NCBI GenBank assembly: GCA_905220665.1
Contig: CAJNAR010000144.1
Coordinates: forward strand, 868,001-932,000
Source of the DNA: Albugo candida
Taxonomy: Eukaryota; Oomycota; Peronosporomycetes; Albuginales; Albuginaceae
Direction: 5' to 3'
Length of the DNA: 64,000 nt
Shown here: piece by piece, positions 1 through 64,000 of the stretch
Numbering within the stretch: position 1 is the stretch's first letter
How the letters are laid out: each line of letters begins with the position of its first letter
The notes under the pieces: model-generated
The model's input: the letters and a program-made list of their open reading frames with translations, nothing else
Databases searched by the model: none
What the model was told of the DNA's origin: nothing
Position numbers and translations under genes: made by a program

Positions 1-3000
1 CTTGAGCTCGATTGCCAGTTCTTCTTTCTTGCGATTCGGACGAAAGCAACCAACAATGTCGGACGTTTCTGTGTTTTGATGGCAATTGAAAAGGTAAAGT
101 GGTTGTTGGAGCAATAGCGCGTATAGCTGGCACACTGTTGTCTTTCCCGAACCAGTCTCACCGACAAGTAGCACGGGTTCTCCATGCTGTAGACACCTAC
201 CGACCAGAGAAAATAGTCGTCGTAGTGACTTGGTGACGCTGATTTGTTCCAGTCCAGCAGCAGCAGAATACTCTCCACTGTGAATCATCTCCTGCACCGA
301 TTGAAAGTGAGCGGCTGTGCCCCAAATCGCCTCCCTTTCAATCTCTCCAGTTTCATTCACAACGCCTTGGTCGTAGTCGTCACGAGATTGCTGTCCATCG
401 TAAAGCGCGTCAATGTTGAGCTGCACATTGCATTTCTCCTCAAGGACTTGGCGAATTACGGTTTTCTCTTCGTCCTTGCGCAGACGTTCCGCTAGAAGAC
501 AGTATCCCTGTTCAGCCAGCTGGAGTTTGGTTAATGGTCGACGTTCGGCCCAACGGAGAAGATCACGGGTCGTGATGTAGCCGCTTTTGCCTGCGAATAA
601 ATGTGATTGTTGTCGTCGATATTGTAAGACTTTCATGATTTCTATCAAAAGACTGCAGAACGAAGGTGGAATGGCACAACGTTGACACAAAATCTCTTCT
701 AATTCTTTTGATGGAACCTCTTCCATTTGTATTTCAAGGAATCGATTTCGAAACGCTTTGGATAAGATTTTACGTCCACCATAAAGTCCCGGCGGATTCT
801 GCGTCGCAAACAGTAGAAATCGATCGTTTGGCCGTATGACTTCTTGTGTCTCCGTTATAAACAACTCACGATGATCGTCCAGTAATCGATTAAGGGCTTC
901 CAAGACATCGGTTGGCGCCAAATTGAGCTCATCCAGAATGATCCACCATCCATTCCGAACTGCTTGCACCAGGCCGCCTTCACGGAAAACAAGCTTCCCA
1001 GTCTTCGGATCCGATACGTATGCCCCCAAGTACTCTTGCAGATCGGTGTGTTCGTGGTTGTTGATACGGATACACTTTTGACCGATACGTTGAGCCAAAT
1101 ACATAATCAGTGAAGTCTTTCCAGCAGATGTAGGACCTTGGAGTAAGACTGGGAACTTCCCGATCATTGCTGCGCGCGCAATGTGGCACAGATTCGCTTC
1201 TACTGTTTTGGTCAATACGAACTGCTTTTGATTTGTCAGTGGATCGGCTACACTCCAATCATTCGGTTCGCAGTACGATGTCTTTGGAATCCAGTAAGAC
1301 TGAACCAGGACGTACTCGTGTTGGCTCTGACGGCCTCCAGGTCGTGGAGGAGCTCGGGACAATTCTTTCGGCTTGAGTTGCTTTGCAAATGTGGAACGAA
1401 TCTTTTGCTCGATAAACGTTCGTGAATCATGATCGAGTAAGGTGCAAAATGTGCTGGAAAAAGCTTCATACAGAGTACGGGGTATTCCATACCCTCGCTG
1501 GACCAAAATATTTGCAATGTATAACGCACGACAAAGCGTTCGAAGAGAATATCGGGGCTTTTGGTTCGCTCCATCACTCAGTCTGGTGTCAGCAAGCTGC
1601 TTTGTCTCGAGGTAGAACGACACGATTGTCTGCGAAAGACTTTTGTTATCCCCGTCGGTAGCTTGGAACGCAAGTGTGTGTTCCACAACTTGCATCAAGT
1701 CCTGTGGTGAGAGGCATTCATCGACGTATATCTCTGTGAATCGATGGCGTAAGGATGGTGGAAGATCGCGTTTGCCAACGTCCGTTGACGGATTCATTGA
1801 TCCGAAAATACGAAAATTTGGATGAGGTTTGATACTTTCGACATCGCCGCGTTCCACAATCGAAAAAGCCGATTGATCGCTTTCCAATAATGTGCTAATT
1901 CGTTCTAATGTCTCTGCTGACGCCAAGTTGATCTCATCCAGAAGTATCCAGTGTCCATGGCGAAGTGCTTGCACTAAAACACCTTCGACAAATTGGAAGG
2001 CGAAATGATTCTCAATTTGCTCTTTTTGACGCTCAAAACGATCGAGATCGAAATGGAAGGTGTCCCAAGCCGATAACAAAGACTTTGGATGGGATACCAT
2101 GCATTTCTGCCTCTTTACAATTGGGCTGTCGTTCGACTGCCAAGCAGTTTGTTTGTTGGTGAGAGACTTACGTGCCATGACGACCGCTTTACGAAGCCCT
2201 CGAAGGAATTTTTTCCAGTCTTTTTGTTTCCATGCGTCATGAACAAGGCTGAGATACGCTGTATTGCTCTTTTGAGAGAATGTAGACGTAAATAAATCGA
2301 CAAATTGCAAGTACAAAGGCCTGGCGATCAGCGCGAGCTCTACGGGCTTATATCCACCGATCAAGTCACTACTTTCACTTTGAATGTTGAGATTCTGCAC
2401 AGCCAAAGGCTGGTTCAATGAAGCAGCTAAATGCTGGATCATAGCTGTCTTCCCGCAACCTGTTTCACCAATTAAGAGCACAGGCTCTCGAATATCAACC
2501 GCAGCCGATATTTTTTCCAGAAAACGAAGTGTGTGCTTGGTCATTACGAGCCGGGTACTAGAAGTTGGCATCACAATATTGTCTGGGCGTACTGGTTGCG
2601 TCGGTAGACTAACGCGGCCAATTTTGATGCCATACTCATTGCTCGATACTGCGGGTTTTTGCTCCGAAACGTAATGCTGCACTCGTGAGCATTCAATGTC
2701 CCACAAAGTTCCAATGATGCACGCCGCTTGGATTCGGGTTGTGGCGTCACGGATACCCGCACAAAACACATCGATTGCTTCGACCAAAATACGAAATCGA
2801 TCTTCTTCGGTCACATATCCGTTTCGACTCGCGTTGGAGTTTTCTATCGCTTCAGCATAGCAAAATGTACAGATTCGATTGCACCATTTGAGAAGGTCAC
2901 GAAGACTGAACGCCCGCCCGTAATCACGTCGAGCCATTTTCCACAAATGCATCGTATTGTCCTCATTGCTTTCACACGTCACGACACGAAATGTCTTCAT

Positions 3001-4710
3001 AATGCGATCCATTAAAAACAAAGGTATCGAGGCATAAGACGCTTTTAAAATCTCAATGTACTCGTTTTGCGATAAGATATCCATATCGATGACTGCCCAC
3101 GCTGAAAATTGCCATCGCTTCCTATTCTGATGTCCTGCAATTGTTGCGATGAACTGGAAATTTGCATGTGCTTTGATGTTCTCACCACCACGCCCGGGGA
3201 TTTCCATCTCCCCTGACTCTAGAAGCGGATCCAAAGCAGCCAGCAGTTCGAATGGTGCACGATCAACGTCTTCGATGAGAATCCATTTACCTTGACGTGC
3301 AGCCGTAGTGATAGCGCCAGGTTGCCATATAAATTCTCCTTGTATATCGGTGCACACATACGATCCGAATAACGTTTTCGTGTCAGTCTGATCATCCAAA
3401 TGAATCTCTAATAAGTTGTTTCGATTCCCCGATAAACGAGCAACTTCTCGAATCACAGCGGTCTTGCCGCTTCCACTTGGTCCTGTCAGTAAAATAGGTT
3501 GCCGAGATTGGATCGCTATTGCAAGGGACTGAATGTTCTTCTTCGTAGATTGCGTCATTATGATGTTTTTATAAGTTCGTGTAGCGTCCTCGTCCCTGAG
3601 ATGCTGAAATGCAAGAGACAACCTGTCTTGAAATACGACGCCAAAGATATTGTGCAAAGACTCATGAGGTTGAATGGGAACTATCTGATCGCTTTCCGAA
3701 AACTGCTTGATGAAGATTTTATCCAAGGCGCCATTTTCAAGCAGAGTTACCGAAGCTTCTTCGTATCGAGAAGCTCGCTCAAATTCTTCAATTGAAGCTC
3801 TGATAAGATCAGAATGATTAGGATCCAAGCAGTTGTCCTTGGCAATTGCCCTTGCAGCTTGAGCAGCAAGACCCTCTGCGTCTAGCTTTAATGACTTTAA
3901 GAGATGTGTTCGAGTTTGATTTGACATATTCAATACTATCGCTGCCGAACGTGCCGCAAACCACCGTAATTGGCAATCCGAATGGAAGCAGAATCGCATG
4001 AGGATGGAGTAATCCCAAGTGCTTCGGAAATCCAAGGGATACATGCTCAGTAAACGATAAACGGTCTGGAGAATACACAATTGGCGTTCTCTAGTCTCAT
4101 TCTCTAATGCATTATCTGCTTGCGTGAAGCTCAAAAGATCGAGAAATCCGCTAGTGCTGTTACAAAATTGCAAAGCGATTGGCAGCTCATTGGGAAGGAG
4201 CCGTAAGACGTTCGATAATGCAGCTATGATAAGCTGTTTTGCATGTGAGAGATCACGGCAACGGGTAAATGTGATCTCGGACGCATTTTTAATTTTTCCA
4301 ATATAAATGGGTGTCGAGGATTCGACCAAATGAACTAGTAAATCGAGCTTAAATGGCCGCAAATGATGCACTATGGGCACCAGAAACGGCTCATATACAA
4401 TACAAGATGCAAATGATTGCAAATAGGCATCAGCTGCTACTTGACTCAGTCCTTTGGAGCTGTGAATGCTTTGCGCATCCCACTTGTATTTTTCTTGACA
4501 TTGTTTTATCATCGGATGTTGAGTCAATCTCGACTCAGCTTGCAAAAGCCGATTTATTGCTGTTTGGAGCCATTGCAGACTCCGTAGATACTCATCAATG
4601 GAGACTAGTTTTGACATTATTAATCTCGCAATGTCGTCTCCGCGGTCAACCAACCACTGCGATATTCGCTGGTAAAGTTTGATGGTACCGTTTTGTGAGT
4701 AACGGTGCAT
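1..4710 (-). CDS. MDN1: Midasin (MDN1/REA1), N-terminal 1570 residues, runs off the left edge
   Basis: Giant dynein-like AAA ATPase that removes assembly factors from pre-60S ribosomes in nucleolus and nucleoplasm. One minus-strand frame stays open from the ATG at 4710 to base 1 with no stop and no intron. It holds at least four AAA modules. Walker A motifs appear near residue 410 (GPSGSGKT, about 3463-3485), 755 (GETGCGKT, about 2440-2465), 1195 (GPTSAGKT, about 1115-1135) and 1520 (GETGSGKT, about 140-165). Walker B motifs follow, for example WILLDEINLAS near 1930 and WWIILDELNLAP near 925. Repeated ring modules of this kind are diagnostic of midasin. The first in-frame ATG after the stop at 4741 is 4710, and 81 bp separate it from the divergent PWP1 start, so the two ribosome-biogenesis genes may share a promoter. 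The linker and C-terminal MIDAS domain lie outside the window. Confidence 0.93.
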   Translation of the reverse strand, partial: MHRYSQNGTIKLYQRISQWLVDRGDDIARLIMSKLVSIDEYLRSLQWLQTAINRLLQAESRLTQHPMIKQCQEKYKWDAQSIHSSKGLSQVAADAYLQSFASCIVYEPFLVPIVHHLRPFKLDLLVHLVESSTPIYIGKIKNASEITFTRCRDLSHAKQLIIAALSNVLRLLPNELPIALQFCNSTSGFLDLLSFTQADNALENETRERQLCILQTVYRLLSMYPLDFRSTWDYSILMRFCFHSDCQLRWFAARSAAIVLNMSNQTRTHLLKSLKLDAEGLAAQAARAIAKDNCLDPNHSDLIRASIEEFERASRYEEASVTLLENGALDKIFIKQFSESDQIVPIQPHESLHNIFGVVFQDRLSLAFQHLRDEDATRTYKNIIMTQSTKKNIQSLAIAIQSRQPILLTGPSGSGKTAVIREVARLSGNRNNLLEIHLDDQTDTKTLFGSYVCTDIQGEFIWQPGAITTAARQGKWILIEDVDRAPFELLAALDPLLESGEMEIPGRGGENIKAHANFQFIATIAGHQNRKRWQFSAWAVIDMDILSQNEYIEILKASYASIPLFLMDRIMKTFRVVTCESNEDNTMHLWKMARRDYGRAFSLRDLLKWCNRICTFCYAEAIENSNASRNGYVTEEDRFRILVEAIDVFCAGIRDATTRIQAACIIGTLWDIECSRVQHYVSEQKPAVSSNEYGIKIGRVSLPTQPVRPDNIVMPTSSTRLVMTKHTLRFLEKISAAVDIREPVLLIGETGCGKTAMIQHLAASLNQPLAVQNLNIQSESSDLIGGYKPVELALIARPLYLQFVDLFTSTFSQKSNTAYLSLVHDAWKQKDWKKFLRGLRKAVVMARKSLTNKQTAWQSNDSPIVKRQKCMVSHPKSLLSAWDTFHFDLDRFERQKEQIENHFAFQFVEGVLVQALRHGHWILLDEINLASAETLERISTLLESDQSAFSIVERGDVESIKPHPNFRIFGSMNPSTDVGKRDLPPSLRHRFTEIYVDECLSPQDLMQVVEHTLAFQATDGDNKSLSQTIVSFYLETKQLADTRLSDGANQKPRYSLRTLCRALYIANILVQRGYGIPRTLYEAFSSTFCTLLDHDSRTFIEQKIRSTFAKQLKPKELSRAPPRPGGRQSQHEYVLVQSYWIPKTSYCEPNDWSVADPLTNQKQFVLTKTVEANLCHIARAAMIGKFPVLLQGPTSAGKTSLIMYLAQRIGQKCIRINNHEHTDLQEYLGAYVSDPKTGKLVFREGGLVQAVRNGWWIILDELNLAPTDVLEALNRLLDDHRELFITETQEVIRPNDRFLLFATQNPPGLYGGRKILSKAFRNRFLEIQMEEVPSKELEEILCQRCAIPPSFCSLLIEIMKVLQYRRQQSHLFAGKSGYITTRDLLRWAERRPLTKLQLAEQGYCLLAERLRKDEEKTVIRQVLEEKCNVQLNIDALYDGQQSRDDYDQGVVNETGEIEREAIWGTAAHFQSVQEMIHSGEYSAAAGLEQISVTKSLRRLFSLVGRCLQHGEPVLLVGETGSGKTTVCQLYALLLQQPLYLFNCHQNTETSDIVGCFRPNRKKEELAIELK

Positions 4711-4791
4711 TTCCTTGGCAAACCTTAATGACTCGCTAATTCACGCTAAACTAGGACAATCGTGCCTTTGATTGGATAGCATCGAATCGAA

Positions 4792-6418
4792 ATGATCTCG
4801 GCGTTGACATGGGTTCCGAAAGGAGCGTCGAGACAAATGCCGGAAAAGCACAAAATGACAGATGAAGAACTCACTATGATGCAGGAGATGGTGATGGAAA
4901 ACGAAGAACAGGAGGCTGATAACAAGGTCTTAGAAGATATACCTGAAGATGAAATTTCAGATCTGCCGGCATCTTTTCATATGGAGACGTACGATGAGGA
5001 AGAGAATGATATTGCAATCAAAAGTTGTATTGGATCCTCTCTCGAGGAGGATAAACAACTATCAGACGAAGAAATTACCGATCAGGATATGCAGGATGAC
5101 GAGGAAATTGATGTGAGTCGACTGAAGCTTGACGAAGAAGATGAGAAAGACTTGGAACTTGACCGTGAAGATCTTGAGATTCGACCTAATGATATCGTCA
5201 TCTTAGTTGCCAACACAGAAGACGACTTTAGCAATTTGGAAGTTCAAATTTATGATGAGGAAAATGGGTCGCTTTATGTTCATCATGAGATCAATCTTCC
5301 AGATTTCCCGTTGTGCTTGTCGTGGATGGATTTTAATCCGGTGCCAGCAGATCCAACCAAGGGATTGGAAAGCGGTAGTTTTGTTGCAGTTGGAACTTTT
5401 AAACCCGGAATTGAGATTTGGAATTTGGATATATTGGACGTACTAGAGCCCTCAGCAATTCTTGGAGGTGAAGAAGAAAGTATGCGTAAAAATGTTATGC
5501 CAAAGGCAAGCAGTAAGAAAGATCGGCAGATACGACTACGACATGGTAGCCATACAGATGCAGTCATGTCTTTGGACTGGAATCATACTCACCGAAATAT
5601 GCTAGTTAGTGGATCTGCTGACCATACTGTCAAAGTCTGGGACATTATGACACAGAATTGTCTGCACACTATGCAGCATCACACTAACAAAGTTCAGTGC
5701 GTGAGATGGAATCCATCCGAAACAACCGTCCTTGCAACGGCTTCCTTTGACCATCGCCTGCTAGTTCTTGATGGGCGTCATCCAGATGCATTCTCATCTT
5801 TTCCGCTAAGCGCGGATGTGGAATCTATAGCTTGGGCTCCGTATCAGCCAAACAAACTGGTCGCAGCTACAGAAGATGGTGTTGTGGTTTGTTACGATGT
5901 TCGAATGAATGCATCTGAGCCGCTGACTCGCTTTCAAGCGCATGCTGGAACAGTGTCGGCAGTGTCATTTGCCGCTCAGATACCAGGAATGTTTTCAACT
6001 GCAGGAATTGATAAAACCGTGAAAATTTGGGATCTGCTACATTTTGATAAAGAACCAAAATGCATTGCAACAAAAGAAATGAATGTGGTACGTGACTGTG
6101 TTTCACAATTGTTATTAATTGCCAAATTTTATTGTGTCGCTGCTGCAGGGCGGTCTATATGCAATGTCCTTCTGTATCGATACTCCCTTTTTGCTAGGAT
6201 GTGGTGGAGCAAGTGGTACTTTGGCATTATGGGAAAGTTCTGAGAAATGTGTTATCGAAGAGCATTTTCAATCACGTGTTCAGAAAAATCAGCAAGCAAG
6301 TGTACTTGCAGCTGCTGAAGTAGGTGAAATTGCAGCAACATTACACGCTGTGGATACGCAAGCTTCCACAAAGCAGAAAAAGAAAAAGCCCAAGAAGAAG
6401 CGATCTTCACAAGAATAA
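4792..6418 (+). CDS. PWP1: PWP1 (periodic tryptophan protein 1), WD40 ribosome-biogenesis factor
   Basis: Two exons, 4792-6087 and 6149-6418, with a 61-nt GT-AG intron in phase 0; 521 aa. Nucleolar WD-repeat protein of rRNA and 60S biogenesis. The N-terminus has the typical PWP1 opening (Met, a few residues, then LTWVPKG), followed by a strongly acidic segment at roughly residues 15-130. A WD40 propeller follows, with repeats such as SGSADHTVKVWD and STAGIDKTVKIWD. The second exon gives the last blade (GCGGASGTLALWE) and a lysine-rich tail (KQKKKKPKKKR), a likely nucleolar signal. Reading on without splicing would stop at 6243 and lose the last blade and the basic tail, so the intron is well supported. 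It is divergent from midasin, which acts in the same pathway. Confidence 0.93.
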
Positions 6419-6531
6419 ACTGTTGCAATCATATAAACTATAGAAGGCTACTGTAACGAATCTTGATCTATCCTACTTTCATGTACCACACAATAGTAAA
6501 CATCTTCTACGACCACTCCCAGTTTCTTTTG

Positions 6532-9500
6532 ATGGATCATCACTCACGATTCCCAACTTCTTCCGCGCCTTCGACGGCGTCTTTCGAGGACTACAGTGCC
6601 ATCGACACGTCTTTTTTACAAACGCAACCTTCTCAAACGCTTCAATTTGACGAACCGTACGCTACCCCATCTCGGTCGTATGAATTTATTGAATCTGTTG
6701 CCGATTCTTCGCTTCCCAACCAGATGAAAAGTCTCAAATTTGAAGAAGCAGTTGAAGAAGAGGATGAAAATGATGGTCAGAACCATTATGATGCAGTACT
6801 TCCAAAAGAACTCCCTGCCCACGCGTGTGCGTACTGCGGTCTTCATGATCCTGCGTCGGTTGTCAAGTGTGTTGCGACCGACAAATGGTTTTGTAATTCC
6901 CGTGGAAATACTTCTGGCTCGCACATAATCCAACATTTGGTGCGGTCGAAGAATAAAGAAGTCGCTTTACATCCGGATTCTCCGTTAGGTGAAACAGTAC
7001 TGGAATGTTACAATTGCGGATGTCGTAATGTATTTCTGCTTGGTTTTATTCCCGCCAAACAAGATTCCGTTGTGGTACTACTGTGTCGAGATCCGTGTTT
7101 GCAGATGAACGCGTTGAAAGATATGAGCTGGGATATGTCACAATGGCTCCCACTTATTGAAGATCGTAGTTTTCTGTCGTGGCTGGTCAAAATTCCGTCG
7201 GAATATGAGCAATTGAGAGCAAGGCAGATAAGTGCAAATCAGATTGCAAAATTGGAAGAATTGTGGCGGGAAAACCCTCTGGCTACATTGGAAGATGTGG
7301 ATCGTCCAGGTGTGGATGACGAGGTTGCGCCCGTTCTTGAACGATACGACGATGGATATCACTATCAGAATATCTTTGCGCCGCTTGTCAAAATGGAATC
7401 GGACTATGACCGAAAAATGAAAGAAGCGCAGACGCAAGATAACGTACACGTTCGTTGGGATCTTGGACTGAACAAAAAGAGGAATGCGATTTTCAGCTGT
7501 AATCGACCAGATTCTGAAATCAGACTGGTTCCAGGTGACGAAATTCGTTTGCGTCTGGGACCTAGCTCGATTCTGCTGTATGGTGGAGAATGGGAGGGTT
7601 CAGGGCATGTGCTTCGCATTGAAGAGTCAGAAGTGACAATGGAGATGCGAAACAATGTTGTCCCAGTCGAGATAACAGATGGATTTCTAGTTGATTTCGT
7701 GTGGAAAGCGACCTCATTTGATCGCATGCAAGCAGCTATGAAGACATTTGCGGTTGACGATACTTCACTGACTGGCTACCTGTATCACAAGATATTGGGA
7801 CACGATGTCGATGTACAAGCTCTTCGAGTTCCCCGATCAATTGACACAAAGCTATTGGCTCCGGGTCTTCCGGAATTGAATCCGCCACAAATGGAAGCCG
7901 TCAGAGGGGTCTTATCACAGCCATTGAGCTTGATACAGGGACCTCCGGGTACTGGAAAAACAGTGACTTCTGCATCAATCGTTTATCACATGTCACGGCA
8001 AAATATGGGTCAAGTCCTTGTTACTGCTCCTAGTAACATTGCGGTTGATCATCTAACCGCCAAGATTAGTGCGATCGGTCTGAAGGTTGTCCGATTGGCA
8101 GCCAAAAGCCGCGAGGCAGTGTCTTGCTCGGTCGAACATCTGTCCCTTCACACAATGGTCAAATTGCTTACATCGCCTGACAAAGCCGAGCTTCGTAAGT
8201 TGATGCAACTTAAGACCGATCAAGGCGAACTGTCTTCACAAGACGAGAAAAAGTTCAAGTCTCTCAAGCGTCAAGCAGAGCGGGAAATTCTGCAGGCTGC
8301 AGATGTAATATGCACCACTTGTGTGGGTGCTGGCGATCCACGCTTGTCAAACTTTAGATTTCGCCAAGTTTTGATCGATGAAGCTACCCAAGCCACGGAA
8401 CCCGAATGTTTGATTCCTATCGTGCAAGGTGCAAAGCACGTCGTTATGGTAGGTGATCATTGTCAACTTGGTCCCGTGGTCATGAATAAACGAGCGGCCA
8501 GCGCCGGCCTAAATCAATCGCTTTTCGATCGTCTGTTGAAATTGGATCATCGTCCTTTCCGACTCCGCGTACAGTATCGTATGCATCCCTGCTTGTCTGA
8601 ATTCCCTTCAAACACATTTTACGAAGGAGAGCTACAAAATGGAGTCTCTTCGACTGAGCGGCAGTTGAAAAATCTGGATTTTCCATGGCCAAATCCCAAC
8701 AAGCCAACTTTCTTCTATATCTGTTTGGGAGCGGAAGAAATCAGCTCGTCAGGAACAAGTTATCTCAATCGCACTGAAGCAAGCAATGTGGAAAAAATCG
8801 TGACTGCATTCCTAAAATGCGGAGTCCTACCGGCTCAAATTGGTGTCATCACTCCGTATGAAGGACAGCGGGCGTACGTTGTTAATTACATGCAACGTAA
8901 TGGTTCCATGCGCGCTCAACTATACAAAGATGTCGAAGTCGCAAGTGTGGACTCGTTTCAAGGGCGTGAGAAGGATTTGATCATTCTGTCTTGTGTACGC
9001 TCTAATGAGAACCAAGGTATCGGTTTTTTGAGCGATCGAAGACGGCTGAATGTCGCGCTGACTCGGGCGAAATATGGAGTTATCATTCTGGGCAATCCGC
9101 GCGTATTGGCAAAGCAAGAGCTGTGGAATCGATTACTGAATCACTACCGTGATCATCAACTGGTTGTTGAAGGTCCGTTATCCAATCTTCAGCCCTCTTT
9201 CATGCAATTTCCCAAACCAAAGCAGAGTCGCTCAGGCAATGATGGAAATCGATACTCTCGTCCCCGAAATGGTCCATTACCTCCTCTGGACTCACGGTTT
9301 GATCCACGATACGATCACATGTCCATCCCGTCTAATGGAATGGGTATGATGGGTGAACTTGGTCCTGAGTATGGAATGCCGCCGCCAGGTCCCATGGGAT
9401 ATGCACAGCATCACCCATCAAACTCGCACTCTCTTAATCATCAGCTACCTCACCAGCGTGTTCCTCGCGGGAATATGAATGCCAACAGTGGCGGATTTGG

Positions 9501-9711
9501 TCCTTTGACCCAAGATAACACTTCTCTGCACCCTCTTGGCACAGGGTTGGATGGACCCTTCACTCAAGCCGCTCAAACGCAACCGTTCAGTCAGTTGTCA
9601 GTGGGCGATAAATTTGGACTATCACAAGAAACGTTGTCGTACGATCAGAGTTTCCAAACGCAAAATATGGCAATGTCTCAAGATTTGCGCCACAGCCACG
9701 ACTTTTATTAA
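6532..9711 (+). CDS. UPF1: UPF1/RENT1 superfamily-1 RNA helicase of nonsense-mediated decay
   Basis: Intronless, 1059 aa from ATG 6532. Cytoplasmic ATP-dependent RNA helicase that marks mRNAs with premature stops. The cysteine/histidine-rich UPF2-binding domain spans about residues 95-185 ([25 protein letters not shown]). The helicase core has Walker A GPPGTGKT near residue 470, Walker [11 protein letters not shown] near 616, [10 protein letters not shown], and the motif V/VI region ([24 protein letters not shown]). The C-terminal 170 residues are Pro/Met/Gly/Gln-rich, with SQ dipeptides that in other UPF1 proteins are phosphorylated by SMG1. An upstream in-frame ATG (6463) would add 23 hydrophobic residues; 6532 is preferred because the protein then starts in the usual low-complexity segment. 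Confidence 0.97.
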
Positions 9712-10148
9712 AGCTGTCATTTTGCATCATTCCGAATTCAAGCGATATCATCACCACTTGACGCCATGGTAGGCTGATACTATGGAATCGACTCTGTCTA
9801 AGTACTTGAGCTAGCCGAGCATCAAGCTCGCTTTGAGTAGAGGTGCTCGAAAGGGATATGATTGCAGATAGGGCCATCAGTGTTTACAGGAAAAGCAAGT
9901 AACATGCTTTCTTTGGAATTCTAGGCATATAACTGTGCTGACTTGACTGCTTCGTTTCGTCCGCGGTTTGCGCTACCGGATCCGACCTTTTGAATGGGTG
10001 CCATTTTTTGTACCGGCGGAATCGTATGAGCTGATATTGGGACTTTCGTAATATGCTTAGTTTCCCAACGAAGAACCGCTTGATGTTGACTTCTGCGTCG
10101 AACTGATTGTCATTGCTTGTTTGGCGCATACGCACTGCTTGATACAGC
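9712..10148. other. 437-bp spacer between convergent genes
   Basis: Lies between the UPF1 stop and the stop of the F-box/CDK/cyclin gene. On the minus strand one frame stays open for about 60 codons from near 10105 to a TAG at 9921 and could be an alternative last exon of the fusion gene. Otherwise I see no gene or repeat. Confidence 0.5.
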
Positions 10149-13100
10149 TCAAAATGCCATTCTAAAGGTAGTCGGTGGAATGATATTGGCCACTTGACAC
10201 CTCTCCGACTTTGAATAACGCTTTTTGATCACGGTGAGATTATTGGATGGTGACGAAGAATACAACACTTTCAATTCAGCCATACATTCCCGTAAATCTG
10301 ACCACTTGTACATTGTGGCATCAGCCAGTTCTTTCGTCTGTTTGGAAAATACGTTAGATTTAGTAACTTTTCGAATGACAAATAAATACCATTGGGAATC
10401 CTTCAATTGTGTACAAAGCCAGCGATAAGCAGCAAGTTGCGACCACAGAAGGATAATACTTGAGCATTTGATATTCCTGCAATGCTAATTCCAACAAATA
10501 GTGCGCCAACATTGACGTTTTCATACTCACCGGAGGGATCATTCGCTCGTAAACATTGAGGAAGTCCAGTGCTACAGAGAATAGCTTAGTAAACGAGAAG
10601 GAATCGAAGCTGGGCAAACTGTACCAGTTGGTACTGCCAGCGTGAAATTGAGTGCGTTTAACAATTTCTCCTCCATCTTCAACACCTCGGTGGATGTGTA
10701 CACATTATCTGCACACATGGCCAAATCCTCGACTCCAATATATGACACATCTTCACATTTTGATGCTACGTGAAGACATGTAGCGCCTAAGAGCTGGAAT
10801 CGGGTCTTCTTGACCATGACGATATTGAGAAAGCGATCAGTATAATTGACGGCCAGAAAGGCTGTGCGTAGACACATCTCAAAGACATCAACGACTGAAG
10901 GTATAGAACTTAGCAACGATATACCATCCACGAAACTATCACTCGTACCTTCGATCAGCCAGTCCACCAGCATTGATCGATGTGTCGGTCTTAAAGTTTT
11001 CTGACGACTGCACATCCCAACGAGTTAGTCAATATCAAGTTTTATACGGAGCAGAGCTTAAATCACCTGAGATAGTCAAACCGTCGCCAAATGTCCGTTT
11101 CTGTTTGCCTTAGATACGCATGGAATAAGATGACATGCTCTGGAGGTATTCCGGGTTTTCCATCGGTCAAGCAGTACTGTATATCTCTTAGCGATATGGA
11201 AGGGATCAAAGACTGCGGAAACGCGTCATGCTGGGCAAAGTACGGATGCCGAAGAGCGTCCTCCGCAGTTATACGCTGCTCGGGGTTGTATATAAGCATC
11301 TTAGACAAAAGGTCGAGACCAAGATCAGATACTCCAGAAAATAATCGTCTTAACGGTCTTCGTTTCCAGTTGGGAAATGTGAAGTGATAATTTGGCAAAG
11401 ACGTGAATCCAGGCCAGGTGCCAGAGTTTGGAGTCGACAACTTACTAAATATCTGGAAAAGCTGATCAATCTCTGATATCCCCGTGAAAAATGGTTTGCC
11501 CAGAATCATCTCAGCGAATATGCAGCCAACAGACCAGATGTCCACAGCTGATGAGTATCCTCTAACACCCATCAATATCTCTGGCGGCCTGTACCAAAGC
11601 GTCACAACCTCCATTGTGTACTCTCGTTTGGGTATGCCTGTAGCACGAACAAGAGCAAAATCTGATACTTGCAGCACGGCATCGTCTATAAATTCACATT
11701 AGAGCTGCATAGATACATTCTGTTTTAGTTGTTATACCTAGCGAGATCGGATCTGTTGTGTCTATCAAAAGATGCTTTGGCTTGAGATTTCGATGCAGTA
11801 CTCCCCTTCTGTGACAATAAGCTATTGCGTCCAGTATCTGATGCAAAAGTCGACGAATCTACGGTGATACATCATAAGAATAGGGCATGACTTTTGCATG
11901 TGACTGTAATGGATCGTACCACTTTCTCGGAGAGCACACGACCACCATTTGGATCTCCAGTCGGATTGATAATACCATGCAACGTTCGATCCACGTACGG
12001 GAAGAACACATAAAGTTCATCCTTTGCAAGACTGATCATCTCAATAGATGCGATATTACTATGCTGAAAGCCCCGGAGAACAGCCAATTCTCGTAGCATA
12101 TAATAAGGTACGCCTTCTCCCTAATACATCATACTTGCTGAGTAAAGACGAGCATTAGAAGTTTGTGATTAAGTACCTTTGGAAATACGCGAGCTTTCTT
12201 CATCGCTAATATTTTGCCTGTCGAACGCTGATAGCATTTGAAACAAGTTCCTTCCGTTCCTTTGTTTTTCATCCCGAGATTCTGAAAGTTTAGCCAATTC
12301 ACACTTCCGTCACTATTCAGACTAGGAAGATCTCGACACAGCGATTGACTGCTCGTGATGGTTCGCCACTTTCTTGAAACCTGACCCAGAATGGGAAGAT
12401 TCTCTGCGGACACCAGAAATGAAAAGACATGAAGGATCATATCGGACGGCTGCATGTCGATATGTTCCTTGTTCTTCAAAACTCCTCCAGCGGGGAATTG
12501 CTGCAGGCTTGACTCTGAGAATGCCTCACTATCGTCTTCGTCATGTGCTGCTGGTGAAGCGATTAAAATCTCACGTCGAACCAATTTATTGGCACGATGC
12601 TCCACAGCTCGGTCAGATGGATCAATGGAGAATCCTTCTTCACCAGGTTCTTGATTGTGCACGTGTTCACGCGCGTACGCCACATAGGAGGTCTCCGAGC
12701 TGTCCTCTTTACTTCTTGTAAGCTTCCTTTTACCCAAAGCTACAACAAAATCGTCAGGAATCTATGAATGACTTGGCCAAGTACCCACCGGCAGTAGAGC
12801 CATTTGAGCTGCCATATCTCCTTTCCTGGCCTTGTATGTCGCTAATGCTTCTCGAACGTGGAGTTCCTCCTAGCTCCACCAATAAAGTGTCGGTCGAATT
12901 AGGCACAAATGTTGATGCTTCCCAGTTCGCTTGTCCATGATCGAGTGCCCTAATACCATTGGGATTCGAAGACTTGGCCTGTCGCCTTTTTTTGTACGGA
13001 GTTGTTTCGACGACGTTTAACAGATCTCGAACGCTGTTTCCTCTCTGTGGCTCGGACGCGCGCGAATTTTCTTCCGTTTGTACATTGGCATTACTGAGTA

Positions 13101-13179
13101 CATTTGCTGTTGAGTCACGCTGATCCATTTCATCGGAATCGACTGAAACCCGCTCTCTTTCTGCGGAATTTCCTTCCAT
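10149..13179 (-). CDS. F-box / CDK-like (pseudo)kinase / cyclin fusion protein
   Basis: Nine exons, in order 13179-12789, 12739-12177, 12120-11920, 11858-11738, 11685-11067, 11007-10949, 10894-10625, 10571-10390, 10337-10149. Every junction is GT-AG, keeps frame, and introns are 49-61 nt; 864 aa. Residues 1-225 are Ser/Asn-rich and likely disordered, with a basic KKRRQAK patch. An F-box lies at about 226-261 (SDMILHVFSFL, SRKWRTITSSQSL). A CDK-type kinase follows at about 285-590: AMKK lysine near 311, GVPYYMLRE in place of GVPSTAIRE, HRNLKPKH at 407-414, DFA at 434-436, activation-loop YT at 448-449, EVVTLWYRPPEI and DIWSVGCIFAEM. From about 632 both cyclin folds are present (RSMLVDWLIEV, FLAVNYTDRFLN, HVASKCEDV, LQEYQMLKYYPS). 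The catalytic Asp is Asn and DFG is DFA, so activity is doubtful. F-box proteins recruit targets to SCF ubiquitin ligases; cyclin F is the nearest analogue but has no kinase. Confidence 0.88.
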
Positions 13180-13534
13180 TTGAACTAAGAAATTTCCTTT
13201 GGAGTGGAAGCTAAACGACAATCTTCAACCCCGCACCAAATCAATGTGATGTGACCACACAATAAGTGTCGTGAAGTACCCACTTTGTATGCGATGATTG
13301 AATAAGTTATCAGTCAAATTAAGGACACGATGACGTGATCACTGCTAACACTGATGTAAATGCGTTGTAGATGCTTCTCCCTTCTAGTCTAACACGATGT
13401 CTGAATGCTGTCGACAGTCTTGTAATATGATTTTGGGGTTTTCTTCTCTCCACAAGCCTCTCCCTTATACTTATACGTGTAATATACAGTTCTATACGGT
13501 AATCTGATTCCAGTTACCGTCTCTGATTCTAGCG
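13180..13534. other. 355-bp divergent intergenic region
   Basis: Holds the 5' flanks of the fusion gene (minus) and the FKBP-TPR gene (plus). No open frame or repeat of note. It probably contains both promoters; I recognise no specific site. Confidence 0.5.
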
Positions 13535-15476
13535 ATGCAATCGAAAGGAAAGCATTTGCGCTGTCGCATTTGCGGAGGTTTTGGGCTCGGTTTGGTTCGT
13601 AACGTTGAGAAAATCTGTACACATTGCGCTCGGTGATGCACACTTGCGTATTTTTCATATAAAATCCATTGACGCACTGACTATAGAGAAACAAAAGCAT
13701 TTTTTGACCCCGAAAAATGCAAGTTTTGCAGCGAACAAGGCTTTTATGATATATCTCCGGATGCTGACGGAAAGATCCTAAAAAAGGTTGTAGGCGAAGA
13801 TATTTAGAATGTTACATGACACCAAAGGCTGTAGATTGTCCGCGAAGGCGACAGAAGCGCAAAATGGATCGAGGAAGGATGCCCCACTTTTGGTCAGTCG
13901 ACACGCTCTGTTTCTCCAGCACAAGGGTTGACAGGATCTTATCAGTGCAATATATTGGACGCTTGATGGATGGCTCAATATTTGATACAACGTAATCCGA
14001 TAAAGCGATGGGATTGACTGCGATGCTTATGTTGTGTTGATGGAATCAGACGTGATGTTGTGGACGGAAAGCATGTGGGAGGCACTGATGATGAATTTGA
14101 ATTCCAAATTGGACGAGGTTTGCGTTGTACAGTCCTGCGTTTCGATGCTGAGTATTTATTACAGGCAAAGTCATTAAAGGATGGGATATCGGTGTTATTT
14201 CCATGAAGCTTGGAGAGATGGCTCGATTCATCATCAAGCCCGAGTACGCTTATGGATCACAAGGATGTGCCCCAAAAGTATAAATTGCGCGGTACTGATT
14301 TGGTAGAAGATACCTTTTCCTTCTTTGGATAGATCGAGCCGGATGAGACTCTGGATTTTGAGATCGAACTGGTTCGATTTGGAGTATGTGACTCTGATTG
14401 TGGCTGTACCCAATCGCGTTATTGATAGCTGAATTACTAGGATCCCTTGCCTCGATTCCCAACTCCTGCGGAGCTCGCTGAAACCAGGAAGCAACAGCAC
14501 GAAGAAAACAAGAAAATGCTGGAGGAGAATCCTCCTCCAACTGTCGGTATGATCCCATCACATATGCAAAAACCATCAACTAACGCCCAGGAACCCAGAC
14601 GAGCGCGTACGGCTTGCCACGGAAGAAAAGCAGAAAGGAAATTCTTGCATAGCCGAAAAGGATTATGAAGCCGCTCAAAAGCATTACGATTCAGTAAGAC
14701 CATTTGCATGAGAGTATACAGAGTATAAGCGAACCACGATGGATGTTTTCAGGGCTTTGTAAACATATTCTACGCCAAGGACGAATGGGATCAGCTGCTA
14801 TCCGAACAAGATCGTGCCGAAATCAATCAGATAAAGGTGCGTTATTTCGCTTCAATCAAAGTCTGATTGTGTGACGAGCGCAAGCTTTTAGCTGCTTTTG
14901 TATCTGAATCGCGGACTCTGCAAGCTCAAATTGAACAAGATCGAGGACGCATTATGGGATTGTGATCAAGTTGCGTTGTAGCATTGATTTGGCTCCAGAA
15001 TTCTAATGAGCTTGTTGCTATGTGCACTACGGAAGGCTATCTCTCTGGATGCTACAGCTAGCAAAGCCCATTTTCGACGTGGATTGGTTTACACCGAAAA
15101 ACTCAAACAAGAATTCGAGAAAGAGCGGAATGGGCAGTTTTGGGTCATTGATAAAGGCGTCAAGTATGCAAAGGAGGCCCAAGAAAGCTTCAGAAAAGCT
15201 TCAGAGCTTTGCTCTAATGCAGATGCTGGTATCGCTCGCGGAATGCTCGAGCTTGAACGTCAAAAGGTGGAAATATAATCCTTGTGATCGATGGCAACTG
15301 ATTTCCGATTATAGGCTCAACTCCAAAGATACGCTTCCAAATACAAAGAAGACGAAAAGAGATTGTATAAGGAGCAGATATTCGATCGGATGGTAGCGAA
15401 GAATAAGAAGCTGCAGGAAGAGGAAGCAAAGCGAGCCATGGAGGATGTATTCAAGGATATGCCAGCTCTAGAATGA
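13535..15476 (+). CDS. FKBP-type prolyl isomerase with TPR domain and N-terminal CxxC zinc-ribbon
   Basis: Thirteen exons: 13535-13632, 13687-13786, 13835-13892, 13946-13991, 14050-14117, 14165-14277, 14333-14383, 14441-14546, 14599-14693, 14753-14836, 14892-14969, 15036-15266, 15315-15476. All are GT-AG and frame-consistent; 429 aa. The FKBP domain retains the active-site residues ([42 protein letters not shown]), so prolyl isomerase activity is expected. TPR helices follow ([51 protein letters not shown]), then a charged helical tail. This is the layout of Hsp90 co-chaperones such as FKBP4/5 and plant ROF1. Unusual: residues 10-47 carry three CxxC pairs (CRIC, CTHC, CKFC), the first in a DnaJ-like CxxCxGxG context. 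The stop lies 53 bp from the convergent Tudor-SN stop. Confidence 0.88.
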
Positions 15477-15529
15477 ATGGGAATTGCCAGATCTCATCAA
15501 ACTCGATGTTTACGTAACTCGCGAATGAA

Positions 15530-18363
15530 TCAGTGTCCTTCATCATCTGATTCCACGTCACCATATCGCCACAGACAGAGCCGATTCTTCTTTGCTGCTG
15601 CTTGAGCGGCTGTGAGATCGTCCAATACCGCTTGCTGGTAGGAAGCAGCATCACGCACAGACTTTCGATCGATTCGAATGACTCCGGCTTGCAACAGGAC
15701 AGCAGAGATACTCTTGCCATTTTTGAACAAAGACACTTGCAGTCTACCCTGTTCGTCTCGTCCATGAACGCTTGCCGACAAAGTGTGTCCCCATGCGGTA
15801 TCGGCAAGCATGGTGGCGGCCTCATGACCAAATTCTTCGGTCACTGGCATCGATTTGACAAACCCAAACACGCATTCTTTGGCTTGCGGTGGAAAGTGCA
15901 TCACAGTGGAATCCAAAGGCCGAAGACGATTCACCGGCAACACATCGACATTTCCGTAATCAATGTAGCGAACTCGGACCTTTCCATCCGGCAATGAAGA
16001 TTCGACTTTTGCCCGATTCCAAACTTGACCGCTTTCGTCGGTGAATAGCGCAGCGCAAATGGTATTTTTTCGAACTTCAAATGTCTTCCCGCTGACGCCA
16101 TTCAAACGGGTGAATTCACCCAACTTTTCTTCGATTGTGGCACAGGTTCGAGAAGAGAGATCCTGGATGTAAAAGTGAGTCCCATTTGCAATTTCGGAGA
16201 TCTTCACGCGAGGAAGCGTGTCGTCAGCTGTTTTTGTCACTTGAATTAGGGCCAGCTTTTTCGAGACTTCAGCATCAGCGGAGCTCCAGTAGTTTTTCTT
16301 GCTTTGTTGAGCAGAATCTTCGGCACGTTTCAATTGAGCTGCCGTGCCTGTGCGCTCCACAGAGAACGCATCGATCCAAGCGAGTCCTTCGTTCAGAAGC
16401 ATACACCCAAAATTACTGCGTTCCGTCTTATTGGAATCAGTGTAAAGCGGTCCAAACGCATTTCCCCCACGATCCATGTCTTCAATCTCGACAGTCACCG
16501 ACCGCTGTAAAATGGTTCGCTTTGTGTACAATTTGGCTTGCTCTCCAAAAGGCTCTGCCTGAGCTGTCACGACACCCTGGCCGCCGTATCGAGTGGGTTG
16601 TGGGCATTTGATACCCGCTATCACAAAATTAACCATACAATTCTCTTTCGGGACAAACAGCTTGACGCGTGTACCGCTGTACACATATTCGACCACAGCG
16701 CGGAGTGTTTTCTCTCGGGATAAAAATGGAAGATATTGCTTTGCTTTCACAGAATCGAAGCATAAGTCGGTGTATCGCTGTCCAGTGACTACTTCTTTTC
16801 CAGAGTAAATTCCTTTTTTCTTCGTTTGTGCTGAGCCTTCCGCCGCGATCAGATCGTCATAATACGCGGATTTCTCATCTTCCGGTCGGTGTCGAACCAC
16901 TTCAGCGAAGCCAGCAGATACGACTTCAGACGCCACATTGGCCAGATTGGAGGTCGTATTCTCCACGTTTTTCTTCTTACTATCCATTAGAAACACTGAC
17001 GCGTATGTCATGAGCGCATTGTCATTAAGCATTGGATTCTTCTTCTCATAATCGACTTCGACTTTGACTTTTCTCCCGATGCAAAAATGTCGGACAAACT
17101 CTTTGGATTCGATTGCGTAAGGAGCATTGCTTTCTTGTCGTTTGGCATTTCCGAGTCGAGGAGCACGAATGGAAGACAGATAAAGTCGCTTTTCGACTGA
17201 TTTCTCGTCAACAAACACCACGATACAATCTCCACTGACAACTTCGATCACCGTTCCATTGAAATTTTGATCACATTGAAGTGCGGGTGGCTGATAATCT
17301 CTCCATACACGCAATTTGGCCGATTTCGCCTCTTTTTCAGCGCTTCGCATGGTGGCACGGACAGCGTAGCTTGTGTATTGACTGCTCCAATCCACCATCC
17401 GCGCATAGCCATTGCGAAGTAATTCCACACTGATATTTCTTCCCGACGGATGCACCACACTGCCATAGAAATTGCCAAATTTGTCAACTCCTTGCAATTT
17501 AACTTCCACATTACGGTGTAAGAGACGCATTTCGGTAAAGTGTTTAGCTTCTCTGGCAAATGGAGCTGGTTGTACGACTGTTGTACCTTCTGCTCCTTTG
17601 TCTTTTGACGCGTTATCAGAGATTTCGTTATTGAGGGCGGGAGGAGTTGTTGCGTTCATCCGTGGGCACTGAACACCTGCAAGTCCAAAATTGATCATTT
17701 GCATACTTGGTATCAGTAACACGCGCATAAACGCTCCTTCTCGGACATTATCGACCAATGCCGGAATCAACTTGTCCTTATTTTCCGCTAGAATCGATTC
17801 TGCATCCTCGACAGAGATATTCACCATCCATTTCACAGCTGCATACGGCCCAAATTCAGCTTCTTTCGTGTCATTTGGATCTTGATAAATTCCTCGTTTT
17901 TCAGCGATTGCTAACGCTTCCAATTGACGCAATTTGTCCAAATCGTACGTGAGACTCCCCTCATTGCCCTCCTGCTTCACTTTTGCGTATCCTCCCTGCA
18001 CCATGAGCGTATTCAAATGCTCTTCTCCATCCGCATTTTGCAGCCAAACGGATCCGAAGTCGCGATTGATCACATTCACGTGATATTCGACTTTGAAGCG
18101 AACAGTTTTACCGATACACAGTTTGCGAAGAGATTCTCTGCTGGCCCACGCATACGGCTACAGAAAACTGTGTAAGAGCGGAGACACATCAAGTCATGAA
18201 GCTGTACCTCGTTCGTTTGATCCGATCCACGCGCTAATTTGGGAGCCTGTAGGGAGGATAGGGTGAGAGTGAGTTCAGGAGGAGGACCGGTCTTCGCGGA
18301 TCCAACAAGAACAAGAGAGTCGCCCGATGTTACGGCTTTTACAGTAGCGGTTCCGGATGCCAT
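15530..18363 (-). CDS. SND1: Tudor-SN / SND1 (p100) staphylococcal-nuclease-repeat protein
   Basis: Exons 18363-18208 and 18157-15530, 50-nt intron, phase 0; 927 aa against about 910 in animals. Cytoplasmic RNA-binding protein of stress granules, RNA decay and small-RNA pathways. The joined N-terminus reads into the first SN repeat (VKAVTSGDSLVLVG, LRKLCIGKTVRFKVEYHVN). Further SN-like repeats contain GTVIEVVSGDCIVVF and RAVVEYVYSGTRVKLFVP, and a Tudor fold near residues 690-750 has FTDESGQVWNRAKVES and VRYIDYGN. A final partial SN segment ends in LCLWRYGD. Domain order and length match SND1. Start is the ATG at 18363. Confidence 0.95.
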
Positions 18364-18804
18364 TTTGATCGATTATGAAAGTGTGAGGATTGTGTTCTGC
18401 CACGTAAGTGAGCGATTAATATTATGTGTGTACACTATGTTATGCAAAATGCATCGTAGACAAATGACATGGATCTTCATGCTCCTTCCAAATCGTTCAT
18501 AGAAGATCGGTAGATACGACCGCGTTCAACAAAGCTGCATCATTCAGCGAGTGGAATGCGACATGATCGAATGTGTCTACATTAATCACAATTTTGTGAA
18601 AATATCCTTTACAGCGGTTGAACTGTTTCTGCAACCACCGCTCATCTCATGCAATTCGCGGTTATAAAATGACAGTTGCGACATAGGAAATGCTATTTCC
18701 AATCTCAAAAAAATTCGGTTTAGCTGAAACAGCTCAAGAATTCCGTTACCGAGTTCCTTTTGCGATGACACAAGTCACAGCTTATTTTTCAACACGGACG
18801 AAAA
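18364..18804. other. 441-bp divergent promoter region
   Basis: Between the Tudor-SN start (minus) and the glucanase start (plus). No coding frame supported. It must hold two promoters; no individual element identified. Confidence 0.5.
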
Positions 18805-20079
18805 ATGGTATTTAACGGAAATCGCTTTTGGGCTTCATTGATTGTTTTTGTCATACTGATCGAATCAAAGCCGTCACTTTGCTATTGCGAAGTCGAAAGT
18901 CAAAGTAGCTTTTACGACGATACAAACCAAGGCAGCAGTGAGACTTATGAAGCGGATTACTCTCATGTCAAATATGCTGTCCGGGATGGCATGATTCAAA
19001 GCAAAGGCGTCAATATCGGTGGATGGCTTGTGGCGGAGCACTGGATGACTTCTCAAGCGGATATATGGAAAGGTGTCAGCCCGAACGCCGTCGACCATGG
19101 CGAGTATCAAGCCCTGACGAATTTCACTGATACGAATGACTCTAGTTCTTTGCATGATCAATCGTTGACGCAATTTGATTGGCATCATAAAAACTTTATA
19201 ACAGAGAAAGAAATCAAAAACATACACGAAGCAGGATTTAATACTGTTCGAGTTCCTGTCGGATATTGGATCGTTGGATTCGATGAACATGACAAAAGCG
19301 GAAGCGGGCAATGGAAAAAATATCCGTCCAACGAGTTGGTTTATCTTGACACACTGATCAAAAGCTGGGCTAAAACACATAATGTGTCGGTGATGATCAG
19401 TATGCACGCCGCGAAAGGATCTCAAAGTGGTGCGGAACATTCATCGCCTGAAATGTATGGTCAAGCTCTCTTTGGGCAATATCCTGAAAACATACAGTCC
19501 ACACTCGACGCGGTTACCTTTCTGGCAGCACGATATAAAGACGAGGATGCGTTTCTTGGAATTGGACTTTTGAATGAACCAAGTGGCAGCACGACCAATC
19601 AAGTTTTATATCAGTACTATCAGGCCGCATATGATGCGATTCGCGTGAACGGCGGGAACGACTGTATCCTTACTGTTGCTCCTTTGCTATGGGAGCAGGG
19701 TCCAAAGCATCTGCTTGATTTGTTGCCTGGAAGCACAAATGTCTGGGTCGAATGGCACCGATATTTCATCTGGGGCTACGGAGATGATTCTGCCAATAAA
19801 ATACTGACCGAAGCCATTGACGCATTTCGTAAAGACGCCGAAAAGTGGAATGAGCTCAGTGATAAAAAGTTATACATTGGCGAATTTTCATTTGCAAATA
19901 CGGGTCAATTCACTGACGTGGAAGGGCTGCGAAAATTTGCGGCGCAACAAATGGACGTGCTGAAGAATATCGTCGAAGGTGGATGGGCGTATTGGTCGTG
20001 GCGGACATACGGCGACGAAGAAGGTCTATCTCCTTGGTCGTGTCGAAATATGATTCGAAATGGCATTTTTCAGGTGTAA
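18805..20079 (+). CDS. Secreted GH5 exo-beta-1,3-glucanase-like glycoside hydrolase
   Basis: Intronless, 424 aa. A hydrophobic signal peptide covers about residues 8-28 and ends near a Cys-rich SLCYC. Fungal and oomycete exo-1,3-glucanase features follow: GVNIGGWLVAEHWM, GFNTVRVPVGYW, MISMHAAKGSQ. The acid/base Glu is E258 in LLNEPSG and the nucleophile Glu is E360 in YIGEFSFANTG; a conserved WAYWSWRTY segment follows. The predicted reaction is hydrolysis of beta-1,3-glucan from chain ends, in wall remodelling or attack on external glucan. Substrate specificity within GH5 is inferred. Confidence 0.92.
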   Translation: MVFNGNRFWASLIVFVILIESKPSLCYCEVESQSSFYDDTNQGSSETYEADYSHVKYAVRDGMIQSKGVNIGGWLVAEHWMTSQADIWKGVSPNAVDHGEYQALTNFTDTNDSSSLHDQSLTQFDWHHKNFITEKEIKNIHEAGFNTVRVPVGYWIVGFDEHDKSGSGQWKKYPSNELVYLDTLIKSWAKTHNVSVMISMHAAKGSQSGAEHSSPEMYGQALFGQYPENIQSTLDAVTFLAARYKDEDAFLGIGLLNEPSGSTTNQVLYQYYQAAYDAIRVNGGNDCILTVAPLLWEQGPKHLLDLLPGSTNVWVEWHRYFIWGYGDDSANKILTEAIDAFRKDAEKWNELSDKKLYIGEFSFANTGQFTDVEGLRKFAAQQMDVLKNIVEGGWAYWSWRTYGDEEGLSPWSCRNMIRNGIFQV

Positions 20080-20182
20080 GCCGCAAGCTGTGAGCAGGGA
20101 ATCATAAGAAGTAATGAAATGTCGTTTTTGTCGGTCTTACTCGCTGATTCTATTTATGTCTAATCGCTAATCGTTTTGTGTT

Positions 20183-21474
20183 ATGCAATCGCCACGAGAC
20201 TTTCGCCAATCGAGACAATCGGAGTCGGAGGAGGATGGGAAGAACTGGCTGATTCATCGTCTGTATCTGCGTCAAGAGTATGAAGAGTGTATGGAGCTAA
20301 TTGAGGAAGTGATGACATCCTCTCAAGGGCTGTCCGAGTATCCCATTTACGTCAAGGCACTTATCCTTCGCCATTATGGAAAAGTAGAGCAAAGTCTTCA
20401 GCTATTTCAAGCAATTTCGTGCTTGAATCCAGGAAATAAAGAAAACATCAAACAAATTGGTCGATCGCTGTTGTTGCTGGGAAAGCACGCAAACGCAATC
20501 AAAATCTTCAAAGAGGTGCTCACACAGGAGAAAGCGGAGGATTGGCGGGTCCATCTCAATATCGGAACTTGCTTTACGTTTTTAAAGCAATTTGATAATG
20601 CGATTCAGAGCTTCCAGCGAGCGAATGCAATCAGCCGACATGATACAACGTTTCTTCAGCTTGCGAACGTGTACATGATTCAAAACGATTACAAAAACGC
20701 GATCAGAACCTACCAAGAAGCGCTTGAATTCTCACCTGATAATCCAAAACTTCTCTCGGGTCTCGGGCTCGCGTATCTCCGTAATGGCGAGAGCTTTGCC
20801 GCATTTGATCACCTGGGGAATTCACTGACCCATGATCCCCTTGACCCAAAGACGATTCTCGCTGCTGGTTCCATTATACAGGATAATGGAGACATGGACG
20901 TCGCACTTGTGAAATATCGGGTTGCTGCTGTTCAGACACCGCATTCCGCTCCTTTATGGAACAATATCGGAATGTGTTTTTATGGAAAGCAGCAATTTGT
21001 AGCGGCAATTGCGTGCTTGAAACGCTCATTGTATCTCGATCCGTTTGAATGGATCACTTTGTACAATCTTGGGCTGGTTCACCTTCAAACAGAGCAGTTC
21101 GCATCGGCTTTTCATTTCTTCAGTGCTTCAATTAACATGAAAGGGGATTTTCCAAGCTCGTACATGTACTTGGGCATCGCATTAAGTAATTTAAAGGATT
21201 TTGACAACTCATGCAGTGCGTTTGAGAAAGCCATCGAAATGGAACGGTGCGTGCAAAGTGTTTTGATGACAGCTTCTTTCACTATTGCGTGTCTTATTGT
21301 AGTAATCACTTGTTTCATCTAAATTATGCGATAGTACTGCAAAAGAACGACGAAATGGAGCAAGCGAAAATGCATATAGAAATATTTGACGAGTTATTCA
21401 GCGCGCTTGATGCTGAGACGCAAAATAGCGATCCCGATGTGATCGAGCAGAGAAAGCTGTTCAGTGCTAGCTGA
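20183..21474 (+). CDS. BBS4: BBS4, TPR subunit of the BBSome
   Basis: Exons 20183-21246 and 21303-21474 joined in phase 2; 411 aa. The BBSome is the coat that traffics membrane proteins in cilia and flagella. The sequence is almost entirely TPR repeats, with BBS4-specific blocks NWLIHRLYLRQEYEEC, ARSLLLLGKHANAI-like RSLLLLGKHANAIKI, AAGSIIQDNGDMDVAL and LWNNIGMCFYGKQQFVAAI. The second exon supplies HLNYAIVLQKNDEMEQA and the end of the family alignment. BBS4 implies a flagellated stage, in line with zoospores. Confidence 0.95.
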
Positions 21475-21673
21475 TAATTACAACCAATAATGAGGTATCT
21501 TGTGTCTGATTACACGTTCGGATTGGCTATTGCGCAACACAAGTGTGTTATTTTGAAGCTTTACAAGTGCGAATATCGAAAGTAAAATCATACCTTTTTT
21601 ACATTTATATACTTTCACAGAGTTCTCGTGGCTCATTTACGCTTAAAATCGTCAGTCTTTAGTGTACGGCAAG

Positions 21674-22730
21674 ATGAATGATGAACGGGAGAAATTGTGG
21701 CGGCAAATTTGTCGTCAGTTTTACTTTCAGAATGACGCGTTAGCGCAACAAATACTCCGACAGTTTGAGATTTGCAAGACGGATGATACTGTGTATGTAC
21801 CTGATAAGCAAACGTCTATGAGAATTGTAAGATAATTTTTTTATGTGTAGCATTTCTGTGGAAACGCCGATGGAGAAATTGAGTATCGTACAAGAAAACT
21901 GCAAAGCCCTCGGACTGGAGAACTCTTCTGACCCGATGCACAAAAACGCGATGGAGCAAATGTAAGCAACGAGTTTTTATGTGAGTGCATGATATAAAAT
22001 GTTTTTGTTAGCATTGAGCGCTATGAGTTTATCAAAAATCAGATTCGCTCAGAATACCATCAAAATCTTGCGACACATCGCTACGAGGAATTTCACAAAC
22101 TTTTGTTACAACGGCAGAGCACAAACTATTGTCTTGATGATAAGGTGCTACTGGTTCGGGAAAAGGAAGCATTTATTCGACTGTACGACAGCCATCATGA
22201 GAAAATGAGCAAAATCACAAACTTTCTTCGACAATATATGGACACATTGGGATCTCATCCATTTCTATTGGGACTGAAACAAGTGATACAATGGAATTTG
22301 GAGAGCTCGAATGTCGTGGGATGGCGATGTAAGGAAATTCACGTGTATCACCGACACTTTATAAACCTTTGGCTGATTGTAGTATCCGATGCGGTTTTCC
22401 TGGAGAGTGCCGGAAAGACTTTTGCTGCTGATTCAGTGGATCTCTTGATCAATAGTCTAAACTTTGGACACTATGAATTGACAAAAGTCGCGACCGAAAA
22501 ATCAGAGCCTCGAAATCGAGTCTGGCTCATGGACCCATACCTTTCGGATCAAGATATGCGTGACCTACTGCATTTATTCCCTCCAAAATATCGGCTGGAA
22601 GGGCGTCCGTCTGGTGATAAGTATATGACCGGGCTTTTTCGCATGAATTTGATCGGATTGTGCGATGAGCCTCAGCCTTTTTTTCAGCGGTGGTGTGTTC
22701 TTCTTTGATTCTGCTATCGTTCATATATGA
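21674..22730 (+). CDS. Conserved-looking protein of unknown function, four exons
   Basis: Exons 21674-21792, 21851-21961, 22012-22620, 22688-22730; all GT-AG, phases 2-2-2; 293 aa. I do not recognise the family. The first 110 residues look helical and charged (EREKLWRQICRQFYFQNDAL, IIERYEFIKNQIRSEY). The rest is rich in aromatic residues (VVGWRCKEIHVYHRHFINLW, VWLMDPYLSDQDMRDLLHL) and ends GGVFFFDSAIVHI. The final 43-nt exon is supported by a strong pyrimidine tract before 22688 and by matching phase; without it the frame reads to a stop at 22708. No signal peptide or membrane span. The stop is 5 bp from the convergent endonuclease V stop. Confidence 0.7.
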
Positions 22731-22735
22731 CCCAA

Positions 22736-23655
22736 TTATTCAGTATACGTCAAGTAACGGTCCAACAAAGTATTGACGCAGCCAGCAGCTTCCCAATCTC
22801 GAAGCACGCGTCGTGATCGAAGATCTGCCTGTCGAATTGGTTCAGGCACACGGTACAGTGAAGACGCTTCCACGACTTTAATGCTGGTATCCAGCGAGAC
22901 GCGGTGGCCGACAGAGACGTAAACTGGATTCGTCGCACTTTTGAAGCAGCAAGCAGCACCCCAAATCTACAAATCCGTGTCACCAATCATATCAGCGAAA
23001 CAATCAAAGTCTTACCCTTCCAGAGTCTCCCTTCAGAAAGAGAATATTTTTTCGTTGCTTGCGCATCCTCTCAACAACTGTCGCTTTTGTGAGTCCATCG
23101 ACATGGAAAAACGATTTTGCAACACCGATAGTCGGAATCTGTAACTCGATTCCGAGATGACAAGCGCTTCCAAAGCCACGCGGATGAAGGACACCGTTCC
23201 CATCAACAAGCAGCACATCTGGACGCAATTCTACAGAGCATTACAAGTGTCTAGAAGCTTATTTATATGGTACCTGGGTTCCTCGACATCAATTCGTTCA
23301 GCAATTCTGTAAAAGCGGGAAGCTCACGGAATGCCAAAAAGCCTGGAATGTAAGGAAACGCTATGGAAACGTAGCGATACGCCTCATAGAGCATTCGCAT
23401 TGATGGTAATTCGACAATTACAAGCGAAGCGCACGCTTGCTCCTTGGAGTTTTTGCAGAAACTTATATCGACGCCGCCAATGCGCCAAGGCTGCGTTTCC
23501 TGTGCGCATATCCTTTCAGACGTATCTGTTGTGTCTAGCAATTGCTTCAATGTCTCCTGCTGCGCTACTTACAGCTCTGATCAAACAATAGTAAGCGAGA
23601 GGACGAGAACTATACCTCGCCAAATGTCTCGAATGTCGTTCTCATTTCCGCTCAT
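22736..23655 (-). CDS. Endonuclease V (deoxyinosine/inosine 3' endonuclease)
   Basis: Exons 23655-23616, 23564-23274, 23230-23016, 22966-22736, introns 43-51 nt, frame kept; 258 aa. Cleaves one bond 3' of inosine in nucleic acid; eukaryotic members prefer RNA. Family motifs in order: IGGVDISF (first metal Asp), [12 protein letters not shown] (catalytic Glu), [19 protein letters not shown] (second Asp), [28 protein letters not shown] and [18 protein letters not shown]. All expected catalytic residues are present. The first exon is only 40 nt. The stop (22736) nearly touches the opposing gene's stop (22730), so the two 3' UTRs must overlap. Confidence 0.94.
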
Positions 23656-23735
23656 AACAAAAGTCATAAGTGCGATACAGAAACATGAAAATATATTAAG
23701 TCTCAAGCAAACAATTTTTTGATTCATATAAACAC

Positions 23736-25211
23736 TTAGTCTGAGCTCAGATAGATGTGTTCCGTGTTGTCTTCTTCGTACGTCGAAAGAAGCTGGTAAT
23801 TTTGGTGCAGCGAGAGCTCTCTCCATTGCACGCGTTCATAAATGAGCACTGTAAGTGCGACCCCGATGAACAGGAATACGCACAGAATGATTTGATGGAT
23901 CCACATGGAAAACAAGCCTGTGATCCCATAGTCACAAAACGCTGCGACCGCGTGAGTTCGCTGGGATGCGATCGTATGACATTCTTGATTTTGTGTGAAT
24001 GAGTGTATGCCTTCCTTCACTTGATGAATCATTTTCTCTATTGGATAAAGAAATTCTTTCAGCATGACTGAGCCAGTTCTGTTGTGATTTTTCGCATATT
24101 CTGATAAGGAAGACTCAATCGACGCGACATTCTCGAGACTTTTAACCAGATTGGAAGTGGTTTCTGCAAACGGTTGTGTGGAATTCTCGCAAATTAAAAA
24201 ATAATCGGAAACAGTCGTATTGTGAAATAGCGCCAAAGAATTCTCCACAGGATACGCACAGAAATCGGCTGTGAGCAGGGTGGACGAGAAGTACAAACCG
24301 ATCAATGTGTGTGAGATCGGAACCAAAGTCATCATCAAGAGCACTGAAAGACGAAGCGGAGATAGCATAGACCAACCGATAGAAGCAACTGATAAGAGTG
24401 TGGCAAAGACCACGCTCAAAATCACAAAGTTGGTGGTGCCCTGTACCATGAAATAACTTTTCTCCCAGGTTTCAGCCATACGAGAGATATTTTTTGGGAC
24501 ATCATTCATCACATCAACCACATCATTAGAAGCATAAACCAGTCTACGTATGGCACATTAGGTAGAGGTAATCGAAATGATACAGTGAAAAGTCATTTAC
24601 CTCAATGCTTCCAAAGAAAGCTGAAATGCTTCCGAAGGGAGATCAGTCGCGTTAAACGAAGTAATTAGACGATCAGCATGTTGACGGAGATCAATACTCG
24701 AGTTGACTGCCGAATCGACATCCTTGTGCAATGAACCGAATCTATAGCTGATGTTCATCATTGTGTCTTTCACAACTCCGGCACTGTAGTCGACTTGAGC
24801 TTCTCCCATAAGTCCACCTAGCGCAGATATCGCCAGAAAGGAAAGTAGTATAGCCACAGAAACCTCTATCGCGTAAGTTTTCTCCATCCATCGATGCGAG
24901 TATACGCCTACACACATGTTATACGAATGAGACAAAAGTATAGCTCGATAGAGGTATTCGGTACCGTATTTGGTCGTGTGCAGGAAGCAGCGACGCATAA
25001 CGAGGATACAAAGCAGCAAAAAAACGATGGTCCCAATGCCCATACAACAAAAAATAATCGATTGGAACGTGTCTGTGTACGCTCTATTCTCCAAGTCAAA
25101 GCGATTTATTGATGGGATACTTGAACCGTAAAAGTTGTGGAAAAAATCAATAAGTTCATGCGCGATTTCTTTGTGATAATCGTCGGGTAATAGAGGCAAT
25201 CCGACTCGCAT
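23736..25211 (-). CDS. Five-span membrane protein, tweety-like topology
   Basis: Exons 25211-24601 and 24543-23736, phase 2; 472 aa. Hydrophobic spans appear near residues 49-70 (IIFCCMGIGTIVFLLLCILV), 110-133 (AILLSFLAISALGGL), two after the splice junction (FVILSVVFATLLSVASIGW and LSVLLMMTLVPISHTLIGLY), and one near the C-terminus (IILCVFLFIGVALTVLIY). Two loops of roughly 100 residues separate them, the second with Cys and N-glycosylation sequons (NTT, NST, NRT). This 2-2-1 pattern is that of tweety-family proteins; prominin is an alternative. I see no decisive family motif, so the name is topological. Start is the first ATG (25211) after a TTG-only extension. Confidence 0.6.
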
Positions 25212-26563
25212 TTTCAATGTTTCGATTTGTTCAGAAAGAAAACAGATGTGTGATTAAGTACTAGTTACTCGTATCAGTTAATGTTTGCTCTTTAACAAGA
25301 GAAGCTGACATAACATGTTAGCATATCAGATATATTCGCTGACGAGATCAAGCTGGTTTGATAAAGTAGCGTCAACGAGAAGACTCAATATGGACGGTGC
25401 TCTGAATGGTCGAACGTCCTTACGTTATTCAATATGGTGAAAAAGGTGCACACTTCAAATTCAAGTTGAAAAGCGCTTCCAACGCAGAGAAAAGAGCGCA
25501 ATCTCAACCTAATGTAGCGGCTTCAATGAAATGCGTGTGAAATCGGTTCTGCTACAGCTGTAGATCGATTATTAAAGCTACTTATTTATCTGGTAGTAAA
25601 AGATGGCGATACGATAGCGGTAATATTAGAAGTCTGGCATCGAATTAACATTGATCAAATTAAGTCTTCTCATGCAACAGCACAATTATTCCATTTATGT
25701 ACCTATTAACAAGAAATCGGCAGGCGTTATAATGCGCACATAACGGACGCCCAGGTTGCGCTACAACACCTTGAAACCCTCCTTTCATCACCACGATCTT
25801 ATTGTAGCCTACATGCACCTGGCCGTAGTACATCTTGCGCCGCACTAGCATTTAGTCGCTGTCCTGCTTTTCCACTTTTGAAGCACATCGCTCAAAGCGT
25901 ACTGTTTGACCACTTTGCGTAGGTCTTGTCTAACCCCCGACCGAGCCATAAGAGCAGCTGTGATTGTGGCTTACGATATACGCTGAGTATAACAAACATG
26001 AAAGCAAAAGTGGGCGGCGTTCCCGCGACCACCTCGTAGTTGCGCGTTTGGTCCTTTTGCGGGCTGGATTAGTGCAGGAGATAGTAGCGCTGACAAAAAA
26101 GCTCTCTTTTCCGTCTATCAAAGTCGCTCTCGCTCCAATAGTAGCGATCATAGCATGGTCACCTCATCATAGTATGCTTATAAATTAGCAGCGGAAAATG
26201 ACGAAAGGCATGTATACGCCGTGCTGATGGCAAACCATCACCACTACAGCAGCTGCACGGTCTTTATGATTGAATTTTGAGAACAGCCTAAGAGCACACA
26301 ACAATGTGCTTTTGATGGAATGAAGGGCTTCTAACGCGCTTTTCGGGTTCGAATGGCTCATAGAAGTTAGCTGTACGAGATCGAACCCAATATCGGAGTG
26401 CTAATTGCTTTTACTTGACTCATTTGAAAGGTTATCTTTCCATGGGCGCGGGAGACACCCACATGAATTTATCATAATGAACAGACTCAAGCACTCTACT
26501 TATCTAAAATGCATCAACATTCATCGGAGTCAACAAAACCATTTTGGTGTATTGTCCCCCAAA
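25212..26563. other. 1.35-kb region without a supported gene
   Basis: Contains only short frames (up to about 74 codons) on both strands, with no splice-consistent chain and no family resemblance I recognise. It is the longest gap in the left half of a window where gaps are usually under 300 bp. It could hold a decayed gene, regulatory DNA or an unrecognised RNA. Confidence 0.4.
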
Positions 26564-27660
26564 TCAGGTAGCACTATTCGTACTTAGGACTTCATCCTCC
26601 AAGTTGACTGACGATGGTGGGGGAGGCAGAGCATTTGTGTCCTCAATAGGGGGGGCTGGCGGAGGTTCTGGACAGGCCGTGTCTATTGAATAACGACGAA
26701 GCCATACTGCTTGAACCTGACATAAAATGCCATCAACAAAGTGTTTTAATGCGGGCGCTTCCTACCGTTTTTCCGTTTGTGAGATCATGAATGCACGGCA
26801 ACTTGACGAGATGTGTTCCTAACAATTTCGGTACCGATTGCTCTAATGGCTTCAAATCGAGTGAGATCACATTTTGAGTAACGTGCGAGTAATCGTACCA
26901 TATCGGGGTATTTTTCAGCAGCAATCAATCCAAGAGCATCTAGGAAACGTGCATAATTGATGCGGCGCTCTCCCTTCTTTTTCACCTTGACAAAGATCAA
27001 ATCAATTTCAGTGCGCGTGAGTCTCGAATCGACAAGCTCTGGACATTCTCGACACAATTTGCTAAAGTTTGCATTATCTGCATTTCAAGAAATGTGGTTT
27101 CTATACAACTGAATAAAATCACAACATACCAAGTGTTTTTGCATCAACTCCTTTGGCCGCCGTTCGTCCAAATCGACAATAATAATGAAAAATGCCTTTC
27201 AAAAGTGTGTGAGGGTCATTAAAATCATTCTTCTCTTCCTTTGTTGGACTGGGACACGGAACGTTTTCTCCCACCTGCAGCATCATTGAGCATTCCCCAA
27301 TAGCTTACCAGATCAGTGCGTCTACTTACCGCGATTTGATTTGGAGCGCTGTCGACCGAATGCTCTGACGATAGACCACTACGTGGCGACGTGCACTTTC
27401 TAAATTATTCATTCATCCAAATATGAAGCGGAATTGTGTGAAAGCGCAAATGCATACTGCGATCGTCGCGATTTAATGTCGCTACTTTTGGTCGCCGAGT
27501 TTCGAATTGTCTCAGATAAATTGTGTACATTCTGTTCGCTCAAATCGTGCGTGTCGGGCTCAAATCGTTTCTTATGTACCCCCGTATAGGATCGCACATC
27601 AGACAAACGACTATACACATCCCGTTTTTGCTCTGTTTGCGTGTCAGGATGATTTTCCAT
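26564..27660 (-). CDS. p25-alpha (TPPP-like) protein with permuted motif order
   Basis: Proposed exons 27660-27458, 27399-27330, 27274-27130, 27077-26883, 26842-26766, 26716-26564; 280 aa, frame kept throughout. p25-alpha proteins bundle or stabilise microtubules and are common in flagellated eukaryotes. The p25 core is clear (FSKLCRECPELVDSRLTRTE, DLIFVKVKKKGERRINYARF, LDALGLIAAEKYPD). The YTGxHKxRF motif that normally closes the domain instead sits near residue 20 (RLSDVRSYTGVHKKRFEP). The 3' end is less sure: without the 40-nt intron 26882-26843 the frame stops at 26785. I prefer the spliced form because a proline-rich, open 51-codon last exon follows in phase (ACPEPPPAPPIED). Confidence 0.75.
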
Positions 27661-27868
27661 TGCCAAAGGTGAAACGACACAATGACTTGGCACTCTTTCC
27701 GCAATTCTCGCAATTAGCCACTCAAAACACGACAAAAGACTGAATATTCGCCAATCCGAGTGATTCAATTAGGTCACCAAATTCAGTGACATCATTATGG
27801 CATGCTCTACAAGTACCGCTGTTCTGCACATGGCTCGCAATTAATTTCGCGATACTCACATTCTGTAT

Positions 27869-28388
27869 ATGTATTTAGAGTATATTGTGCTCCTCATCTT
27901 CTTTTTCTCGGGATTTGCGTTCTTGGTACGTTGTAAATGTGCGTCTTCGCAGCTTCTCCCATTGATAACATTGCATCAAAACAGACCATTTTGGGAGCAT
28001 TATTCCGGCTACAGCCTCAATTCATCCGTAATTGCACGAATAAACATAACGCATCTGCTTTATGTTTCCGAGCGTGTGAGTATTTCTCTATATCTGATTT
28101 GTAATTGTGAGTTTGACGCGCTTGTCCACCTCAGCTGGATTGTACGCATTTTGCACGGTAGCGCTTTATTGCTACTGGAGGCGAGATCATCTTGGAATCG
28201 GGAGAACGAGATGGAATGGTTCCAATCGAAAGAAGCGATTCGGGTATTACGATATGGAAGATTCCGATGCACATATTCCATTAACCGAGGAATTTTCCCC
28301 CGCTTTTACTGAATCAACTTTGCCTTCCATATACTCCACTTCGTCCTCCATCCATCATAGAAAAATAAATCGCGGTTTTGAAATGTAA
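27869..28388 (+). CDS. Small predicted type I membrane protein
   Basis: Exons 27869-28073 and 28135-28388, phase 1; 152 aa. Begins with a strong hydrophobic leader (IVLLIFFFSGFAFLV) followed by about 45 residues with one NIT sequon, then a short hydrophobic stretch (GLYAFCTVALYCYW) and a cytosolic basic, then Ser-rich tail (RRDHLGIGRTRWNGSNRKKR). No family recognised. The splice choice is limited: splicing in phase 0 at the adjacent GTGAGT would give an early stop. Divergent from the p25-alpha gene. Confidence 0.5.
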
Positions 28389-28416
28389 TTTTTGTGTATC
28401 AGATTGACGCAAAAGG

Positions 28417-30152
28417 TTACGCGCTTCGATTTCTATCAGGTGGTCGAGATGAAAGTCGTTTTATTTGTGCTTTTGTGGGCCGACTGCCGTACTTTCGAAC
28501 AAGATGCTTTGGAAATGTGATTTTATGCTGATTCCATAGTGAAAGCAGCTCTGGAATTAGCTTTTTGTCTTCGTTGCATACAAAAATAATTGCGCTTCGC
28601 TTTTTTTCACAATTTCGATTCCGTAAACGTCCAATTTGATGAATGTAATCCGTGATATTTTGTGGAAGATCGAATAGTAAAACGTTATCCAAACGACTGA
28701 GGTGGATTCCACGTGCAAGGACCAACGTAGCGACGAGGACTTGAACTTGTCGCGTTGTGAACGCTTCCATTATTGCGAGCCTTTCCAGCTGCGTCTTACC
28801 ACCGTGCACAGATCGTGCTTCCATCTGTGAGCACTTTTTTGTAATTGAATCCGTCAGCATATCTGCTCCAGCTCGAGACGCCACAAAAACGAGCTACACA
28901 CCATCAGATACTACATCAAAGTGTCATGCATTTGGAGCGTACCGTCGATTCCTTGGGTCGAGCTTCAAGGAACTCAAATAGAAGGTGCTTTTTCTCGTGA
29001 ACTTTTGTCCACATTACACGAGGCCGAATAGAATGAACACACTTATCATTTACCGTTGCTGCATCAACGTGTATCCATAACTTGTCGGAATGGCCGAAAA
29101 AAGAGTGCAAAAGCGCGTCGATGGCTTGCTCCAAAAAAGGCGATACGGTCGCCGTGCATGCAATGAATTGCAGGGATTCGCTACGATTCGATCCTTTTGA
29201 TAAGAGTGTCACGATCTCCACAACTTGATCACAGAATGAAGCTTCCAACATTTTATCCACCTCATCTACAGCTATGGAAAGCACATTATGAAGTAGAGCC
29301 TCCCAATTCCCATTCTCTGTCTCCGAAAAAATCTCCAGAAAGCGTCCTGGAGTCGCAATGATCATTTCTACACCACATTCCAATCGATACAATTGTGAGG
29401 GAAGTGGCAACCCGCCCATTAAAAGCGCTGTTTTCATCCGCGGGATGTTTTTCATTATGGATTTTGCACAGCTTTCAATTTGGATACAAAGCTCCCGACT
29501 CGGTGCAATAATCACTGACAAAGGACCTGTTTCATCCGGAAAAGCTTCACGCTGAAATACAAGAAATGAGGAATTTAGTAAAAAAACCTTTTACTTTTTG
29601 CCTACATGATCGAGAATTTGCGTGACAATTGGGAGCAGATACGCCAACGTTTTTCCTTCATCAGTTGCTGCACTAAAAACAGTCTGCACGACAACTTTGT
29701 GATTATTCATGTCTAATACGCGTAAAAGCATACATGTTTTCCTGTCATGATGGCTGGAATTGCTTGCATCTGCACTGGTGTTGGAATGATACAATTGAGC
29801 GTGTTGAGATTTTCAGCGATTTGTGTCGAAAGCGAATCAAATGACGCGATGGGAGGTGGTACGTCTTCTCCTTTAACTGAAATGCGATTATTCGATCGGA
29901 TATCATGTACTTTGTTCTTTGCGCTCGCGTCCATGCGTTCGGATGCGAAGCGATTCCGACAGATATCCCGACATTCCAAACTGCAGACGTCTTTCTCAGT
30001 CCAATCGCAAATATATTGACCGTATCGACCACATATCTACAGTACAAAATCACTGAAATGATAATTCTGTCAACAATCAATTGAAGACATACGATGCAAA
30101 TTGGCTCGCCCATCAGCGCTGATCGCTGATCGCATGCTTTTGAATGAACCAT
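28417..30152 (-). CDS. DDX59-like zf-HIT/DEAD-box helicase with degenerate motifs
   Basis: Exons 30152-30093, 30036-29734, 29683-29606, 29551-28943, 28893-28417; all phase 0, GT-AG; 508 aa. The N-terminus carries a HIT-type zinc finger (PICIICGRYGQYICD, DVCSLECRDICRNR), which with a DEAD-box core is the DDX59 layout. Core: TPVQMQAIPAIMTGK (Q motif region), motif I AATDEGKT (residues 126-133, usually AxTGSGKT), Ia PSREL, Ib TPGRFLEI, motif II DEVD for DEAD, motif III TAT for SAT, and motif VI HQIGRLRNRN where typical members have HRIGRTGR. The P-loop Lys-Thr survives, but other nucleotide and arginine-finger positions have drifted. In animals DDX59 is linked to ciliary signalling. Confidence 0.85.
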
Positions 30153-30250
30153 TTGGAATCGAGCTATATGATTGGTTTATATGACGTTTTAACTGCCTCT
30201 GATTGGCTTAAAGGTCATCGCGAAAGAATTTTGACGAAGAAATCGGAGAA

Positions 30251-30579
30251 ATGGCGGTACGTGTTGTAATGCATCGATTATCAACGACTACCTATAATTT
30301 ACACGCTATTGACGACAGAAAGAACTTCATGATGCGAATACATCGGCACAAAGCCAAAATTTGCAACCACATGAAACGATCAGAGGACAAAATGTAGTGT
30401 CCGATCTACCGCTTCAATGTGGAGTGTGTAAGCAAGTGCACATTGTACATCACGCAGTGCAAAATGCAACGTTCACTTGCGTTTCTTGCGGTGCGCAGAA
30501 TCGCATTTTATTCGAAGCACAACCTCAGCCACTCGGGTACCTCTTGTCACCTCTTTTCGCTGCTCTACTCATCGGATAA
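30251..30579 (+). CDS. Small zinc-ribbon protein with hydrophobic C-terminus
   Basis: Proposed exons 30251-30256 (ATG GCG) and 30319-30579, 62-nt intron with GTACGT donor; 88 aa. Contains two CxxC pairs (LQCGVCKQVH and FTCVSCGAQN), a likely zinc ribbon, and ends in a hydrophobic segment (LGYLLSPLFAALLIG) that could be a tail anchor. Not recognised as a named family. The two-codon first exon is unusual but frame-consistent; a start inside the second exon is the alternative. Divergent from the DDX59-like gene, 98 bp between starts. Confidence 0.5.
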
Positions 30580-30667
30580 TAATGCAGGCATATGCGTTGG
30601 TTTTGCATCCCAATTCCTCTGTTTTTTTGTAACATTTTGTAAAAAACTCAGTATCGTTAGCCTTTTT

Positions 30668-31892
30668 CTAGTATTGATAATCTTTCCATTTCAGCATCAC
30701 AACAAGAATCAAAACCAGTGCGTACACAGCTCCTACGACCCGAAAATTGAATCCATCCCAAATCGAAATCGGTTTTGCTGTGGTGATGATCGGTCGAGAG
30801 GAATTGGAATTGTGGGCACTGCAAGTCGCCTGACATGAGCCGCACGGACATTGTTTTATCGCATTTTTGGAACTGATCGAATCGAGTCGCTGTGCCTGTT
30901 GTGGTAAACTTTGACGAACTGTATCGTTTTCCACAATCGAGTAGTTGGAGCAGCTGAGTACGCTATGGTCGAATGCATGAGGTACGGTATCATTAAAATG
31001 TAAAAACAGGTACTCTCCGTGCGCGATTGCCCCGGTCTGAGCCTGATAATTCAAAAATCCTAGCGAGGATTTCATTGCTGCCGCCATCGACACAATCGCC
31101 GTGCTCTTACACGAGTCGAATAACGAGCAGGTCAATTCCTTTTGCAGCGAGATATCCATCTACAGTACAATATGAGCATTAGTAGGTGTCTTCACTTCTT
31201 CAAATTCCACTCAACCTCCAGGACTTTAACGTGATCCGTGCCTGTCATTGGATCTGGACGATAATGTACGCTTGGATACGGTGAGTGCATTTTCATAAAA
31301 TTGGACTGATGAGGAGAGCAAATAAGACCACACCATAACATCATGAGATTGGAAGCGCATGCATCACATCCGCCAGCTGCATTCTTCCCGAAAACACTCG
31401 ATAATAGTTTGAAATTCTCTGCGAGTCCTTGGTTTTGTTCCCATGAGCAGCAAGCTGCGTCCTTGTATTCGGGGCATTGAATCGAATATTGATCGCAATG
31501 CGGACCGGCGGTCATTCCGTCGTCCGCACAAACGCAATGACCACGTATACATTGTCCGCGATCGTGACAATCGGACGCAATAGTGCAAATTCCACCCCCG
31601 GTAGCTATAAAGAACAAAATGTGAGCAAGTTACACTTTTTATACGACAAAACGCGCTAACTATTAGCCCATCCGGTGCCACGCATCTAATGCTGAAAAAA
31701 TGAGAGGTTTTCATTCGTGGAATGATAAAAACTCACAGGTTTCGCGATGGCAGGAATTGCGTACGCTTCGGGAATGCATTGTTTATAATCAGGGATATTA
31801 TAAGGATTTACGCAGCGTTGTGTCATTGCACATGCGCCAAAACATTCGGAAATTTCAAGAGCGAGTAGCAAAAGATGGAAGAGCATGAACAT
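30668..31892 (-). CDS. Stand-alone NPC1-type N-terminal sterol-binding domain with one membrane anchor
   Basis: Exons 31892-31737, 31685-31661, 31604-31216, 31159-30668; frame kept; 353 aa. Signal peptide (MLFHLLLLALEI) then the luminal N-terminal domain of Niemann-Pick C1, which binds sterol in lysosomes. Typical blocks: CPEYKDAACCSWEQNQGLAE, GGCDACASNLMMLWCGLICS, VKVLEMDISL, CSLFDSCKST, AMKSSLGFLNYQ, QCPCGSCQATC. After the domain there is a single span (VVGAVYALVLILVVMLKW), a short KDYQY tail and a stop. Full NPC1 is about 1300 residues with 13 spans including a sterol-sensing domain; none of that is here, and only 88 bp remain before the next gene. The second exon is only 25 nt. Confidence 0.88.
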
Positions 31893-32008
31893 TGTCAGCA
31901 ACCTTTTTTCATTAAATGTGTTGGGGTATGCATATAGCAAGGGTATGTATTTGCGCGATGTGAACAATACTTCATGAATTCTTCCCACAGAAATGGAACT
32001 TTATGAGC

Positions 32009-33112
32009 TCATTGACGCGGCTTTGGCGTCATGAAATCATCTCCATACTCCTTCATGAGAAAATCCAAAGGATCGGCAATGGTATCGTACTCGACACCAT
32101 TCACCACAACTCGCTTAAATGGCTCGACTTGCTCGTTTTTCAACAGCCTTGATTGATTCTTAATCTGATCGATGCGCCAATGTGAATCACCTTCTTTCTC
32201 CATCTCGTACATATCAAGATATGGAATCACACGAATCGGAACATCCATCTGAGTGTTGGGATCATACAAATTGCCTGCTAGCGGGTGATCTGGAGCCACG
32301 CAAACGCGATAAATACTCTGATAAAACACGTGATATCCCTTCCGAGCCATTGCATGCTGAAACGTAGACATGTCGAATGCACCGATGTGTTGATATCCAA
32401 GATCAGCGTCTTCAGTGAACGGAATGATAGACTGATTACGGAAAGCGCCCAAGAGCGATCCAAACAAAAGCACTGGTTGACCTCCCATCTTTCTCAACTC
32501 TTCATAAGCGTCTAATAACAGCATGTGAAGCACACTTCCAAAGCATCGAGTCGCTGAGGTCTTGGGTACTAGGATATCTAGCCGATCGGGGACCACGCAG
32601 TATGGCTCGTCAATCCTTCCCGTGATGGGTAGACAAGCTTGCCAATTTTTCCGTTGTCGAGCGATGTAATCATCCAGGCATAAGTGACGATGAGAACCTT
32701 GTAATCTTGGTGGACCAAACACTCGACTCGCAGTGCTGGAAAGCGCATCAAAATCATGACCTTGATCGTGTCCAGAGCTGTAATCGCGGAAGACGAAAGA
32801 TGATGGCATACATGAGCTTTCCGATAGATCAATGGATGGTTTCACTATAAGAAAGCCGAATTGAGTGAGCAGAAGAAAGACTCCAACCAAGAAAAGTCCA
32901 ATTTGTAGAGATAAGAACACCCAACGATCCAAAATGCTTTTGTGTGAGTTGTCGAGATGAAACACACAGAAGCGACTTCTTTTCGTGCAGCATTGATAAT
33001 TGATATGCATGCTGCATCTCGGTAGACATTGACCGCTAGTCTTACGTCCTTGCCGCAACGTCGATGATGCAGAGACCATACAACATGGAGTCGCTGGTCG
33101 ATTCGTTGTCAT
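32009..33112 (-). CDS. LicD/fukutin-family phosphotransferase-like type II membrane protein
   Basis: Intronless, 367 aa. A Cys/Ser-rich cytosolic N-terminus, one membrane span at about residues 65-88 (WVFLSLQIGLFLVGVFLLL), then a luminal catalytic domain. The LicD/fukutin nucleotidyltransferase signature is clear: LLFGSLLGAFRNQSIIPFTE followed by DADLGY, the metal-binding acidic pair. Conserved FKRVVVNG and PLDFLMKEYGDDFM close the domain. Family members transfer phosphocholine or ribitol-phosphate to glycans; a Golgi glycan-modifying role is inferred, the donor is unknown. Confidence 0.85.
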   Translation of the reverse strand: MTTNRPATPCCMVSASSTLRQGRKTSGQCLPRCSMHINYQCCTKRSRFCVFHLDNSHKSILDRWVFLSLQIGLFLVGVFLLLTQFGFLIVKPSIDLSESSCMPSSFVFRDYSSGHDQGHDFDALSSTASRVFGPPRLQGSHRHLCLDDYIARQRKNWQACLPITGRIDEPYCVVPDRLDILVPKTSATRCFGSVLHMLLLDAYEELRKMGGQPVLLFGSLLGAFRNQSIIPFTEDADLGYQHIGAFDMSTFQHAMARKGYHVFYQSIYRVCVAPDHPLAGNLYDPNTQMDVPIRVIPYLDMYEMEKEGDSHWRIDQIKNQSRLLKNEQVEPFKRVVVNGVEYDTIADPLDFLMKEYGDDFMTPKPRQ

Positions 33113-33191
33113 TGCAAAGTACGAGCCAAAAGACGCGTCTGCTACTATTTTCGGATCGCTGCGAGTAATTCATGTGACATGTGAATTGTGG

Positions 33192-36100
33192 CTATGCGTT
33201 CGATGAGTCACTTCCACTGCTACTTATGGCGGCATGTGACTTGGCTTTCGCGGTGCGGATGACTAAAGCGACTTCTTTCGTTTTGATTCGATACGATTCG
33301 TTACTGATTGTGTCTATTGGACCATTCAGAAGCAAAGGAAGTGACGAGTTATTTGAATGTACTGTCTTGAGAGAAGCTTGAATCGCTCTTCGATCGTCTT
33401 CGCTCCAAACATTTGCTTCCACACGCGAATCAATGACGAGAAAAAATTCAGGATCGCTGTTTGTCGATATCTGAGCCGCCAATTCACTCGCACATGAGAA
33501 TTCCAGTGTGTAGGCTTCCAACATGTTGATACTTTGCCGGAATTGTGGTATGCGTGCGAATTGAACAAATTTTGGTGCGATTGAGAATGCGCTGCTACTT
33601 TGTCGAACCAGAAAGTCGATAAGGTCGTTTGATTTATATGATTCTTCATTTTCCGGTTTATATTGGTGGATGAGTTCTTTCTTCTTCGCATGAAGAAACC
33701 GCCAGGACGATCGATCCAACAACGCGATCGTGACGACTTGGTGAGGCAACGATTTGGATTCAGGACTTTCGAGTATTTCTGCAATTATACTTCGACCTTC
33801 GTACAATGAGAAACTCATCAATTTGCCCAGTATACATCCGTCCACAAGAATGCCTGTCAGGTGTCCTTGCCGACTGTCACGCAAGCGAATATGTTGGGTG
33901 GTCATACAATCTTGTACGCACCCTTTTTCCACAAATATGTTCCACACTTGCTGTCGAACGTCTTCCACTCGCATATGTTCTCCAATGACAATATTTTGCA
34001 CGAACGAATGGGTAGAATCTTGATCCGTTAGTCGAAGTATCAGCTCCGATGGAAGAATTGAGCTTTCTGGTGCAGCAAGTATGGATGGCGCCTCCGCAGT
34101 ACGATTGTACAGCATTAGACGACAATTGTATTCTCCTACTCCAAGCGGTATGCCTTCCACCACATGAATCGTATTGTTGTTTCCAATTGAAAGCTTGTAA
34201 AGAGTGCTGTCAATAGCTTTAAGCTCGATACCTGCAGTATTAGCCCCACGTAAGAGTTTGAACTGGTCAGCTGGGATACAAATCCGTTTCTCAATTTCGT
34301 TCTTCAAAGCGCGAACCGTCTCTCGCCGGTCGATGCGAATAGCTAATGTTGGTAATGTGGAGTAACGTATATTCACATTGATCATATTCGCCTCTTTCGC
34401 GTAGAATTTTGCAGCTTCTGAAGGTGCTTCTGGATCCTGACACTCTTCAACGATCACTTCTGTGCCACTTGCAACATACAAATCATCTTCGAGCTTTAAA
34501 GCCAATGTCTGAGGTGAGTTATCAGGGTTCAACATCGTGATTGGATTCTGTGAATAGGCTGCATAACTTCGTTTCAACATCCGAAAGTTGCTTTCTGCAG
34601 CAGTGAAGTTGAACTTGTTCCTGATCGTTTCATATAGTTCACCAACTGTGGAGTCTTGTGGTAATTGGATCCAGCGAGACTTGATGCTCGAATCGTTGCA
34701 TTGGGCCGTTGCCGGCAGGTAGCGCTTCACAAACACTTGCAACTTCTCTTCATCAAACTTTTCCCACTCTTCTTCGGCTTCTTTTGATTCCAAAAGTAGT
34801 TGATGTCCTTCTGAGATGCCAATCTCCTGACATGTTTTAAATAAGCGATCGTCATACGTATGCAACGCGATACCGTTGTAGTCGTTATAGCGACGCAGCC
34901 GGACGAGCTCAAGAGATTCAGGTAGAGTGATGCCCTGTTGAGTAAGTGATGCTGCATCGTTCTTGAATGTGTCGAACACTACTTTGACCGCTTCGCTAAT
35001 AGTCGTATCTTTGTATATCAAAATCTGCTTGTCCACTTTCTGGCCATAAGAGCCGCGTACAAACACTTGTAACATGATTTGTTTGGCACGTTCCAGTTGT
35101 TGACGTTCTCTAAGGCGAAATCTGGACTCTTCCTGCTCGATTCTCGCTTTCAAGTAGACGGGAATTTCTTCCTTCGAGACTGAATTTACATTGCGAGCCG
35201 ATGATAAAAGTCGATACATGAGCATGTAAGCACATGTGGTGTAGTTGGAGCGATACCCATATTTGTTCCCATTGGTCGATTGACCTCCAAAGGCTACACT
35301 GACGTCGTGCTCTGTGATTTCTGAAACGTGCGCATCATTAAAGTTGTACCATTTTCCATTTTCAAAATTCTTGATATACGCATAATAATGTCCACCGAGT
35401 GCACTACCGGAGTGCATAAGTACAGAGTACAGCTCATACACATTTGGTCCTTCCTCGAATAACCCGTTCACATCAAAGTCTGGATCCCAAGTATCTACCA
35501 CACGGTCTTCGCTACTGATTTGTGCCGTCTTTTCACAGTCAATCTCGTCTTGCACGGGCCAGAGATTCGATCTATCTTGTTCTCTATGCTTTTGCTCAAT
35601 ATCATGATCTTGCGTTCCTGAGCATCCATTGACTTTCCGCCGTTGCATCACCTCTAATTCATGACGTTCCAGCGATATTCTTCGTGCCAATTGCCCTTTC
35701 TTCCTGCTGTGAGTTGATTGCAGCTCAGCATCACCACTCGCACCATCGCCTTTTATCTCCTCATTTGACAGAAACGAGTTCATATCCAGATACTTTGGGA
35801 ATGTGATGCGATCGTGAAGTTTGATACGGTCCATTGTGTTGTAATCGAAATCAAATCGCTTCAACTGTAAGGAAAGCAAATACGGAAGCCGATGAAATTT
35901 GAGTCCTTTGATTGCATCCCTCTTCGTTTCACATTTATCGCATTTCCATTGATTTTCTTTGTCCAATACCTCCGGCTTGAGGAAAAACTCGAGTGCTTTT
36001 TCCAGACTTTCAATTTTGCGCACAGTAAATGCATTATCTTCCATGCCAAATGGACGAATTACCAATGAGAGATCAAGAAAGTGGTCCATACGACTGCTTT

Positions 36101-36797
36101 CGTACCCACAAGTACAGCATTTGACGTAATCTTTGAGTGTTCCACGGTATAATTCATTGACAAAGTCTTCTTTGCAAGTTCCTTTGAATGAATGCTCGAG
36201 CGCGTCTAAAAACACACGACATAGCTCTTGCACGTCGTGCTGCTGAAAGACGTCATTTCCTGTCCACCCAAAACTCCGCGTGAGTGATTTTGTGTCCACG
36301 CACGTCTTGGAAGTCGTCTGAAGCTTCGCAAAGAGCTTTTGAAGTTGAAGTGGAATATTTTCCTTCTCATCTTCAACTTCGTCGTCAGAATCCTGACTGA
36401 GCTCAATATTTGGATGAGCTACACTATTTTCAGCAACATGTGGGCTGATCTTAGGATATTCCCATTGATATAATCCTTGTCGGAATTCCGGTGTCATGTA
36501 TAGCGTTTGTAATAAACTATTCATGTAACAAGTTGCACCTTGATTAGATAGACCTGTCATGTTGCGTTTATTGGAACCGGTAGCGGGATTGGTCGAATGC
36601 ATGGAGGTGTTCAAAACGGACACCTTGTCTTCTAAGTCTGTTGGCTCCCCAGAGTTGTGGGAATGCACACTTTGTAATTCAGAAATCGTCTTCTTGAATT
36701 TATGACGCGGTGATTCGTTATATTGCACGCTTTGATCACTTTGTGATGGAATTGCGGAGTCTCCATTTGCAGCACCATAGACTTCGGGGCTGACCAT
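33192..36797 (-). CDS. USP47-like ubiquitin carboxyl-terminal hydrolase
   Basis: Intronless, 1201 aa. Cysteine protease that removes ubiquitin. Cys box at C90 in GLSNQGATCYMNSLLQT, then TRSFGW and QQHDVQELCRVFLDALEH. Zinc knuckle cysteines (CCTCGYE, CDKCETKRDA), LSLQLKRFDFDYNTMDRIKL and the His box SALGGHYYAYIKN near residue 470. The catalytic domain is split by an acidic insertion. The C-terminal 600 residues resemble the ubiquitin-like tandem of USP47/USP7. The match to USP47 is stronger than to USP7, and no N-terminal MATH domain is present. Residues 1-75 are Ser/Asn-rich. Confidence 0.92.
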   Translation of the reverse strand: MVSPEVYGAANGDSAIPSQSDQSVQYNESPRHKFKKTISELQSVHSHNSGEPTDLEDKVSVLNTSMHSTNPATGSNKRNMTGLSNQGATCYMNSLLQTLYMTPEFRQGLYQWEYPKISPHVAENSVAHPNIELSQDSDDEVEDEKENIPLQLQKLFAKLQTTSKTCVDTKSLTRSFGWTGNDVFQQHDVQELCRVFLDALEHSFKGTCKEDFVNELYRGTLKDYVKCCTCGYESSRMDHFLDLSLVIRPFGMEDNAFTVRKIESLEKALEFFLKPEVLDKENQWKCDKCETKRDAIKGLKFHRLPYLLSLQLKRFDFDYNTMDRIKLHDRITFPKYLDMNSFLSNEEIKGDGASGDAELQSTHSRKKGQLARRISLERHELEVMQRRKVNGCSGTQDHDIEQKHREQDRSNLWPVQDEIDCEKTAQISSEDRVVDTWDPDFDVNGLFEEGPNVYELYSVLMHSGSALGGHYYAYIKNFENGKWYNFNDAHVSEITEHDVSVAFGGQSTNGNKYGYRSNYTTCAYMLMYRLLSSARNVNSVSKEEIPVYLKARIEQEESRFRLRERQQLERAKQIMLQVFVRGSYGQKVDKQILIYKDTTISEAVKVVFDTFKNDAASLTQQGITLPESLELVRLRRYNDYNGIALHTYDDRLFKTCQEIGISEGHQLLLESKEAEEEWEKFDEEKLQVFVKRYLPATAQCNDSSIKSRWIQLPQDSTVGELYETIRNKFNFTAAESNFRMLKRSYAAYSQNPITMLNPDNSPQTLALKLEDDLYVASGTEVIVEECQDPEAPSEAAKFYAKEANMINVNIRYSTLPTLAIRIDRRETVRALKNEIEKRICIPADQFKLLRGANTAGIELKAIDSTLYKLSIGNNNTIHVVEGIPLGVGEYNCRLMLYNRTAEAPSILAAPESSILPSELILRLTDQDSTHSFVQNIVIGEHMRVEDVRQQVWNIFVEKGCVQDCMTTQHIRLRDSRQGHLTGILVDGCILGKLMSFSLYEGRSIIAEILESPESKSLPHQVVTIALLDRSSWRFLHAKKKELIHQYKPENEESYKSNDLIDFLVRQSSSAFSIAPKFVQFARIPQFRQSINMLEAYTLEFSCASELAAQISTNSDPEFFLVIDSRVEANVWSEDDRRAIQASLKTVHSNNSSLPLLLNGPIDTISNESYRIKTKEVALVIRTAKAKSHAAISSSGSDSSNA

Positions 36798-37113
36798 TTT
36801 CTTTGATTAGAGTTCCTAATCAGATCCGACGCTATTTTGGGTGAGAACGTTACAAGGAAATAACGTCGGATCAGATCTGACTCAGTGAAGCTGAATACTT
36901 TCCCCAAGCGTATATATCATATGATAGCGGTTATTATATTAGATGGGTAGGAATGAGTCACATTCCAGCTAGCTGAAAATAAAGTAAGCTCTTCTATCAA
37001 TAAATACAGTGCTGCTTGGGTAGAAAACAGCATATTTCCCCAGTCATAACCACCCGCATTACGCAAGCGTTCGTTTCTGCAAGTTTCGTTATTTTCGGGC
37101 GCACGCGAAGGTG
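36798..37113. promoter_or_regulatory. Divergent promoter region, USP47-like / Dsc3-like genes
   Basis: 316 bp between two divergent starts. It contains the inverted repeat listed separately. No coding frame supported. Confidence 0.4.
36823..36872. repeat. 15-bp inverted repeat upstream of the USP47-like start
   Basis: Arms 36823-36837 and 36858-36872 are complementary at 14 of 15 positions, including an unbroken GATCCGACG/CGTCGGATC core, with a 20-nt loop. They lie 26-75 nt upstream of the minus-strand ATG at 36797, so the transcript could form a hairpin in the 5' leader, or the DNA could be a dyad binding site. Confidence 0.6.
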
Positions 37114-38246
37114 ATGGACGGAGTCAAACAAGAACAAATAGACCCTATTGCATGTGAGAATGTAAGTCCTCATCTACATGACGTTATGTGCCAGTTTCCG
37201 ACATCTGCTTGACTTAGGACAATCACACGCTCGAAAATGATGAAATCGACGAAAGGGAAGAGTGCTTGGGGCCTAAAGTATTATTGAAAATAAAAACACT
37301 GAGCGAAAAGCCAATAGAAGTCGAAATACTACATACAGCAATGGTCGGAGAGCTAAAGCAAATCATCAAAGTCCGAGTGAATGGGGATGGCAAGTTCCTC
37401 CGATTGATTCATCATGTTTGTGCCGGTTGCAATGTGGCGCAAGTTTTTATCTGATTTTTGATGAGTAGGGGAAAATTCTAGCCGATGACAAGTCGTCTTT
37501 GCAGTTTTACAAGATCAAATCAGGAGATTTCATTCATTGTGCTGTCAGTTCAATACCGCCAAAAGCAGTCGGACAGCAGGTAAATGGTGTCTGAGACACG
37601 GTAATGACTTCGATTTGACAAATTGCTGATATATTAGCTCATTGTCCCCGGTAACGTGCAAGAAGAACGTGATGATCAGAATCGTAGAGGTTTTGATCGT
37701 TTGCGCGATCGAATGAGTCGAGACGAAGTGCAAGCTCTTCGATTATATTTCTACCCTCAAATTTCTGCATTCATTCGGGAAGCTGAGACTGTGGAAAATG
37801 AAAATAGTGAGGATCGAATTTATCGACTAGAGGAGGAATGGATGAATACACAGGGGCCCCAGTCCGAATTTGGTGAGGTCATCCTCATTAGCCTTCTTCT
37901 TACACGGATTTAAATGATATCTTTTGTAGCACTAAATGTGATGCCATCGGCTCGTATAGCGTTGGAACATCAAATTGACATGACCGGTCTGGGAGGATCG
38001 ATTTTGGCAGCGGATAACGAAGGCACAGGAACAGAGTTTTTGTGGGGATTCTTGATGGGACTTTTACTCGGAGTGTTCATGCTATTGATGGTACGTGACT
38101 ATTTAGCAGACTGCGTGGCTAAGACTGCTAACATTCCTCATTAGCTTTTGGACAGATCTGTCCCACGAAAGCAGAAAATTGGTCTGCTATCAGGTGTCGG
38201 CGTCAACTTTGTCTTGAGTATTGTGCCAAAAGCAATGGCAACATAG
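37114..38246 (+). CDS. Dsc3-like membrane-anchored ubiquitin-like protein
   Basis: Exons 37114-37161, 37218-37415, 37469-37579, 37638-37872, 37930-38090, 38145-38246; frame kept; 284 aa. A ubiquitin-like fold covers about residues 33-118 (VLLKIKTLSEKPIEVEILH, RLIHHGKILADDKS, IKSGDFIHCAV). A DUF2407_C-type segment follows (RRGFDRLRDRMSRDEVQALR, FYPQI), then a C-terminal hydrophobic hairpin (FLWGFLMGLLLGVFMLLML and LLSGVGVNFVLSIVP). This architecture matches Dsc3, the ubiquitin-like subunit of the Golgi Dsc E3 ligase, and is also near TMUB proteins. The assignment rests on layout and the GFDRL motif. Confidence 0.72.
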
Positions 38247-38391
38247 GCGATAGTTGCTCGAGATAGAGTAGTCCACATAACAATAGTGTAAGCATATTCT
38301 CCATACAGTATAGGACACTGTACATATGATTTGTCATGATTGGCTGTAATATCCACTTTCACTAATATGAAGTGATAAGTGTGTGGAATAG

Positions 38392-39656
38392 ATGTTGCGG
38401 GCATTATCGGAAGATGCCAATAGCGTAGTAGAAAATAACGAAGTATCTGACGCTGTCACTCCAACTGAAATTGACGACCATCATCATAATCAGTCCTTAT
38501 CAGACGACCTACCTAGAAAAAAGCGCAAATTTGCGACAATGACGAAAGAACTCAGCCCCGATCAAAAAGCTATTGTAAAACTTCATGTTTCCAGAGAAGC
38601 TACATCCGAAGGATTCGTTAAGTGTAATTTTTGCAACAAAGAAATCACATCTAAAAACGTTGACCGATGGGCATCTCATTTACGCGGATGCGGTAAGACA
38701 CCGGAAGATGTGAAAGTACAAATTCAGCCTTTTCGAACGGTTGTAAATGCACACGCGAATATCATTTCAGCTGCTCTTAGCGCTGCCAATGTACCACAAG
38801 CTTCACTTCAGCATAGCACAAATACCAATCATCTTGGAAATCTACAAAATGCTATCACGACGAGCTATAATGAAGTATTCAAAGTTCATGTTGCCAAAGA
38901 TTACATGAAGTTTAATGCGGCTCACTTCATCGCGTACAAAGTAAGAGTCGATATGGAAACATGGTGACCCAACTCAATGCATTCATCTCCTGTATTAGGG
39001 ATACCGAGAAAAACTACATGGACATAACTATCGTGTTGCCGTGACACTAAGTGGAGTTGTGGGACCTGATGGATACGTCGTCGACTTTGGCGAAATTAAG
39101 AAAATTTCGCGGGTAATCAGCAAAGATTTGGATGAGTCATTTTTGGTACCAATGAACAGCGATGTTTTGAAGGTACAAAAGGTCTTGTACACGTGGACAA
39201 AAACCTATATCTCAATTGTTTGTGTAGATTACATTTGATGGAACAAATGTGCACATTCTAACAGAAGACAATGCCAAATTTAGGTGACATCATTCTGTGG
39301 GATTTTTGTAGAAAACGGACCAACATTTCTCTTTTGGTGTGCTATATAGCTTTCCAAAATCCGATTGCTCGCTTTTGCCTATAGTCCACTCCTCAGCAGA
39401 AGAATTGGCGATCTATTTCGTAAGTGCTTTGGCATCAAGCATCATGACGTTGTATCTCATTCTATCTTTTCTAGAGCAATCAGCTAATTGATGCGTTCAC
39501 ACTTGTCGCATTATTGGCAAGTAAATCCATTATCCTGAACTGACGTATCACACTTATCTATTCTACTCGCAGCAACGCGGAGTGAAGAAAATTGAAGTTA
39601 GCATTTCGGAAGCCAATATGCAACTTGCCTCCTACGAACGAACAATTCTCACCTAA
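38392..39656 (+). CDS. BED-type zinc finger fused to a PTPS-III-like pterin enzyme
   Basis: Exons 38392-38940, 38999-39172, 39228-39283, 39350-39419, 39475-39516, 39573-39656; 324 aa. Residues about 40-115 are basic (PRKKRKF) and carry a BED-like finger CNFCNKEI...HLRGC. The C-terminal 155 residues are a 6-pyruvoyltetrahydropterin synthase fold: zinc His in FNAAHFIAYK and LHGHNYRVAV, then VVDFGEIKK, HSSAEELAIYF and KKIEVSISEA. The usual catalytic Cys upstream of LHGHNY is absent; a Glu sits in REKLHGHNY, as in PTPS-III enzymes that feed folate synthesis. The last intron uses GC-AG (GCAAGT at 39517); the nearby GT would break the frame. Confidence 0.82.
39517..39572 (+). other. Probable GC-AG intron
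   Basis: Donor GCAAGT matches the usual GC donor consensus after a G, and the acceptor is CTCGCAG. Joining here gives VALLQRGVKKIEV, the expected PTPS helix-strand. Use of the GT one base downstream with the same acceptor leads to a stop after seven codons. Confidence 0.65.
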
Positions 39657-39794
39657 CAGCCATTGGATGAAAATGCGATCATTTATATCCAGCCATATCT
39701 CGTTTAATGTCTACCATTAATTTAAAACCTACAACATCAATTAAACCTCAAATACACATTCTCGACTTTTCCGCATTTAAAGAGTAAAGACTCC

Positions 39795-42125
<2,331 letters not shown>

Positions 42126-42313
42126 ATTGAGCTAAAACTCTTCAACAACAAATGCGCTCTTCAATCCTCCATCCTTGTCATCATGACAGTGTGGAATTAG
42201 AGAGTTCTTTCGACTCGTCGGACGAGTTGTAAGAAGAAAAATAACTCTAAAAAAGATAGTGAAATTGCTTTGTGCTGCATTCCTTCTGCTTTATTGTTAT
42301 GCGTATCCACAAA

Positions 42314-42629
42314 TCAGTTCTCAGAGAGCATTTTTGCTTTTCGTTTGCACTCCAAATCGAAAAAATCACAATCGGAGTATTTCCATGGGAACGGCTTATT
42401 ACGCAGTTTAAGGTACGCGTACTCGGGTTTCTCTTCGTCGTGCTCGTGATGTTCGCCCAAATGTGAAATGACTGTGACGACAGTGAACACACTGGTGAAT
42501 GCTATCATTCCCATTGATATTTGCTTCCATCGAGCCACTTGCTCTGCGCATTCAAATTCAGTACTTTAGAGAGAGTATAAATGAATGCGCTTGTGTACCT
42601 TTCGCTTCATGTTCTGTAGCAGAAGACAT
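42314..42629 (-). CDS. COX6A: Cytochrome c oxidase subunit VIa
   Basis: Exons 42629-42599 and 42543-42314, phase 1; 86 aa. Small nuclear-encoded subunit of mitochondrial complex IV. One membrane span (MIAFTSVFTVVTVISHL), an HxxHHEH-type stretch (HLGEHHEHDEE) and the family signature YLKLRNKPFPWKYSDCDFFD. The short acidic/basic N-terminus on exon 1 has no obvious long presequence. Divergent from the cysteine dioxygenase gene. Confidence 0.92.
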
Positions 42630-42836
42630 TTGCCGTGCATTCGACGAGATTGACTTGGTTGAAATACGGTTTAATTTACGCAGTAGGGACTAACAAAACA
42701 TCCTTAGCAACGGCACATCGCGCATGATAACGCACCATTTTCTTGTCAAGAAGTATTATGGGAAGCACCCGAACCGGTTTATGCGGTATTTATCGATATC
42801 TTTCTGTTTCGACGAAAAAATGGAAGTGTCTCTAAA

Positions 42837-43630
42837 ATGAGCGAATGCGAAGCAGTTTGCATAGCCAAACGGCCGAATGCATCCGATACATTGAATGCAG
42901 AGAAAGAGAATTTGACAAATCAAGTACGACTATGCATCAAAGTGATCTCTCCAATTGTGCATCGTCTCTCGTTCTATGAAAAACACACTGAAAAGATCTC
43001 ACCGTTGGGACCGAATCACTTATCTCTGCCACAACTAATCAAAGCGATTGAGAAGAAGTTTCAATCCAACAACCTGTACGACAAAAAATTGTCATTTATC
43101 GACTTGTTAGAGTAAGTCTCATCGCGTACATCTAACCGATCATTTCACCGAGTCATTGCTTTACTGTGAGTAGACATTACAGCGGCGATCTGCGCGAACT
43201 ATTACCATTCTCATTTGTGGATCCGACAAAAACGTACACGCGGAATCTCATTGCAACAGACAACGAGTCTTACGCTTTAATAATGATCATATGGAATCGT
43301 AATCGCTACAGTCCGATACACAATCACCCGTGTGATGGATGCTGGGTCAAGATAATTAGCGGAGCCATGAACGAAGTACAGTATCGGATCCAGCAGAATA
43401 AACTGTACGAAGTATCCAATATCATCCTGGATCGTGGTGTGACTTACATTGATGACTCAATGGGGCTCCACAAAGTAGGAAACCCTCGTCACGATCAGCT
43501 TGCTATCACACTTCATTTATACTCGCCTCCATTTGATACATGTCGGGTATGGACGGACGCAGAGAATTCCAATCAATCCTCGCTAGCAGATTCGTATTAT
43601 TTTAGTGTATTTGGCAAACCAATTACTTGA
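42837..43630 (+). CDS. Cysteine dioxygenase (type I)
   Basis: Exons 42837-43111 and 43174-43630, phase 2; 243 aa. Iron enzyme that oxidises L-cysteine to cysteine sulfinate. Metal His pair and cross-link Cys are in SPIHNHPCDGCWVKIISG, the third His in MGLHKVGN, and the cross-linking Tyr in LHLYSPPFDTC. The 90-residue exon 1 is helical and matches the N-terminal part of the cupin domain less strictly. An ATG 27 bp upstream is in a frame that stops at once, so 42837 is the start. Confidence 0.93.
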
Positions 43631-43823
43631 GAAAACAAAGTTTGACGCGTGCTGAATTGGGAGCATGTAGATGGTCAATGTTCTCACTGACCTGTCCTCA
43701 CCAACTTCTTCACACTACCTGCTTCTACAGCTAACGCTTACAAGGCAGACACCAAAACGTGTGCCTGATGTATTCTAGAGATTGTCATTCGTCTACTGAA
43801 AAAAATGTCTGTGGCGTCATGTA

Positions 43824-45705
43824 TCATGGATTCTCGGGGACCAATTTGTCGAAACAAAGCGCCAATGCGGACCGATACACACGTGATGGATGAGTAGCGA
43901 GCTTGTGCTTGGATCCCACCTGTAGCTTTTTCTCAATAAAGCTTGGACCGACAATCAGATTCCCTTCCAAGTCCAATGCGACTTCAGTCCCAATATGTTG
44001 ATACAAACCCCACTACAGTCAATTACTCATTCAAGCAATCTCAACGTTCAGATGGAAGAAATCAAACTTACAAATTTCGGGACTCCAGGCACAATGTCTC
44101 CGTCCATAACCACACGATAGCTGTTGGGTACGTGTCTGTTGTAATTTCTCACAAAGCTCGGATTGCCAACTCGTGGTCCTCCGAAATTGTACATCTCAAC
44201 AGCGATGTCAAAGCTTACACTGAAATCATACGCGGCCAATATGGCTAATGTGCCTCCCATGCTATGTCCAGTGACATAAGTAGAGACTCCAGGATGCTCA
44301 TCGAGTAATAATCGAACCACACGCTTGAGGTCCGAGCGTACCGTCATGTATGCTTGCCAAAATCCTATCGTCTCGCCTCAGAAAACCAAAACAGTAGGAC
44401 GACTTGCGAGCACATACCGCTGTGAACACGAGGTAGAGCCATATCGAAAAGTGGGATTTTGGAAAGTATTCGTTTGAGTCGTCTTCTACAGCCGTCATTC
44501 CGATTCGCTCTCTGTGATTTGATCCATAAGACTGTCTGATGAAAACGCAAATTACTTTTCCAATTCTGTCGACTGGAAGTCCCACGAAATGCCACTACCA
44601 AACGATTCTTTGTGGCATTATAAGCGATAAGGACGTGGGTGTCCATTACCGCATTTCGAAGTTGCGCGATCAACTCGAAGCCGTATGGCTCTAGATTGAT
44701 TTCTCCATACCCAGATTCTGATGGTTGACCAGGAGAATCGAAATACGCTTGCCAAGCGAGCTCCAACAGCCACAAAGCCGTCTCGATGCAAAATGAGTCG
44801 GGTCTTGTCATAGACGAAGAGCCAACTTGAGATTCTTCTCGGATCTTGATGGATGCAGTACGAGTCTTTGTACCGTTTGTTTGACAGCTTGGTGGAAGGT
44901 GAACGTATAAGAGGAGATACACGTAGATAGAGAGAAAGATAAATTGCCCCAACGATGATTGACCAACGTCAAGCTCCAGGAAGGTCTCGATGGCGTTTTG
45001 GAGAAAGGCCTCATACCCGATAAGATACCATACTTGCAAAAGACTCCAATAGCGAAAAGTGGTCATCACAAGAACATACGAGAGAATCAGGATAGATTCC
45101 AGAATCAGAAAGCGATATGAAAGCTGCTGGTACCGTGTCGACATGTAGGGAACTGATTTTAGATATGACGCTGTTTTCCAGCTCAATTGCACAGCCCAAA
45201 AGACCCAATAGAGGAGCATTGTGAGACGAATAAAACCCAACATGACGAATAAAGTCTTGTAGACAATTTCACAAGCTTGGAGTACTGTTGTCGAGGAATT
45301 TAGTCCAAATAGAGCCATACATAAGGTGATGATGAAGAGTGATATACCAAATGAGAACTTTTGTACCCTCATTCGTGATTGCAGATCGACTAACTGCAGC
45401 CAGCCAACATAGAAAAAGGACTCCGCAAACGCTTGGCAGCATGCCACTGATTGACGTAATCGAGGATTTGTAGAGTAGCCCGAGTCGATGATGAGAGAGA
45501 TTGGATTTTGCCAGAATAGGAGAACAACGCCGAGAAAAAGAGTCCATTTCTGAGCTGATAATAGTGCCCACCAACTGCCGCTGAATCGCAATACGCTTAT
45601 CAACCAGCATGGAAGTGCTATACTGGTAAATACTAAAAGAATGGCGCGCATGAGTAGTTCGCTGAATTCGAATGACGCTTTGCTGTTGATAGGAATGTGA
45701 GACAA
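43824..45705 (-). CDS. Multispan class-3 lipase (diacylglycerol-lipase-like)
   Basis: Exons 45705-44418, 44352-44072, 44012-43824; frame kept; 585 aa. The N-terminal half has about seven hydrophobic spans (for example AILLVFTSIALPCWLISVL, FLGVVLLFWQNPISLII, FIFLSIYVYLLLYVHL). The C-terminal half is a lipase_3 fold: LVVAFRGTSSRQNWKSNL, nucleophile elbow GHSMGG, YNFGGPRVGNPSF, the Asp in MDGDIVPGVP and a late His (HPSRVYRSAL). A membrane-embedded N-terminus before a class-3 lipase is the layout of sn-1 diacylglycerol lipases, though those have four spans. The start is 8 bp from the previous gene's stop on the same strand. Confidence 0.85.
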
Positions 45706-45713
45706 GAGTGATA

Positions 45714-46746
45714 TTATTGCGACACTATAGAGGCATTCCTACGGGTAAATAAGCTTGTAGATGACCCGGCTGCCAATGAGGTTCGGATATCTTCCATAAA
45801 AGCGTATTTGGATGAGATAAGACTGTTGTAGACCTGAAAACTATCAATACGAATAGGAGTGAGCTGTGGTACCGTTTATGCAAAAGTGCTTACAGAGTGC
45901 TGAGGAAGTTCGATGAGTTTTGCTTCTTCGCATCCGCTCTCCGGAAGGCAACTGATCCAAGCGGTTTGGTTGGATTCGAATGCAATTTGCTTCTTTATGG
46001 TCGCATTCTCATCGGACAACTCGTACAGACTCCATTCAAAGTCTAAAACGAAAGCATTTTTCAATCGAAGAAAGTCCGTGTGGGACAATCGAGTAGGTCT
46101 TGAAGCCAGCAGTTTGACTTGATCTGTTCGGATATTCAGACTGATACCACCTCCAAACCGGAGAACGTCGTGCAATTTGGCTGACCATACCGCGACATCT
46201 CGTTTCGTGTCAATACGAGTGCATGGAATCCCATTCTGATCGCTCCTCCACGCAAATGGTTCGCTGCAGAGATCGCCTGAAAATGCTGTCGTCTAAAGTA
46301 TAAGACGCCTATGAATGGAGTGATTGCACGCTTACATAGCACTAACGCACCTCTGAAAGGTATCCCTCGCTCTGTAGGTATGGTAATAGCAATGCAAAAG
46401 CGAATGCAACGTACGCAATCCATACGATCGTTGTGGCCAAAGTCGACGAAAGTGTTTCGAGTCGAATTTTCGGACGTATCGAATTATTGTCACACCTTTT
46501 AGTCAAAAGCCCATCTCTTTTATGCTCAGACGTATGTGAAATACGCTTTTGAATCTCAAAATTATCGCGATACAGTTCGGAAGAAGCGTATTCTGACGTC
46601 TGTGTAAGCGTTAAACGAAAGCTTTTCTCTGTTTCTTTCTCTGCAGCGAGAAGACCCGATGACATTTCATTATCTGACGAGTCTTCAAAGCGTGTATACG
46701 GTCTCGAATGTTGTTCTGCTAGCCAAAGCGTTCGCCACCAGCTCAT
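45714..46746 (-). CDS. Type II membrane protein of unknown function
   Basis: Exons 46746-46351, 46292-45894, 45833-45714; phase 0 at both junctions; 304 aa. About 110 residues of polar cytosolic N-terminus, one span (TTIVWIAYVAFAFALLLPYL), then a 170-residue luminal or external domain with paired Cys (GDLCSEPFAWRSD, IPCTRID, SCLPESGCEE) and NAT/NQT sequons. No family recognised. The exon 2 acceptor at 46293-46294 was chosen because the alternative 12 nt further in leads to an early stop. The gene ends 8 bp before the lipase start. Confidence 0.6.
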
Positions 46747-47205
46747 TTTCGTGGCATTAATGTGTTCAAATAGAACAGCTTTACAAACAATTTTTGTCCA
46801 GTTGGATGTAAAACCGGTCAACTATCGCATTTCTACGCAAAATAACACTACGTTTACAGCGCATTCACTCGACATTCTTCGTGTATATAAGCTAATGCCT
46901 TGGTGTGCGTCAAGTCATTGTGAAGATTAGCTCGATTTTGACGCTTTTGCAGCGATTTTCAAGTCGGGAATGAGATCAAGTAGCGCGCTTCATAGAGACG
47001 TAAGAATGATACTTCGATCGACTCATATACTCCAAATCTCCCAACAAATATATTGACATGAAAAGTGCTTCAGGCTGTAATGTGAGCCTTTCCGACCTCC
47101 GCGACTCATTTGAAACCTCGCAATACCGACTTTGATTCTCTATAGCCGCGTTGATGTCGAATGTATCCTTAAATAAGCGCAATCGACTGTGAAAAGACAC
47201 GAAGG
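46747..47205. other. 459-bp divergent intergenic region
   Basis: Lies between the type II membrane protein (minus) and the TPLATE-like gene (plus). Only short frames; no RNA or repeat recognised. Confidence 0.4.
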
Positions 47206-50200
47206 ATGCAAGACAGCAATGCACACAATGATGTGCTTTCAAACTCTAAAAAAATTCTTCCCAAAGCGCAAAAGCTCTTATTGCTCGCTTCCGTTCGCAA
47301 CGACTCACTCACACTGAGAGAGTATCGCAATGTCTTAGCGGTACGCCACCGCTTTTCAATTGCCATATTCTTCTCACTTTTGATCGCAGGAATGCCTTCA
47401 ACCTGAGGCGTCCGCAAACCTTAAAGCTATCGGCTTCCAATTAGCGCATCAGAGCCCAACCTGTTCGACCAGCGCTACTTGGAACATAGTAATGGAGGCG
47501 TTGATCACCGAACTTGCGTCTTCCGAAGATACCTCCGTCCTAAAACACGCGATTCCCCTTTTCGATATCCTTCCCGTAATCGCTCTGATTGAATTCGTAA
47601 TGGCGAGCGAGAAAGAACCGATGAATAAATTCCGAAATGTACTTTTGCACGCGGATCCACATATTCACTGTCTCGCAATCGCTGTATTGACACGATTATC
47701 GATCAGAATAGCGTGCAGCCTTGCTGATGAGATCCTCCAAAGCTTCCCATTCGAATCTCACGAAGCGCGAATTATCTGCCAGCAGGATATCAATCTGATC
47801 CTCATCGATATCCATAAGCTCATATTCCAAGATCTCTTCGCTTCGAATAATTCCGTTCGATCGGAAGCTTTTACGGCAATGTCAAATCTCTTTTCTCAAA
47901 GTGCTCTTTTTCAGCAATCTTTTCCAAAAGAGACGAAATCCTCATCAAGCTATCGTGCAGAGGCACTGGCATTGAATGATTTGGTGTGTCTGGTTCTCAG
48001 AGAAGCGTGTCCTGCCATCTGCAGTCTCGTAAGAAGCGCAGATACATTGCCTGACGAGAGGAAAGCTGACGGAATGTATTGGCTTGCGATGGTGTTGGGC
48101 TTCCTCATGGACCGCACAGGGGCCCGTTGTCCCGGCATTAGCGTTCCATACCTCACGGTGGATTACGATAATGACGTCGAGGTCTCTCAGATGGAAGGCG
48201 CTGAGGAAGAACTCGCTCAACCATCGACCCAGCGTCTTCGTATGGATCAATTCGCACACGATTTTCTCTCTGTAAAGCTTTATTCGATCCTCAGATATGC
48301 GTCATTGCTTCAAGCCAGTGTCATCTGTCGTGCCAGTTTCCACCTTTTGCTTCACCCGCTGCTTGAATTCTCCCGATTCCAAATGGCTCGTCCCCTTTTG
48401 AATCATCTCATTACCCAATGTCATCATCAAGAAACCATCAAAGCGAAAGAAGAAATGGCAAAAATGCTCTTCCACACATTTCTATGGCTTTCAGCTTCCG
48501 ACTGCGTACAAGCTTTTCCACAGACTTTGGACGCCTTACTACTTGTTGATAGAGAAAGGTACCAGATCGCTCTCATCAATCAATAAGGCTTGTATCGTGA
48601 GTATCGTGCTGCTACTTGTAGAGAGGAGTCTTATTTCGTACCGCTTTTGATCCATGGAATCGTCTTGAGAGCGATCTGTCAGAGTGAACTTGTGCTGCTA
48701 AAGCTTCTGTATGGATTGGACCTATTTCAGAGATTTTGCAGTGAGAATACCACAAAAGCTATTTCTCTGTCGGCAACATGTGCACTTGACCAATTATTGC
48801 AGGCTCATATCACGATCCCAGCCGCTCTGAGGAAGCGAGGCCTTGCTGAGGATTCCAAAGCTCTCGAAAACATTCCAGCTTCTCAGATTCTAGTGCTTGA
48901 GTCCTTTTTTCGACTGTTGTATCCATTCCCTGAGTCAAAATCATTCGACATCCACCACCTCCAAAATGGCTTCATGGCGCTTCTTATGGATCATTTTTGC
49001 CATATCTTATCGGGTACACAAAGCCCATTCCAAGAATCGCTTCAATTGATGGCTAATCTGCTTGATGCAAACGCGTATCCGCATATTTCATCTCAAAAAG
49101 CTCGATTACAACTGGTGAGTCTCGCCATTCGAATGATCCCCCAATTTCAAACAATTTCGGCTCCTTTGCTTCTCACATATCTTGAGCATGAATTTGGCCT
49201 GCTTCAGACTGCTTTTGACGCGAACGAGCCAGCTATTGACTTTTTCAATAAGCCAAATAGAAAGAATCCGTTCTTCGACACTGAAGATCACCTCGAAATC
49301 GTATCGTCGATGGTAACGTGCATAAAGCTTCTGACAATGATTCAGCCATCTATGCGTATGCAAACCACAAAGATCTCGACACAAATAGCTTCCATTATGG
49401 CCAGCAAGCGTGAAGAGCACATGTGCGTTGAAAACCTCGAGTGATCTCTTAGGCTGAATTCGGTCTGATAGGTTCCTCACACAAATCGAATCACAGGTGC
49501 AGCCATCAGTGCATGCTACAAGCCCGTACCTTCACGATTGGTTTCTTCACTGTGGTTCCTCGTCAATTTTCAATCTGGCTCCTCTCTTTGCATGCGATCC
49601 TTTCAGCTCAGATCGAGCACTTGCATGGGAGCAAGACTCAGTGGTTGTTAGCGGTAGTAATGATCCTCTGAGTATCGCAGTCTCCTATCGACATGCTGAT
49701 CCAAGCCAGCGAAATCGTATCACGCTTATTGTGTCGGCTTGCAATTGTACCAATTTTGAGATGAGTGACGTTGAGCTCTTCATTCGGTACAGCGCGAATG
49801 TGTCGTATGAATCCAAATGCAATGATCTCGTGCTTACTATTCGACCCCACGCATATGGAGCAGCATTGTTACCGAATGGAACCATCAGAATTGAACGAAA
49901 CTTCCATGTGCATCAATTCAGTCGGCCCACATTCGGATTCCAGCTTGTGTTCAAGGAAGACTCAACGACCGATCAGGAGAGTATCGCTGTAGTAGAAAGA
50001 ATAAAGCTGGCTGCGTGTGATCCATTCATAGTTGGCTTTGATGCTTTTTTAAGGCTGAAAGATGAAGTGGCAGCGCCATCGGCATCAGTCTTCCGTGTCA
50101 TGTGGCAAGGGTGCGTCCATTGTCGGTTGATTCGATTTCTTTGCTCATGAAAATTGAATTGTAGCGCGGACGATCGATGTGCGTTTTCTGTTGTTTCCAC

Positions 50201-50699
50201 AGCCTTAGAATCGACATCATCGCTCTCGTTTGCTCAGACGCTGATCAACGACTGTAAGGCTTGTGTGCACATCCTTCCCGATCTCTTGATCGACTCGGCT
50301 TCTCATATTCACGTACTTTTTCTTCATCTGTTTTCCTTTGTCTTTAGACGTAATCGTTGTGTGTAGATCGCATACATTGCTCAAACGCAATGGAAATCAC
50401 GTATTCTTGGATCCCTTGTGCTGACAGCACGAAAGAATGCGACGAAAAATAGCGTTATAGAATGGATTGGGTCACTCGAAGTTCGTAGCTCTAAATCGGT
50501 GATTTTCGAGCTACAGAGTGCTCCTGAAGCCTGCCTGCGAATTTTCGTATCGAATCATGTACGACTGGACCAACCGCAGGCTCACGCAGCCGAACCGTTT
50601 GAGACACTTGTGCATGAGAATGTGCTCAAATCGAGACCACAGCCTCACAAAAAGGTCGACGAGGAAATGCTAGAGGACATGTCGACTGCTGTGCCGTAG
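47206..50699 (+). CDS. TPLATE/TSPOON-like adaptin-type large subunit (TSET complex)
   Basis: Exons 47206-47340, 47390-48558, 48622-49422, 49472-50110, 50165-50312, 50367-50699; frame kept; 1074 aa against about 1180 for plant TPLATE. TSET is an ancient clathrin-adaptor-related endocytic coat. The N-terminal two thirds are alpha-solenoid. The early block NLKAIGFQLAHQS and the ATWNIVMEALITEL helix resemble the TPLATE opening. An appendage-like beta region follows (ITLIVSACNCTNFEMSDVEL, GTIRIERNFHVHQF), and the end (WKSRILGSLVLTARKN, FELQSAPEACLRIFVSNHV) fits adaptin-like tails. The TAA at 48584 lies inside the 63-nt third intron. Family call is from pattern recognition; a coatomer-related subunit is the alternative. 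Confidence 0.65.
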
Positions 50700-50761
50700 G
50701 TCAAAGCATTGAAATCCCGGAAAGTGAAGCAATAGTATATGGAAATTGTACTTTGACTGCA

Positions 50762-52307
50762 TTAAGAACTGATCACACTTTCCTGTTCCTCTTTCACTGC
50801 AGCGTTCTCGCTATCGTCAGTCCCTTCTTGTTCCATGTCTGCGAGCGCTGGCTCTTCAAAAAGCGTATCACGCAAGCTCTGTTCTATCTTCTTTGCAATA
50901 TCTTCATGTAATTCCAAAAAGGCTTTGGCTTTTGCTCGGCCTTGACCCATGGGAGCTATTCAGTGCGCTCACCTCAGGTTTGTGAAATGGTTGAAAGCAA
51001 GAGAACCTTACCTTCATTTTCGACAAGAGAGTACCAGGCTCCCGACCGATTTATTAATCCGTGTTGTGTCCCCAAATCCAGCTACAAAGTATGCCTCAGA
51101 CTCTCAGATCTCAATATATACGCTGACATCTCACCAATTCTGACATTCGATCGATTCCTTTACCGTAAATCATATCAAAACGAGCAATTTTGAATGGTGA
51201 AGCGAGCTTGTTTTTGGCAACCTTGACTACCGTCTCATTCCCAATGATAGCATCCCCTTGCTTTATTTGTGTCTGACGGCGAATATCCAGTCGAACAGAG
51301 GCGTAATATCGCAAGGCTGTGCCACCGGATGTGACTTCCGGCGAGCCAAAAATGACGCCAACTTTTTGACGTATCTGATTGAGGAAAATAAGAGTACAAT
51401 GTGATTTCGATAAGGAGCCGGTGAGTTTACGAAGAGCCTGACTCATAAGTCTCGCTTGCAATGCGATTTGTTGGTCACCCATTTCTCCTTCTAATTCTGC
51501 ACGTGGAACTAGTGCAGCAACACTGTCCAACACGACCAAATCCACTGCACCAGAGCGTATTAATGTATCTGTAATTTCAAGTGCTTGTTCACCAGAGTCA
51601 GGTTGTGACACATACAAATCTTCAATATTGACGCCTAATGCTTTGGCGTAATGTGCGTCAATTGCATGTTCGGCATCGATGAAAGCGCAGACGGCTTCAT
51701 CCTACAGCATTTGATCAATCATATGGAAAAACGCTGTGAGCGGAAAAATCGTGTAACCTTTTTTTGAGCCTGAGCGATGCAGCTGAGCGCTAACGTAGTC
51801 TTCCCAGAGCTTTCGGGGCCATAAATTTCAATGATTCGCCTGTAATGACGCGAACAGCGTCGGACATTAAGATTATAATTTCTCTCTTTCAGACGCACCC
51901 TCTCGGCAGACCGCCGATGCCGAGCGCATAATCGAGAGTCAAGGATCCCGTTGAGATCGTCTCAACTCTTTCAGCGATTTTCCTACATTTTATATGATGA
52001 GCGCCTTCCCATCCAAAAACGTCTGAATTGCTTACGCGGAGCCCAATTGCATGACAGAACCTTTTCCAAAACTGCTTTCAATTTGCCGTATTGCCATTGC
52101 CAACGCACTCTTTTTGTCTATTGCAAAGAGTGAAAGCCGATGGACTACTGAGTTGTGCATTTCATTGATAGAAAACCTGCATACTCTCTGTTTGCCAGAG
52201 TCTTTTTGAATCGTATTTGTAGACTTTGACTGCACAATGATGGTCGATGATTCCCATGAAGGCGTTCTGGTCTCATACTGCGCATTACAAACGTTGAATA
52301 GCGGCAT
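50762..52307 (-). CDS. RECA: Bacterial-type RecA recombinase, probably mitochondrial
   Basis: Exons 52307-52036, 51982-51899, 51839-51758, 51701-51135, 51081-51012, 50955-50762; frame kept; 422 aa. RecA signatures: [32 protein letters not shown], Walker [81 protein letters not shown] and [11 protein letters not shown]. The N-terminal 65-70 residues precede the bacterial core and are likely an organelle-targeting extension; an internal Met ([12 protein letters not shown]) would give a more typical mitochondrial presequence. The acidic C-terminal tail is RecA-like. Six exons show it is nuclear, not contamination. Confidence 0.93.
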
Positions 52308-52344
52308 AAACACACTCGCCGCACGGCTCGGTGACTGCGCGTCA

Positions 52345-53235
52345 TCATTGGTGGAAGGTATGAGAACATTTGCAATATGCGGTAAGTCCTATTTGCTCAC
52401 GTGCGTTTCGCATCAGTTCTTGAATCGTGATCTCTTTCCACACGAAATTCGTAGCTGTGTGAAGGTTTTGTGCTCTGATCCTCTCTGGATAGACTCTCTC
52501 TGAATTGAACGATTGTGACCCCATTGCGATGCTCACAATGTAGCGCTCGTTCAATTTATTTGAGTGATACTGCCATTCCTTGCAGATTCTTCCCTCCAAT
52601 CGCATCCTCCAACCTATCTTATGGTCGTTTTCATTGATCTCACAGTGCTTGAATTCGCATTTTTGTAGCTCCAATTTCATGCCGACTCCGACAGCTTTTA
52701 TATACGCTTCCTTCAACGACCATAACTCATATAAACGTCGAGTTGATTCCGTCTGATTAGTAGCTTCCATGATATAAGCCCACTCAGAGTCTGTGAAACG
52801 ATTCTTGAAGGAATGATATAAGCCGATCTTCCCTGCCGAATTTAAGATCTGAGGACGTTGCAGATCCACAATGTCGACACCGACAAGATCGACATCATCC
52901 GATACAATAACTACTAATGTGCCGTCATGTGAGACGTTATAATTCCACTCAGAGGGAACATTGTATTGCTTCATTGTGGCCCTGGACAAGTGAGGTTTCT
53001 GGCCGTGCGAACGTGAAATCTCAATGTCTTGATACGGTATGTTTAATTGCAAGTGAATGAGTGTGCGCTGTAGTAAACGACTCAAAAGTGCCAATAACGC
53101 ATGCTTCTCGTTAAGGAAGCGAGAAACTTGCAATTGTTCGTGAGATGGTAACATTAGGAGCAATTTCTGTTTTTCTGCACATGTGCCTGTGCTCAAAAGT
53201 GGCTGTATATCGACAAACCATGCAAGTGGAGCCAT
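52345..53235 (-). CDS. Sfp/AASDHPPT-type 4'-phosphopantetheinyl transferase
   Basis: Intronless, 296 aa. Transfers the phosphopantetheine arm of CoA to Ser of acyl carrier proteins and similar carriers. Motifs: WNYNVSHDGTLVVI, Mg-binding LVGVDIVDL, and WSLKEAYIKAVGVGMKLEL, the diagnostic KEA loop. The start is ATG 53235. The frame is open further upstream, but that stretch is the complement of a tRNA gene, not protein. The stop is 38 bp from the RecA start on the same strand. Confidence 0.92.
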   Translation of the reverse strand: MAPLAWFVDIQPLLSTGTCAEKQKLLLMLPSHEQLQVSRFLNEKHALLALLSRLLQRTLIHLQLNIPYQDIEISRSHGQKPHLSRATMKQYNVPSEWNYNVSHDGTLVVIVSDDVDLVGVDIVDLQRPQILNSAGKIGLYHSFKNRFTDSEWAYIMEATNQTESTRRLYELWSLKEAYIKAVGVGMKLELQKCEFKHCEINENDHKIGWRMRLEGRICKEWQYHSNKLNERYIVSIAMGSQSFNSERVYPERIRAQNLHTATNFVWKEITIQELMRNAREQIGLTAYCKCSHTFHQ

Positions 53236-53267
53236 TGAGTCGAAGCGTGATATAGTGGAACGAAAAG

Positions 53268-53340
53268 AGTCCTCGACGGGACTCGAACCCGCAATCTCCC
53301 GCTTCGTAGGCGGACGCCTTATCCATTGGGCCACGAAGAC
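53268..53340 (-). tRNA. tRNA-Arg (ACG)
   Basis: On the minus strand the sequence folds as a cloverleaf. The acceptor arm GTCTTCG pairs with CGAGGAC. There is a D arm with AATGGATAA loop and an anticodon stem TCCGC/GCGGG closing loop CTACGAA with anticodon ACG. The T arm is GCGGG-TTCGAGT-CCCGT. B-box GGTTCGAGTC is present. No intron. It lies 33 bp upstream of the phosphopantetheinyl transferase ATG, in the same orientation. Confidence 0.93.
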
Positions 53341-53369
53341 TTGCTATGTTGAGGGCAGGCTAGAACCTG

Positions 53370-53990
53370 TTAATTAGCTGAACAAAGTACATCGACACAC
53401 AGTATGGATTCAAATGCATACTTGGTGAAGAGTTTGGGCTCGAAATCGTCCACTTGGTACGCACGATAGTGTTTATACCACAACGAGGTAGCGGTGAATC
53501 TGTTGATTATGTTGTGCTTACCTTCCTTCCAAATATTTAGATCGCAATCCGTAAACCCGAGTTTAATCGTAGCGTACTGTGGTCTCTCAACACAAAAGCT
53601 GTCTTGCAACTCACAAGTGAAAGGATCGGGTTCTTGCATACGTATGTGACGATATTGGCATCGAAACATTTCTTTATCACCCTACGTTTCTCTTTCTTCC
53701 CAATGCGATATGTTGACTCGTTGCTCGTAGAATCACACCAAATGTGTTGATGCTCTTGATGTCCGTTGAGGACTATGCCGTACTTTGGCAATACAAATGG
53801 TGGTGTCCGCTGCCACGGTAATTTTCTCAAACTTGTCCTGAATATATTCTCGTTGTGGCTGATCTGGGTCATATGGGTGAAATGTCGTCAGCCTTACTTT
53901 ATAGCTGGGGTAAAACTTGGCAGCATAGTCGAAGAGGACATTGACTATTTCTCCATATTCGACAATGGATGCTGCTCATAGCAAAGCGCA
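53370..53990 (-). pseudogene. Decayed gene of unknown family
   Basis: Reading the minus strand, protein-like sequence shifts frame at least twice. A stretch with KFEKITVAADTTICIAK ends in a TGA after ASTHLV near 53740. Protein-like text then resumes in another frame (KKCFDANIVTY) and shifts again near 53640 into MQEPDPFTCELQDSFCVERP and FTATSLWYKHYRAYQVDDF, ending at a stop at 53370. Composition and continuity across the shifts suggest one former gene. I do not recognise the family. Confidence 0.4.
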
Positions 53991-54739
53991 CCTTACACAC
54001 ATATGATTGAGCATTGTTGTTGTTGCTGTGCATTTAGAACTCATACTGATGTCATAGCTAAAATACAGCTAATCACGCTTCAAGCAGCCCCAGCGGTCCG
54101 CACATAACTGTACCATTTTCCGATCGTAACAGGGATTCGATTTAGATCACGAGCACGGAGTTGCACTGTATATCACGAATGGCCCTGTGCAGTTCGGCGT
54201 TATTCTTTGATAGGACTTCATATCAAACTACCAGTCCTTTGTCAATTTAATAGAGCCTATGCGCCCAAAGTTCAATGAAGGGATCTTTACACACAATACA
54301 AGATGTAAGGTTCCAGCAACATTTCTTCCGTATGAAGCTCCGCTTTGATCTCGAGTCTTGAGTCTTGAAAGTAATGCGCCCCTTAAGAAAGAAATGCTGT
54401 GTGCTGATAGAATTCTGTCTAAAATCGTATCTAATGTCTGAGTTGAAAAAAGACCTGACCGTCCATGTTTGCGTTATTCCCCTCCTAACCTGTCCAGATA
54501 CAGCCAATTCGGTAGATGAAGCTATATGTTATCATTTGGGATGGAAGAGCGCTCGCTGTATTCCGAATGAACTGACAGTACATGTAGCGGTACGAGCTTG
54601 AAATCAACTCATCAAGTTCCTACAATTACTAGAGAATAAAGTACAACAGCTATACAGCAGGCGTATTCTTGTGCACTCTGTTGCAACGCATGTATCACCC
54701 ATGAGATATTTTCTTGGGCTGCACCACAAAACGATCTTT
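53991..54739. other. 750-bp region with no supported gene
   Basis: Frames here are short, overlap on both strands and show no splice-consistent chain. The decayed gene to the left may extend into it. Nothing else recognised. Confidence 0.4.
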
Positions 54740-56729
54740 TCATATGTCCCTTGGACCTTTCTTTATTGCATTGTTGCAGGTAAGCACATTAGAAATCCGC
54801 TTTAATGTCATGCGGTCCATTACATCTGCCAACTCGTCGGTATCCCCTGCATCTAATCCATAGCTCAATTCCGTATCTGAGTGAAATAGGGCGGTCGTAC
54901 CTTTTTCTCCTTCCAATTCATTTTCTGATAAAATACTCGCAGCTGATATGTACCCTTTCTTCTCTTTCGCTTCGATACGCACATTATATGGAGACTGTAG
55001 CTTTTGTGTCGACACATCCATTTTCGCCTCATCAACAAGTCGAGGCTCTTGAGTATCATCAGAGCTCATAAACCGATGAACCCGCATACAATCTTCGCAC
55101 ACCTGAACAAGTCTTGATTCTAGAGATGATAAGTCATTCTTATCGACATTTTCAGCTGTCCATCGCTGTAAGAGTTCTTCAAGTCCATCCTGTCATGACC
55201 AGAGGTATTGAGATGCGTCCGGACTTGTGAATGAAAGTACCTTTATAGGACGAACGGCCTGATCGACAAACACATATCTATCAATAACTGTCGCAAGTCT
55301 CCGTTCTGCGGTCGATTGTACATCTTCTGGTAGCCCCAATATTTGATCCATATTTCTTCGTAAAAGTGAGCATTGCTCTCGCTCGGTATTTCTCAATGAT
55401 TCCTGCGACAAAAATGGGTTTTTGGCCGTTTTGAATGGAGAAACACGTACTAGTGACTGACGTAATTTATCAGTTTCGAAAAGATATTCCTGATGTTTTT
55501 CGTCGAGCTCCCGTTTCAGATCTTGTCGTGCTTTGAGAATTTGAAGTACCTCCTCTACATCGACAGTATCCTTGTATACGCCCACATCAAGACGACGAAA
55601 TGCATTCTCATAATCCAAACTCTCAGCTGCGAGGTTCGTATCCTCGCTCTCGGGATCACTGGTCGTCAATGAATCATTGGAATCGATCATCTGCACTTGA
55701 TCCTTGCCCTTTATCTTTTCTTTGAACGCATGCGATTTATGCAGCGCGGACATGGTCTGTATCTATACACACATCGCATCAACGTGCGCCCCATGTTGCA
55801 TGACGGTGTCAACGTACTTGAGCCTCGTAAAAATTTTCAAACTTTTGCTTTTCTCGCATCCATTTTTGTCGGACCAAGACTTCCTGTTTATAACTTTTGA
55901 CCTGAGATGCAATTTCAGCTTTTCTTTGTATTAATCGCGACTGTAGCTGACTCAAAGCTTCTCCAGTTGTGATTTCTTTTCGTTGTAATTCTTCCACTCG
56001 ATGTATTTTGTCTTCGTATTGATCTTTCAGTTGATTGGCAAGAACTTGATACTTGGACCATTCTTGCTACAGTGTAAATTCAGCAAACGCGTTCATCGGG
56101 AAGAAAAGTAGTACCCGTAAACGGCGTTTAATATGTTCGCAGACTGCAACTTTACGATATATTTTCCAGGTCTCCAATGTACTTTTTTTCAATTGGGCTT
56201 GGAAATATTCAATGTTTGTATTTTTTGCATAGATGGGTCGTCTCGAAATAATTGGAATCGCCTGCGGAAGGTCTGAAGAATGTTTGGATGCCTGAGTCGA
56301 ATTCTCCTCATATTTGCGGTATTTCACATGGTATTCTGATACGGAAGGGCGATCATTAACATGCAAACGCGACGCATGTGCGTTCTCGTCACTTTTCGAA
56401 TTTACTCGAACTCCCAGCGCTCTACTTTCTGCCATCAAATCGTCCAGAGTGAGTTTTGTTTTCTTCACTTCTTCTCTTTTCTTTAGGACTTGGTATCGTA
56501 ATCGGTCGCTTTCACATCGTTTCTTATCAACGATTTTTCTCACTTTACATTCTAAGGCGTGCATCAATTCTGCTGAAGTGGATCCGATGTTGTTATCAGA
56601 TTTATGGCCCGTAGCGGATTTTGGAGCAATTGTCACCGCTCTGAACGACGATCGGGATGCATCCACGTGATTTTTATCACCGAGTGACGCAGAATGCGGA
56701 CGATTGCGTATGATCTTCGATGCACTCAT
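54740..56729 (-). CDS. Coiled-coil protein, possible centrosomal or basal-body type
   Basis: Exons 56729-56115, 56066-55818, 55762-55241, 55189-54740; all phase 0, GT-AG; 611 aa. Heptad-rich, charged helices cover much of the chain (VLKKREEVKKTKLTLDDLM, QLKDQYEDKIHRVEELQRKE, LKARQDLKRELDEKHQEYL). A Ser/Asn-rich N-terminus and an acidic C-terminal part flank them. A CxxC (VCEDCMRVHRF) lies near residue 490. No named domain recognised. Given BBS4 and p25-alpha in the same genome a cytoskeletal role is plausible but is a guess. Confidence 0.65.
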
Positions 56730-56857
56730 TTTTAGCGCAGGCCCAAAGCAAAAAAAAAAAACACCTTGCGTGTTTTCTCAGCTTGAACTGGATGTCCTTT
56801 CAAGATCCAGTAATTCTGATTTTGAACTAGAAAAATCATATTGTCATCGCTTCCATA

Positions 56858-59224
56858 ATGCAGCCATCTGAGTCATCTATTTCCAAACGTTTCACTACTT
56901 TTACGTCACCGAGTCGATCTCAAAGTAGTTTGCAGCTATACGGATCCATTGAGCATTGTCATGCAGTCTCTCATTCCCAAGAAACCTCCTGCGATGAGGA
57001 TGAGCTACGGGCTTTAGGATACGATACGCTTATCACAACAAGCACCTCTGTTCTTTCTTGTATTCAGATTCTTCGCCGAATCATACAGAAATACGCGTAT
57101 GGACGCGTTGGAAGAGAACTACAGCATCTTTCGCTGACTGTCGCCTCGTTTGAACGAGTACTTTACACTTTTATTCGCGACGAAATCATCTTGGCTTCCG
57201 AGACGTATTGTGAGCAGAAATCCCGACAGCACGATCATTTGCTAGATTTACGTGAGAAAACAGCGCTCAAGGATATCATTCCACTCATTCCCAGAGAAGA
57301 GCGCTTCACGATTCTCTCTGGCGGAGTCGCCTCATTGCTTCGTAATGCTACAAAGTCGCTAGAGGAGACGAAACAAGTGCTAGAAACCCTACAATCGAGC
57401 TATGATCCCAATCGTGAAGCACGATGGTCATTTCGATCCACGCTCGTCGTATTCACCGTGTATTTTGGATTCAAACGATTGTTTTCTCGACGACCAACGG
57501 CGTTAAAACGAATTCTGATGCGATTATTTCCATCGAAACGAGATTTTCTCAAATATTTTCTTGGTGGATTTCTTCTTTTGGATTGTTACAATCGCTTCAT
57601 GTATCGCTTTTCGACATTGAGACGTCTCAAAGTACATCATGGACGCGTACTAATGACACTACGACTCTTCCTTTTGTGTCAATACGTATTGCAACGAACG
57701 AGATCGAAAAGTGGAGCTTCTTCGCGCTGTCGCCTTTTGATTGATTCTCCGATGGAATCCGATATCGATGACGATCTCAAAAATGCCACAACTTTATTGG
57801 TTGAACGCGTACCACTTCCAGCAGAGTATTATGATCGATCATGTGAGCCGATTGGACTTACAGCTTTCAAGATCGGCATCAATACACTTCTCGCCTCCAG
57901 CGCCTTTGCACATTATCTGCTGCGTCGAGGATCCAAGAAAAACTCCGAAAAGCTACTTCGTGCTTTCGGACCGATGATTGTCTGGTGTACGATTCCGTAC
58001 TATGCCATTAGAGCGAAAAAAGCCGCTCGATATGCTTCTCGTGTGGTGATTGACCATGCAGATGTGGATGTCATACGGCTCGGATGGAATGTGTATGGTG
58101 AATCTCGACTTGTCCAATTCCTCACGAGTATACGATCCGAGAAGTTAGCTGTCTCGCTTGAGAGATTTCTTCCATATCACGACGCATCACATAGTTGCAG
58201 CACGGACTGTCGTCAGCACGAGTCTGATTTTCGTGTGATGGTTTTCAGTGTTCGGCCTCTGAATTCCGTGGCATTGGGTACGTGGGATGGAGCTACTGTA
58301 GCGCTCACACCCGAAATGAAGGCCACCGGTCTACCCCATCAACGCCTTGTGCTGTTGTACATTCATGGTGGAGGATTCTTTGGACGATTTCTACAGAGTG
58401 ATTTGTACAATCTCTCGATTTGGGCAGCTCAACTTGGCGTCGTGATAGTTTATGTCGGTACGATCCTTACCTATTGAGCGTAATACGCTGTGCTGACTTG
58501 TGATGATGATAGACTATGGTCTTAGTCCCGAAAGTCAGTTTCCAATACCTCTCCAGCAATGCTTTCGCGCGTACAAATGGGTCGTGAATGGCGGACTGGG
58601 ATTCATACCGGATCGAGTCGTGTTGTTTGGTGAAAGTGCAGGTCGGCCAAACGATTTTCAGGCTTTGGTGTCTATTCTAATACGTCTCATTTGTACTCAG
58701 GAGGGAATCTTGCAGCGGCATGCTGCATCAAATGCATCCAAGAAAATTTTCAGCTCCCAGCTGGCATGACTTTGATGTACCCAGCGCTGAGTATGCATCT
58801 ATCACCTTCACCATCACGATTTTTGCATCAAAGCGATCCAGTGTTGCCACGAGGTATAATGGAACTATCGCTCAATTCGTACTATCCATCTCATGGACAT
58901 TCCAGTCAGTACAAACATAATATCCATGATCCTCTGGTGTCACCCGGGCTGGCTGATGATGAAGAATTGAAACATTTTCCACCGACAGCACTGTCGGTCG
59001 GCGATCTAGACCCGCTTTTGGATGATAGTGTGGACCTGTACACTCGACTCACTATCCTCCACGTTCCAGCCACACTCAAAATATATCAAGGCTTATCTCA
59101 CGGGTACATTATCTATGGGAACTTGGTACCACAAGCTCAACGAGCCATTGATGAAACCTGTGAACGCGTTCAGAAATTGTTTGTTGTCTCTGAAAGTGTG
59201 GAAAATGCTCGACAGATTTTGTAG
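56858..59224 (+). CDS. HSL-type alpha/beta hydrolase with long N-terminal region
   Basis: Exons 56858-58457, 58513-58641, 58701-59224; phase 1 at both junctions; 750 aa. The C-terminal third is a hormone-sensitive-lipase-family esterase: oxyanion hole LLYIHGGGFFGRF, DYGLSPESQFP, nucleophile elbow FGESAGGNLAAA (split by intron 2), catalytic Asp near VGDLDPLLDD and His in GLSHGYIIYG. The N-terminal 480 residues are mostly helical with hydrophobic patches (FLKYFLGGFLLLDCYNRFMY) and could dock on lipid droplets or membranes, as the N-terminal domain of animal HSL does. Likely a neutral-lipid esterase. Confidence 0.85.
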
Positions 59225-59393
59225 TTGGTCATAGCGTCATTTTTGTTCGTTCTATTGTAAAAAATCGATTTTTCGACATGATAAAGTGAGTTTTGGGTCT
59301 TCGAGTCCATTCAACCAAAACGCGACGCCGAGTTCGCATCGCAAGTGATCAGAATCCAAAAAGTCCCGTCATCTATCTCTGTAAGCTAGACTA

Positions 59394-60003
59394 TCATGCT
59401 ACCACTTTGCGAGGTCTTTGGTCGTCTAGCTTCTGCTTTTTCTTTTTCATCAATTTTGTAACTTTGGTGTCTTGAAAATTTTCGCAGTCTTGAACGATCG
59501 ATAAAAATGTGGTAAAAGGTTTGCCCAGAATCAATTTTTCACGATTTTCAGCGGTCGGAAAAGCATTTGTGATCTGTTTAGAGAGTTCGTTGAGCTCTGT
59601 ACGAACGATATACGATTCGTCGTTGTGCTGTATGGTTGCAACCGCGCGGCCGGTTGATCGAGAACGTTTGCCCAAATGTATCGATTGATTGGACAGCGAG
59701 GAAGCGCTCATCTAATAGAAAATTTGTAATGCACGAAACAAAGAGGAGATTTAAGTGATTTCGTACGTTTTTAGGCAGCTTGAAGAGCCACAATTCCTTA
59801 TCGTCCGAGTGGATATCTTCATGTAAGAGAGACTTACTCGCTTTGATGCTGTGAAATCCCTCAGGCACTTCAAACTCGCTGTTTAGAAGAAGGCGATGAT
59901 TAAAAATGTGAAGTAGTACAGGCGGAATAAGTACATACTCTTCGGATTCATCGGAGGTAAAAGAATTAGACGCGCACGCATCGCTTTCAATTTCCGGCGC
60001 CAT
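59394..60003 (-). CDS. RPA34-like (A34.5/CAST) RNA polymerase I subunit
   Basis: Exons 60003-59767 and 59711-59394, phase 0; 184 aa. The first half has the short dimerisation-type beta region with LPPVL-like LIPPVLLHIF and the family hallmark ELWLFKLPKN. The second has LGKRSRSTG and ends in a basic tail (KLMKKKKQKLDDQRPRK), as expected for a nucleolar Pol I subunit. The sequence is short and divergent, so the assignment rests on the LWLFKLPK motif, the length and the basic tail. Confidence 0.65.
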
Positions 60004-61518
60004 TATCCTTCAATATATCAGCCAGTCGTTACTGGTGGAGAGAGCTTTTTCAGCCAATGATGTCTCTCTGAACGAATACAATTTGGTTTTTCCTTTTCCA
60101 TTCGACTTGTTCCCACAAGAATAGTTGAACTGTATCAAGGTTGTACGGGTGCCTCGCTTACCAGAACATATAAAAATGATATACAAGGTGATATTGATCT
60201 TACGATACGACCGCCAAGTCGGATACTCTTGGATTTACGGACACGATCTGTGAGCATCGATATCGCATCGATACCGCATCAACCACATTTTGAGATACGC
60301 GATCCCATCTAATGATTCAGAACATCAAAATCTACTTTTGAATCGATTAGGAAACACCAACAGAGTCATCGATCCTTTGGTGTGCAATAATGAGAAGAGG
60401 AAGTGATAGGAGTAGCTCACTTTGACTCGTTCTCTGTGTGATGAAGCATACGGTATCCCAAAATCCACAATCGTATTCAGTTCCTTTCGGTACTCACGAA
60501 TAAAACATATGCGCGCAACAAGCTTTAAAATGCTGCATTCCCCTTACGGTTCGTAAACTTGGCTCGTCCAAGTGGCACATTGCTGTGCAACAGCATCATG
60601 CATCACATGCATGAGGAGTTATCCAATCTATCAAGGAGTTTCTTCTCTTTTTGTGCGCTGAAATAGTCGCCGAAAGTGCTCTCATAAGAACGCTAGCCCA
60701 AGTAATGAAATTTGTACACTCAAAAGATATTTCAGCATCAGCCGACTAAATATGCATGATTATTGAGCGGCCAAAACAGCGCTTCTTCGATGCTTACAGC
60801 TGAGCGATTTGAATAGCTTGAAAAAGTAAGAATGCGAATAATGCTGGATGTTCTGCAACATAACGTCCGCAGCGAGGTTTTGTGCATGTTTCTAAAGCGT
60901 ATGACACTTTAAAGCTATCCAGAGCATCCGTGCAATTGTCAGTTACCTAGAGTAGCTATACCTGTTGGTGCACGCATCCGGGCTAAACATCTGCAAGAAA
61001 CTTCGCGTTATAAGCGTTTGACCATGAGAACCATAACGGAAGCCTTTTGTACTCTCTCATCGAGTGGATGCTCAATGCACCTTAATATCGAATTGGGACA
61101 CAGCAAACGAAAAATGCCTCGAAGAAGCCGCTTCGCTGCGATGTGGCTGCTGGATGTGGATACTGCTTTTTGAGAACGGTATATTTATGCTGGACGTAGT
61201 GGAACTTTCGAAAGTACTTTGTATGCGCTCAGTCTAGATCCCATCCAATGTCTTAAAGACCCACATTATCGCATTCGACCTCAATCTGATACTGATACGA
61301 ATTGCTGTACTGATCAAAGTGCCTTAAATGGTGAAACATACGTTTCTGTACAAGTAGATCGTTGTGCAATGAATTTGCCCAGGACACCGCGGTCAGGAAA
61401 GCCACAAGGCGTTGGATTTGACAATGAAAACTGAGCTAACTGTGGGGGAATATATGAAGAGTGAGGCATAAGCTTATGTTACATTTCATTTGTCGTACAT
61501 TTGCTCTCACCACAATCA
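60004..61518. other. 1.5-kb region without a supported gene
   Basis: Stops are frequent in all frames. A few short protein-like stretches occur on the plus strand (for example DLTIRPPSRILLDLRTRSV near 60200), but I could not connect or name them. It may be decayed coding DNA continuous with the relics to the right. Confidence 0.35.
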
Positions 61519-62805
61519 AGACATTAGCGCATTCTACGCATTGAATTGTGTGACGGAAGATGCATTCGGCGTATACAGCCACCTAACCAACGCTCCGGAA
61601 ATCATCTAAATGTTTGTAGAACTAAACGCACTTTGATGAATTGCTACATGAAAAGAAATGGGATCACCCGATCTTATCAATATGGTGGAGCTTGGACCAG
61701 GAAATGAAGGTCTCAAGTCCGGTTCTGCGTTCATCCCAATCATTTCCATGTTTCCATAGTGCGTTAAAAATTCACATGGTTGAGATCAGTGCTGCAAGCG
61801 CGATGGATTCTGAATATATTCGCATACAATATGTCTGATGTAGTTCTCTAGCGCTTGAGAAGATACAAAACGAGATGCTCAAAGGTGTTGTTGAGATAGA
61901 TCTCTACAATGGCACACTAGTCTCAATGATGTGCCTGAAAAACCTCTTCTTGTAATTGCTGAGGTAAGTAACTTGTTTCCGTTATTTTCATGATGAATTG
62001 AATCAGCTTCATCCTCAGGAGTTTTTGATGCAACGCCTATGCATTTATCCGAATCTCCAGAACGGGATATTCCGCGAATTTGCGTTGATCAATTCACATC
62101 GCAATTCTCTCCAGGGCTAGTGTGAATGATTAATTGACCCTCAGGATGATAGCGGGAACCAGCTCTTCCGATTCGTGCCATCGTTAGGTCCAACTACGCT
62201 GCCAGAATCTTCAGCGACCGTCAAAATTACTGGGATCCGAATCGATCTGCCTCATCTGATGAGCAGAAGCTTGTGATACTGAAGCATATCGGAGGTTGAC
62301 TCGATACTCATCTGGCAGCATGAGAATTATGCAAGAAGTAGTCGAGAGGGTTTCAGCGAGTCGTGACGCTAGTGTGATTGTCGATTCTGGCCATGATCAT
62401 CCTCTTGTATTGATTCAGTAAGTGCTCACAACGTTGGATCATTCTTCTGTCCGTGACGTTTTTTCTTTTCGTAGAGCGCGAACGTGGCGGCTTGCAATTT
62501 TGCTTGAATTTTGTGTCAGACTTAGCAGCTCAAGAGCTTTATTCGCGTACAAATAGCTGGCGATCAGATAGGTACAATTTTCAGGGCGGTGGTGACTCAT
62601 CACTGAGCTATCAACAACATTGTCGGTTTCAAATGTGTTGACTAATGGATGTACATCAATTCTCCAACCGTGTTTAGTGAGCTTCGAGCTCATGCTAGTC
62701 AATTACTCAGATCTGATGCTGTCGTCCATGGTTTATCTCATCAAAATCTACAGAGCGATCTCAGGATGTTGTATAATCGTGGTCATGCCTGTTTGATATT
62801 GTGAG
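61519..62805 (+). pseudogene. NDUFAF7/MidA-like methyltransferase pseudogene
   Basis: Pieces in the order of the MidA/NDUFAF7 family (DUF185, SAM-dependent methyltransferase for complex I assembly) appear across frames. They are DISAFYALNCV and DAFGVYSHLTNAPEI (61519-61606), then a TAA at 61607. INMVELGPGNEG follows near 61676, IHMVEISAA near 61767, and SLQWHTSLNDVPEKPLLVIAE before 61962. A frameshift in the T run at 62021-62027 interrupts the expected EFFDA motif, and a TAG lies at 62118. Further on come SMRIMQEVVERV and ASVIVDSGHDHPL (about 62318-62412) and FSELRAHASQLL / AVVHGLSHQ (about 62675-62755). Multiple stops and shifts make a working product unlikely. Confidence 0.6.
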
Positions 62806-63383
62806 TGGTCGTGTAGTGCATCAGCAATGACTTATAATCAAAGGCCACACACCAAAGCAAAAGTCAACAGTATGGTTTATTCCTTTCATCAACAACGCTC
62901 GAATGCGTATCAGATTGCACGAAAGTACAAGTGTTCTGCAACGTTGTTCTTCGAATAGCCATTTAGAACTACCTCCAAATGCCTGGGGCCTCTCCCAAGA
63001 CTTGCATTTTCTGATCGAGAAGCAGCACTGATGCATCCGAATTGTTTGTGTCACATAAGAGATAATAGTTCGTCGTTTAATGGTATATCGAAAGCAATTT
63101 GATACGTTTGCGGTGGATAAACCCCCAATATCACTAAAATGTTGGGACGTATTAGTGAGCTCTACTGCGATCAGTCGTTCGTACAATCGATATTCAAGCT
63201 CATGACAGCCAGTAATACAATAAATTCAGATGGATGAATGCGATATTACAAAAAGTATGCCAGCGCATTGTGGGCCAACAGGTTTTTCTTAGGGATAAAG
63301 TCAAACAGCGATTAAAATGCAAGCCGTACAACGCATGGATCAAATTTCAGAGTTGCAGATGAAGATTTAAGCCTTCTAATCCG
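62806..63383. other. 578-bp region between two relics
   Basis: A 121-codon minus-strand frame (62821-63186) is present but has no recognisable features and no coding bias I can see. I regard it as chance. Confidence 0.35.
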
Positions 63384-63971
63384 ATGGAATGTCGTGAATA
63401 TCTGCAGGATCTTCTCCAGCTTCATTGGAAAATTGTACAAACGAATGGTAATGCCGACACTAAAAGCAGTATTGATGTCATCCAATTGTCTACAAGCGTG
63501 TTCGGTTGTGAGCTGTACAAAACAATACACGACTCAAAATCCACCATGGTGAGGCAAAAAGCCATGCTTTCCAACGGCCAAGTAGGACTTCGTGATGAAG
63601 TGATTGCTCGAGCTCAGTATACCATATCTCAATTTCTCGGCATGCCACCCCATTCGTGGAATGTTCATCGACTTGTGACTCACTCTGCTGCAGCGAGTTG
63701 TTCTACAGCTACTGAGGCAGTCGGCAAGTGACTTAGAAGCATGGAGCGAAGATTCCGAGTCTTACTTACACATCTCAAAAAGCCTCACTCTAAGAAGAAC
63801 CCATCCGTGTCGCTTCCGAGAGTCTGTTTCTGGACATGCTATAGTAATGCCAGGCAATTTGCTGCTAGGTACCAGCTAATCCTCTGCATGGAGAACTATA
63901 CTTATTTGCTTGAAGCGAATTTCCCCCACAAAATCATCGTGATTACGAGCACGGTCCGATCATGCTTGTAA
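63384..63971 (+). pseudogene. Possible SPO11/Top6A relic
   Basis: Plus-strand sequence with spacing like the SPO11/topoisomerase VI A subunit. A helix VFGCELYKTIHDS leads into the place where the catalytic Tyr motif would sit, here RQKAML with no Tyr. ISQFLGMPPHSWNVHRL then resembles the winged-helix segment that follows it. After a TGA at 63729, GHAIVMPGN resembles the GATAVAVPSN block, and LILCMENYTYLLEANF / KIIVIT resembles the Toprim VEKDATFQRL / ITGKG strand. Frame changes and missing catalytic residues indicate decay. The window ends before the rest of Toprim. The resemblance is read by eye. Confidence 0.35.
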
Positions 63972-64000
63972 TGGTTGAGGAATACCTCACGCGAAATGGC

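Follow-up and report, generated by a model that had tools for sequence, protein, structure and literature searches.

The locus raises the question of what a single protein built from an F-box, a CDK-like kinase and a cyclin might do, and whether its kinase still acts as one. The gene was read in a window of Albugo candida DNA, which is the whole stretch of 64,000 nucleotides that was analyzed. An earlier note on this window had proposed one gene of nine exons and, from it, a self-contained phospho-directed ubiquitin switch.

The coding span was located at 10149-13179 on the minus strand, with the ATG at 13179 and the TGA at 10151-10149. Spliced translation of the nine joined exons gave 864 codons plus the TGA (2595 bases), and it confirmed the exon number, the GT-AG ends and the matching phases of the earlier note. 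The eight introns were 49-61 bases long, all GT...AG, with phases 1, 0, 0, 1, 2, 1, 1 and 0. Exon 1 (12789-13179; all exons are on the minus strand) encoded the N-terminal part, residues 1-130, which is predicted to be disordered from the pLDDT of the A. laibachii ortholog. Exon 2 (12177-12739) carried the end of the N-terminal tail with an oomycete motif, the F-box and the start of the kinase N-lobe, including the GTEGTC glycine loop and the AMKK lysine (K311). The F-box core was matched by PF00646 in the raw genome at 12333-12449, minus strand (G000:C142:880333-880449). Helix C of the kinase was in exon 3 (11920-12120), which reads GEGVPYYMLREL where CDKs have EGVPSTAIREI, and the catalytic loop HRNLKPKH (N409, H414) was in exon 4 (11738-11858). 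Exon 5 (11067-11685) covered DFA (A436), the activation segment with T449, the C-lobe, the linker and the N-terminal helix of the cyclin. The cyclin box started in exon 6 (10949-11007) with HRSMLVDWLIE of the docking patch, and the remainder of the Cyclin_N box, including K697 and E726, followed in exon 7 (10625-10894). Exon 8 (10390-10571) held the first part of Cyclin_C, and exon 9 (10149-10337) its end and the stop.

The residues flanking the eight junctions aligned with seven relatives, except at junction 1 and in P0012 at 651. Conservation was weak at junction 1, where the stretch is absent from P0021, and P0012 has three to four additional residues at junction 651. The window protein was 99% identical to the public A. 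candida protein and 92% identical to the public A. laibachii protein, which also has 864 aa. In P0001, the 859-aa model deposited for A. candida, five residues were missing at intron 5. Because 18 relatives and the window have these residues, the gene model of the earlier note is, judged by the sequences, the better one at intron 5.

Four domains were found in the spliced protein, each above its curated Pfam cut-off, in the domain search that the earlier note had suggested. F-box-like (PF12937) matched residues 228-266 with E 6.9e-8, its 32.6 bits exceeding the cut-off of 24.3, and PF00646 scored 21.3 bits (cut-off 20.5). Pkinase covered residues 290-575 (E 3.4e-52), Cyclin_N residues 615-737 (E 5.5e-35) and Cyclin_C residues 740-856 (E 1.7e-23). 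No repeat family was listed by the Pfam scan of this protein. With one 864-codon frame, domains above cut-off and relatives fused alike, the three parts do belong to a single gene, and the one-chain frame and the relatives also backed the locked stoichiometry of F-box, CDK and cyclin that had been claimed. A role as SCF adaptor is probable. SKP1, cullin and CKS genes were present in the same genome. In the tail, most of the 19 oomycete-type rows shared the motif EgfsIDPS.RaVEHRa.KlVRREIlIASP at residues ~168-195, in an otherwise disordered region, and this motif closes with a possible Ser-Pro phosphosite.

Five other genes were read in the 64-kb window. A UPF1-type RNA helicase (6481-9711, plus strand; one frame, 1076 aa) is convergent with the F-box/pseudo-CDK/cyclin gene. 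The divergent neighbor (13540-15476, plus strand) has introns and, judged by eye, resembles a prolyl isomerase of the FKBP type that ends in a TPR-like part. The others were a protein of the Tudor-SN type, combining staphylococcal-nuclease repeats with a Tudor domain (15530-18004, minus strand; 824 aa), a glycosyl hydrolase of family 5, cellulase type (18805-20079, plus strand; 424 aa), and a ubiquitin carboxyl-terminal hydrolase that also gave a weak ubiquitin-like match (33192-36797, minus strand; 1201 aa).

The kinase active site was altered. The catalytic loop of the window protein is HRNLKPKH, compared with HRDLKPQN of CDKs, and DFG is replaced by DFA. The Asp of HRD is the catalytic base and the Asn of LKPQN is a Mg ligand; we take their CDK2 counterparts to be D127 and N132. 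Conservation was counted in an alignment (A1) of 71 rows, namely the window protein and 70 of the 120 listed proteins, with the unrelated HRD-bearing fusion P0120 excluded from the counts. The remaining 50 listed proteins, outside A1, were mainly ordinary kinases and oomycete sequences that were incomplete or nearly identical. HRN, the His in place of the Mg-binding Asn, and DFA occurred jointly in 70 of 70 family rows, so that neither the window nor any of these rows has the active-CDK signature of HRD Asp, Mg-binding Asn and DFG. The pattern HRN[LI]KxxH was found in 98 of 163 fetched proteins, and 96 of those 98 had DFAL. In contrast to these replaced positions, the ATP lysine, the helix-C Glu and the DFG Asp were jointly kept in 68/70 rows. 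The window has all three, together with the activation-segment Thr; this residue, T449, is Thr in 69 rows and Ser in one. Residue 293 in the glycine loop is Glu where CDKs have an inhibitory Tyr (69/70 rows, with a gap in one), presumably the Wee1-regulated site, Y15 of CDK2. This Glu might serve as a built-in phospho-mimic.

The combination of a CDK-type fold with a conserved swap of catalytic residues places the protein among probable CDK-type pseudokinases. Since all 70 rows have Asn for the catalytic Asp and two further swaps in the active site, phosphorylation by the fused chain appears unlikely. The phospho-directed ubiquitin switch, a kinase and ligase in one, is not supported by this result and is the less likely version. 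The invariance of the replacements argues for use and against decay of the site, and the kept K311 and D434 would allow nucleotide binding. Some HRN kinases are said to retain weak activity.

The cyclin part, with Cyclin_N and Cyclin_C, was most similar to cyclin A2 (149.9 bits), followed by B1 (116.4 bits), F (88.3 bits), and then D1 and E1. K697 and E726 correspond to K266 and E295 of cyclin A, which we take to be the residues gripping the CDK, and both were present in 64 of 70 rows. The five residues of the RxL-docking patch, presumably equivalent to the MRAIL patch of cyclin A, were complete in 49/70 rows, including all 19 oomycete-type rows (P0006, P0009 and P0024 being placed there by tree position). 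The patch was lost in several metagenome groups, some of which were changed at W648 itself. RxL docking is not universal in the family, because the full patch is absent from 21 of the 70 rows. A search with the cyclin part gave 78 matches among proteins of ~475-1512 aa, a range that leaves shorter cyclins outside, and 75 of them had a Pfam kinase domain. The three kinase-less matches (P0160, P0161 and P0163) were weak, with E from 4.6e-29 to 4.3e-9.

The F-box was traced across the family. At a threshold of E <= 0.01, an HMM built from the 19 oomycete-type F-boxes matched 34 of the 50 other N-termini, including those of all five algae named below, and none of 250 shuffled controls; P0105 and P0109 lack an N-terminus for this comparison. 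The 16 N-termini that missed this threshold were Hondaea P0060 (-1.2 bits), fourteen more rows and the unrelated fusion P0120. With Pfam F-box-like, 30 of the 49 rows of A4 matched at E <= 0.01, some under the curated cut-off, and 19 of 49 gave no match. The F-box may thus have been lost, be absent or be unrecognizable in part of the family. Among entries with MMETSP transcript names, P0081, P0097 and P0098 had kinase and cyclin in one; the F-box HMM matched P0097 (E 2.8e-7) and P0098 (E 5.7e-6) and did not match P0081 (E 0.076).

In AlphaFold2 models of two distant relatives (pTM 0.75 and 0.89), the F-box, the kinase and the cyclin are packed into a single body. The domain placement comes from these predicted relatives, the closer of which is 92% identical to the window protein. 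In the A. laibachii ortholog, pLDDT was below 50 at residues 1-22 and 26-218. Docking of the kinase on the cyclin is predicted on the basis of the pTM and the conserved contact residues. The fold matches in the PDB were chains with either a kinase or a cyclin and hence were uninformative on the kinase-cyclin contact. A construct of the Skp2 N-terminus and cyclin A (7luo) was also among the fold matches.

Relatives were listed for 120 of 449 matches. The full Pfam set including F-box-like was found among these in at least 12 oomycete genera: Albugo, Lagenidium, Pythium, Phytophthora, Plasmopara, Peronospora, Hyaloperonospora, Bremia, Peronosclerospora, Aphanomyces, Saprolegnia and Achlya. Phytophthora, Saprolegnia and Hyaloperonospora, which the earlier note had named for a synteny search, are thus among the genera with the same fusion. 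The listed matches also held kinase-cyclin members with no precomputed F-box from the algae Choristocarpus, Discosporangium, Chrysoparadoxa, Tribonema and Phaeothamnion and from the thraustochytrid Hondaea. In the taxonomy look-up, Choristocarpus and Chrysoparadoxa belong to Ochrophyta and Hondaea to Labyrinthulomycetes. Because algae and Hondaea carry kinase-cyclin members, the fusion, on this sequence evidence, is older than the oomycetes. The distribution suggested that it probably goes back to the time when oomycetes, ochrophytes and labyrinthulomycetes separated. A recent fusion within Albugo was ruled out by relatives that span oomycetes, ochrophytes and a thraustochytrid.

In a kinase tree of 99 rows, a single branch with 100/100 support separated 77 family rows from 22 others. 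P0123 (HRNLKPKH, DFAL) and P0126 (DFAL) were both inside the family branch, the catalytic loop of P0126 being outside the motif pattern used, and the family row P0107 had DFS in place of DFA. The MAPK-like P0117, among the 22 non-family rows, had an HRN of its own (HRNLKPGN). Two memberships were not accepted. The dinoflagellate Durusdinium P0070 grouped with the thraustochytrid Hondaea (100/99), and the chytrid Batrachochytrium salamandrivorans P0094 sat beside metagenome proteins in the tree; both sequences are likely contamination of those assemblies. No ciliate- or apicomplexan-named member was among the matches listed (120 of 449, 120 of 1489, and the cyclin-part search), and this is not evidence of absence, given a search restricted by a length window, a word filter and many ordinary CDKs. 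P0120 (711 aa, ENA source) was an unrelated CDK-cyclin fusion among ordinary CDKs, with intact HRD, DFG and PSTVLRE helix. It is possibly an active one-chain CDK-cyclin and gave no match to the F-box HMM.

A single copy was found in the A. candida genome. Among the best candidates of the genome scan, matches at the locus had 86-98% identity and those elsewhere at most 57%. The best off-locus kinase by identity (C150, 57% over 98 residues) was an ordinary intron-split CDK with PSTALRE, LKPQNLL and DFGLAR, and L029 was a further ordinary CDK with PSTAMRE, HRD and DFG. To look for other fusions, the positions of 18 Cyclin_N matches were set against those of 80 kinase matches (85 less five cyclin parts), both sets coming from scans that score the best candidates. 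One further close pair besides the locus was obtained (C22; L041:1193-3601, minus strand), an intron-free frame of 802 aa from the first ATG in which the cyclin match lies 943 bases upstream of the kinase match. Its protein has Cyclin_N at 122-254 (27.8 bits), followed by a degenerate CDK12/13-like kinase that is represented by its C-terminal part, with HRS for HRD, GGF for DFG and no clear N-lobe. No F-box match was found in it. Judged by its cyclin-first order and the missing F-box match, it is a different kind of protein from that of the locus.

The reading we favor, with a probability of roughly 0.6, is that the protein is an SCF substrate adaptor in which a pseudo-CDK, clamped to the cyclin A-like domain of the same chain, serves as target receptor. 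It was built on the single frame, on the domains and how well they are conserved, on the invariant catalytic swaps and on the kept docking and CDK contacts, which were observed directly, and on the rigid body predicted in relatives. The F-box would bind SKP1 and thereby the cullin. The CDK1/2-like pseudokinase and the cyclin A-like domain would act as a clamped receptor that captures targets, most likely RxL cyclin-docking proteins, and possibly also inhibitors of CDKs or phosphoproteins presented by CKS. Captured targets would be offered for ubiquitylation without being phosphorylated by the chain. A broader version can be put forward tentatively, and we consider it doubtful as a whole: an ancient stramenopile one-chain ligase receptor, derived from a CDK-cyclin A pair that changed from an enzyme into a target reader, as a counterpart of SCF-Skp2-Cks1-CDK2-cyclin A that works without phosphorylation. 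It would have been kept since before the split of oomycetes, ochrophytes and labyrinthulomycetes, and its dead, perhaps nucleotide-bound site and docking groove would send bearers of CDK-read marks (inhibitors, RxL proteins) to destruction.

The conservation of the contact surfaces also fits a decoy. The pseudokinase-cyclin would then hold RxL proteins or regulators of CDKs (CKS, inhibitors, and the kinases that activate or inactivate CDKs), and the F-box would mainly govern the turnover of the protein itself. The retention of T449 in a kinase that looks dead is consistent with this, and the 2010 kinome paper suggests that the cyclin part may regulate protein stability (PMC3019232). However, the models of two distant relatives put the F-box at a set position next to the kinase, as a positioned adaptor needs, and we regard a decoy as unlikely. 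An unusual active kinase, in which N409, H414 and A436 transfer phosphate or another group and couple this modification with ubiquitylation as the earlier note proposed, would account for the strict invariance of the altered site, since a merely dead site should drift, and for the kept ATP lysine, helix-C Glu, DFG Asp and activation-segment Thr. However, the catalytic base and one Mg ligand are both missing, and a nucleotide-bound structural site explains the invariance just as well. The P. infestans kinome paper also states that the fusions with the D-to-N change may lack enzymatic activity (PMC3019232). We therefore hold an active kinase to be distinctly improbable.

An ordinary cyclin F ortholog that gained a kinase domain would agree with the UniRef name 'Cyclin-F' of many listed members and with the pairing of F-box and cyclin box in both. 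It is very improbable in view of the higher score of cyclin A2 than of cyclin F and of the cyclin-part search, in which nearly all matches had a kinase and the three others matched weakly. A gene-model artefact joining adjacent genes can practically be dismissed: the joined A. candida model was itself drawn from sequence, but the same joined protein recurs in independent genomes, the MMETSP transcript entries have kinase and cyclin in one (with the F-box in P0097 and P0098), splicing restores residues common to relatives at most junctions, and PMC3019232 reports RT-PCR confirmation of the kinase-cyclin structure in P. infestans.

If the adaptor reading is right, an ancient and strictly conserved pseudo-CDK acts as a ubiquitin ligase receptor, which would be a natural separation of kinase activity from substrate recognition in a CDK-cyclin pair. 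It would open a way into the cell-cycle control of stramenopiles, among them crop pathogens, kelps and oil producers, and provide a ready single-chain object for structures of F-box, CDK and cyclin together. This reading would also explain why one family bears contradictory database names, 'Cyclin-F' and 'cyclin-dependent kinase'.

Finally, the protein was compared with known systems. The CDK-cyclin fusions mentioned for oomycetes in the earlier note have indeed been in print since 2010: PMC3019232 describes four in P. infestans, PITG_21617 among them, with the same Asp-to-Asn change and RT-PCR confirmation, and related genes in P. ramorum, P. sojae, Hyaloperonospora, ciliates and Theileria. 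The window protein belongs with these fusions as described there, with a CDK-like kinase followed by Cyclin_N and Cyclin_C and the D-to-N change in subdomain VIb. It differs from the published description in having an F-box, a term with zero occurrences in the main text of PMC3019232; the KH, DFA, PYYMLRE and GTEGT changes were likewise not found in its passages. The P. infestans models P0034 and P0039 begin mid-F-box, hiding it, and are probably cut short. The P. infestans models used in 2010 may likewise have been cut short, which may be why the F-box was overlooked. A P. sojae multidomain 'Cyclin, N-terminal' protein, Ps138788, with diatom counterparts, is listed in PMC2705460 and may or may not belong to the same family. 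Whether the triple layout had been described was left open by the earlier note. It is visible in database names, such as 'cyclin-dependent kinase with F-box domain' for Achlya (NCBI), a Plasmopara entry naming kinase and F-box, and 'Cyclin-F' in UniRef, but no paper on a triple F-box/CDK/cyclin family was recognized in the open-licence literature searched. The kinase-cyclin fusion with a dead residue is known; the F-box, the further invariant active-site changes and the rigid triple body were not found in print.

Cyclin F resembles the window protein in having F-box and cyclin box in one chain. It captures targets by its cyclin hydrophobic patch and has no kinase domain, whereas the window protein has a kinase and its cyclin is nearer to A2 than to F. 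The assembly of SCF-Skp2, Cks1 and CDK2-cyclin A has the same kinds of parts, namely an F-box, a CDK and cyclin A; the CKS gene is present in the A. candida genome, and the kinase stretch GxSEIDQLFQIF, which we take to be the CKS site, is conserved in the alignment. However, SCF-Skp2 consists of separate proteins with an active kinase, and Skp2 has leucine-rich repeats, whereas the window protein is a single chain with a dead-looking kinase and no repeat family in the Pfam scan. HER3 is a pseudokinase with HRN and a kept ATP lysine, and pseudokinases of this type share with the window protein the Asn for the catalytic Asp and the ATP lysine. Unlike them, the window kinase is of CDK type and carries its own cyclin and F-box.
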